DNA from: Fidelibacterota bacterium
Lineage (GTDB): Bacteria > Fidelibacterota > Fidelibacteria > Fidelibacterales > Fidelibacteraceae
Length of the DNA: 38,130 bases
Direction of reading: 5' to 3'
Assembly (NCBI GenBank): GCA_028699915.1
Contig: JAQVTR010000014.1
Coordinates: 1-38,130, forward strand
A model generated the notes under the pieces. The model worked only from the letters and a program-made list of their open reading frames with translations, did not search any database and had not been told where the DNA came from. This document shows, piece after piece, positions 1-38,130 of the stretch. The translations under genes and the position numbers were made by a program. Within the stretch, counting starts at the first letter, position 1; each line of letters starts with the position of its first letter.

Positions 1-54
1 TTCCACGGCCTCTGTCTTGAACTCCCGCGGAAAATATCTTTTTGTCTCACGCAT
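1..54 (-). CDS. IS3-family transposase OrfA, N-terminal 18 codons only
   Basis: Reading the minus strand from ATG at 54 gives MRETKRYFPREFKTEAVE, which runs off the window edge. The KRYFPREFKTEAVE pattern is typical of the start of the helix-turn-helix OrfA protein (Transposase_8) of IS3 elements, which binds the terminal repeats. An AGGAGT ribosome-binding site sits 5 to 7 bases upstream. Only 18 residues are visible, so the subgroup and whether the element is intact cannot be judged. Confidence 0.7.
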   Translation of the reverse strand, partial: MRETKRYFPREFKTEAVE

Positions 55-124
55 CTTTACTCCTTTTTGTTTCTCATATTAATATAAGGCTTATCTGCGT
101 GTCCACAAAAATATAGGAAGTCCA
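1..124 (-). mobile_element. End of an IS3-like insertion sequence, cut by the window edge
   Basis: The outermost 124 bases look like the left end of an IS3-family element read on the minus strand. A transposase OrfA start lies at 54, with a Shine-Dalgarno AGGAGT just upstream (about 59-64). The presumed terminal repeat starts near 124 with TGGACTTCC and continues into TTTTTGTGGACA (about 100-110). IS3 elements end 5'-TG...CA-3', and CA falls at 123-124 on the plus strand. The exact boundary is inferred, because the other end and any target duplication lie outside the window. Confidence 0.55.
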
Positions 125-192
125 AACATTGAGCTTTGAACCTTGATTCCGGCGCTGGTTCGACGACAGAAGACGCTAAGAGAGGAGCTTGG

Positions 193-207
193 GAAGTTCG
201 GAACTTC
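193..207. repeat. Perfect short palindrome
   Basis: GAAGTTC and GAACTTC are exact inverted copies around a single G at position 200. It could be a protein-binding site or a decayed repeat unit. The copy CTTCGGAAG just to the right suggests repeat wreckage more than an operator. Confidence 0.5.
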
Positions 208-281
208 GGAAGCCTGGTCAGCGGAATTACCTTGAATTTTGAATCTTCAATGTTGAATCAAAACGCATATCAACAAATCAA

Positions 282-307
282 CCCGCCTTCGTCAAGACTA
301 TGGCGGG
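282..307. repeat. Palindromic intergenic hairpin element (REP-like)
   Basis: CCCGCC (282-287) pairs exactly with GGCGGG (302-307). Inside the loop GTC (291-293) can pair with GAC (296-298). The flank continues GCAGGCGCC. The form resembles small dispersed palindromic elements, and a loosely similar TTGCC...GGCAGG hairpin occurs at 7854-7873. There is no T-run, so it is not an obvious terminator. Confidence 0.5.
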
Positions 308-362
308 CAGGCGCCTCGACAACTCGACATTCTTCAGACAGGGACACAGGATAATTCCAGCG

Positions 363-386
363 CTTAATCTTAATCTTAACCTTAAC
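363..386. repeat. Hexamer tandem repeat CTTAAT/CTTAAC
   Basis: Two copies of CTTAAT (363-374) are followed by two of CTTAAC (375-386), ending five bases before the hemW stop codon. Read on the minus strand it is GGTTAA-GGTTAA-GATTAA-GATTAA immediately downstream of hemW. It is a short, low-copy microsatellite with no assigned role. Confidence 0.7.
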
Positions 387-390
387 CTTT

Positions 391-1482
391 TCAGATAAGA
401 TCCGGCAAAATGCTGTCCAGCATCAGCCATCCCTCCAGCGTACAATAAATTCGGGAATCCTTTTGCAGAAGCCAATCCGGGTGGTTTTTTGCGTATTCCA
501 GCACGTTGAAGGAGGTTTCCGCTTTCAATTGCTTTAAATCCAGGCCGATGCTTGTGCGCAATGCGGTAATAATCTTTTCGGACTCCAGGGCAGGCTCGGA
601 CTGGTGAAAAGGTCCGGGTTTTTCCAGGTACGCTTTCAGATCTGCGCTATAATGATAACGTGTATTGTAAAGCATAGAGTGCGCCGAGGGACCGATACCA
701 AGATAATGCTGATTCTGCCAGTAAGCGCTGTTATGACGGCTATGAAAACCGGGCCGGGCGTAGTTGGAAATTTCGTAATGTTCATAACCTTTATGCTGAA
801 GATATTCATGCAAGAACAGGAATTGTTCACGTTCCGTCTCCTCATCGGCAAGCCGGACTCTTCCGGCAGCCACGGATCCGGCCAGCGGGGTGCCTTCTTC
901 ACAGCTGAGGTTATATGCCGAGATATGTTCGGGAGTAAATCGGAGGAGCCGGTTGACATTGCTTTTCAGACTTGCAAGCGATTGCCCCGGTATGGCGTAG
1001 ATCAGGTCCGTGGAAATGTTATCGAAATACTTCCGGGCCTGCTTGAGACAGCTTATTGCAGTACGGGATGAATGAAGCCGTCCGAGCAGACGCAGATCGC
1101 TGTTTTTGAGAGATTGTATGCCGATAGAAAGACGGTTAAAACCCAAATCCCGGAGTTCCTGCAAGGCCGCGCGGCTATGCGAAAATTCCGGATTGATCTC
1201 AATCGTGCTTTCGATGTCCTTTGCCAGTATGAATCGGCTGCGAATCGTTCCCAGTATGTCCGACAATTGTTTTGCGCTTAACAGATTGGGTGTTCCTCCC
1301 CCGAAATAGATGCTGCGGATTTCATGTTTGGCAGCCCATGTCCCGCTTTGATATTCCAGGCTCTGGCATACCGCTTCGCAATAAGCGGGAATCTGTTTCT
1401 CACTGCAAACGCTGTAAAAGTCGCAATAGCCGCATTTGCGCCGGCAGAAGGGGATATGGATGTAGAGTGCAAGTGCTTTCAT
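391..1482 (-). CDS. hemW: HemW-like radical SAM heme chaperone (CPO-like)
   Basis: A 363-residue radical SAM protein of the HemW family, formerly annotated as oxygen-independent coproporphyrinogen III oxidase. HemW proteins bind heme and deliver it to target proteins rather than oxidising coproporphyrinogen. The radical SAM cluster motif CxxxCxxC is at residues 13-20 (C13, C17, C20), followed by DFYS, as is usual for HemW; GGGTP at 61-65 contacts S-adenosylmethionine. The length is close to the family norm (about 370-380). The ATG at 1482 is the only plausible start, yet no Shine-Dalgarno is seen: the leader is the T-run and stem of a strong terminator (1489-1513), so expression may depend on readthrough or a cryptic promoter. 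The split between HemW and true HemN is inferred from the motif and length. Confidence 0.88.
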   Translation of the reverse strand: MKALALYIHIPFCRRKCGYCDFYSVCSEKQIPAYCEAVCQSLEYQSGTWAAKHEIRSIYFGGGTPNLLSAKQLSDILGTIRSRFILAKDIESTIEINPEFSHSRAALQELRDLGFNRLSIGIQSLKNSDLRLLGRLHSSRTAISCLKQARKYFDNISTDLIYAIPGQSLASLKSNVNRLLRFTPEHISAYNLSCEEGTPLAGSVAAGRVRLADEETEREQFLFLHEYLQHKGYEHYEISNYARPGFHSRHNSAYWQNQHYLGIGPSAHSMLYNTRYHYSADLKAYLEKPGPFHQSEPALESEKIITALRTSIGLDLKQLKAETSFNVLEYAKNHPDWLLQKDSRIYCTLEGWLMLDSILPDLI

Positions 1483-1488
1483 TGATAC

Positions 1489-1513
1489 AAAAAACCCCGT
1501 TCAGAGAACGGGG
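1489..1513 (-). terminator. Strong rho-independent terminator after the WbpA-type gene
   Basis: On the minus strand CCCCGTTC (1513-1506), loop TCT, GAACGGGG (1502-1495) form a perfect 8-bp stem, followed by six T (1494-1489). It lies 22 bases past the stop of the dehydrogenase at 1535 and ends 6 bases before the hemW ATG, so it terminates the sugar-nucleotide cluster and at the same time forms the hemW leader. Confidence 0.9.
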
Positions 1514-1534
1514 CTCTTATTCTTGATTTAAGGA

Positions 1535-2860
1535 TTATTCGTCCAATGTGCGGCCGCCGCCCATGCGCAGGACCTTGCCTTCGATATTCCGGAGTCCCTT
1601 TGTGGCATTGCGGCTGTCGATGATCAGCTGGGAATTGTCAACAATAAACTGATAATCAATGCTCTTATGCGCCGTAGTGATCACAACCGCATCCATGGAT
1701 TTCAGGAGTTCCTTATCCAGGGGCAGAGATTCGACATAAGCGCCGTTCCAGGCGAACCTGGGGCAGTAAGGATCGTGATAAGCAACCGTGGCTCCGCGTT
1801 GTTCCAGTGACTTGAATACATCAAAAGCCGGGGATTCGCGCAGGTCGTCAATATCGTTCTTGTAAGCCATGCCCAGGAGCAGAATATTGGAATTTCTCAG
1901 GGCTTTGGAATGCATGTTCAAGCCTTCCATCAGGGTCTGAACGACATATTCGGGCATGGAAGTGTTGACTTCTGCCGCCAGATCGATGAACTTGGTTTTG
2001 TAATTCAGGGTCTTCATTTTCCAGCTGAGGTAATGCGGATCGATGGGAATGCAGTGTCCGCCCAGTCCCGGTCCCGGGTAGAATTTCATAAAGCCAAAGG
2101 GCTTGGTAGCGGCGGCATCAATGACCTCCCAGACATCCACACCCAGACGGTCGCACATGATTGCCAGTTCGTTTACCAGACCGATATTGATCATACGGAA
2201 AGTGTTTTCAAGCAGCTTTGCCATTTCGGCGGCCTCGGCTGAACTGACGGGAACGATGCTGTCAAAGATCTGTGTATACACCGCATTGGCATGTTCGGTA
2301 CAGATATCGGTTACACCGCCCAGTACCTTGGGTGTGTTTTTGGTGTGGTACTGCGGATTGCCGGGATCCACGCGTTCGGGGGAAAAGGCCAGATAAAAAT
2401 CCTTGCCGCATTTCAGGCCCGATTCTTCGAGCTTGGGAAGCATATACTCGCGGGTGGTTCCGGGATAGGTGGTGGACTCCAGAATGATTACCAGGTTCTT
2501 GTGTATATGTTTTACGATCTCTTCCAGGGCGGAAGTGATAAAGGACATGTCCGGATCCTTCAGCTTGTTCAGCGGCGTAGGAACACAAATGCTGATAACA
2601 TCCATATCCTGAATCACCGAAAAATCCAGGGTGGCGTGCAGGAGCCCTTTTTCAACGACATGTTTCAGATCATCGTCCTTAATATCCCCTATATAATTTA
2701 TCCCTTCGTTGATCCGGCGGACCTTTTCCTTGTCGATCTCAATTCCGGTGACGGAGATGCCCACTTTGGCAACTTCCACGGCCAAAGGCAGTCCGACGTA
2801 ACCCAAACCGATAATACCGAACTGAATATCTTTTGTCTTTAGTTTATCCAAAAAACGCAT
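1535..2860 (-). CDS. Nucleotide sugar dehydrogenase, WbpA/UDP-GlcNAc 6-dehydrogenase type
   Basis: A 441-residue NAD-dependent enzyme of the UDP-glucose/GDP-mannose dehydrogenase family. It oxidises C6 of a UDP-sugar to the uronic acid in two steps. The NAD-binding GLGYVGLP lies at 18-25, and the catalytic cysteine C270 is in GLGGHCIPIDPHYLSWK. The IPIDPHYLSWK form is typical of the WbpA/TviB/CapL branch, which acts on N-acetylated sugars, in contrast to the CFPKDT form of the Ugd encoded two genes upstream. ATG at 2860 has a strong AAGGAG site 5 to 7 bases before it. A terminator follows the stop. It is co-directional with rfbC (62-base gap) and ugd, which suggests polysaccharide or lipopolysaccharide precursor supply. 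The exact substrate cannot be read from the sequence. Confidence 0.85.
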   Translation of the reverse strand: MRFLDKLKTKDIQFGIIGLGYVGLPLAVEVAKVGISVTGIEIDKEKVRRINEGINYIGDIKDDDLKHVVEKGLLHATLDFSVIQDMDVISICVPTPLNKLKDPDMSFITSALEEIVKHIHKNLVIILESTTYPGTTREYMLPKLEESGLKCGKDFYLAFSPERVDPGNPQYHTKNTPKVLGGVTDICTEHANAVYTQIFDSIVPVSSAEAAEMAKLLENTFRMINIGLVNELAIMCDRLGVDVWEVIDAAATKPFGFMKFYPGPGLGGHCIPIDPHYLSWKMKTLNYKTKFIDLAAEVNTSMPEYVVQTLMEGLNMHSKALRNSNILLLGMAYKNDIDDLRESPAFDVFKSLEQRGATVAYHDPYCPRFAWNGAYVESLPLDKELLKSMDAVVITTAHKSIDYQFIVDNSQLIIDSRNATKGLRNIEGKVLRMGGGRTLDE

Positions 2861-2922
2861 AAGAACTCCTTGCTTTTATTCTTTGAAACGAACGGGAAAA
2901 AATAAGGAAGGGCGGAGAAAAA

Positions 2923-3492
2923 TCAAAATGAAAATTTGTATTCGTTTAAAAAACTCTTAAGGTTTGGCAAATGGCGATCCTGTTCGGAAAGGAGGGGACT
3001 GCGAAACTGTTCCTGGAGTTGCAGTTCCGGGGAATCCCAGCGTATGCCCGACTGGTATTCGGGGGCATATGGCCGGGAAACTTTATAACTGATGATGGCT
3101 TCTTCGGAGATCACGTAATAGCCGTGGGCAAAGCCCGCCGGGATGTACAATTGTTCGTGTTTGTCTGCCTGAAGGGGAAACAGTGCGGTCTGCAGATAAC
3201 TTTTGCTGTCTTTTCGCAGATCCAGCACTACGTCCAGAATTTCACCGGTGATCAGGGTAATCAGCTTAGCTTGCGCAAAGGGCGGGCGCTGAAAATGCAG
3301 TCCACGGAACACATTTTTCACCGAGCGGACCACATTATCCTGGACAAAGGTATCGGGGATCCCCAGTTCGGCATAGATGCTGTCCCGGTAGCTCTCCAGA
3401 AAGAGTCCGCGCGGGTCTTCATGCAGTTGCGGACGCAGGTGCAGAAGTCCTGGAATGGGGGCCGGAACGATGTGGATGTTGTTCTTATTCAT
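2923..3492 (-). CDS. rfbC: dTDP-4-dehydrorhamnose 3,5-epimerase (RmlC/RfbC)
   Basis: A 189-residue cupin enzyme that epimerises C3 and C5 of dTDP-4-keto-6-deoxyglucose on the way to dTDP-L-rhamnose. Family marks include RGLHFQ (H66, the catalytic histidine), K76, FAHGYYV (121-127), and YAPEYQSGIRWDSPEL near 142-157 with the conserved tyrosine. The usual length is about 180-190. I chose ATG 3492 over an upstream in-frame ATG at 3519: GGAAG lies at the right distance, and the overlap with the ugd stop shrinks to 8 bases, which suggests translational coupling. The other rhamnose genes (rfbA, rfbB, rfbD) are not in the window, so the enzyme may work with distant partners or on a related sugar. 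Confidence 0.88.
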   Translation of the reverse strand: MNKNNIHIVPAPIPGLLHLRPQLHEDPRGLFLESYRDSIYAELGIPDTFVQDNVVRSVKNVFRGLHFQRPPFAQAKLITLITGEILDVVLDLRKDSKSYLQTALFPLQADKHEQLYIPAGFAHGYYVISEEAIISYKVSRPYAPEYQSGIRWDSPELQLQEQFRSPLLSEQDRHLPNLKSFLNEYKFSF

Positions 3493-4801
3493 CGCAGTTG
3501 CTTCTTCCGGTACAGACAAAGATAAAGCCTTTTTCGCGCATATCGCAGGGATCGTAGATATTCCGCGTATCGATAAAAACGGGCTGACGAAGAAGGGTTT
3601 TGACGCGTTTCAGGTCCAGGCTGCGGAATTCGTTCCATTCGGTCATCAGGATCAGTGCATCGGCGCCTTTGATGGCTTCGTAAACGTTTTGCTTATAGTC
3701 AAGATCGGAAAATTCCCGGCGAAAATCATCGGCCGCGACGGGATCATAGACCTGCACTTCCGCGCCTTCCTCCCGGAGCAAGGGGATCACTACTTTCGAC
3801 GGGGAAAAACGGGTGTCGTCGGTATTGGGCTTAAAGGCCAGGCCCAGAATGGCAATGACCTTGCCTTTCAGGTCGGGCATCACGGACTTCAGTTTTTCGA
3901 CCACGCCGCGTTTTTGGAGTTCGTTGGCTTCGATGGCGGCTTCCACCAGACGGCTGCGTATCCCGTTCCGCGTGAAAATATCTACCAGCGCCATTGTGTC
4001 TTTAGGAAAACAGCTGCCCCCGAAACCGGGTCCGGCATGCAGAAACTTTGGGGAAATGCGGCCGTCCATTCCCATGGCTTTGGCGACCTCGTTAACGTCC
4101 GCGCCGACAATATCGCAGAGATTCGCGATTTCGTTGATGTAGGTGATCTTTACCGCCAGAAAGGCGTTTGAAGCATACTTGATCATTTCGGCACTTTTAA
4201 TATTGGTCTCAACATAGGGGACATTCCGGATGATCAGCGCATGATAGACATCCCGCATGATGTCCTGTGCCTTTTTGCTGCGTGTCCCTACCACTACGCG
4301 GTCCGGGTTGAGAAAATCGCCGACCGCGGAACCTTCCCGCAGGAATTCCGGATTGGAAACCACGTCAAAATTGTCATTTCCGCCGGATTCTTTCAGGATC
4401 AGGGCCTTGGTTTTTTGTCCGGTACCGACTGGAACGGTGGATTTGTTAATAAATACTTTATAGCCGTTCAGATTCTTTGCAAAGGAGCCTGCGACTGTCC
4501 ATACGGCGTGCAGATCGGCTTCGCCGCCTTGGCCCGGCGGAGTTCCGACGGCGGAAAAGATCACCTTGGATTTCCGGATAGCGCTGTCGATATCCGTGGT
4601 AAAGGTCAGCCGCCCCGCACGCACGTTGCGTTCCACAACCTCCGAGAGACCGGGTTCGTAAATGGGAATGCCGCCGTTTCGGAGGATCTCGATCTTGGAT
4701 GCGTCGATATCGGCGCCGATGACCGAATTCCCGAAATCCGCCAGACCGGCCGCCGTGACCAGTCCCACATATCCCGTTCCTACCACGCAAATTTTCTTCA
4801 T
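3485..4801 (-). CDS. ugd: UDP-glucose 6-dehydrogenase
   Basis: A 438-residue enzyme making UDP-glucuronate from UDP-glucose with two NAD+, feeding capsule, exopolysaccharide and lipopolysaccharide synthesis. The NAD fold starts at VVGTGYVGL (6-14). The catalytic cysteine C264 is in GPGFGGSCFPKDT, the canonical UGD signature. K210-type and E-rich sites (NPEFLREG, 150-157) are present. The ATG overlaps the stop of the L,D-transpeptidase gene as ATGA (4798-4801), with GGAGAAG upstream, so the two are coupled. It overlaps rfbC by 8 bases downstream. Two different sugar dehydrogenases in one cluster point to two distinct uronic acids rather than duplication. Confidence 0.92.
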   Translation of the reverse strand: MKKICVVGTGYVGLVTAAGLADFGNSVIGADIDASKIEILRNGGIPIYEPGLSEVVERNVRAGRLTFTTDIDSAIRKSKVIFSAVGTPPGQGGEADLHAVWTVAGSFAKNLNGYKVFINKSTVPVGTGQKTKALILKESGGNDNFDVVSNPEFLREGSAVGDFLNPDRVVVGTRSKKAQDIMRDVYHALIIRNVPYVETNIKSAEMIKYASNAFLAVKITYINEIANLCDIVGADVNEVAKAMGMDGRISPKFLHAGPGFGGSCFPKDTMALVDIFTRNGIRSRLVEAAIEANELQKRGVVEKLKSVMPDLKGKVIAILGLAFKPNTDDTRFSPSKVVIPLLREEGAEVQVYDPVAADDFRREFSDLDYKQNVYEAIKGADALILMTEWNEFRSLDLKRVKTLLRQPVFIDTRNIYDPCDMREKGFIFVCTGRSNCDE

Positions 4802-5493
4802 AGTTCTTCTCCGGATCTTAATGTATCGGGTTCGATGATATTGACATAGCTGCCCTCGCGGACCCGATCGAAAAGTTCGATAATGTCCGCATTGCGCATA
4901 CGGATGCAGCCTTTGGACTGCGGTGTTCCAATCAGTCCTTCCTCATGAGTGCCGTGAATATAGATAAAACGCCAATAGGAAGTACGGTTTTGTTCTTCCA
5001 GCCCTTTCAGCCAGAGAATGCGGCTAGTCACCGGATCTTCCTCGATATCCGTCGTATCCGTAAAAATGCCGGCGATCTCGCCGGTCGGCCGCCGGTCGTA
5101 AAAGGACATTCCCAAAGGTTGTCCCTTGCCGTATTTTCCCGCGATCATGTGGACACCGCCCGGAGTCTGATTGCTGCCTCTTGCGGCGCCGTATCCGTAT
5201 TTGGATACCGAAATGTCGTAGCTGCGGATAATGTTCATTCCCGTACTTCCGGAATGGACAAGAAAGAGTTTGTTGTCATAACCGTCGATCAGGATGGCCG
5301 TATCCGCCTCCGCATAGCCATGGTTTTTAAGGGCTTCGTAATGCAGGCGTAAACGCGCCATGTCGGGTTTGTAGGCAGCTGCTGCTTCTGCCGCTGTGCT
5401 GTCGTTTTTAGCTGCGGCCCTGCAGGATGCAAAAAGCAGGGAGAGGAGCAGGATGCTACAGCGGAAGAAAAGTGAAAATGTTGACTTGTTCAT
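4798..5493 (-). CDS. L,D-transpeptidase-type (YkuD) lipoprotein
   Basis: A 231-residue protein starting MNKSTF, with a hydrophobic signal (residues 7-22) ending FASC24, a slightly atypical lipobox that suggests a membrane-anchored periplasmic lipoprotein. The YkuD domain (about 62-220) carries IHGTHEEG (H180, H183) and SKGCIRM with the catalytic cysteine C196. Such enzymes cross-link peptidoglycan or attach proteins to it, or act on other peptides. ATG 5493 was chosen because the in-frame upstream extension to 5550 would run into tRNA-Leu. No Shine-Dalgarno is visible. Its stop overlaps the ugd start by 4 bases. The gene starts only 30 bases after the tRNA 3' end. The envelope role fits its sugar-nucleotide neighbours. 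Confidence 0.85.
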   Translation of the reverse strand: MNKSTFSLFFRCSILLLSLLFASCRAAAKNDSTAAEAAAAYKPDMARLRLHYEALKNHGYAEADTAILIDGYDNKLFLVHSGSTGMNIIRSYDISVSKYGYGAARGSNQTPGGVHMIAGKYGKGQPLGMSFYDRRPTGEIAGIFTDTTDIEEDPVTSRILWLKGLEEQNRTSYWRFIYIHGTHEEGLIGTPQSKGCIRMRNADIIELFDRVREGSYVNIIEPDTLRSGEEL

Positions 5494-5523
5494 AAATAAT
5501 GCGTTACGTACTTTCGGTTTTTG

Positions 5524-5605
5524 TACAGCCGGGGAGAGTCGAACTCCCACACCCGAAGGCGCCAGATCCTAAGTCTGGTGCGTCTGCCAATTCCGCCACG
5601 GCTGC
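5524..5605 (-). tRNA. trnL-UAG: tRNA-Leu (anticodon UAG)
   Basis: The 82-base gene folds as a class II tRNA. The acceptor stem GCAGCCG pairs with CGGCTGT, with a G-U at the first pair. The anticodon arm is CCAGA-CTTAGGA-TCTGG, giving anticodon TAG; the variable arm is long, and the T arm contains GTTCGACTC. The discriminator is A, as expected for leucine. The 3' CCA is not encoded; the next bases are CAA. It lies on the minus strand between deoC and the L,D-transpeptidase gene. Confidence 0.95.
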
Positions 5606-5618
5606 ATTTTGTGACGGG

Positions 5619-5650
5619 CGAATATAGGGAAGCAGTGCTGAAAATCCAAC
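5619..5650 (-). promoter_or_regulatory. Candidate promoter for tRNA-Leu
   Basis: On the minus strand TTGG (5650-5647) is followed by 19 bases and TATATTCG (5626-5619). This resembles the Bacteroidota promoter TTTG-N19..21-TAnnTTTG. The predicted start lies about 7 bases before the tRNA. It may also drive the L,D-transpeptidase cluster downstream. Confidence 0.5.
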
Positions 5651-5656
5651 AGGAAA

Positions 5657-6319
5657 TCAGTAGGCGGACTCTGCTTTTTCGCCATTTAAAATGGCGACGC
5701 CCGAAGATGTTCCGATCCTTGTCGCACCGGCTTCGATCATTGCCAAAGCATCTTCATAACTGCGGACGCCGCCGGAGGCCTTGACTTGCATGGCGTCGCC
5801 GACCGTTTTTTTCATCAGGCGTACGTCTTCTACAGTGGCGCCGCCCTTGCCGAATCCTGTCGAGGTCTTGACAAAATGCGCACCGGCCTTTAACGCCAGA
5901 CGGCAGGCGCGGATCTTTTCCTCAGGGCTGAGCAGGCCGGTTTCGATAATAACCTTGACCGTTTTCCCTTCGGCGGCATGAACAACGGTCCGGATGTCAT
6001 TGAAAACCGCTTCGTCGTTCCGATCTTTCAGTGCGCCGATATTGATAACCATATCAAATTCTTCCGCGCCGTCCACCATTGCACGCAGGGTCTCGAGTTC
6101 CTTGATCAGCGGGACCGAAGCACCCAGGGGGAATCCGATCACGGAAGCCACTTTTACGCGGCTGCCTTTCAGCTTTCCGGCGCAGTAGGCTACGTTGCAG
6201 GGATTGACGCAAACCGCTGCAAAACCGTACTGAAGGGCTTCACTGCAGATCTTGTCCAGGTCATTTTGGGTGCTTTCCGCTTTCAACAGCGTGTGGTCGA
6301 TGTATTTTGCCAGTTCCAT
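5657..6319 (-). CDS. deoC: Deoxyribose-phosphate aldolase
   Basis: A 220-residue class I aldolase that cleaves 2-deoxyribose 5-phosphate into glyceraldehyde 3-phosphate and acetaldehyde during deoxynucleoside breakdown. The Schiff-base lysine K151 is in HFVKTSTGF, the second catalytic lysine K180 in QVKASGGV, and the proton-relay aspartate is D89 in FDMVINIG. Bacterial short-type DeoC proteins are about 215-225 residues long. ATG 6319 ([10 protein letters not shown]) was chosen over an upstream frame start at 6409 because GGAG lies 8 bases before it and the start follows the glmM stop after a single base, so the two are tightly coupled. No other deoxynucleoside genes are nearby. Confidence 0.94.
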
Positions 6320-6320
6320 T

Positions 6321-7682
6321 CTATTGCTCCATGATGTTTTTAATTTCATCCAAAAATCGTTCGCCAAGCGCATTTGCCGCTTCGCTGTCTGCGGCTTCGC
6401 TGTAAACACGCAGGATGGGTTCGGTATTGGACTTGCGCATGTGCACCCAGCTTTCCGGGAAGCTGATCTTAAGCCCGTCCACCGTATTGCAGTCCTCCGC
6501 GGCGAATTTAAGCTTTAGTGCCGTCAGAATGGCATCGGGATCTTTTCCGGCGATCCCGATTTTTTTCTTGGCCATCCGGTATTGCGGTAATGCGGCGTAT
6601 TTTTCGCTGAGTGGCCGTTTGTCGCCCGCCAGGAAATGCAGGACCATGGCAGCGCCCACCAGCGAGTCGCGTCCCAGGTGGGAGTCGGGGGAAATAACGC
6701 CGCCGTTGCCTTCGCCGCCAATGACGGCAGCTACTTCTTTCATTTTTTTTGCGACATTGATCTCACCGATCGCCGTACGCAGACACGCAGCCCCATATTT
6801 TTCCGCGATCCTGCTTACCGCCAGTGTGGTGGAAAGATTCGTGACAATAATGGGATCTTTCACCTGTGTTTGCGACAGGACCACCTCGGCGGCCATGACC
6901 AGCGTATATTCTTCTGAAAGATAATTGCCTTTTTCATCCACTACCGCAAGACGGTCAGCGTCCGGGTCCACCGCCAGCCCCAGATCGGCCTTTTCTTCTT
7001 TCACCGTCTTCATCAGATCTGTAAGGTTTTCGGGAAGAGGTTCCGGCGTATGCGGAAAGTAGCCGTCCGGACTGCAATGGAGTTTAATGACCTTACAGCC
7101 CAGTTTTTCCAGCAATGCGGGCAAGGCAAGAGAACCGCCGCCGTTCACGGCATCAATCACTACGCGAAATTTCCGTGCCCGGATGGCCTTGACGTCGATA
7201 TAGGGGATGCTCAGGACATTTTCAACATGCCGGTCAATCGCATCTTCCTTGAAGCGGTATTCCCCAAATTCCCCGGCTGCTTTAAAAAGTGCCTTGCCGG
7301 CTTTTTTATTTTTCAGGACGGCCGCGACCTGCTCCGCATCGAGGAAAAGTCCCGTTTTTTCGATAAATTTAAGGCCGTTCCAGGGGAAGGGATTATGGCT
7401 TGCCGTAACCGCGAGTCCGGCGCGGGCACCCAGTTTTTCCGTCATCAGCTGCACTGTCGGAGTGGGAACGATGCCGATATCGATCAGATCCAGTCCCATC
7501 CACTGCAATGTTCTTGCGGCAATGTCGGAAATGACCTTCCCGGAAACGCGGGAATCCCGGCCCAGAACAATGCTGCCTTTTTCCGCCCATTGCCCGAATG
7601 CCGCAGCGTATTCCACAACCTTCGCAGGCGTCAGACTGTCACCAATGGTTGCCCGGATACCGGAGATGGATTCGATGAGCAT
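6321..7682 (-). CDS. glmM: Phosphoglucosamine mutase-like phosphohexomutase (GlmM)
   Basis: A 453-residue alpha-D-phosphohexomutase, most likely converting glucosamine 6-phosphate to glucosamine 1-phosphate for UDP-GlcNAc synthesis. The phosphoserine motif TASHNP has S95, the metal loop DPDADR is at 239-244, and the sugar-specificity loop is GGEGNGG at 322-328. The C-terminal phosphate loop contains [13 protein letters not shown]. The GGEGNGG loop is the form usual in Bacteroidota-type GlmM, in contrast to GGEQSGH in E. coli. ATG 7682 was preferred to 7712 because GGAG lies just upstream. It heads the minus-strand run and is followed by deoC after one base. Phosphomannomutase activity cannot be excluded. 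Confidence 0.85.
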
Positions 7683-7717
7683 ATTTTCTCCATAATTAAG
7701 TGTTTGATACACATTGT

Positions 7718-7725
7718 AAAAGATA
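7718..7725 (-). promoter_or_regulatory. Possible -7 element for glmM
   Basis: TATCTTTT on the minus strand differs by one base from TAnnTTTG and would place the transcript start about 30 bases before the glmM ATG. No convincing -33 element is seen. Confidence 0.3.
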
Positions 7726-7835
7726 GGAAAATTTGAGGGATATTGGAATAAAAAAGAACAAAGAGTCAGGTTCGCAAGGTTTTACGTAACAAACAGCATT
7801 GATAAAAGTAAGACGTGGTGATGAAAAAATATTCT

Positions 7836-7843
7836 TATATTTG
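7836..7843 (+). promoter_or_regulatory. Candidate -7 element for the small membrane protein gene
   Basis: TATATTTG matches the Bacteroidota -7 consensus TAnnTTTG exactly. It would give a leader of about 65 bases containing the hairpin at 7854-7873. The -33 region is weak. Confidence 0.45.
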
Positions 7844-7853
7844 TAACGAACGG

Positions 7854-7873
7854 CTTGCCCGTCAATTGGCAGG
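7854..7873 (+). repeat. Hairpin in the leader of the small membrane protein gene
   Basis: CTTGCC (7854-7859) pairs with GGCAGG (7868-7873) with one T-G pair and an 8-base loop. It loosely resembles the palindromic element at 282-307. Whether it is a mobile repeat or a leader structure is open. Confidence 0.35.
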
Positions 7874-7915
7874 CAGATACAGAATTGAAATCAATGAAAA
7901 AGAGAGAGTGAAAAA

Positions 7916-8179
7916 ATGAAGAAGAACACTAAAAAAGTAGTCGTGAGTTTCGGAGTCCTTGGTTTGCTGCTGGGCGCTTTTATCGGTTTTCTGTCCCGTC
8001 CCTCATCGCCGATTGCCGGGAGGGTTTCCTTTATCGACGCACTAACGCGGGGCGCATCTCTCGAAGGCGTAAATCAAGTAATGCTGAGTCTGGCACAGCG
8101 CTCCTTTGATATTATGCTGATCGGAGCGCTGATCGGACTGGTGGCCGGGCTATTGGCGGCCTGCCTCATTAAACGCTGA
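7916..8179 (+). CDS. Small two-helix membrane protein, function unknown
   Basis: An 87-residue protein that I do not recognise. A basic start (MKKNTKK) leads into a first membrane segment at about 8-27 rich in G and L. A polar loop (28-66) contains FIDALTRGASLEGVNQ, and a second segment (68-84) has GALIGLVAGLL before a KR end. The basic ends suggest both termini are cytoplasmic. An AGAGAGAG purine stretch lies before the ATG. It has its own candidate promoter (7836-7843) and is divergent from glmM and convergent with the AlkD-like gene. Codon use and the start context look real, but no domain suggests a job. Confidence 0.7.
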   Translation: MKKNTKKVVVSFGVLGLLLGAFIGFLSRPSSPIAGRVSFIDALTRGASLEGVNQVMLSLAQRSFDIMLIGALIGLVAGLLAACLIKR

Positions 8180-8206
8180 AGCATCCCCCTTGGATCTGCC
8201 GTTCCT

Positions 8207-8218
8207 GCGTTAAAACGC
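8207..8218. terminator. Weak shared hairpin between convergent genes
   Basis: GCGTT, AA, AACGC form a short stem followed by TTAAATATATTT on the plus strand. It lies between the small membrane protein and the end of the AlkD-like gene. It is weak and only a candidate. Confidence 0.3.
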
Positions 8219-8878
8219 TTAAATATATTTACTGCCTTCCCTTACCGAGAGCGGATGCAGCGCGTGCCGTTGAATAAAAGCACGTACCCATGCCGGATCG
8301 GTCTTGGAATACTCGCGCAGCGCCCAGCCGATGGCTTTATTGAGGAAAAATTCTTTGCCGCTGCAATTGTTCAGGATAGCCCGGGACAGGAATTCCGTAT
8401 CGGTATCCGACTTGTATTTGAGCTGAAAGATGATGGATGCGCGACGGACCCAGAGGTCCGGATCCCGAAACCAGTCCGAAAGGAATTCCTTTTTGATCTC
8501 CGGAAAATGCAAATTAACCGAACCCACCAGCGGAGCTATCGAATCCACGGTATCCCACCAGGATTTTGCGCAAATATAGCTTTTTAACCGGGGAATATCG
8601 GTCTTATGCAGAGAGTTCTGCATTTTCCCGAGATAATGGAGTGCCGTATATTGAAACTCGCGCTCCGGAAGATCCCACAAACGCTGTACAAAAGACCAGT
8701 CTATTTGTTTTTCGCCGGACTTATCCCTGATATAGGGATCGCCGATCTGCAGACGTTCCGTTTTCTGCAGGCCCAGGAAAATAAAATGGTGTTTCATATA
8801 AGCTTCCATTCCGGCGGCTTTTCCGGGATCGCGCCCGGCCCGGAGTGCGCCGATCAGTTCATCGAAGAGAGGGTCCAT
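8219..8878 (-). CDS. AlkD-like DNA alkylation repair glycosylase
   Basis: A 219-residue all-helical protein of the AlkD family, HEAT-like repeat DNA glycosylases that remove N3- and N7-alkylated purines without base flipping. Visible family residues: WWDTVD (107-112), giving W108 and D112, the spacing of W109/D113 in Bacillus cereus AlkD; an arginine pair R145/R146 in DLWVRRASI; and W185 in IGWALREY, matching W187. The usual length is 215-240. ATG 8878 was chosen because the longer frame to 8992 adds an unrelated hydrophobic, cysteine-rich stretch. The ribosome-binding site is weak (GGGAAAA). It is divergent from the esterase gene at 9002. A photolyase gene at 12866 is a second direct-repair gene nearby but is not linked in an operon. 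Confidence 0.82.
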   Translation of the reverse strand: MDPLFDELIGALRAGRDPGKAAGMEAYMKHHFIFLGLQKTERLQIGDPYIRDKSGEKQIDWSFVQRLWDLPEREFQYTALHYLGKMQNSLHKTDIPRLKSYICAKSWWDTVDSIAPLVGSVNLHFPEIKKEFLSDWFRDPDLWVRRASIIFQLKYKSDTDTEFLSRAILNNCSGKEFFLNKAIGWALREYSKTDPAWVRAFIQRHALHPLSVREGSKYI

Positions 8879-9001
8879 TGAATTTCGTTTTCCCGTTTTG
8901 GAGAATAATACGTGAAAGCAGGGAGAAAAACAAGCGCGGAAGCAGGGAAATAAAGGGAGTAGAAGACGATAAATCAAGGGCTTTTCCCACAATTATCTGT
9001 T

Positions 9002-9937
9002 ATGCGAAAATTTAAATACTTATATTCATTTATGAAAGCGAATAGAGAACCAAGCCTGCCTGCCCGTATCATTGCCGCCAACCTGCGCATGGCGGGGATC
9101 AAGCATAAAACCTCGCTGCAGCAATACATGAAAGAGCTGCAGCAAAAACGCCCCGTTCAGCCTCCGAAGATCCTCGATAAGCGGGTAGACATAAGCCGCG
9201 AGACCTTCATGGGCAGAAATGTCTGGTCGCTCACCGCGAAAGAATCCCCCTCCTGTCAGCGTATCCTTTACCTGCACGGCGGGGCTTATATGGTGAATTT
9301 TACTATACCGCACTGGCTGTATATGGCGTCCCTGGCCGAACATCTGCATGCGGAAATTATCGCGCCCGATTATCCGCTGGCACCGGAATATCATGCAAAT
9401 GACGTATTTGCCATGATGCTGCCCTTTTACGCGGAACTCATGGAAAAATGTGGAAAAGAGAACCTGAGCATCATGGGCGATTCCGCGGGCGGAGGATTGG
9501 CGCTGGCGCTGGCGCAGCAGATCCGTGACCGTGCACTATCCCAGCCGGCTCACATTATGCTGCTTTCACCCTGGTTGGATATCACCATGTCCAACCCTAA
9601 GATCACTCAGATCGATAAAGACGATCCGATCCTGAATATTCAGGGCCTGATCGAATCGGGGAAACAGTATGCCGGAGAAATGGATCGCCGGGATCCGCGG
9701 GTCAGTCCCCTGTACGGTTCACTCAAAGGACTTGCGTCGATAACCCTCTTTATCGGTACGGCAGATATTCTTCTACCCGATTGCCGGAAATTGAAGGTAA
9801 AAGCGCAGTTTGAAGAGCATCCAATTGCTTATTACGAATACGAAGGCATGCTGCATGACGGCATGTTGTATCCGATCCCGGAAGCCCGGGATATCCGGGA
9901 CAAGATCGTAAATATTTTACGTTGTGCGCAGGTCTGA
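9002..9937 (+). CDS. Alpha/beta hydrolase, HSL-type esterase/lipase
   Basis: A 311-residue hydrolase of the hormone-sensitive-lipase group (Abhydrolase_3). The oxyanion-hole motif HGGA is at 92-95, the nucleophile S161 is in GDSAGGG, the acid D255 is in GTADILLPD, and the histidine H285 is in GMLHDGM. The DYPLAPE stretch (123-129) is typical of this group. There is no signal peptide, so it is probably cytoplasmic and cleaves short acyl esters; the natural substrate is unknown. The start is uncertain: ATG 9002 and ATG 9032 both lack a Shine-Dalgarno. The gene stands alone between a divergent AlkD-like gene and the propeller protein gene. Confidence 0.88.
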   Translation: MRKFKYLYSFMKANREPSLPARIIAANLRMAGIKHKTSLQQYMKELQQKRPVQPPKILDKRVDISRETFMGRNVWSLTAKESPSCQRILYLHGGAYMVNFTIPHWLYMASLAEHLHAEIIAPDYPLAPEYHANDVFAMMLPFYAELMEKCGKENLSIMGDSAGGGLALALAQQIRDRALSQPAHIMLLSPWLDITMSNPKITQIDKDDPILNIQGLIESGKQYAGEMDRRDPRVSPLYGSLKGLASITLFIGTADILLPDCRKLKVKAQFEEHPIAYYEYEGMLHDGMLYPIPEARDIRDKIVNILRCAQV

Positions 9938-9997
9938 GATCCTTTCGGAAATTAATTTTCCCTTAACGATAAAATACGGGTTTGTAATACTAGGGTA

Positions 9998-10026
9998 TTT
10001 GTTTAGATTATCGCGGAATAATTTTG
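9998..10026 (+). promoter_or_regulatory. Candidate promoter for the FG-GAP/T9SS protein
   Basis: TTTG (9998-10001), 17 bases, then TAATTTTG (10019-10026), an exact match to the Bacteroidota -7 consensus TAnnTTTG. The predicted start near 10032 leaves a leader of about 14 bases holding the AAGGGAG ribosome-binding site. Confidence 0.55.
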
Positions 10027-10045
10027 ACAGAAAGGGAGTGAAAAC

Positions 10046-12016
10046 ATGAGGAAATTTTACCGGAACAGAGAGTTATATGCAGGGATGCTCATTATTCTTC
10101 TTAGCGCAAACGCAGTTTTTGCGGCGGAGCATTGGAAGGAGAACCCGCTGATCTTTAATCCCAGCGGCGTCCCCAGCCTGACTTTTTCACAGCCGCGTTT
10201 TGCGGATCTGGACGGCGATGGCGATCTGGATCTGATCCTGGGCAATTCTTCGGATAAACCTTTTTATATGACCAACGCCGGGAGTACAACGAATCCCAAG
10301 TTCACCCGCATTGAAGATGTTTTTGAAAATGTCAGTTTTCTGGATGCGGAAGTCGCCGCTTTCGGCGATCTGGACGGTGACGGCGATCTGGATATGGTCT
10401 GCGGCGGTTTCAGCGGATTGCAGCTTTACCTTAATACCGGCCATGCCGTAGCGCCCGTGTTTGAGAAAGTCCCCGATTTTTTCAGCGGGATCAGCGTAAG
10501 CCGCTACCCCGTTCCGGACCTGGCCGATGTGGACAATGACGGCGATCTGGACCTGCTTGCCGGCTTTAGCGAGGACGGTAACGTTAAGGTTTATTACAAC
10601 AGCGGGACTGACACCGCAGCCGTATTTTTGGAAAGCGCTTCCCTGCTCCTCGGTGACGTCGGGCTCTATGCCTATCCCGTTTTCTGCGATCCGGACAACG
10701 ACGGCGATTTCGATATCCTCTGCGGCCGCGACGGATACGGATTCTATTATTACAAAAACAACGGAACCGCAGCAGCGCCGAACTGGCAGCGCAACGATGC
10801 GCTGTTCAGCGGGATCGGGAACGACACCTATTTCAATTCTCCGGTGATCGCGGACCTTAACGGGGACGGAAAACCCGATATGGTCTATGGGAACGGCAGC
10901 GGGCCGCTGATCTATTACCGGAACAGCGGAACGGTCTCGTCACCTGCCTGGACCAAAGACAATGCTCTCTTTGGGGGTGTTCTGGACGTAGGCGGCGCCA
11001 GCTCGCCGGTCTTTATTGATCTCAACAACGACGGCGATCTGGATCTGCTGACCGGTACGCAAATGGGTGATATCAAGTATTATGAAAATATCGGAACACC
11101 CACAGGTCCGGCCTGGAAATCCACGCCTGGCAGCTACGCAAAACTCAAGCACTCCATCTATGCCGCCGCCACTTTCGGCGATGCCAACGGCGACGGCCGT
11201 CTTGACGCTCTGGTAGGTGATCTTTCCGGCAATATTTACTACCATGAAAACAGCGCATCCGGTTTTAGCAGCAGCAATTATCTTGTTCTGGCGGAGCTGG
11301 GCGGCTGGGCGGTACCCCGCTTTATCGATCTTGACCGGGACGGCGACCTCGATATCGTTGCCGGGAACGAAGACGGGTATTTGTTCTATTACGAAAATCT
11401 GGGAACTCCCACGGCACCGCTTTGGAGCGAAATAAGCAATTTTTTCGGGGGTATTGATTTCGGTTACAACAGTGTTCCCGCCTTTGCCGATATCGATTTT
11501 GACGACGATTATGACCTGATCGTCGGAGTAAATCGGGTTTTGAGGTATTTTGAAAATCAGGACGGGAATTGGGTTGAGGACACCAGCATGTTCAGCGGTA
11601 TCAGCGGCGGACAGAACAGCACACCCGCAATGGCAGACCTCGACGGTGACGGCGATAGCGACCTGATCATTGGGAATTATGACGGAACCTTTAAATATTA
11701 TGAGAACACACGGGAAGTCGTAAGCGTGAAAGAATATCCGTTTTTGCCGGAGTCCTGTGCTATCTACGCCTATCCGAACCCCTTCAATCCGCAGACACTG
11801 CTGAATTTTGAGGTTCCGATGGCGGGAAGCGTCCACATGGCGCTCTATGACATGAGCGGCCGGCTTGTAAGAACCCTGATGCAGCGTTACTGCGATGCGG
11901 GTTCTCACACGCTGCGCCTGCGTGCCACGGCGGATATGTCCTCGGGCATTTATCTTGTGCGTATGAACGTGGATGGCAGAACGGGCGCCGTCAGTAAGGT
12001 TCTTTTCTTAAAATAA
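10046..12016 (+). CDS. Secreted FG-GAP/VCBS repeat protein with type IX-like sorting domain
   Basis: A 656-residue exported protein. The signal peptide spans about 1-26 (LLSANAVFA). Ten Ca2+-binding loops of the form DxDxDGDxD recur near residues 53, 107, 160, 215, 269, 324, 378, 427, 481 and 530, a period of about 49-55, each followed by a strand pair ending YYEN or YYKN. They should fold as beta-propeller blades. The ninth loop is degenerate (DIDFDDDYD) and the fifth and seventh are variants. The C-terminal domain (about 572-656) starts YPNPFNPQT and contains DMSGRLVRTL and SSGIYLVRM, the form of type A sorting domains cleaved on export by type IX secretion in FCB bacteria. It is probably displayed or released at the cell surface; the ligand is unknown. 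A strong AAGGGAG site lies before the ATG. It appears monocistronic. Confidence 0.92.
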   Translation: MRKFYRNRELYAGMLIILLSANAVFAAEHWKENPLIFNPSGVPSLTFSQPRFADLDGDGDLDLILGNSSDKPFYMTNAGSTTNPKFTRIEDVFENVSFLDAEVAAFGDLDGDGDLDMVCGGFSGLQLYLNTGHAVAPVFEKVPDFFSGISVSRYPVPDLADVDNDGDLDLLAGFSEDGNVKVYYNSGTDTAAVFLESASLLLGDVGLYAYPVFCDPDNDGDFDILCGRDGYGFYYYKNNGTAAAPNWQRNDALFSGIGNDTYFNSPVIADLNGDGKPDMVYGNGSGPLIYYRNSGTVSSPAWTKDNALFGGVLDVGGASSPVFIDLNNDGDLDLLTGTQMGDIKYYENIGTPTGPAWKSTPGSYAKLKHSIYAAATFGDANGDGRLDALVGDLSGNIYYHENSASGFSSSNYLVLAELGGWAVPRFIDLDRDGDLDIVAGNEDGYLFYYENLGTPTAPLWSEISNFFGGIDFGYNSVPAFADIDFDDDYDLIVGVNRVLRYFENQDGNWVEDTSMFSGISGGQNSTPAMADLDGDGDSDLIIGNYDGTFKYYENTREVVSVKEYPFLPESCAIYAYPNPFNPQTLLNFEVPMAGSVHMALYDMSGRLVRTLMQRYCDAGSHTLRLRATADMSSGIYLVRMNVDGRTGAVSKVLFLK

Positions 12017-12054
12017 GGGATCCGGACCGGTTCGCTGAAAGTTATGGTAAAATT

Positions 12055-12084
12055 GCGCCAAAGGCGCAGCGCTTCAACTGCGCT
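12055..12084 (+). terminator. GC hairpins downstream of the FG-GAP gene
   Basis: Two adjacent short stems are visible: TGCGCC/GGCGCA (12055-12068) and AGCGC/GCGCT (12068-12084). A T-run (TTTTTT) follows only 11 bases later, so this is a non-canonical terminator candidate or a small repeat element. Confidence 0.35.
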
Positions 12085-12104
12085 CCGGGAGTCTGTTTTT
12101 TACC

Positions 12105-12133
12105 TTGACTATTTATTGAAAATACCTTAATCT
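12105..12133 (+). promoter_or_regulatory. Possible promoter for the lipoprotein-photolyase pair
   Basis: TTGACT (12105-12110), 17 bases, then TAATCT (12128-12133). This looks like a classical sigma70 arrangement rather than the FCB type seen elsewhere in the window. The start would be about 50 bases before the lipoprotein ATG. Confidence 0.35.
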
Positions 12134-12187
12134 GAATTGTCTGATTCATCAATACTTAAGCCGGTGTGTCCGCACAGGGAGGTTTTT

Positions 12188-12790
12188 ATGAAAACAGTTC
12201 CAAAGGGAATGATTTTCAGCACCTTTGCTCTGCTTCTGTTCCTGCTGCTGCAAGCGTGTATGGTCCCGGAAAATTTTAAGGCTCAAATCATGGTCCGGGA
12301 AGACGGCAGCTACCATTTCGCTTATGAGGGTAACCTTGCTTCGGTATTTGCACTGGCCGCCATCAAAGAGGGTTCCTTTACGCAAAAGAATGAAAGCGAA
12401 ATGAGAGAAGAGGCCAAAAATCTAAAAAAGGAACCCGGCTTTAAATCGGCGGAATATATCGGTAAGGGGCGTTATCGCGTATCAGTGGTAAAATCGGGCA
12501 AGCCGGGTGAAGCCTATGACTTTATTTCCCGGGATATGCAGATCATTTCGATACAGCCGGAGGCGGGAAATATCCTGCTGATTAAGACCTGGGAACCCGG
12601 CGCGGAGGACATCGAGCAGATTCGTATGCTCGGTGCCGAAATGAAAGGTTTGCTGGAAATTCAGGTTCCCAAAGCAATGACGGTTATCGAACATGACAGT
12701 AAGCAGAAACCCGAAAAGGACAAAACGCAGACCACCTATACCTGGAAAATCAGCATGGATTCCCCTTCGGCGAAAATCCGTTTGAAGTGA
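12188..12790 (+). CDS. Predicted lipoprotein, LppM/DUF3153-like, function unknown
   Basis: A 200-residue protein starting MKTVPKGM, with a hydrophobic signal (9-22) and lipobox LQAC24. After the cysteine comes a beta-rich region with AQIMVREDGSYHFAYEG (30-46), an acidic/basic helix (about 65-80), a region resembling GxGRYRVSV (about 91-99), and a C-terminal strand ending AKIRLK. The pattern of conserved strands recalls LppM/DUF3153-type surface proteins, but I cannot confirm that. ATG 12188 has an ideal AGGGAGG site; an upstream frame start at 12137 lacks one. It precedes the photolyase by 75 bases and may share its transcript. No function is proposed. Confidence 0.75.
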   Translation: MKTVPKGMIFSTFALLLFLLLQACMVPENFKAQIMVREDGSYHFAYEGNLASVFALAAIKEGSFTQKNESEMREEAKNLKKEPGFKSAEYIGKGRYRVSVVKSGKPGEAYDFISRDMQIISIQPEAGNILLIKTWEPGAEDIEQIRMLGAEMKGLLEIQVPKAMTVIEHDSKQKPEKDKTQTTYTWKISMDSPSAKIRLK

Positions 12791-12865
12791 GAACATGCTT
12801 ACAAAGCTATGCACGATATAAATCCCAGACCATTCAGTAACATTCCCGGAAGAGAGACAGGAGCT

Positions 12866-14161
12866 ATGAAAAACAGCGAAACGGATATTGCGGTATTCTG
12901 GTTCCGGCGTGACCTGCGTTTGGAAGACAATACGGGTTTAAATGCGGCCTTGCGCAGCCGGCTTCCGGTGTTGCCGGTCTTCATTTTCGACGATGCGATC
13001 CTGAACACATTGTCGCCCGATGATTCCCGGCTGAATTTCATTTACCGGCAGCTAAAAAAAATACATGGTCATTTAAAAGGGCAGGGGAGCGGATTATATT
13101 GCCGGCGCGGTACGCTAATGCAAATTTGGGATGCCCTGTTGCGCGAATTCCCTGTCAGGGCGGTCTATACCAACAAAGATTACGAAGCGGCCGCCATCCG
13201 CCGTGATGACAGCATCAGAGTTCTTCTGGAAAAACGGGGGATCGGTTTTTATTCTTTCAAGGATCAGGTGATCTTTGAGGAAACGGAGATCGCGAAATCC
13301 AACGGAATGCCCTATACCGTGTTTACGCCTTATATGCGCAAATGGCGCGATACCCTGAAGGCACAGGGTGTCCCGGAATGCATGAAAGAAGAGGGGCGTT
13401 TTTATCAATATGCCGCCGATTTTCCCGAAGCTTCCATCCTGGGATTCCGGCCCGGACACAATGCCGTAAAACCATATGATCTGGATCATATTGACCGTTA
13501 TGCGGCAGAACGGGATTATCCTGCAAAAGACGCGGGCAGCTATCTGGGCCCGCATCTGCGTTTTGGCACCGTCAGTGTCCGGCAACTGCTCTCCCGCATA
13601 AGTCCGAAACGGGAGGTATTTCTTTCGGAACTGATCTGGCGTGAGTTCTTTATGCAGATACTGGCAAATTATCCGCGCGTGGAACAAGAAAACTTCCGTG
13701 AAAAATACAAGGGAATAGAATGGCGCAACAACAAAAAGGAATTTGAACGCTGGTGCCGCGGCGAAACTGGTTATCCGCTGGTCGATGCCGGGATGCGGGA
13801 GTTAAATGAAAGCGGCTATATGCACAATAGGGTCCGTATGCTGACGGCAAGTTTTCTCTGCAAGCATCTGCTGATCGACTGGCGTTGGGGCGAGCGCTAT
13901 TTTGCCGGAAAGCTTTTGGATTACGAGCTTTCATCCAATAACGGCAACTGGCAGTGGGCTGCCGGCACCGGCTGCGATGCGGCTCCGTATTTCCGAATTT
14001 TTAATCCGGAAACTCAACAGCGGAAATTTGACAAAGATCTGACTTATATCCGGAAATGGATTCCCGGTTTTAAGGCAGGTCATGACATCCCGCCCATTGT
14101 CGAACACGCATTTGCCCGCGAACGTGCGCTGAAGGTTTACCGGCAGGGGATCATCAATTAA
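12866..14161 (+). CDS. phr: Deoxyribodipyrimidine photolyase (class I cryptochrome/photolyase)
   Basis: A 431-residue flavoprotein that uses blue light to split cyclobutane pyrimidine dimers. The N-terminal antenna domain begins AVFWFRRDLRLEDNTGL (9-25). The FAD domain shows LGPHLRFGTVS (227-237), ELIWREFF (255-262), TGYPLVDAGMREL (301-313), MHNRVRM (319-325) and NWQWAAGTGCDAAPYFRIFNP (361-381), all hallmarks of class I photolyases, with N361 and several tryptophans able to form the electron-transfer chain. ATG 12866 follows AGGAG at good spacing; an earlier in-frame ATG at 12809 does not. A cryptochrome role cannot be excluded, but the catalytic region is that of a photolyase. Its presence implies exposure to light at some stage of the lineage. 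Confidence 0.93.
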   Translation: MKNSETDIAVFWFRRDLRLEDNTGLNAALRSRLPVLPVFIFDDAILNTLSPDDSRLNFIYRQLKKIHGHLKGQGSGLYCRRGTLMQIWDALLREFPVRAVYTNKDYEAAAIRRDDSIRVLLEKRGIGFYSFKDQVIFEETEIAKSNGMPYTVFTPYMRKWRDTLKAQGVPECMKEEGRFYQYAADFPEASILGFRPGHNAVKPYDLDHIDRYAAERDYPAKDAGSYLGPHLRFGTVSVRQLLSRISPKREVFLSELIWREFFMQILANYPRVEQENFREKYKGIEWRNNKKEFERWCRGETGYPLVDAGMRELNESGYMHNRVRMLTASFLCKHLLIDWRWGERYFAGKLLDYELSSNNGNWQWAAGTGCDAAPYFRIFNPETQQRKFDKDLTYIRKWIPGFKAGHDIPPIVEHAFARERALKVYRQGIIN

Positions 14162-14246
14162 CGAAGAATTTTAATAAATTATAGAACAATAAGCTTTGAT
14201 ATTTTTTATAATAATATTAAGCTTTATTACTAATCGAGAGATGTTT

Positions 14247-16556
14247 ATGTTTTTCAAACGCGCACTTTTTGTTTTGATGACAGCTTTATGCCTTCAGGCC
14301 CAGAATACCTATTCGGTCAGGGGCTCGATCACGGATGCAGAAAGCGGGGAAGACCTGATCGGTGCGGCGGTATCGATCAGCGACCTTTCGCAGGGCGCCT
14401 TCAGCAATTCCTACGGATTTTATTCCGTTACCCTGCCCCGGGGTGTGCATACGCTGGTGTATTCGTTCATCGGATATGAATCCCAGACCAAAACGATCGA
14501 CCTGCAGGAGAACATGCGTATTGACATTGAAATGAGATCCGCGCCGATCAGTCTGGGCGAGGTCACCGTGAGCGCCGAACGCGAAGATCAGGCGCTGACA
14601 TCGACCCGGATGAGCGTTGCCAAACTGGATATTCAGGACATCAGCGTCATGCCGGTGCTTTTCGGTGAAGCCGACATCCTGAAAACGCTGCAATTGCTGC
14701 CCGGTATCAGTACCGCATCGGAAGGCAGCACCGGTTTTAATGTGCGGGGCGGCGCCAATGACGAGAACCTGATCCTTCTGGATGAAGCAACGGTTTATAG
14801 TCCTTCGCATTTGCTGGGCTTCGTCTCCGTATTCAATTCCGATGTGCTCAACGACGTGATGGTGTATAAAGGCGGTATTCCCGCGTATTACGGCGGACGC
14901 AGTTCCTCCGTGATCGACGTGCAGATGAATAACGGGAACAGCAAACACTTTGCGGGTAAGGCGGGAATCGGGCTCATTTCTTCCAGACTGACGCTTGAAG
15001 GACCGATTATTCCCGAAAAAATGTCATTTATTCTGTCGGGCAGGCGCAGTTATGCGGATTTTATCGTCAAATCCCTGCCGATCGATCTGATTCCGGAGAA
15101 CACGCAGCTCTATTTTTACGATTTTAACGCAAAGATCAATTACCGGATCAATGACAATAACCGGATATTTTTATCGGGATACTTTGGCGAGGATATATTC
15201 GGTTTCCGGGATATTCTGGGAACCAGCTGGGGCAACAATACCGGCACGCTGCGCTGGAACCATTTTTTCAGCGAGCGCCTCTTTTCCAATCTTTCGCTGA
15301 TCTACAGCAACTATCAGTATGGTTTCCGGCTTGGAGAAGATGCCTACATGAGTTCGGGAATTGTCAATTATTCGCTTAAAGAGGATCTGAGTTTTTATCC
15401 GAATCCCAATAACACCCTGCGGATCGGGTTTCAGGCGAACAGCTATACTTTCGATCCCGGCAAACTGATCACCGGGGCGGATTCTTCGGATTTCCGCATT
15501 GTTCTCGATGAGCGTTACGCCTCGGAACTGGCCGTTTATGTCAGCAACGAACAGCAGATCACACCCCTTTTCGCCGCCGAATACGGCCTGCGTCTCTCCG
15601 CCTTTGCCCAGACGGGCCCCGGAACGATCTACACTTATGACGAAGAGAATATGATCACGGATTCGCTCAGCTATGAACGCGGAGAAATCGTGATTCCCTA
15701 TATTCACCCGGAACCGCGTCTGGCCCTGAATTACCGGCTCACCGATCAGATCTCCCTGAAAGCGTCCTATAACCGGATGACGCAGAACCTGCATATTTTA
15801 TCGAACAGCACCTCCGGACAGGTCACGGATATCTGGCTGCCCAGCACCCAGTATATCAAACCGCTGATCACGGATCAGATCGCGGTGGGTTATTTCCATA
15901 ATTTTTCCGCGAACCGTATCGAAACCTCGCTGGAACTCTACTACAAGGGCATTAAAAATGTCGCGGATTTTGAGGACGGCACCAATATCATGCTCAACGA
16001 AAAGATCGAGGCACAGGTACTGATCGGGAAGGGGCGTTCCTACGGTTTGGAGTTTTACATTAAAAAACAATTGGGAGATCTCAGCGGATGGATATCCTAT
16101 ACGCTGGCCAGGACGGAACAAACGATCCCGGGGATCAATAATGATGAATGTTATCCGGCCAAATATGACAGGACGCACGATTTTTCCATTGTTGTGAATT
16201 ATCGTTTTAACGAGCGCCTGTCCTTCTCCGGGACCTGGGTGTATTATACCGGCAATGCCGTGACCTTCCCGAGCGGGCAGTATCTGATCGATGACGAGGT
16301 GGTCCCGTATTATACGGAGCGGAACGGTTACCGCATGCCGGACTATCACCGGCTGGACCTGAACCTGCATCTGGACAACAGAAAGCGCGGGCGTTTTACT
16401 TCTTCCTGGGATTTTTCCATCTACAATGCTTATAACCGTTACAACGCCTATTCGATATATTTCAGGGAAAGCGAGGAACTGCCCGGCACGCGCGAAGCTG
16501 TACAGGTCACGCTTTTCGGGATCGTACTTTCGATAAGTTATAATATCAGCTTTTAG
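14247..16556 (+). CDS. TonB-dependent outer-membrane receptor with carboxypeptidase-like N-domain
   Basis: A 769-residue outer-membrane protein. The signal peptide (about 1-18, ending LQA) is followed by a CarboxypepD_reg-like domain (20-97: RGSITDAESGEDLIGAAV, then a YGFYSVTLP strand). The plug (about 125-230) includes TLQLLPGIST, GFNVRGGANDENLILLD and VYKGGIPAYYGGR, and a 22-strand-type barrel extends to an aromatic C-terminus (ISYNISF). Such receptors import a substrate with TonB energy. ATG 14247 is preferred to 14241 because GAGAG then lies 6 bases upstream. An AT-rich leader precedes it. The DUF4249 lipoprotein follows after 8 bases, and this pairing is common in Bacteroidota. No substrate can be inferred; no iron box or ECF sigma/anti-sigma pair is nearby. 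Confidence 0.9.
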   Translation: MFFKRALFVLMTALCLQAQNTYSVRGSITDAESGEDLIGAAVSISDLSQGAFSNSYGFYSVTLPRGVHTLVYSFIGYESQTKTIDLQENMRIDIEMRSAPISLGEVTVSAEREDQALTSTRMSVAKLDIQDISVMPVLFGEADILKTLQLLPGISTASEGSTGFNVRGGANDENLILLDEATVYSPSHLLGFVSVFNSDVLNDVMVYKGGIPAYYGGRSSSVIDVQMNNGNSKHFAGKAGIGLISSRLTLEGPIIPEKMSFILSGRRSYADFIVKSLPIDLIPENTQLYFYDFNAKINYRINDNNRIFLSGYFGEDIFGFRDILGTSWGNNTGTLRWNHFFSERLFSNLSLIYSNYQYGFRLGEDAYMSSGIVNYSLKEDLSFYPNPNNTLRIGFQANSYTFDPGKLITGADSSDFRIVLDERYASELAVYVSNEQQITPLFAAEYGLRLSAFAQTGPGTIYTYDEENMITDSLSYERGEIVIPYIHPEPRLALNYRLTDQISLKASYNRMTQNLHILSNSTSGQVTDIWLPSTQYIKPLITDQIAVGYFHNFSANRIETSLELYYKGIKNVADFEDGTNIMLNEKIEAQVLIGKGRSYGLEFYIKKQLGDLSGWISYTLARTEQTIPGINNDECYPAKYDRTHDFSIVVNYRFNERLSFSGTWVYYTGNAVTFPSGQYLIDDEVVPYYTERNGYRMPDYHRLDLNLHLDNRKRGRFTSSWDFSIYNAYNRYNAYSIYFRESEELPGTREAVQVTLFGIVLSISYNISF

Positions 16557-16564
16557 GATGAGTT

Positions 16565-17431
16565 ATGAAAAAGCCTGTTCTGCATGTTATTATCACCGTT
16601 CTCTTTTTTACCGCCTGTGAACGCGTGATCGATGTGGATCTGAATGTCGCCGCAGCGGCGCTGGTGGTCGAGGGACGGATCCTGAAAGATGCGCCGGCTT
16701 TTGTGGAACTCCACGAAACCAGCAGCTATTTCACGCCGGATACGCAACGCTGTGTCTGCAGCGCCCTGGTGCTCATTCGAGAAAATGACGGCCCCGCGGA
16801 TACCCTGGAACAAATAGCACCCGGAAAATTCCGAAGCAATATAATCTACGGCAAGGAAGGATCAAATTATACCCTGGAGATCTTATACCGGGATCAGGTG
16901 TTCAGTGCGGAATCCTTCCTTGGTCCGGAGCCGCAGATATACTCGCTGACCCAGCGGACCTTTGCCTCATTCGGTGATTTCGGGGATTCCTCTTCCTTTG
17001 GTTTTGGCGACGGATTGCTGGACAGCCTGCCGAGTTTTTTATTCACGAATATTTATGACGATCCCGACACGGAGAATTATTACCGTTTTGAATATTATGT
17101 CAACGGCGAAATGCGTACGGGGCGGTACTTTGTGAGCGATGATGAAAATGCCGAGGAAGACACATTAAAATATTCACCCGGCCCGACCGCCCTATTTGAT
17201 CCCGGCGATACCGTAACGGTCTGCGTTTATGCGATTGACAGTGGAGTTCATGATTACTTTGACATGCTGAACGATGCGCTTTCCTCGAACAGTTTTTTTT
17301 CTTCAACACCCTATAATCCGCATTCGAACATCAGCAACGGCGCATTAGGGTATTTTTCGGCAATGAGCAGTGCCTGCTTAAGTACCGTTATTGTATTTAC
17401 GCCGTTTATCCCGGGAATCGGCGGTCAGTGA
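16565..17431 (+). CDS. DUF4249-type lipoprotein paired with the TonB receptor
   Basis: A 288-residue lipoprotein. The signal MKKPVLHVIITVLFFTAC has C18 as the lipidation site, followed by ERVIDVDLN and ALVVEGRILKD, the start pattern of DUF4249 proteins. These usually sit directly downstream of a CarboxypepD_reg-type TonB receptor and are thought to act as surface or periplasmic partners, although their role is not established. The middle is beta-rich, with an acidic serine/phenylalanine stretch around 135-155 (FGDFGDSSSFGFGDG). GGATGAG before the ATG serves as the ribosome-binding site and overlaps the end of the receptor gene. The C-terminus is 7 bases from the convergent E2-like gene. Confidence 0.8.
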   Translation: MKKPVLHVIITVLFFTACERVIDVDLNVAAAALVVEGRILKDAPAFVELHETSSYFTPDTQRCVCSALVLIRENDGPADTLEQIAPGKFRSNIIYGKEGSNYTLEILYRDQVFSAESFLGPEPQIYSLTQRTFASFGDFGDSSSFGFGDGLLDSLPSFLFTNIYDDPDTENYYRFEYYVNGEMRTGRYFVSDDENAEEDTLKYSPGPTALFDPGDTVTVCVYAIDSGVHDYFDMLNDALSSNSFFSSTPYNPHSNISNGALGYFSAMSSACLSTVIVFTPFIPGIGGQ

Positions 17432-17438
17432 ACGAAAA

Positions 17439-18350
17439 TTATTGATCCAGAGGATTCTTATTCTTTTTAAATACGACGCCCGGATAGGGATTCTTGGCGT
17501 TCTCCGGAATCTTTTCCAGTTTTTCCGGGTGCTGGAACAGATCCATGAAGAGCTTGAAGGAATTGCTGAAATAAACGCCGTCGGCGATGCGTTCATCCAC
17601 GGTGGTGCGCATCTGAGCAACCGTTTTAAGCTCGGTTTCACCGCTTAATTGGTTGACAACGGGTTTTTTAACCAGCGCACCGAGTACAAAGAAAATGGAA
17701 ATATCCCCGTAATTATACAGATGATGGAAGGGCAGGGTGTTGACACCGAAGCTGCCGAGGTTAGCGATATAGGCCGAACCGTGCAGGGAATCGGTCGCAG
17801 CCAGGGATTTGGGCATCAGATTGTGCTGATCCATAAATCCATACATAAGCCAGGAAAAGAACTTTATGAAAAAGCGCGGAAATTTCATCAGAATTTCCAC
17901 CGCAGCTTCGTCGCTTTTATTGGATGTTCCGGTCTTGGATTCACGGATATGGGCACGGGCCTTTTCATGGACTTCGAACAAGGCGTCGCGGGGACCGAGC
18001 TTGAGCCCGATAGTGCGCTCTTCGCCGTCGTCGCTGATCTCGCGTTTCGAGACAAAAAAGTACAGGTGTTCGTTCCGCTGATAATAACGGTGATTGATAA
18101 TAAAGCGGTTTAAGCGCGGGCGTTCCAGGTACAGGCGGTGAATGGCGGCCAGATACAGGTCAAAGATCTTAATGGGATCCTCTTTCGGGCGCTCTTTGTT
18201 GATCTTTTCAAGATAGGCGAGCGCATTGCTCATGTCGATGTCAAAATTGGTATAAACCAGAGCATCGTTTCTGTTGGGCATAACATAAGGGAAAAAGCGG
18301 TTAATGGCTTTAATGGTTTTAATTGGCGTTCCGTTATAGCGTCTGAACAT
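17439..18350 (-). CDS. Stand-alone E2-fold (2-oxoacid dehydrogenase acyltransferase) protein lacking the catalytic His
   Basis: A 303-residue protein with the chloramphenicol acetyltransferase/E2 catalytic fold (2-oxoacid_dh, PF00198-like). It has no lipoyl domain and no E3-binding domain. The C-terminal signature of real E2 enzymes is DHRxxDG with a catalytic histidine; here it reads DERIADG (252-258), so histidine is replaced by E253 while D257 and G258 remain. NLGSFGV (197-203) and the FFVLGALVKKPVV strand match the fold. ATG 18350 has an excellent GGAGGGA site; the longer frame to 18455 does not look coding. Similar E2-like proteins exist in other anaerobes, but their function is unclear. 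No E1 or E3 genes are near. Catalysis by another mechanism, or a structural role, are both possible. Confidence 0.75.
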   Translation of the reverse strand: MFRRYNGTPIKTIKAINRFFPYVMPNRNDALVYTNFDIDMSNALAYLEKINKERPKEDPIKIFDLYLAAIHRLYLERPRLNRFIINHRYYQRNEHLYFFVSKREISDDGEERTIGLKLGPRDALFEVHEKARAHIRESKTGTSNKSDEAAVEILMKFPRFFIKFFSWLMYGFMDQHNLMPKSLAATDSLHGSAYIANLGSFGVNTLPFHHLYNYGDISIFFVLGALVKKPVVNQLSGETELKTVAQMRTTVDERIADGVYFSNSFKLFMDLFQHPEKLEKIPENAKNPYPGVVFKKNKNPLDQ

Positions 18351-18375
18351 TGGTTCCCTCCGTGTTCTCGATGGT

Positions 18376-18404
18376 ATTTTAACGATGAATCCCCGGAAAT
18401 CAAA
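18376..18404 (-). promoter_or_regulatory. Candidate promoter for the E2-like gene
   Basis: On the minus strand TTTGAT (18404-18399), 17 bases, TAAAAT (18381-18376). It can be read as a sigma70-like pair or as TTTG-N19-TAAAATAC in the FCB frame. It leaves a leader of about 20 bases with the GGAGGG site. Confidence 0.4.
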
Positions 18405-18451
18405 CACAAAATTCACATGCGGAGTTTTTTGCTTTTTCAATACAGGGGAAT

Positions 18452-18536
18452 TCAAAATTTAAAATTAAAGACTCAAAATTTTAAAATTTCGGACATCATA
18501 TTGGCATTGTCAATTGTCAATTTTCCATTGTCAATT
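18452..18536. repeat. AT-rich direct repeats between glgP and the E2-like gene
   Basis: Two near-identical units TCAAAATTT(T)AAAATT lie at 18452-18466 and 18473-18489. CATTGTCAATT occurs at 18505-18515 and 18526-18536, with an extra GTCAATT at 18516-18522. Together they fill the whole gap after the glgP stop. The style matches the TTGAAT units at 232-259. No terminator hairpin is seen. Confidence 0.7.
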
Positions 18537-18539
18537 GAT

Positions 18540-21080
18540 TTAGAATTCCATCCAGCGTATCAGCCTGGTTTCAAATGGATTTTTCAGCAATTTGTTCACC
18601 GGTCTTACGCGGATACCGTATTTGTAATTGCCGCCTTTGGGAATCTGCAGTTCGCCCCGGTAGGGGTAACGGCCGCCATTCCCTTTCAGCGGTTGAAGCT
18701 GCGTTACCACGATTGGCGGCTGTTTTTCGAATCCCTGCCGGACCAGCAGCGCTTCGACCATTACTTCATCGGGATTGATACCGTCGAGGTTGATATCGGC
18801 GTTCAGGGTGATGCTGAGCTCGTTGGTAAAATCGCCGACCGGGTTGATCTCGGTGATCCAGACCTTTGGCCAGGCTTCACGGAGATGTTTCTTCCAGGCA
18901 GCCAGCTCGCGGGCCGATTTTTGATCGTTTGCATAAAGGCAGCGGTAATAGTCATCGGTTGGAATATAGCATTTATTTACATAATCCTTGACCATCCGGG
19001 AAGTGCTGAATGCGGGTACCACGGATTTGATGGATTCTTTCATACGTTTTACCCAGGAAGGGGAGTAGCCCTCATCCGTCGTCTCGAAAAACTCCGGAAG
19101 AATGGCGTTTTCCAGTGTGTAATAAAGGCTGTTGGCGTCTTCGCGGTCCTGAATGTCCGTTTGATCGTAGTCCTTTTCCTCCCCGATGGGCCAGCCGTTC
19201 CTGCCGTTGTAGCTTTCACGCCACCATCCGTCCAGAACGGAGAAATTGATCCCGCCGTTGATCGGGACCTTCTGACCGGAAGTGCCGCTGGCTTCACGCG
19301 GCCGGCGCGGATTGTTCAGCCAGATGTCCACACCGGAGACCAGGTAGCGGGCCAGAGACATATTGTAATTTTCCAGAAGGACGATCTTCCCCAGATAGGC
19401 ATCTTTCATGGAAAGCGCGTAGATCTGCCGGATGAGCTCCTGACCCGGGCGGTCCGCCGGATGTGCCTTGCCCGCAAAAAAGATCACAAGCGGTTTGTCC
19501 TTGTCATTCAACAGGCGGTTCAGGCGCTCTTCGTCCTGGAAAAGCAGGGTTGCGCGTTTGTAGGTTGCGAATCGCCGGGCAAAACCGATGAACAGGGCGT
19601 CCGGATTGATGTGCGAGGCAATACGGTCGCTGATATGGGCCGGAACTCCGTTACGTTCGTTGCGCTTGCGGATACGGTCTTTAATAACCTCGGCCAGGCG
19701 GGCTTTGCGGTTGTAATGGGTTTCCCAAAGCAGCCTGGAGGGAATGTTGTCCACCTGTGCCCACAATTCGGGTTCGTCCAGCCGGTCTTTCCAGCTCGGG
19801 TCCAGGTAGTTTGCGTAAAGTTTCTTGAAATCCTTGGCCATCCAGGTTTCAGTGTGAACCCCGTTGGTTATGTGTGTGATCGGAACTTCATAATCGGGAA
19901 TATCTTTCCAAATGTCACCCCATATTTTGCGGCTGACTTCACCGTGCAGTTCACTGACGCCATTGGAGGTCTTGGAACAATTCAATGCAAGAACGGTCAT
20001 GCTGAACAATCCGGTACCGGGATCTTTGCCGATCTCAAAGAACTGCTGCCAGGGAATGCCGTAAGGTTCCAGCTGCGCACCGAAATAGTGATGCATCATT
20101 TCTTCGCTGAAGGCGTCGTTGCCGGCCGGTACCGGCGTATGTGTAGTAAAAACACACTGGGATGAGACCAGTTCAATGGCAACATCGACCGGAAAGCCGG
20201 CAAGAAGCTTTTCGCGGATCAGTTCCAGCGCCAGAAACGCCGAATGTCCTTCGTTCATGTGATAGATCGACGCCGCTATCCCCAGTTCGCGAAGTGCGCG
20301 GATACCGCCAATGCCCAGCAGGATCTCCTGAGTGATGCGCATGTTCTGGTCGCCCCCGTAAAGCTGGGAGGTCACGATGCGGTCTTCCGGCAGGTTTTCG
20401 GGAATATCGGTGTCTAAAAGGTAAATGGAGGTTCTTCCTGCCTGCATTTTCCAGATTTGCGCATAGATGCGGCGACCGGGGAAAATAACGGAAATCATGA
20501 CCGGCTTTTTCTCTTTATTGCGGACCAGCGTTACGGGGATTTCCTCAAAATCATAGGTGGGAAAAATATTTTCCTGGTTCCCGTCCGCATTGATGCGCTG
20601 AATAAAATATCCCTGCTTGTACATCATGCCGACGCCTACGAGCGGTACGCCAAGATCGCTGGCGGATTTGCAGTGATCGCCGGCCAGGATCCCAAGCCCA
20701 CCCGAGTAAACCGGCACGGATTCGTGTACGCCGAATTCCGCGCTAAAGTACGCGACCCGGAAATTTTTTTTGTTGCCGTACTGTTCGTTGAACCAGGTGT
20801 TTTCCCGGGTCATGTAATGATTGAAGTCCTTCATGACCTCATGAAAGAGCGAGAGAAAAGCGGGATCGCTGCTTTTTGCGTTCAGTTCGCTTTGACTAAT
20901 CTGTTTCAGCAGTTTCAGGGGATTATGTTCAACTTCGTGCCAGAGATCGACCGCCAGCTGACGGAACAGTTCCAGTGCTTTTGGCTGCCATCCCCACCAG
21001 AGATTATAACTGAAATCTTTGAGTTCTTTTAATTCTTCGGGTACTTCATTTCGGACCGTGATGTTGCGAAAACGGGACAT
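18540..21080 (-). CDS. glgP: Alpha-glucan (glycogen) phosphorylase with DUF3417 N-domain
   Basis: An 846-residue PLP enzyme of the short, bacterial/archaeal AgpA-type phosphorylase group, releasing glucose 1-phosphate from glycogen or maltodextrin. An N-terminal DUF3417 segment (about 1-105, FSYNLWWGWQ) is followed by VYSGGLGILAGDHCKSASD (124-142), MNEGHSA (275-281) and THTPVPAGNDAF (313-324). The PLP lysine is K604 in GTSGQKVPING; the residue before it is Q where many family members have M. A C-terminal extension (about 735-846) is beta-rich, as usual in this group. ATG 21080 has GAGGAG upstream. It is divergent from asnS and probably has its own promoter (21105-21136). No other glycogen genes are in the window. 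Confidence 0.93.
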   Translation of the reverse strand: MSRFRNITVRNEVPEELKELKDFSYNLWWGWQPKALELFRQLAVDLWHEVEHNPLKLLKQISQSELNAKSSDPAFLSLFHEVMKDFNHYMTRENTWFNEQYGNKKNFRVAYFSAEFGVHESVPVYSGGLGILAGDHCKSASDLGVPLVGVGMMYKQGYFIQRINADGNQENIFPTYDFEEIPVTLVRNKEKKPVMISVIFPGRRIYAQIWKMQAGRTSIYLLDTDIPENLPEDRIVTSQLYGGDQNMRITQEILLGIGGIRALRELGIAASIYHMNEGHSAFLALELIREKLLAGFPVDVAIELVSSQCVFTTHTPVPAGNDAFSEEMMHHYFGAQLEPYGIPWQQFFEIGKDPGTGLFSMTVLALNCSKTSNGVSELHGEVSRKIWGDIWKDIPDYEVPITHITNGVHTETWMAKDFKKLYANYLDPSWKDRLDEPELWAQVDNIPSRLLWETHYNRKARLAEVIKDRIRKRNERNGVPAHISDRIASHINPDALFIGFARRFATYKRATLLFQDEERLNRLLNDKDKPLVIFFAGKAHPADRPGQELIRQIYALSMKDAYLGKIVLLENYNMSLARYLVSGVDIWLNNPRRPREASGTSGQKVPINGGINFSVLDGWWRESYNGRNGWPIGEEKDYDQTDIQDREDANSLYYTLENAILPEFFETTDEGYSPSWVKRMKESIKSVVPAFSTSRMVKDYVNKCYIPTDDYYRCLYANDQKSARELAAWKKHLREAWPKVWITEINPVGDFTNELSITLNADINLDGINPDEVMVEALLVRQGFEKQPPIVVTQLQPLKGNGGRYPYRGELQIPKGGNYKYGIRVRPVNKLLKNPFETRLIRWMEF

Positions 21081-21104
21081 ATATGCTCCTCAGATGATTA
21101 GGCT

Positions 21105-21136
21105 GAAAGTTATATGTTTTTTATTTGATAAGCCAA
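21105..21136 (-). promoter_or_regulatory. Candidate promoter for glgP
   Basis: On the minus strand TTGG (21136-21133), 20 bases, TAACTTTC (21112-21105), one mismatch from TAnnTTTG. Its -33 side overlaps the -33 side of the asnS promoter on the other strand. Confidence 0.45.
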
Positions 21137-21154
21137 GGAAAAATCTTAATTTTA
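21124..21154 (+). promoter_or_regulatory. Candidate promoter for asnS
   Basis: TTTG (21124-21127), 19 bases, TAATTTTA (21147-21154), one mismatch from the Bacteroidota -7 consensus. The predicted leader is about 36 bases and includes AAAGGAG. Confidence 0.5.
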
Positions 21155-21195
21155 TGCCGGATTTCCGCATTGAAGTCAGAATATAAAGGAGTTTT

Positions 21196-22491
21196 ATGTC
21201 CCCCTACATCCTCGCAAAACATATATCCGCCCATAAGGGTGAGGAAGTCACATTAAAAGGCTGGGTTTACAATATCCGCAAGAGTGGCAAGATCTGGTTC
21301 CTGATCTTCCGCGACGGGACGGAATTCATCCAGTGCGTGGTGCTGAAGAACGAAGTTCCGGAAGCGGTCTTTGAAATGAAAGGCACGCTCACCCAGGAAT
21401 CCAGTATTGCGGTAAGCGGTATTGTTCAGGAAGCGCCGCGTCAGGAAGCCGGCTATGAACTCCTGGTTAAAAATATCGAGATCTACCATATTGCGGAAGA
21501 TTATCCGATCGCGCTCAAAGATCACGGAGTGGAATTTTTACTGGACAAGCGCCACCTCTGGCTGCGTTCGCGCGGACCTTATGCCATTTTAAAGATCCGG
21601 GCGGAAATTGAACAAGCTTGCCGGGATTTTTTTAATGAACGGGATTTTACTCTCGTTGATTCCCCCATGTTCACCCCCAATGCGGCCGAGGGAAGCACCA
21701 CGCTGTTCGAAACGCAGTATTTTGAACGCAAGGCCTATCTTACGCAGTCGGGACAACTATACAGCGAAGCGGCCATTATGGCCCATAACCGCACGTATTG
21801 TTTCGGTCCCTGCTTCCGTGCGGAGAAGTCCAAGACCCGCCGGCATCTGACGGAATTCTGGATGGTTGAACCCGAAATGGCCTTTTTCGATATTCATGAC
21901 GACATGGATCTGGCGGAGGAATTTGTTGAGTACCTGGTACATCGCGCCCTGAAAAACTGCCGGCGCGAACTGCAGATCCTGGAACGCGATATCAGCAAGC
22001 TGGAATCCGTCAAACGTCCTTTTCCGCGCATCAGCTACGATGAAGCGCTGGCCATCCTGCATAAAAAAGGTTTTGATCTGCAATTCGGCGAAGATCTCGG
22101 CGCTCCGCACGAAACGGCCATATCGGAGGACTTTGACCAGCCGGTCATGATCTGGCGCTGGCCGGCAGCCTCAAAAGCCTTTTACATGAAACGCGATCCG
22201 GAAGATGAACGCTATGTTCTGGGAGTGGATGTGATTGCACCGGAAGGACACGGAGAGATCATCGGCGGCTCCCAGCGCGAAGAAGATATTAAGGTCCTGC
22301 TTGAACGCATCGAAAAAGAACAGCTGCCCAAGGAGGATTTTGAATGGTTTCTGGATCTGCGCCGTTACGGTTCGGTGCCGCATTCCGGTTTTGGGCTGGG
22401 ACTGGAACGTACGGTCGGCTGGATCTGCGGCACGCATCATATCCGTGAGTGCATTCCGTGGCCAAGAACGATGGTGCGACTGAAACCGTAG
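21196..22491 (+). CDS. asnS: Asparaginyl-tRNA synthetase
   Basis: A 431-residue class IIb synthetase charging tRNA-Asn. The N-terminal OB fold (about 1-105) begins VTLKGWVYNIRKSGKIWFLI. Motif 2 is CFRAEKSKTRRHLTEFWMVE (206-225) with R208 and E210; the RHLTEF form is typical of AsnRS, in contrast to AspRS. Motif 3 is GFGLGLERTVGW (398-409) with R405. EGSTTLFET (165-173) contributes to the amino acid site. AAAGGAG lies before the ATG. A direct AsnRS suggests that tRNA-Asn need not be made by GatCAB transamidation, though both routes may exist. An AspRS/AsnRS mix-up is unlikely because of RHLTEF. Confidence 0.93.
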   Translation: MSPYILAKHISAHKGEEVTLKGWVYNIRKSGKIWFLIFRDGTEFIQCVVLKNEVPEAVFEMKGTLTQESSIAVSGIVQEAPRQEAGYELLVKNIEIYHIAEDYPIALKDHGVEFLLDKRHLWLRSRGPYAILKIRAEIEQACRDFFNERDFTLVDSPMFTPNAAEGSTTLFETQYFERKAYLTQSGQLYSEAAIMAHNRTYCFGPCFRAEKSKTRRHLTEFWMVEPEMAFFDIHDDMDLAEEFVEYLVHRALKNCRRELQILERDISKLESVKRPFPRISYDEALAILHKKGFDLQFGEDLGAPHETAISEDFDQPVMIWRWPAASKAFYMKRDPEDERYVLGVDVIAPEGHGEIIGGSQREEDIKVLLERIEKEQLPKEDFEWFLDLRRYGSVPHSGFGLGLERTVGWICGTHHIRECIPWPRTMVRLKP

Positions 22492-22502
22492 ATGGGAAAA
22501 CC

Positions 22503-22533
22503 CCGGACCTGTAGAAATCTTGCAGAGGCCCGG
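22503..22533 (-). terminator. Hairpin terminator between asnS and the MFS gene
   Basis: On the minus strand CCGGGCCT (22533-22526) pairs with AGGTCCGG (22510-22503) through one G-T pair, followed by GGTTTTCCC. It lies just past the stop of the MFS gene (22561) and also past the asnS stop, so it may serve both directions. The T-run is short. Confidence 0.5.
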
Positions 22534-22560
22534 AGCTTTCGTTCCTGTCTGTTTGATACA

Positions 22561-23838
22561 TTATTTGTTTTTCAGATTTGCCAGGGGTTTCGATTCTTTC
22601 AGGAATAGCGACAAGATCAATGCGGCCGCACCGATCACAACAAAAAATTTCATTAAGAATGGCAGATAGGTATTGGCACGGGCGCTCATAATTGCCACAA
22701 AAATAAGACCGGTAAGCTGGCCGGATAAAAGCAGCAAGCCCTGACTGGTTGATTCGGGGGCCGGACAGGTGATTTCGGCGGCGTACTGAAAACCGATTGG
22801 ACCCGCACTCAGGACAAAGAATCCCAACAAGAAAGACGAAATGAGGGCTATCGTGTAAGCCGCTTCCGGAGTCGGTGTTATTGCAGCGGCAAAGGCTATC
22901 CCCGCCAGTGAAGGCACCATTCCCAGGAGGCAGATATTGATAAAGATCTTCCGCTTCTTGAATATATCGGACAGGATGGGCAGGATCAAGGCTCCCAGAA
23001 TTCCCCCGATTAACATAATGCCGCCGATCAATCCGTCAGAATCCTTGACTTTCAGGTATTCCGCGATGGAATCTGTCATCGAAGAAACGGCATTAAAGAT
23101 TCCAAGCCCGATAAAGAAAATGAGAATTGTGATCCACATGTTTTTTTGTCTTAAAATATGTTTTAAGCCGTCGGTGAATTTATGCCGGACATAAGCTTCT
23201 TCAGAAGGCGGAGTGGGCGGTTCTTCTTTGATCAGGAAAATGGCCGCCAGACAGGCAATAAAGGTAATGACCCCGTAAATCATCAGCATACTGTGCAGGC
23301 CCTGACCGTAATTCGCCTTGCCCGGATCTGTTGCAACCATTAAGGGAGTAAGCATCATTACGATAATGATTCCTAAAAACTGGGACAGTGTTCCGAGGCC
23401 TGCAGCTGTCCCGCGTTCTTTCAGAGGAAACCAGCGGGCCGTAAGGGCAGTCAGACCGTTAAGAAGAAAAGGTTGCGAGATTGCCAGTGCCAGCTGGAAG
23501 ACGATCTGCGCTGTAAAGGAATCGGCAAAAATGCCCTTTAATAAAGCGGAAATACCGCAGAGTGCGGCTCCGAAACCGATCCCTTTCCGGATTCCCCAGG
23601 TATCAATCACATAGGAAGCCGGGATGCCGACGATCAGATAGACCAGCATGTAGGACATTGCCAGGAAGTCTATGTTAAAGATCGAATTGGGGTTGAATTG
23701 GCCTGCGTAAAAAGCTTCAGCTGCACGGGCTACCGGTGCGTGGGTCAGCCACTGTATCTCTCCAACCAGGCAAACCAGCATATAGGCGCTAAGAACGACC
23801 CAGCGGTAGCTGTAGGCTTTATAATTTTGTTCGCTCAT
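22561..23838 (-). CDS. MFS transporter, 12 predicted membrane segments
   Basis: A 425-residue major facilitator protein. About twelve hydrophobic segments are visible, the first at YRWVVLSAYMLVCLVGEIQW. After the second segment the motif A-like loop reads DTWGIRKGIG, and a second copy (DIFKKRKIFI) precedes the second half, with a central cytoplasmic loop (EEPPTPPSEEAYVRHK). The start WVVLSAYMLV...EIQWLTHAPV recalls FLVCR-like and related MFS groups, but the substrate cannot be deduced. ATG 23838 follows a TTG codon and a weak GGAAT site. It is the last gene of a three-gene operon with the Gate-domain protein (32-base gap) and the sulfur-relay oxidoreductase, suggesting a carrier for a sulfur compound or another metabolite of that pathway. 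Confidence 0.85.
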   Translation of the reverse strand: MSEQNYKAYSYRWVVLSAYMLVCLVGEIQWLTHAPVARAAEAFYAGQFNPNSIFNIDFLAMSYMLVYLIVGIPASYVIDTWGIRKGIGFGAALCGISALLKGIFADSFTAQIVFQLALAISQPFLLNGLTALTARWFPLKERGTAAGLGTLSQFLGIIIVMMLTPLMVATDPGKANYGQGLHSMLMIYGVITFIACLAAIFLIKEEPPTPPSEEAYVRHKFTDGLKHILRQKNMWITILIFFIGLGIFNAVSSMTDSIAEYLKVKDSDGLIGGIMLIGGILGALILPILSDIFKKRKIFINICLLGMVPSLAGIAFAAAITPTPEAAYTIALISSFLLGFFVLSAGPIGFQYAAEITCPAPESTSQGLLLLSGQLTGLIFVAIMSARANTYLPFLMKFFVVIGAAALILSLFLKESKPLANLKNK

Positions 23839-23870
23839 CAAGGAATTCCGATATTGTGCAGATAAAAAGA

Positions 23871-24881
23871 TTAATTCCGAACCTCAACGATTTTTGGCAA
23901 ACCGATCCAGGTCAGTTTTCTATAGATATTTCCGCGTGAAACCAGCGTCATTATCACAAACAACAGCAGGATCCTTACGATCAGGATCCACCCGACATTT
24001 GCGCCGATAGCGGCAAAAATAACCGTATCCTCTACCGCGGCGTGCAACAGACACATGGAAAGGGTCAGCATACAATTGTCCTTGTGGGTCAATACCTGGT
24101 TTTTGTTCATGCTGAACAGAATACCCGCTCCGTAAGCAATTCCGATAAAGGTGCCGACCAACCAGGGCCCCATGGCGGAAGGGGACATTCCAAAGAAGCG
24201 GGTGATCCCCGAAAAGGCGTTCTTGATCTTCCGGCGCTGTTTCCAGAGCAGTACCAGTTCGTAGAACAGCATGATCAGGAACATCATCAGCAGGATCTGG
24301 CCGGCAGTGCCAAGTATTTTCAACAGCAGATCCGCCCAGGAGAAGCTTTGTGCCGTTTCAAGAGCATTTACCGTATCCCCGCGCAGCATTTCGGGCATGA
24401 TACGATGCAAGAGCATGCCGGCAAGCAGGGAAAAAACAATGCGGGTAAGCGCAATGGCAGGCCTTCCCATCTTGAGCTTGATCAGAATGCCGGTCTCCAC
24501 GATCAGGTTATGCGCAAAACCGGTCACAATGGCGATCAGGGTGATCTGACGCACGCTCAGCTCCAACACGCTGGCGGCGGCGACCGCGGCAAAGAGATTG
24601 TTGACCCAGGCGGCCATAAAAACAAGGGCAGCTTCTCCGGGCAGGCCTAACATTTTCATGAGCGGTTCAAAATAGGGAGCGATAAAGTCCAGAAAACCCA
24701 CGCGGTCGAGCAGGGCGGTTAGCAGTGAAACGGGAATATAGATCTTTAAAAGAATCCAGGATACCTTCAGCGATTGCTTCAGGGCTTTCACAAAAACATC
24801 CCGGATGTTTTCCGGAATAAAGTCCCGATCAAACCGTTTTCTATTATTTTCGATTTTCATCCCTGTTTTCCGAATATGCAT
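23871..24881 (-). CDS. Nucleoside-recognition (Gate) domain membrane protein
   Basis: A 336-residue integral membrane protein with around eight hydrophobic segments and two Gate-type halves (about 50-160 and 235-330). The halves share a recognisable core: GFAHNLIVETG near 126-136 and LLHAAVEDTV near 283-292, each preceded by small residues and followed by a strong membrane segment (IAL..RIVFSLL, ILIVRILLLFV). Gate proteins occur in nucleoside carriers, in spore maturation proteins SpmA/SpmB, and in ferrous iron transporters; this one has no G-protein domain. ATG 24881 has GGAG 9 bases upstream; ATG 24860 is an alternative. The gene starts 27 bases after the oxidoreductase stop and is followed by the MFS gene. 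The substrate is unknown. Confidence 0.78.
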   Translation of the reverse strand: MHIRKTGMKIENNRKRFDRDFIPENIRDVFVKALKQSLKVSWILLKIYIPVSLLTALLDRVGFLDFIAPYFEPLMKMLGLPGEAALVFMAAWVNNLFAAVAAASVLELSVRQITLIAIVTGFAHNLIVETGILIKLKMGRPAIALTRIVFSLLAGMLLHRIMPEMLRGDTVNALETAQSFSWADLLLKILGTAGQILLMMFLIMLFYELVLLWKQRRKIKNAFSGITRFFGMSPSAMGPWLVGTFIGIAYGAGILFSMNKNQVLTHKDNCMLTLSMCLLHAAVEDTVIFAAIGANVGWILIVRILLLFVIMTLVSRGNIYRKLTWIGLPKIVEVRN

Positions 24882-24908
24882 CCCGGAAATCTCCGGAATC
24901 GTAAAGCA

Positions 24909-27368
24909 TCAGATAAACAAATTGACGTTGGATTCTTCGGCATCGCCCAGATAGGCACCCACACCGCCCAGCTGAACGCCATCGATCAGTTCTTCTTCAC
25001 GGATACCCATAACGTCCATGCTCATGGTACAGGCGACCATTTTTACACCTGCCGCCATGGCTTTGCGAATGAGTTCCTGAAGGCTGTCGATGTTTTTTCG
25101 CTTCATGACCATTTTCATCATGGCGGTTCCCATGCCGGCCATATGCATTTTGGACAGCTTGAGTTTTCCGGCGCCGCGCGGCATCATAGCGCCGAACATA
25201 GATTCGATGAACGATTTCGGCACTTTTTGCCGGTTGGATCTGCGCAGTACGTTCAAGCCCCAGAAGGTAAAGAACATGGTGACCCTTCTGCCCATGGCGG
25301 CCGCACCGTTGGCAATGATAAAACTTGCCAGGACCTTGTCCATATCACCGCTGAAAACAATGATGGTCTTTCCGTCCGGAGTTTCATGTACTTTGGTTTC
25401 CGGAGCTTTTCTTCCGCCTTTTTGTACCGTCGCAACGTATTCGTTCCCGCGTTTCTCATTGGATATCAGGGTGTTGCCCGTTCTCCGGCACCAGGCAACG
25501 ATATCGCGGGCAAAACCGGGATCGGAGGCCGAGACTTCCAGAGTGTCACCCTCTTTCAGGGTGTTCATGGTCTCAAAGACCTTCATTATGGGACCGGGAC
25601 ATTGCAGTCCGCTGCAGTCCAGCTGCAGGACTCTCGTACCGCCGCTCTGGACCGGTTCCGTTTCACGCCGGCGTTCGCTTGCCATGACGGAGGCTTCCGG
25701 AAGGAGTTCTTTATAATGCGTTGACTGATAAAAATTGGTACCGCCCGGATACAGCAGCACCTTTTCAAATCCAAGCTGCATCAAAGTGCGTGCCGCGTTA
25801 TAGGAACGGACTCCGATCGCGCAGAAAACAAGGAGCGTTTTTTGCTTGTCGATCTCAGCGGCGCGCTGGCGCAGCTGTCCCCAGGGAATATTAAGGGAAC
25901 CGGGGAAAGCAAAGGCCATGCGTTCGGCATCTTCACGTACATCCAGGATCAGGGCATCCTTTTGCTTTTCAACAGCGTCCCATTCGCAAAATACGATTTT
26001 CCCCTTCAGTACATTTTCCGCGACAAAGCCGGCCATGTTTACGGGGTCTTTTGCGGAGGAGAAAGGCGGGGCATAGGCGAGTTCCAGCGCTTTCAGATCT
26101 TCAACGCCGGCACCCAGCCGGATCGCCGTCGAAAGGATATCAATACGCTTATCGATGCCTTCGCGGCCGACGATCTGCGCACCGAAAAGTTTTTTGCCGT
26201 CCATGGAGAACAAAAGCTTCAGTGTCATCGGAGTGGCGCCGGGATAATAGCCGGCATGGGAATTCTGAGTAATGATGATGCTCTCGTAGTCTTTGCCTTT
26301 GGTCAGACCGCTCTTTTTCAGAGTTTTTTCACTGACACCGGTGCTTGCGGCGGTGAGATCAAAAATCTTGACAATCGAAGTTCCCTGGGTACCGCAATAA
26401 GGATCTTTTTCGCCGCAGATATTATTGGCGACGATGCGTCCCTGCTTGTTGGCCGGTCCGGCAAGCGGGATCATGGTCTTCTGGCGGGTGACAAAGTCTT
26501 CCACCTCGATTACATCTCCAACGGCAAAGATATCGGGATCGGAGGTCCGGAGAAATTCATCCACAATTACCGCACCGCGGGTACTCAGCTCAAGACCGGC
26601 TTCCCGGGCAAGATCGCTGTTCGGTTTGACCCCAATGGAGAGGATAACCAGGTCCGATGAAATGACCTTACCGCTTTTCATGCTGGCGTTCACTTTGGTA
26701 TCCGTTTGTTCAAAGGATGCGGCGGCATCGCCGAGGAGCAGTGTAATGCCCTGCAATTCCAGTTGTTCATGAAGTAACTGCGCCATTTCAAAATCCAGGG
26801 GAGCCATCACCTGATCCAGCATATCGGCAAGGGTGACCTGCAGTCCGGCATGATGCAGGTTCTCGGCCATTTCCAGTCCGATAAAACCTCCGCCGACGAT
26901 CAGAACGTTCTTTGCATTGGTATCCGCAATAAATTCCCGGATCCGGTCCGCATCGGGAACGGTCCACAGGGTCATTATTCGCGAGGCATTAATTCCGCTG
27001 ACCGCTGCTTTAAAGGGGGAAGAACCGGTGGAAAGCACCAGGGTGTCGTAGGATTCCCGGTAAGTATCGCCGCTTTCGACATTTTTAACGGTCACGATTT
27101 TTTTCTTACGGTCGATGGCAACGACTTCCTGCTTGATCCTGACGTCAATGTTATAGCGTCCCAGCATGGCTTCCGGGGACTGCAGAAGCAGAGAATCGCG
27201 CGATTTAATGACATTCCCGATATGGTAAGGGAGGCCGCAGTTGGCGTAGGAAATATAATCCCCGCGCTCGAACATGATGATGTTCGCATTTTCGTCAAGC
27301 CTGCGTAGACGGGCGGCTGTGCTTGCACCGCCGGCAACACCGCCGACGATCAGGATCTTTTTATTCAT
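24909..27368 (-). CDS. CoA-disulfide reductase-rhodanese-TusA-DsrE fusion
   Basis: An 819-residue cytoplasmic protein of four modules. The FAD/NAD(P)H disulfide oxidoreductase part (1-455) has GGVAGGAS (9-16), the single redox cysteine C44 in YANCGLPY as in CoA-disulfide reductases, the pyridine-nucleotide motif VGGGFIGLEMAEN (158-170) and a dimerisation domain. The rhodanese domain (about 464-555) has C516 in CAIGVRS. The TusA domain (about 577-650) has CPGP with C590. The DsrE/DrsE_2-like domain (about 666-819) has C780 in VACTMSMD. The whole suggests reduction of disulfide or persulfide species and relay of sulfane sulfur between cysteines. Similar fusions are known in anaerobes, but their physiology is poorly defined. 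AGGAATT precedes the ATG. It heads an operon with a Gate protein and an MFS carrier. Confidence 0.92.
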   Translation of the reverse strand: MNKKILIVGGVAGGASTAARLRRLDENANIIMFERGDYISYANCGLPYHIGNVIKSRDSLLLQSPEAMLGRYNIDVRIKQEVVAIDRKKKIVTVKNVESGDTYRESYDTLVLSTGSSPFKAAVSGINASRIMTLWTVPDADRIREFIADTNAKNVLIVGGGFIGLEMAENLHHAGLQVTLADMLDQVMAPLDFEMAQLLHEQLELQGITLLLGDAAASFEQTDTKVNASMKSGKVISSDLVILSIGVKPNSDLAREAGLELSTRGAVIVDEFLRTSDPDIFAVGDVIEVEDFVTRQKTMIPLAGPANKQGRIVANNICGEKDPYCGTQGTSIVKIFDLTAASTGVSEKTLKKSGLTKGKDYESIIITQNSHAGYYPGATPMTLKLLFSMDGKKLFGAQIVGREGIDKRIDILSTAIRLGAGVEDLKALELAYAPPFSSAKDPVNMAGFVAENVLKGKIVFCEWDAVEKQKDALILDVREDAERMAFAFPGSLNIPWGQLRQRAAEIDKQKTLLVFCAIGVRSYNAARTLMQLGFEKVLLYPGGTNFYQSTHYKELLPEASVMASERRRETEPVQSGGTRVLQLDCSGLQCPGPIMKVFETMNTLKEGDTLEVSASDPGFARDIVAWCRRTGNTLISNEKRGNEYVATVQKGGRKAPETKVHETPDGKTIIVFSGDMDKVLASFIIANGAAAMGRRVTMFFTFWGLNVLRRSNRQKVPKSFIESMFGAMMPRGAGKLKLSKMHMAGMGTAMMKMVMKRKNIDSLQELIRKAMAAGVKMVACTMSMDVMGIREEELIDGVQLGGVGAYLGDAEESNVNLFI

Positions 27369-27499
27369 AGCAATAATTCCTTTCGATACGGGATTTTTAA
27401 TGTTTTCATTTTAAATTAACTTCCAACGGGACCGGCTCATGAATAAAGCAAATTGAACGATCTTTGTTGCCGTCCTTATCCGTTTATAAATGAAAAATA

Positions 27500-27507
27500 C
27501 AAAAATA
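27500..27507 (-). promoter_or_regulatory. Possible -7 element for the sulfur-relay operon
   Basis: TATTTTTG on the minus strand matches TAnnTTTG. The leader would be about 125 bases. No -33 element is obvious, so this is tentative. Confidence 0.3.
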
Positions 27508-27636
27508 AAATTAAAAAAAACAGAGAATACGCAGTTTAAGTGTCGGATCGGAAAAATTGGTCCGAAAAAAAGCCAGGAGGGATTTTTCAAGAAAAAGATT
27601 GATATTGGGTGAGTATTATCACACTTTGAGGATAAA

Positions 27637-27669
27637 TTTGCATTTTGTTGTTTTTTATCGCTATATTTG
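27637..27669 (+). promoter_or_regulatory. Candidate promoter for topA-glyS
   Basis: TTTG (27637-27640), 21 bases, TATATTTG (27662-27669), an exact match to both Bacteroidota promoter elements. The predicted start near 27675 leaves a leader of about 12 bases with GAGG as the ribosome-binding site. Confidence 0.65.
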
Positions 27670-27687
27670 CAAAAAATTTGAGGATGA

Positions 27688-30003
27688 ATGGAAATGGCCC
27701 GTCACTGTATCATTGTAGAATCTCCTTCCAAGGCGAAGACCATCGGCAAATACCTGGGGAAGGACTATCGGATCCTAGCCACTGTAGGCCATATCCGCGA
27801 TCTTCCCAAGAAAGACCTGGGTATCGACACTGCCCACCGCTTTGAACCCAAATACGTCGCGGTCCCGGGAAAGAAAGACGTGATCATGAATTTAAAGAAA
27901 GCGGTTCAGGACGCAAAGGATATCTTCATCGCGACCGACCCGGACCGTGAAGGGGAGGCAATTGCCTGGCATGTAGCCCAGATCCTGGACCTGGATCCTT
28001 CGGCCGTCAAGCGTGTGGCTTTTCACGAGATCACCAAAAACGCCGTACTGGAAGCCCTGGCACACCCCGTTCCGGTTAATTTGGAACTTGTCAATGCACA
28101 ACAGGCACGCAGGGTACTGGACCGTCTGGTCGGTTTTGAACTTTCGCCGCTGCTCTGGCGAAAGATCAAACCTTCGCTTTCCGCCGGTCGCGTACAGTCG
28201 GTGGCGGTTCGTCTGATCGTGGAGCGGGAAGCGGAGATAGAATCCTTTGCGGCCGAATCGGCATACCGGGTCGCGGCACGTTTCCTTCCTGCAGATGCGG
28301 AAGGGAAGACAGAGATCAATGCCGAGCTGCCCAAACGTTTCAAAGAGGAAAATAAGGCGGAAGCTTTTCTGGAAAGCTGCCGCACTGCCGCCTTTTTAGT
28401 GGACGATGTTGAAAAAAACAAGGCCAAAAAACAGGCGCCCCCGCCTTTTACCACTTCTACGCTGCAGCAGGAAGCCGGACGCAAATTGCGCTTTTCGGTT
28501 TCCCAGACCATGATGCTGGCGCAGAAACTTTACGAAGACGGCCACATTACCTATATGCGTACCGACTCTCTGAATCTTTCCAGCCTTGCCCTGGCTATGA
28601 TCAAGGCGCAGATCGTGGAAATGTTCGGGGAAGCCTATTCCCATCCCCGAAAATTCAAAACGCGAAGCAAAGGGGCCCAGGAAGCGCACGAAGCCATCCG
28701 CCCTACGGATATGCACCTGAGCGAAGCGGGGGACAATAAAAATGTACGAAGCCTTTACCGGCTTATCTGGAAACGCAGTATGGCTTCACAGATGGCCGCT
28801 GCGGATGTCGAACGCACCAAAGTACGCATCCGCAACGACAAGAATACGGAACTTCTTGAAGCCAAGGGCGAGGTAGTGACCTTTCCCGGCTTTTTGAAAG
28901 TTTATCAGCAGGACGAAGACAAGGAGAACCTGCTTCCCGCTCTGAAGAAAGAGGATAAGCTGACCCTGATTGAAATGGAGGCCGTTGAAAAATTCTCACA
29001 GCCCCCGGCGCGTTATTCGGAGCCGGCACTGGTCAAGAAAATGGAAGAGCTTGGCATCGGACGTCCTTCCACCTATGCACCCACCATCTCCACGATCCAG
29101 AAGCGCGGTTATGTGGAAAAGGGCGATAAAGCCGGTGAAGCGCGCGAATACCGGCGCCTTCTTCTGAAAGACGGCCGGATCAGCGCGGAAACCTTGAGTG
29201 AAGTGGCGAATGCGGCGAAGGCGCGTCTGTACCCCACCGATACGGGACGCGTTGTCAACCGTTTCCTGACCGAATATTTTGAAGATATCATCAATTACAA
29301 CTTTACGGCCGGCATTGAACAGGATTTCGACGACATTGCCGAAGGAAAACGGGAATGGCACGCCATGATCCGGGAATTTTACGATCCGTTCCATGCGCGT
29401 ATTGAACAGAATTTTGACAATAAAACCAATTTCAGGGGAGAACGCCTTCTGGGCACTGACCCTGTCAGCGGTAAAAACGTCTATGCCAAGATCGGCCGTT
29501 TTGGTCCCATCGTGCAGCTCGGAGAAGTGCAATCCAAAGAAAAGCCGCGTTTTGCCGGCCTGAAGGATGATCAACGACTGGACACCCTTACTTTGAAAGA
29601 AGCCCTGGAACTGCTTGCCTATCCCAAAGAGATCGGCAATTACGAAGGGTCGCCGCTGACCGTTGCGGTCGGTCGTTACGGACCATATATAAAGCACAAA
29701 AGCACCTTTTATCCTATTCCCGCGAATCAGGATATTGCCGCTGTCGACCTGGAACACGCCATTGCGCTGATCGGGACGGCACGCGAGAAGGAAAGCAACA
29801 AGCTTATCCGGGATTTTCCCGAAGAAAAGATCAAAGTTCTGAACGGACGTTACGGTCCCTATATCGCGCACGCGGGGAAAAACTACAGGATACCCAAAAA
29901 TACCGACGCGGAAAAACTGACAGCGGATAACTGCCGCGAGATCATTCGCCAGGCCCCCGAGAAGGATCACAAAAGATCCTCGGCACGCAGGAAAAAAAAA
30001 TAG
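27688..30003 (+). CDS. topA: DNA topoisomerase I (type IA)
   Basis: A 771-residue enzyme relaxing negative supercoils through a 5'-phosphotyrosine. The TOPRIM domain has ESPSKAKTIG (11-20) and DPDREGE (84-90); the active tyrosine is Y289 in TYMRTDS. LSAGRVQSVAVRLI (164-177) is canonical. The C-terminus lacks zinc-finger cysteines; instead two or three repeats with VGRYGPYI and LNGRYGPYI cores (Toprim_Crpt type) lead to a basic tail ending RRKKK, a form common in Bacteroidota. The 3' end of the gene has a run of nine A in the final lysine codons. Either ATG 27688 or ATG 27694 could initiate; GAGG favours the first. glyS follows after 24 bases and probably shares the transcript. Confidence 0.95.
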   Translation: MEMARHCIIVESPSKAKTIGKYLGKDYRILATVGHIRDLPKKDLGIDTAHRFEPKYVAVPGKKDVIMNLKKAVQDAKDIFIATDPDREGEAIAWHVAQILDLDPSAVKRVAFHEITKNAVLEALAHPVPVNLELVNAQQARRVLDRLVGFELSPLLWRKIKPSLSAGRVQSVAVRLIVEREAEIESFAAESAYRVAARFLPADAEGKTEINAELPKRFKEENKAEAFLESCRTAAFLVDDVEKNKAKKQAPPPFTTSTLQQEAGRKLRFSVSQTMMLAQKLYEDGHITYMRTDSLNLSSLALAMIKAQIVEMFGEAYSHPRKFKTRSKGAQEAHEAIRPTDMHLSEAGDNKNVRSLYRLIWKRSMASQMAAADVERTKVRIRNDKNTELLEAKGEVVTFPGFLKVYQQDEDKENLLPALKKEDKLTLIEMEAVEKFSQPPARYSEPALVKKMEELGIGRPSTYAPTISTIQKRGYVEKGDKAGEAREYRRLLLKDGRISAETLSEVANAAKARLYPTDTGRVVNRFLTEYFEDIINYNFTAGIEQDFDDIAEGKREWHAMIREFYDPFHARIEQNFDNKTNFRGERLLGTDPVSGKNVYAKIGRFGPIVQLGEVQSKEKPRFAGLKDDQRLDTLTLKEALELLAYPKEIGNYEGSPLTVAVGRYGPYIKHKSTFYPIPANQDIAAVDLEHAIALIGTAREKESNKLIRDFPEEKIKVLNGRYGPYIAHAGKNYRIPKNTDAEKLTADNCREIIRQAPEKDHKRSSARRKKK

Positions 30004-30027
30004 CATTATAGCAAAGGAAACGCAGAC

Positions 30028-31347
30028 ATGGCAAACAAACCGATGTCCTACCCGCTGATGGAAAAACTGGTCGCGCTGTCCCGCCGCCGCGGTTTTTTAT
30101 TCCAAAGCAGTGAAATATACGACGGGATCAACGCCGTTTACGATTACGGTCCCCTGGGTGTGGAACTGAAACGCAATATCAAGGATCTGTGGTGGCATGA
30201 AATAGTGCGTTCACGCGAGGATATCCTAGGTATGGACACCGCCATTCTCATGCATCCCCGGGTTTGGGAAGCGTCCGGCCACGTCAATAATTTTCACGAT
30301 CCCATGACGGAATGCAAAAAATGCCGGCGCCGTTACCGTGTGGATCATTTGCCGGAAGGCGCTCATGATTGCCCGGAATGCGGTGGCGAACTGGCGGAAG
30401 CAAAACAGTTCAATCTGATGTTCCGGACAAAACTCGGTTCTACCGATGAAGGTTCCATGGATGTTTACTTGCGCCCGGAAACCGCCCAGGGCATTTTTGT
30501 AAATTTTGCCAATGTCGTAGCCTCCAACCGCGTCAAACTGCCATTCGGGATCGCCCAGTTGGGGAAAGCCTTCCGCAATGAGATCACGACGGGTAATTTT
30601 ATTTTCCGTACACGGGAATTTGAACAGATGGAGATGGAATTCTTTATTCGCCCCGGTGAAAACGCCCGGTGGCTGGAATATTGGGCCGCCGAACGCCTAA
30701 ACTGGTACAAATCTCTGGGCATCAGCCCCGGCAAACTGCGGCTGCGCGCGCACGACAAGGATGAACTGGCGCACTATTCATCAGCCTGTTACGATGTGGA
30801 ATATGAATTCCCTTACGGCTTTTCGGAAGTCGAAGGTATCGCCGATCGCGGTACTTACGATCTGGATCAGCATATTGCATTCAGCCGCAAGAAGCTGGAT
30901 TATATCGATCAGGAGAACGGTGGAGCGCGTATTGTTCCCGCTGTGATCGAAACCTCCGCCGGGGTAGACCGCACGGTGCTAACGGTAATGACCGATGCTT
31001 TCCGGGAAGACCCGGCCAATGAACGCATCGTCATGCGTTTTTCACCGAAAATTGCCCCTTTCAAGGCGGCGGTCTTTCCGCTTTTTAAAAAAGACGGAAT
31101 GCCCGAGATCGCCCGGGAACTTTATGAGCGACTTCGGAAAGACATGTCCGTCATGTACGATGACGGCGGATCCATCGGAAAGCGCTACCGCCGCCAGGAC
31201 GAGATCGGGACGCCCTACTGCCTGACGGTGGATCACGACACCTTGGAAGATCATGCCGTCACTTTGCGCGATCGTGACAGTTTGGAACAGATCCGAATTC
31301 CGATTGAAAAAGTTTTAGAAATCCTGAAAGAAAAGATCCGTTTGTAA
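30028..31347 (+). CDS. glyS: Glycyl-tRNA synthetase, homodimeric type
   Basis: A 439-residue class IIa synthetase of the alpha2 type, unlike the two-subunit GlyQ/GlyS of many Proteobacteria. Motif 1 lies in YDYGPLGVELKRNIKDLWW (38-56). A zinc ribbon has C96, C99, C115 and C118 (CKKC...CPEC). Motif 2 is FRNEIT (182-187) in GKAFRNEITTGNFIF, and motif 3 is around GVDRTVLTV (about 314-322). The anticodon-binding domain occupies about 340-439. AAAGGAAA precedes the ATG. The gene follows topA by 24 bases and ends at a strong terminator (31369-31395). Confidence 0.95.
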   Translation: MANKPMSYPLMEKLVALSRRRGFLFQSSEIYDGINAVYDYGPLGVELKRNIKDLWWHEIVRSREDILGMDTAILMHPRVWEASGHVNNFHDPMTECKKCRRRYRVDHLPEGAHDCPECGGELAEAKQFNLMFRTKLGSTDEGSMDVYLRPETAQGIFVNFANVVASNRVKLPFGIAQLGKAFRNEITTGNFIFRTREFEQMEMEFFIRPGENARWLEYWAAERLNWYKSLGISPGKLRLRAHDKDELAHYSSACYDVEYEFPYGFSEVEGIADRGTYDLDQHIAFSRKKLDYIDQENGGARIVPAVIETSAGVDRTVLTVMTDAFREDPANERIVMRFSPKIAPFKAAVFPLFKKDGMPEIARELYERLRKDMSVMYDDGGSIGKRYRRQDEIGTPYCLTVDHDTLEDHAVTLRDRDSLEQIRIPIEKVLEILKEKIRL

Positions 31348-31368
31348 AAATGAACGGACAATCCCAAT

Positions 31369-31395
31369 AAGGGCCTTTAAGGGCCCTTTTTATTT
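31369..31395 (+). terminator. Rho-independent terminator after glyS
   Basis: AAGGGCC (31369-31375), a 6-base loop, GGCCCTT (31382-31388), then TTTATTT. A perfect 7-bp stem and T-rich tail lie 22 bases past the glyS stop. Direction is plus only; the convergent PBP gene lacks the T-run on its strand. Confidence 0.9.
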
Positions 31396-31420
31396 ATTAC
31401 TCGGTTTTGGTTGCGGGGAA

Positions 31421-33901
31421 TTAAAAATCGATGCCGCTGGAACCTTCTTTGACCTCAAAGCCGTGGATGTCGCATTCTTCCTTGGGCGCGTGGCGTACAT
31501 TAAAAAATTCCTGTTCGACGGGACAAAAGCTGTTCGGTATCTTTTTGCTAACGGAACAGATGCGGAACTTGCGGACGGTTGAGGGCTGTTCAAAATCCAG
31601 GTAGGGGTATTGCTTGGCCCGGTAGCTTTCCCGCATAAAGGCCGCCCAGATCGGCAATGCCGCACGGGAACCCGTTTGCTGCGGTCCCAGCGATATGCGG
31701 GCATCGTCCACACCAACCCAGACACCGCTTACCAGCAATGGAGTGAAACCGACAAACCAGGCGTCGGTAAAATCATTGGTGGTTCCGGTCTTTCCCGCAC
31801 AGGGTGCGCGGAAGGAATAGGCCGCATGCACGCGCAGGCCGGTACCGTCCTTGATCACGGACTTAAGCATATCGACCATCAGGAAGGTGGTTTCAGTACT
31901 CAGGACTTCCCGGGTTTCGCGCGGCGAACGGTAGATCTCCCTGCCGTTGCGGTCCAGGATGCGTTCTATGGCGTAAGGCCGGTTCCAGATGCCTTTGTTG
32001 GCAAAAACGCCGTAGGCGGAAACCATATCGCTGAGCAAAACCTCACCGCTTCCCAGCGAAAGGGAGGGATAAGCAGGCAATTCGGTGCTAATGCCCATTT
32101 TACGGGCATAATCGATCACAATCTCCGGAGTGGTCAGCTGAGTGATGGCGTTGGCGGAGATCAGGTTGACGGAATGCTTAAGGCCTTCGCGCAAGGTCAT
32201 CAGGCCCCCCGTACTGCGGTCGAAATTACTGGGTATCCAGAGCTTGCCGTCCGGCTGGGGAATGGCGGGAGGCTGATTGAGCAGCTGGGTTGCGGGTGAA
32301 TAACCGTTATCGATGACGGATGTGAACACAAAAGGCTTAAAGGTCGAACCCGGCTGGCGGCGGGCTTGCACGGCACGGTTGAATTTGCTTTCCTCAAAAT
32401 CGCGACCGCCTACCATAACCCGGATAGCGCCGCTTTGAGAATCCATGGTGTAAATGGCGGCCTGAACCGTTTTAGGTTTGAGGGGAAACGCCGCAAGCAG
32501 GGAATCCCCGATCAGACTGCTGGAATCAACCACAATGGTGTACCAGGTACGGGCGTCAAAGGTAATGGAATCGCGGAACAGGGAATCTTCCAGGAAGTAG
32601 CGGTAATAAGTGCTGTCACGGTAGAGCGTGTCGAACACGAACGGCTGATAGACTGCTTGTGTTAAGGGAGCGCCGCGCAGATCATCGGGGAGAAGCTGAT
32701 ACAACAGCGAATCATAAGCCATGACGGGCAGGACGTTCCGCAGTTCGCTTTGCAGGGGTGACAGCGCAAGCAGGGTATCGCCAACTTGTATATTGTAGGG
32801 AACAGGATTGTCCCGGAAGGACGGCGCTTCTTCGTTCGGCCGTATGGCAACTATGGAATAATCGGCAAAAAAGCGCAGGGGAATTCGCTGGTAAGGATAG
32901 TACTCCCTGTAGATCCTTAACAGCTGTCCGGGATCACTCAGTAAATGAAGATTAAGGGCAAGCTGCTGTTCGGCCAGCTGCTCACGGACGGACGCCTGCG
33001 CGATCTCTTGCATTTTCAGATCCAGGGTAGTGAAAATGCTCAGTCCGTCCCGGTAGTAATCAATACCCTGCTGCCGGCAAAATGCGGCGACTTCCATGCG
33101 GATGAATTCGGTAAAATAAGGAGCAAGACTCTTGTTCTCAATGTGATTTACGGGGGTTTCCTGCGAGAGGGCATCCACAAATTCCTGCTGGCTGATCTTC
33201 CCGGTACGGATCATGTTCCGCAGCACCAGATTGCGCCGGCGGATGGCACGGTCGTGATAAAAACGCGGTGACCAGGGCGTAGGCGAAGGCAGTATCCCGA
33301 TAAGCATGGCGGATTCGTCCAGCGTCAGCTCCTGTACGGTTTTGGAAAAATAATAATCCGTCGCCGCCTGAATGCCGTAGCATCCGTGTCCCCAGAACAC
33401 GGAGTTGAGATACATTTCCAGGATTTCCGTTTTGGAATAGGTCCGTTCGATCAGGATGGCAACCAGCAGTTCCTGGATCTTTCGCTTTATGGTCTCCTGC
33501 CGGTTCAGATGCAAGGTCCGGGCAAGCTGCTGTGTCAGGGTTGAAGCGCCCTGGGAACCGAAGCCCCGGGTCAGGTTCATCCAGACCGCCTTGACAAAGC
33601 GGCGCATATCCATGCCCCAGTGATCGTAGAATTGCCGGTCTTCCGTAGCCAGTATGGCGTTTTTGATGTGATCCGGGATGGAATCAAGGGGAACCAGTGT
33701 CCGGTTTTTGATCCCGAACTCCGTCAGTACCTGGCCGTTGATATCATACACTGTCGAAACCACATCCGGTTCAAACCGCTCAAGCTCCTGCAGACTGGGG
33801 AGATCCCGGGAAAAATAATAAATGCTGCCGGACGCAAAAAGGGCAATGATCAGGAGTATGCCGAGAGTAAAAAAGAGGGATTTTCGGATTGCACGCCACA
33901 T
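31421..33901 (-). CDS. Class A penicillin-binding protein (PBP1A-like)
   Basis: An 826-residue bifunctional peptidoglycan synthase anchored by one membrane helix (about 9-29). The glycosyltransferase domain (about 55-230) has the catalytic E87 in ATEDRQFYDHWG, plus GASTLTQQLAR (118-128). The transpeptidase domain (about 480-780) has S519 in STFK, SVN (577-579) and KTGT (704-707). Between them lies a long segment (about 300-480) with little resemblance to known linkers, rich in D, S, Y and R, including repeated D-S-L/T-Y patterns. No Shine-Dalgarno is found before ATG 33901. The gene is divergent from coaD, with an inverted repeat (33901-33935) spanning its start. It supplies cell-wall synthesis and would bind beta-lactams. 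Confidence 0.93.
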   Translation of the reverse strand: MWRAIRKSLFFTLGILLIIALFASGSIYYFSRDLPSLQELERFEPDVVSTVYDINGQVLTEFGIKNRTLVPLDSIPDHIKNAILATEDRQFYDHWGMDMRRFVKAVWMNLTRGFGSQGASTLTQQLARTLHLNRQETIKRKIQELLVAILIERTYSKTEILEMYLNSVFWGHGCYGIQAATDYYFSKTVQELTLDESAMLIGILPSPTPWSPRFYHDRAIRRRNLVLRNMIRTGKISQQEFVDALSQETPVNHIENKSLAPYFTEFIRMEVAAFCRQQGIDYYRDGLSIFTTLDLKMQEIAQASVREQLAEQQLALNLHLLSDPGQLLRIYREYYPYQRIPLRFFADYSIVAIRPNEEAPSFRDNPVPYNIQVGDTLLALSPLQSELRNVLPVMAYDSLLYQLLPDDLRGAPLTQAVYQPFVFDTLYRDSTYYRYFLEDSLFRDSITFDARTWYTIVVDSSSLIGDSLLAAFPLKPKTVQAAIYTMDSQSGAIRVMVGGRDFEESKFNRAVQARRQPGSTFKPFVFTSVIDNGYSPATQLLNQPPAIPQPDGKLWIPSNFDRSTGGLMTLREGLKHSVNLISANAITQLTTPEIVIDYARKMGISTELPAYPSLSLGSGEVLLSDMVSAYGVFANKGIWNRPYAIERILDRNGREIYRSPRETREVLSTETTFLMVDMLKSVIKDGTGLRVHAAYSFRAPCAGKTGTTNDFTDAWFVGFTPLLVSGVWVGVDDARISLGPQQTGSRAALPIWAAFMRESYRAKQYPYLDFEQPSTVRKFRICSVSKKIPNSFCPVEQEFFNVRHAPKEECDIHGFEVKEGSSGIDF

Positions 33902-33935
33902 TGAAAAAATGTAGCGAATAGTTTGCTTTTTTCAA
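33901..33935. promoter_or_regulatory. Inverted repeat in the PBP-coaD divergent region
   Basis: TTGAAAAAA (33901-33909) and TTTTTTCAA (33927-33935) are exact inverted copies with a 17-base spacer. The left arm touches the PBP start codon; the right arm lies in the spacer of the coaD promoter candidate. It could be an operator or a coincidence of A/T runs. Confidence 0.4.
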
Positions 33936-33948
33936 AATGCTAAATTTG
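33922..33948 (+). promoter_or_regulatory. Candidate promoter for the coaD operon
   Basis: TAAATTTG (33941-33948) matches TAnnTTTG exactly. TTTG at 33922-33925 is 15 bases upstream, which is shorter than usual, so the -33 assignment is doubtful. The leader would be about 100 bases. Confidence 0.45.
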
Positions 33949-34056
33949 TCCCGGATCTGTATCCCTGCAAGCGCCAAGGGTAGATAAAATTTTGAATAAA
34001 GCATTGTTGATGTTGGGAATATCCCTTAAATTCACAAGTTGTGAAAAGGAGGAGAA

Positions 34057-34554
34057 ATGCAGCGTACTGCCATTTATCCCGGAACATTTGATCCGATCAC
34101 GAACGGCCATCTGGATATTATCCGCCGAGCGGTCAAGATCTTTGACAGCGTTGTTGTTGCCATTGCGGACAACAAGGGCAAGGATCCCCTTTTTGGGATC
34201 GACGAAAGGGTGGCAATGGTGCAGGAGGCGGTAAAGGACATTCCGCATGTGGAAGTCGAGGCTTTCCACACCCTGATCATTGAATACTGCCAGAAAAAAA
34301 AGGCCCTGGCCCTGATTCGCGGTTTGCGTGCCGTCTCCGACTTTGAATATGAATTTCAGATGGCGCTGATGAACCGGAAACTTGATCCGGAGGTGGAATC
34401 GGTGTTTTTAATGCCCAAAGAGAAATATTCCTATCTGAGTTCTTCACTGATCAAGGAAATTGCAGCGTTTGGGGGCGACGTCGCCTGTTTGGTCCCCGAA
34501 GGGGTACATCACAGATTAAAACGGAAATTTGCAGAGAAAAAGGAGCGGAAATGA
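34057..34554 (+). CDS. coaD: Phosphopantetheine adenylyltransferase
   Basis: A 165-residue nucleotidyltransferase that makes dephospho-CoA from 4'-phosphopantetheine and ATP. GTFDPITNGHLD (9-20) contains the T/HxGH motif (H18), RGLR (88-91) binds substrate, and YSYLSSSLIKE (124-134) is the ISSxxxR-like loop with K in the last position. Length is normal. AAGGAGGAG precedes the ATG. It overlaps pta by 4 bases (ATGA), so CoA supply and acetyl-CoA/acetyl-phosphate exchange are coupled. Confidence 0.95.
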   Translation: MQRTAIYPGTFDPITNGHLDIIRRAVKIFDSVVVAIADNKGKDPLFGIDERVAMVQEAVKDIPHVEVEAFHTLIIEYCQKKKALALIRGLRAVSDFEYEFQMALMNRKLDPEVESVFLMPKEKYSYLSSSLIKEIAAFGGDVACLVPEGVHHRLKRKFAEKKERK

Positions 34555-35537
34555 TCCCATTGGAACGCATACGGGAACGGGCCATCAACGATACGGATGT
34601 GCACGTAGTGCTGCCGGAAGGCCGGGATCCCCGGGTCGCGCGTGCCGCGGTCGAGATCGAAAGACAGAAAATTGCGCGGGTCACGATTTTAGGAAAAGAG
34701 GAGGAACTGCTGCGGGCTTCCAGTGAAGCGGGGGTGTTCCTGGACAATATCAGCATCGTCGATCCGGAGCAGGATCCCGATTTTGAAAGCTATGTAGCCG
34801 AATATTATGAATTGCGCATGAAAAAGGGGATGACCCCGGATCTCGCACGCGAGATCATGCAGGACCCCACGTTTTTCAGTGCCATGATGCTGCGCATGGA
34901 TCGCGCGGACATCTGCATCAGCGGAGCGCTGAACCCCACGGCACACGTACTGCGGGCCGGACTGCAGATCGTACGGACCGCTCCGGGTTGCACTGTGATG
35001 TCCAGCAGTATGCTGATGTTTGCCCCGGATAAACGGCCCCCCTTATCCTTTGCCGACTGCGCGGTCAATCCCGATCCCACCGCCGAACAGCTGGCGGAGA
35101 TCGCCTATACTACGGCCATAACGCACCGTTCCATCTTCAACGAGGAACCGCACGTTGCGCTGTTGTCCTTTTCTACGCGCGGCAGTGCCTGCCATATCCT
35201 GGTTGACAAGGTGGTCCAGGCGCTGGAAATCGCTCGCAAGGCACATCCGGATCTCAATATCGACGGGGAAATGCAGGCCGATGCGGCTATTGTTGATACC
35301 GTCGGCAAAAAGAAAGCGCCCGGCAGCAAGGTGGCAGGAAGGGCCAACGTGCTGATCTTTCCGGACCTGAATGCCGGTAATATCGGCTATAAACTGGTAC
35401 AGCGCTTTGGCGGCTATGAGGCGGTTGGGCCTATTTTGCAGGGACTCAGCAAACCGATCCACGACCTTTCGCGCGGCTGTTCCGTTGAGGATATCATTAA
35501 TCTGGCGGCGGTTGCCGCCCTGCAGTCTGCAAAATAG
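34551..35537 (+). CDS. pta: Phosphate acetyltransferase
   Basis: A 328-residue short-type PTA that interconverts acetyl-CoA and acetyl phosphate, the first step of acetate formation with ATP gain. Family signatures: LPEGRDPR (21-28), SGALNPTAHVLRAGLQ (124-139), LSFSTRGSA (205-213), GEMQADAA (239-246), FPDLNAGNIGYK (270-281), GPILQGLSKP (293-302) and DLSRG (305-309). Phosphate butyryltransferase is a relative, but these motifs fit PTA better. ATG 34551 has AAGGAG upstream. ackA is not in the window, so its partner must lie elsewhere. fmdB follows after 8 bases. Confidence 0.92.
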   Translation: MIPLERIRERAINDTDVHVVLPEGRDPRVARAAVEIERQKIARVTILGKEEELLRASSEAGVFLDNISIVDPEQDPDFESYVAEYYELRMKKGMTPDLAREIMQDPTFFSAMMLRMDRADICISGALNPTAHVLRAGLQIVRTAPGCTVMSSSMLMFAPDKRPPLSFADCAVNPDPTAEQLAEIAYTTAITHRSIFNEEPHVALLSFSTRGSACHILVDKVVQALEIARKAHPDLNIDGEMQADAAIVDTVGKKKAPGSKVAGRANVLIFPDLNAGNIGYKLVQRFGGYEAVGPILQGLSKPIHDLSRGCSVEDIINLAAVAALQSAK

Positions 35538-35545
35538 GAAAACAA

Positions 35546-35773
35546 ATGCCAACCTATGTCTACCGATGCAAGCAATGCGGAAAAGAAAGCAAGCATTTTC
35601 AGAGTATAACGGATGAGCCGCTGCGACTTTGCCCGGATTGCGGGGGCGAACTGCTGCGCCTGCTCAGCGGCGGAGGCGGAGTGATCTACAAAGGTGCCGG
35701 TTTCTATGTGAATGATTATAAAAAGAAAGATTCTCCCGCACACGGGGCGGAAAAAGACACAAAAAAGGCATAA
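35546..35773 (+). CDS. FmdB-family zinc ribbon protein
   Basis: A 75-residue protein with a zinc ribbon (C8, C11, C29, C32; YRCKQCG...CPDCGG) and the KGAGFYVNDY tail (49-58) typical of the FmdB/CxxC_CxxC_SSSS putative regulators. The rest is charged and likely disordered. The family is often encoded beside housekeeping genes; a regulatory role has been suggested but is not established. A weak AGGAAAAC site precedes it. It sits between pta and obg with gaps of 8 and 23 bases. Confidence 0.85.
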   Translation: MPTYVYRCKQCGKESKHFQSITDEPLRLCPDCGGELLRLLSGGGGVIYKGAGFYVNDYKKKDSPAHGAEKDTKKA

Positions 35774-35793
35774 TTCCTGAAACGGACGTATAG

Positions 35794-36765
<972 letters not shown>

Positions 36766-36768
<3 letters not shown>

Positions 36769-36787
36769 CGCATATCGCAAAGCGTCA
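36766..36787 (+). terminator. Hairpin over the obg stop codon
   Basis: TGACGC (36766-36771, including the TGA stop) pairs exactly with GCGTCA (36782-36787) around a 10-base loop. No T-run follows, so it is a possible attenuator, RNA-stability or weak terminator structure. Confidence 0.4.
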
Positions 36788-36799
36788 CGGGACGAACGG

Positions 36800-36818
36800 T
36801 AACGGCAATTTGCCGTTA
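36800..36818. repeat. Perfect hairpin between obg and dprA
   Basis: TAACGGC (36800-36806), AATTT, GCCGTTA (36812-36818). It is the second hairpin in the 72-base gap and lacks a T-run. It could be RNA-level control of dprA or a protein-binding palindrome. Confidence 0.5.
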
Positions 36819-36840
36819 TCAATAAACAGAGGGGGATGCC

Positions 36841-37938
36841 ATGCGGGAAGCGATTCTTGCACTCATGAGCATTGAGGGCGTGGGGCCCGGTATTTACCGG
36901 AACCTGACGGAAGCCTTTGGCAGCATAAAAACAGCGCTGGAACAAAAACGCTCCGAGCTGCTGCGGGTCCGCGGTATGAACAGGGAAATTGCCGAAAAGA
37001 TCTCCCGGGGCGAATATCAAAGCAGTCTGGAACGGCAGTTAACCTGGCTTGAAAAGAACAAAGCCGAATATATAACGCTGGCAGACAGCAATTACCCCGA
37101 GGTTCTGCGGCAAATCTACGATGCTCCGCCGCTGCTGATGTACAGGGGCAAACCCGACCCCGAAGACAATATTGCATTTGCGGTGGTGGGAACCCGTTAT
37201 CCGGATGAATACGGCAAACTTATGGCACAGCGTATCGCGGAGGGGATCGCGGAAAGGGATATCTGCATTATCAGCGGAATGGCAAGAGGTATCGATACGG
37301 CCGCACATATTGCCGCGCTGAATCGCGGCGCACGCAGCATTGCCGTTCTGGGAACGCCACTGGATCGCATATATCCCGCTGAAAACCGAGCCCTCTACCA
37401 AAAAATTACCGCACAGGGATGGATTTGCAGTGAAATCCCAATCGGGTATCCGCATGTGCCCGCCAACTTTATCCGCCGCAACCGCATTATCAGCGGACTC
37501 AGCCGCGGTGTGGTCGTGATCCAGGCCGGGAGTAAAAGCGGAGCCATCGTCACCGCATTGAATGCCAACGAGCAGAACCGCGACGTATTTGCGGTTCCCG
37601 GCGATTGCCTCCGGGCACGGCATGCCGGCTGCCACCGTCTGATCCGTTTGGGTGCAAAATTGGTGGAGAGCGCCGAAGATGTACTTTGCGAATATCCCTT
37701 TCTGAAAGACCGCCTCAGCGGACAAAAGGATTGCTTTGCCGAGGCCGCACGCCGGATTCAGCTGGGCAGGGAAGAGGAACTGGTCCTGCAATGTCTGGAT
37801 CGTGAAGCCGTCTACATCGACAAAATCTATGAATACTGCAAGTTAAACCGTTCCGAAGTAATGAAAGCCTTACTCGGACTTGAGATCAAAGGCTATGTGC
37901 AACGTTTAAAAGGGGATTATTACCGGCGGGAAATTTAA
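36841..37938 (+). CDS. dprA: DNA processing protein DprA
   Basis: A 365-residue single-strand DNA-binding protein that loads RecA onto incoming DNA in transformation. An N-terminal helix-hairpin-helix-like part (1-60, IEGVGPGIYRNL) is followed by the Rossmann core (about 75-285): VVGTR (115-119), SGMARGIDTAAH (145-156), VLGTPLDRIYPAEN (169-182), FIRRNRIISGLS (210-221) and AGSKSGAIVTA (229-239). A winged-helix C-domain runs over about 305-365. GTPLD differs from the common GTGLD. GAGGGGG precedes the ATG. It is likely co-directional with, but separable from, the obg operon, with two hairpins between them. Confidence 0.93.
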   Translation: MREAILALMSIEGVGPGIYRNLTEAFGSIKTALEQKRSELLRVRGMNREIAEKISRGEYQSSLERQLTWLEKNKAEYITLADSNYPEVLRQIYDAPPLLMYRGKPDPEDNIAFAVVGTRYPDEYGKLMAQRIAEGIAERDICIISGMARGIDTAAHIAALNRGARSIAVLGTPLDRIYPAENRALYQKITAQGWICSEIPIGYPHVPANFIRRNRIISGLSRGVVVIQAGSKSGAIVTALNANEQNRDVFAVPGDCLRARHAGCHRLIRLGAKLVESAEDVLCEYPFLKDRLSGQKDCFAEAARRIQLGREEELVLQCLDREAVYIDKIYEYCKLNRSEVMKALLGLEIKGYVQRLKGDYYRREI

Positions 37939-37952
37939 GGCATGCATATGCC
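37939..37952 (+). terminator. Short hairpin after dprA
   Basis: GGCAT, GCAT, ATGCC directly follow the dprA stop, with T-rich sequence (TATTTTCTGTTTTTT) beginning 10 bases later. The stem is only 5 bp and the spacing is poor, so this is a weak candidate. Confidence 0.35.
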
Positions 37953-37970
37953 GGAGTGACGTATTTTCTG

Positions 37971-38001
37971 TTTTTTACCGATCCCAAAATTCGTATATTC
38001 C
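37971..38001 (+). promoter_or_regulatory. Candidate promoter for ispG
   Basis: TTTT (37971-37974), 19 bases, TATATTCC (37994-38001). This resembles the tRNA-Leu promoter (TATATTCG). The predicted start falls at or next to the ispG ATG, so the transcript may be almost leaderless. Confidence 0.4.
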
Positions 38002-38004
38002 CGT

Positions 38005-38130
38005 ATGATTACCCGTAAGAATACCCGCAGTGTCAGGGTTGGTAAAGTGTTGATCGGCGGCAAGGCTCCCATATCGGTGCAGAGCATGATCAATACGCCG
38101 CCGGAAGATGTTCCCGCGGCACTGGATCAG
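38005..38130 (+). CDS. ispG: 4-hydroxy-3-methylbut-2-enyl diphosphate synthase, N-terminal 42 codons
   Basis: The frame starts MITRKNTRSVRVGKV and runs LIGGKAPISVQSMINT before leaving the window. The RxVxVGxVxIGGxAPISVQSMxNT pattern is the conserved N-terminus of IspG (GcpE), the iron-sulfur enzyme of the non-mevalonate isoprenoid pathway. Only 42 residues are visible, so the cluster cysteines are outside. No Shine-Dalgarno is found before ATG 38005. It indicates that this organism uses the MEP pathway. Confidence 0.85.
   Translation, partial: MITRKNTRSVRVGKVLIGGKAPISVQSMINTPPEDVPAALDQ

Follow-up and report, generated by a model that had tools for sequence, protein, structure and literature searches.

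Here, we describe a locus of a Fidelibacterota bacterium, located in the 38,130-nucleotide stretch of contig JAQVTR010000014.1 that was analysed (the window), in which the gene for a four-module sulfur-relay reductase precedes the genes for two membrane proteins on the minus strand. The reductase is encoded by one ORF (24909..27368, minus strand; 819 aa), is supported by domain matches and homologues, and contains, in this order, a CoADR-like FAD/NAD domain (aa 4-447; Pyr_redox_2, 1.2e-61), a rhodanese module (aa 469-545; Rhodanese, 3.9e-11), a TusA module (aa 582-650; TusA, 1.6e-21), and a DsrE2 module (aa 667-818; DrsE_2, 6e-64). It is followed after 27 bp by the gene for a Gate-domain (PF07670) membrane protein (23871..24881, minus strand; 336 aa; Gate, 5.7e-10) and, after a further 32 bp, by that for an MFS carrier of the FLVCR type (22561..23838, minus strand; 425 aa; MFS_1, 1.2e-35). 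A sequence-only reading of the window had given the same four-module protein and the same spacing and strand for its two neighbors, and Pfam matches were obtained for all four modules. The start of the Gate protein may be at its second Met (24860), as suggested by the homologue in the sister species L031, and the gap to the enzyme gene would then be 48 bp, as in L031. The MFS ORF (22561-23841) opens with TTG; the ATG at 23838 agrees better with the homologues.

Each module of the enzyme carries one conserved cysteine, read directly from the minus strand: C44 on the flavin side, in the active-site motif SYANCGLPY (codon at 27237..27239); C516 in the rhodanese loop CAIGVRS (25821..25823); C590 in the TusA motif CPGP (25599..25601); and C780 in the DsrE2 motif ACTMSMD (25029..25031). 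In an alignment of 80 full-length homologues, taken from 362 candidate four-module loci, these four residues are invariant in 79 to 80 of the 80 sequences, with one gapped row each for C44 and C780, and the CPGP and CxMSxD-type surroundings are likewise invariant. The remaining five cysteines (318, 325, 461, 585, and 627) are variable. Conservation so far beyond chance argues that the four cysteines are working sulfur sites. These are the cysteines that had been named from the sequence, and the idea of a sulfur-relay reductase on a single protein is supported.

The same reading had called the N-terminal part a CoA-disulfide-reductase core. The CoADR-like fold stands; however, this part scores 516.3 bits against TIGR03385, the CoA-disulfide reductase equivalog, which is below the curated cut-off of 578.8, and a persulfide-reductase-type or CoADR-like label, therefore, fits better than that of a proven CoA-disulfide reductase. 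Similarly, the DsrE2 module reaches 94.3 of the 210 bits required by the DsrE2 sulfur carrier equivalog NF047629 while passing the broader PF13686 at 215 bits. Among solved structures, CoADR-RHD (3icr), Npsr (3nta), and CoAPR (8a56) come closest, and they cover only aa 3-548. With its CoADR-like fold, C-terminal rhodanese, and both cysteines, the enzyme has the features of Npsr and CoA-persulfide reductases. It shares the CoADR-like core, the rhodanese, and the matching catalytic cysteines with Npsr of Shewanella loihica (3nta) and A. fulgidus (6pfz), CoADR-RHD of B. anthracis (3icr), and CoAPR of E. faecalis (8a56), all of which lack the TusA and DsrE2 modules (PMC7969121, PMC9405070).

That fusions of this type are known, as had been remarked, holds for two published proteins. 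BF638R_0572 of Bacteroides fragilis, a pyridine nucleotide-disulfide oxidoreductase, has the four-module architecture, is repressed by BmoR, and has a role in the thiol/disulfide balance (PMC6158253). The likeness to the window enzyme is one of architecture, i.e., four domains in the same order on one chain with one conserved cysteine per module. By contrast, BF638R_0572 adjoins a MarR regulator, its description mentions neither a Gate nor an MFS gene, and the Bacteroidota homologues form a clade apart from that of the window enzyme. Pcar_0429 of Pelobacter carbinolicus, which has the same four modules, has been proposed to be an NADH-dependent sulfur (S0) reductase with a rhodanese-TusA-DsrE relay (PMC3543383); its function is a proposal only, and carrier genes are not described beside it. 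A scan of genome contigs returned the four-module protein in many Clostridia, Bacteroidota, Cloacimonadota, Spirochaetota, and others. Thus, the enzyme is an additional member of an already described family that is widespread in anaerobes, and the window copy adds little new to it.

Several lines of evidence bear on the descent of the enzyme. First, its closest sequence is from a Candidatus Neomarinimicrobiota (Fidelibacterota) MAG (92%), followed by sequences from Clostridia (66-69%). Second, in a maximum-likelihood tree, the window enzyme and that of the MAG lie within a Bacillota clade (SH-aLRT 97-100) and apart from the Bacteroidota/Cloacimonadota/KSB1 clade, and a grouping with FCB is rejected by the AU test (p-AU 8.8e-7). 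This tree places the donor no finer than Clostridia. Third, DsrE2 is present in two of 10 genomes of the genus, and the full-length fusion was found in none of the other relatives searched. Several of the sister genomes are 66-89% complete; the enzyme-free sites themselves are directly assembled. Based on the clostridial nesting and the AU rejection, horizontal acquisition of the enzyme is probable, with its gene entering ahead of a Gate-MFS unit that was already present. Base composition gives no sign of transfer, in that G+C and GC3 of the enzyme gene match those of its neighbors; the transfer is, therefore, not recent and is older than the split of the two species that carry the enzyme. Altogether, these findings suggest that the enzyme was probably gained from a Clostridia-like donor before that split.

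We consider it likely that the enzyme is a per-/polysulfide reductase of the Npsr/CoAPR type, that it is a clostridial acquisition, and that Gate and MFS are probably not its dedicated transporters. The enzyme would be soluble, dependent on NAD(P)H and FAD, and equipped with two added sulfur-carrier domains; its most likely task is to remove sulfur from small molecules loaded with it. In two-module relatives, the sulfur enters at the rhodanese Cys, travels on bound CoA, and is reduced by the flavin-side Cys (PMC7969121, PMC9405070). We suggest that, in the window enzyme, sulfane sulfur, supplied by a persulfide, a polysulfide, or a thiosulfate-like compound, would form a cysteine persulfide on DsrE2 (C780), TusA (C590), or rhodanese (C516) and would then pass to enzyme-bound CoA as CoA-SSH. 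The CoA-SSH would swing to C44 beside the FAD, where sulfide would be released and NAD(P)H spent. The outcome would be that the CoA/thiol pool is held reduced or that electrons are disposed of. We infer the substrate and the sequence in which DsrE2, TusA, and rhodanese hand on the sulfur; the rhodanese-CoA-flavin-cysteine route and the thiol-balance role would follow those of the published relatives.

Two other functions were weighed for the enzyme. It could be an electron sink, i.e., a cytoplasmic terminal reductase of elemental sulfur or polysulfide in anaerobic growth, as in the proposal for Pcar_0429 and in keeping with the distribution of the enzyme among anaerobes. However, the enzyme is missing from most of the genus and, thus, not part of central metabolism, and no membrane or hydrogenase partner is linked to it in 79 loci, making this function unlikely. 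A still less probable function is that of a reductase mainly of CoA disulfide, or of a mixed disulfide, in oxidative stress, with TusA and DsrE2 feeding sulfur to other proteins. The CoADR-like core with its single-cysteine active site fits this function, as does a finding on the B. fragilis homologue, without which bmoR-background cells become more sensitive to diamide, an oxidant of thiols (PMC6158253). In addition, the TusA module is the sole TusA domain in the genome, and the enzyme could, therefore, also supply sulfur for tRNA or cofactors. Nevertheless, rhodanese-bearing Npsr enzymes reduce persulfides and polysulfides, the A. fulgidus Npsr is inactive on CoA disulfide, and the score below the equivalog cut-off points in the same direction. 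These observations favor the per-/polysulfide reductase.

Gate and MFS had been proposed to form, together with the enzyme, an operon for the transport and processing of a sulfur compound, with the absence of conserved linkage elsewhere named as the result that would speak against it. A search for the three-gene neighborhood returned largely this result: the order enzyme-Gate-MFS is confined to two species of one genus, that of the window and a sister, and is not conserved across lineages. Among 79 enzyme loci outside the window genome, a relative of the window MFS gene is near none, and only two have a Gate gene close to the enzyme, namely those of the sister species L031 and of L109, a Mycoplasmatota bin. 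By contrast, four other species lack the enzyme there and have Gate or Gate-MFS at the corresponding position. Gate homologues are present in six of 10 genomes of the genus, and the 245 phylum genomes examined contain no others. In G008, topA is divergent from Gate-MFS and the enzyme is absent; in G009, also without the enzyme, Gate directly adjoins topA; and in G003 and G007, topA and Gate are separated by genes other than that for the enzyme. The MFS gene is convergent with asnS in G001, G002, G005, and G008, as in the window. In G007, the 740 bp available after Gate contain no MFS gene, so the Gate-MFS pair itself is not fully constant. The most parsimonious history would be that of an older topA, Gate-MFS, asnS locus that, in one lineage, took up the enzyme gene between its topA and Gate genes.

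The genes near the enzyme in other lineages bear on the same question. Near clostridial enzymes, a thioredoxin gene recurs upstream (11 loci), as do genes for Crp/Fnr-type (16) and ArsR-type (four) regulators. In one clostridial genome (L033), thioredoxin is encoded 93 bp upstream of the enzyme gene, and YeeE-type sulfur transport genes (PF04143; L033:4374-5508) start 70 bp downstream, which is the sole YeeE case. These neighbors support a thiol or sulfur role for the enzyme, as judged from gene context, and not for Gate or MFS. A Gate relative is present in eight of 50 enzyme-bearing genomes and adjacent to the enzyme only in L109, in which a Gate pair ends 68 bp upstream on the same strand. 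In two genomes related to L109 (G337 and G356), Gate and enzyme are on separate contigs, and no recurrent sulfur gene was found among the Gate neighbors elsewhere, including those in L109-related genomes. In the L109 pair (L109:7004-7932), each Gate gene is of half length, and the two represent a naturally split version of the fused 336-aa protein; in the related L147 and L148, the operons that contain the Gate pair also contain genes of the surface-polymer type, PgsB-like ones among them. A sequence search with the window Gate protein returned no match to solved structures, its AlphaFold model had a pLDDT of 41 from a four-sequence alignment, and nothing was found in the literature on Gate/YjiG function.

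Among PDB structures, the only ones matched by the MFS carrier are FLVCR1 and FLVCR2 (E=1e-31 by sequence, 4e-55 by profile), and homologues with 41-53% identity are present in other families of the phylum. The choline site of FLVCR1 contains W125, Y349, Q214, and Q471 (PMC11168923). W30, Q122, and Q374 of the window carrier are equivalent to W125, Q214, and Q471 and are invariant in seven bacterial homologues. By contrast, Y349 is replaced in the bacterial homologues by an invariant Asn (N249), such that three of the four residues are kept and the cation-pi cage for choline is incomplete. This likeness to choline/ethanolamine transporters does not suggest sulfur transport, and a substrate of the organic cation or amino alcohol type appears more likely than a sulfur anion. 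In passing, a bacterial carrier that resembles FLVCR and keeps three of the four choline-site residues offers a lead to where the FLVCR family came from and what it transports.

How far, then, could the three genes be a functional sulfur operon in which a sulfur compound, or a precursor of thiols or CoA, is carried by Gate, MFS, or both and processed by the enzyme? The same-strand spacing is tight in both species (27-48 bp), making co-transcription of the three genes plausible there; the genes have remained together since the two species diverged (82-92% protein identity); and the distant L109 pairing and the YeeE-type genes beside a clostridial relative would fit as well. However, Gate-MFS without the enzyme, the rarity of Gate beside the enzyme, the separate contigs, the lack of a recurrent sulfur gene beside Gate, and the FLVCR-like carrier all weigh against such an operon, which we regard as quite improbable. 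Because of the L109 pairing, a very small residual chance is left that Gate-family proteins are partners of the reductase, e.g., exporting sulfide, persulfide, or a CoA precursor, in a pairing that would have arisen at least twice (in the window genus and the L109 lineage) and would explain why the acquired gene settled beside Gate. We, therefore, return to the per-/polysulfide reductase for which Gate and MFS are probably not dedicated transporters. The locus is a caution in this respect: tight spacing suggested a sulfur transport operon, and the sister genomes point to the enzyme as a later arrival beside older carriers.

The intergenic region between the enzyme gene and the divergent topA (27369..27687) has a topA-proximal half in common with enzyme-free members of the genus, and this shared half presumably marks one side of the enzyme insertion. 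A scan of the region for consensus promoters and terminators gave counts about equal to those in shuffles. A CRP-like palindrome, GGTGA-N6-TCACA (27604-27620), is present in L031 and degraded in L030 and L028; it was dropped as a candidate operator of the enzyme gene, being topA-proximal and >200 bp from the enzyme start. Upstream of topA, TTTG-N21-TATATTTG (27637-27669) is largely conserved in the sister genomes L031, L028, and L030 and resembles the Bacteroidota -33/-7 promoter consensus.
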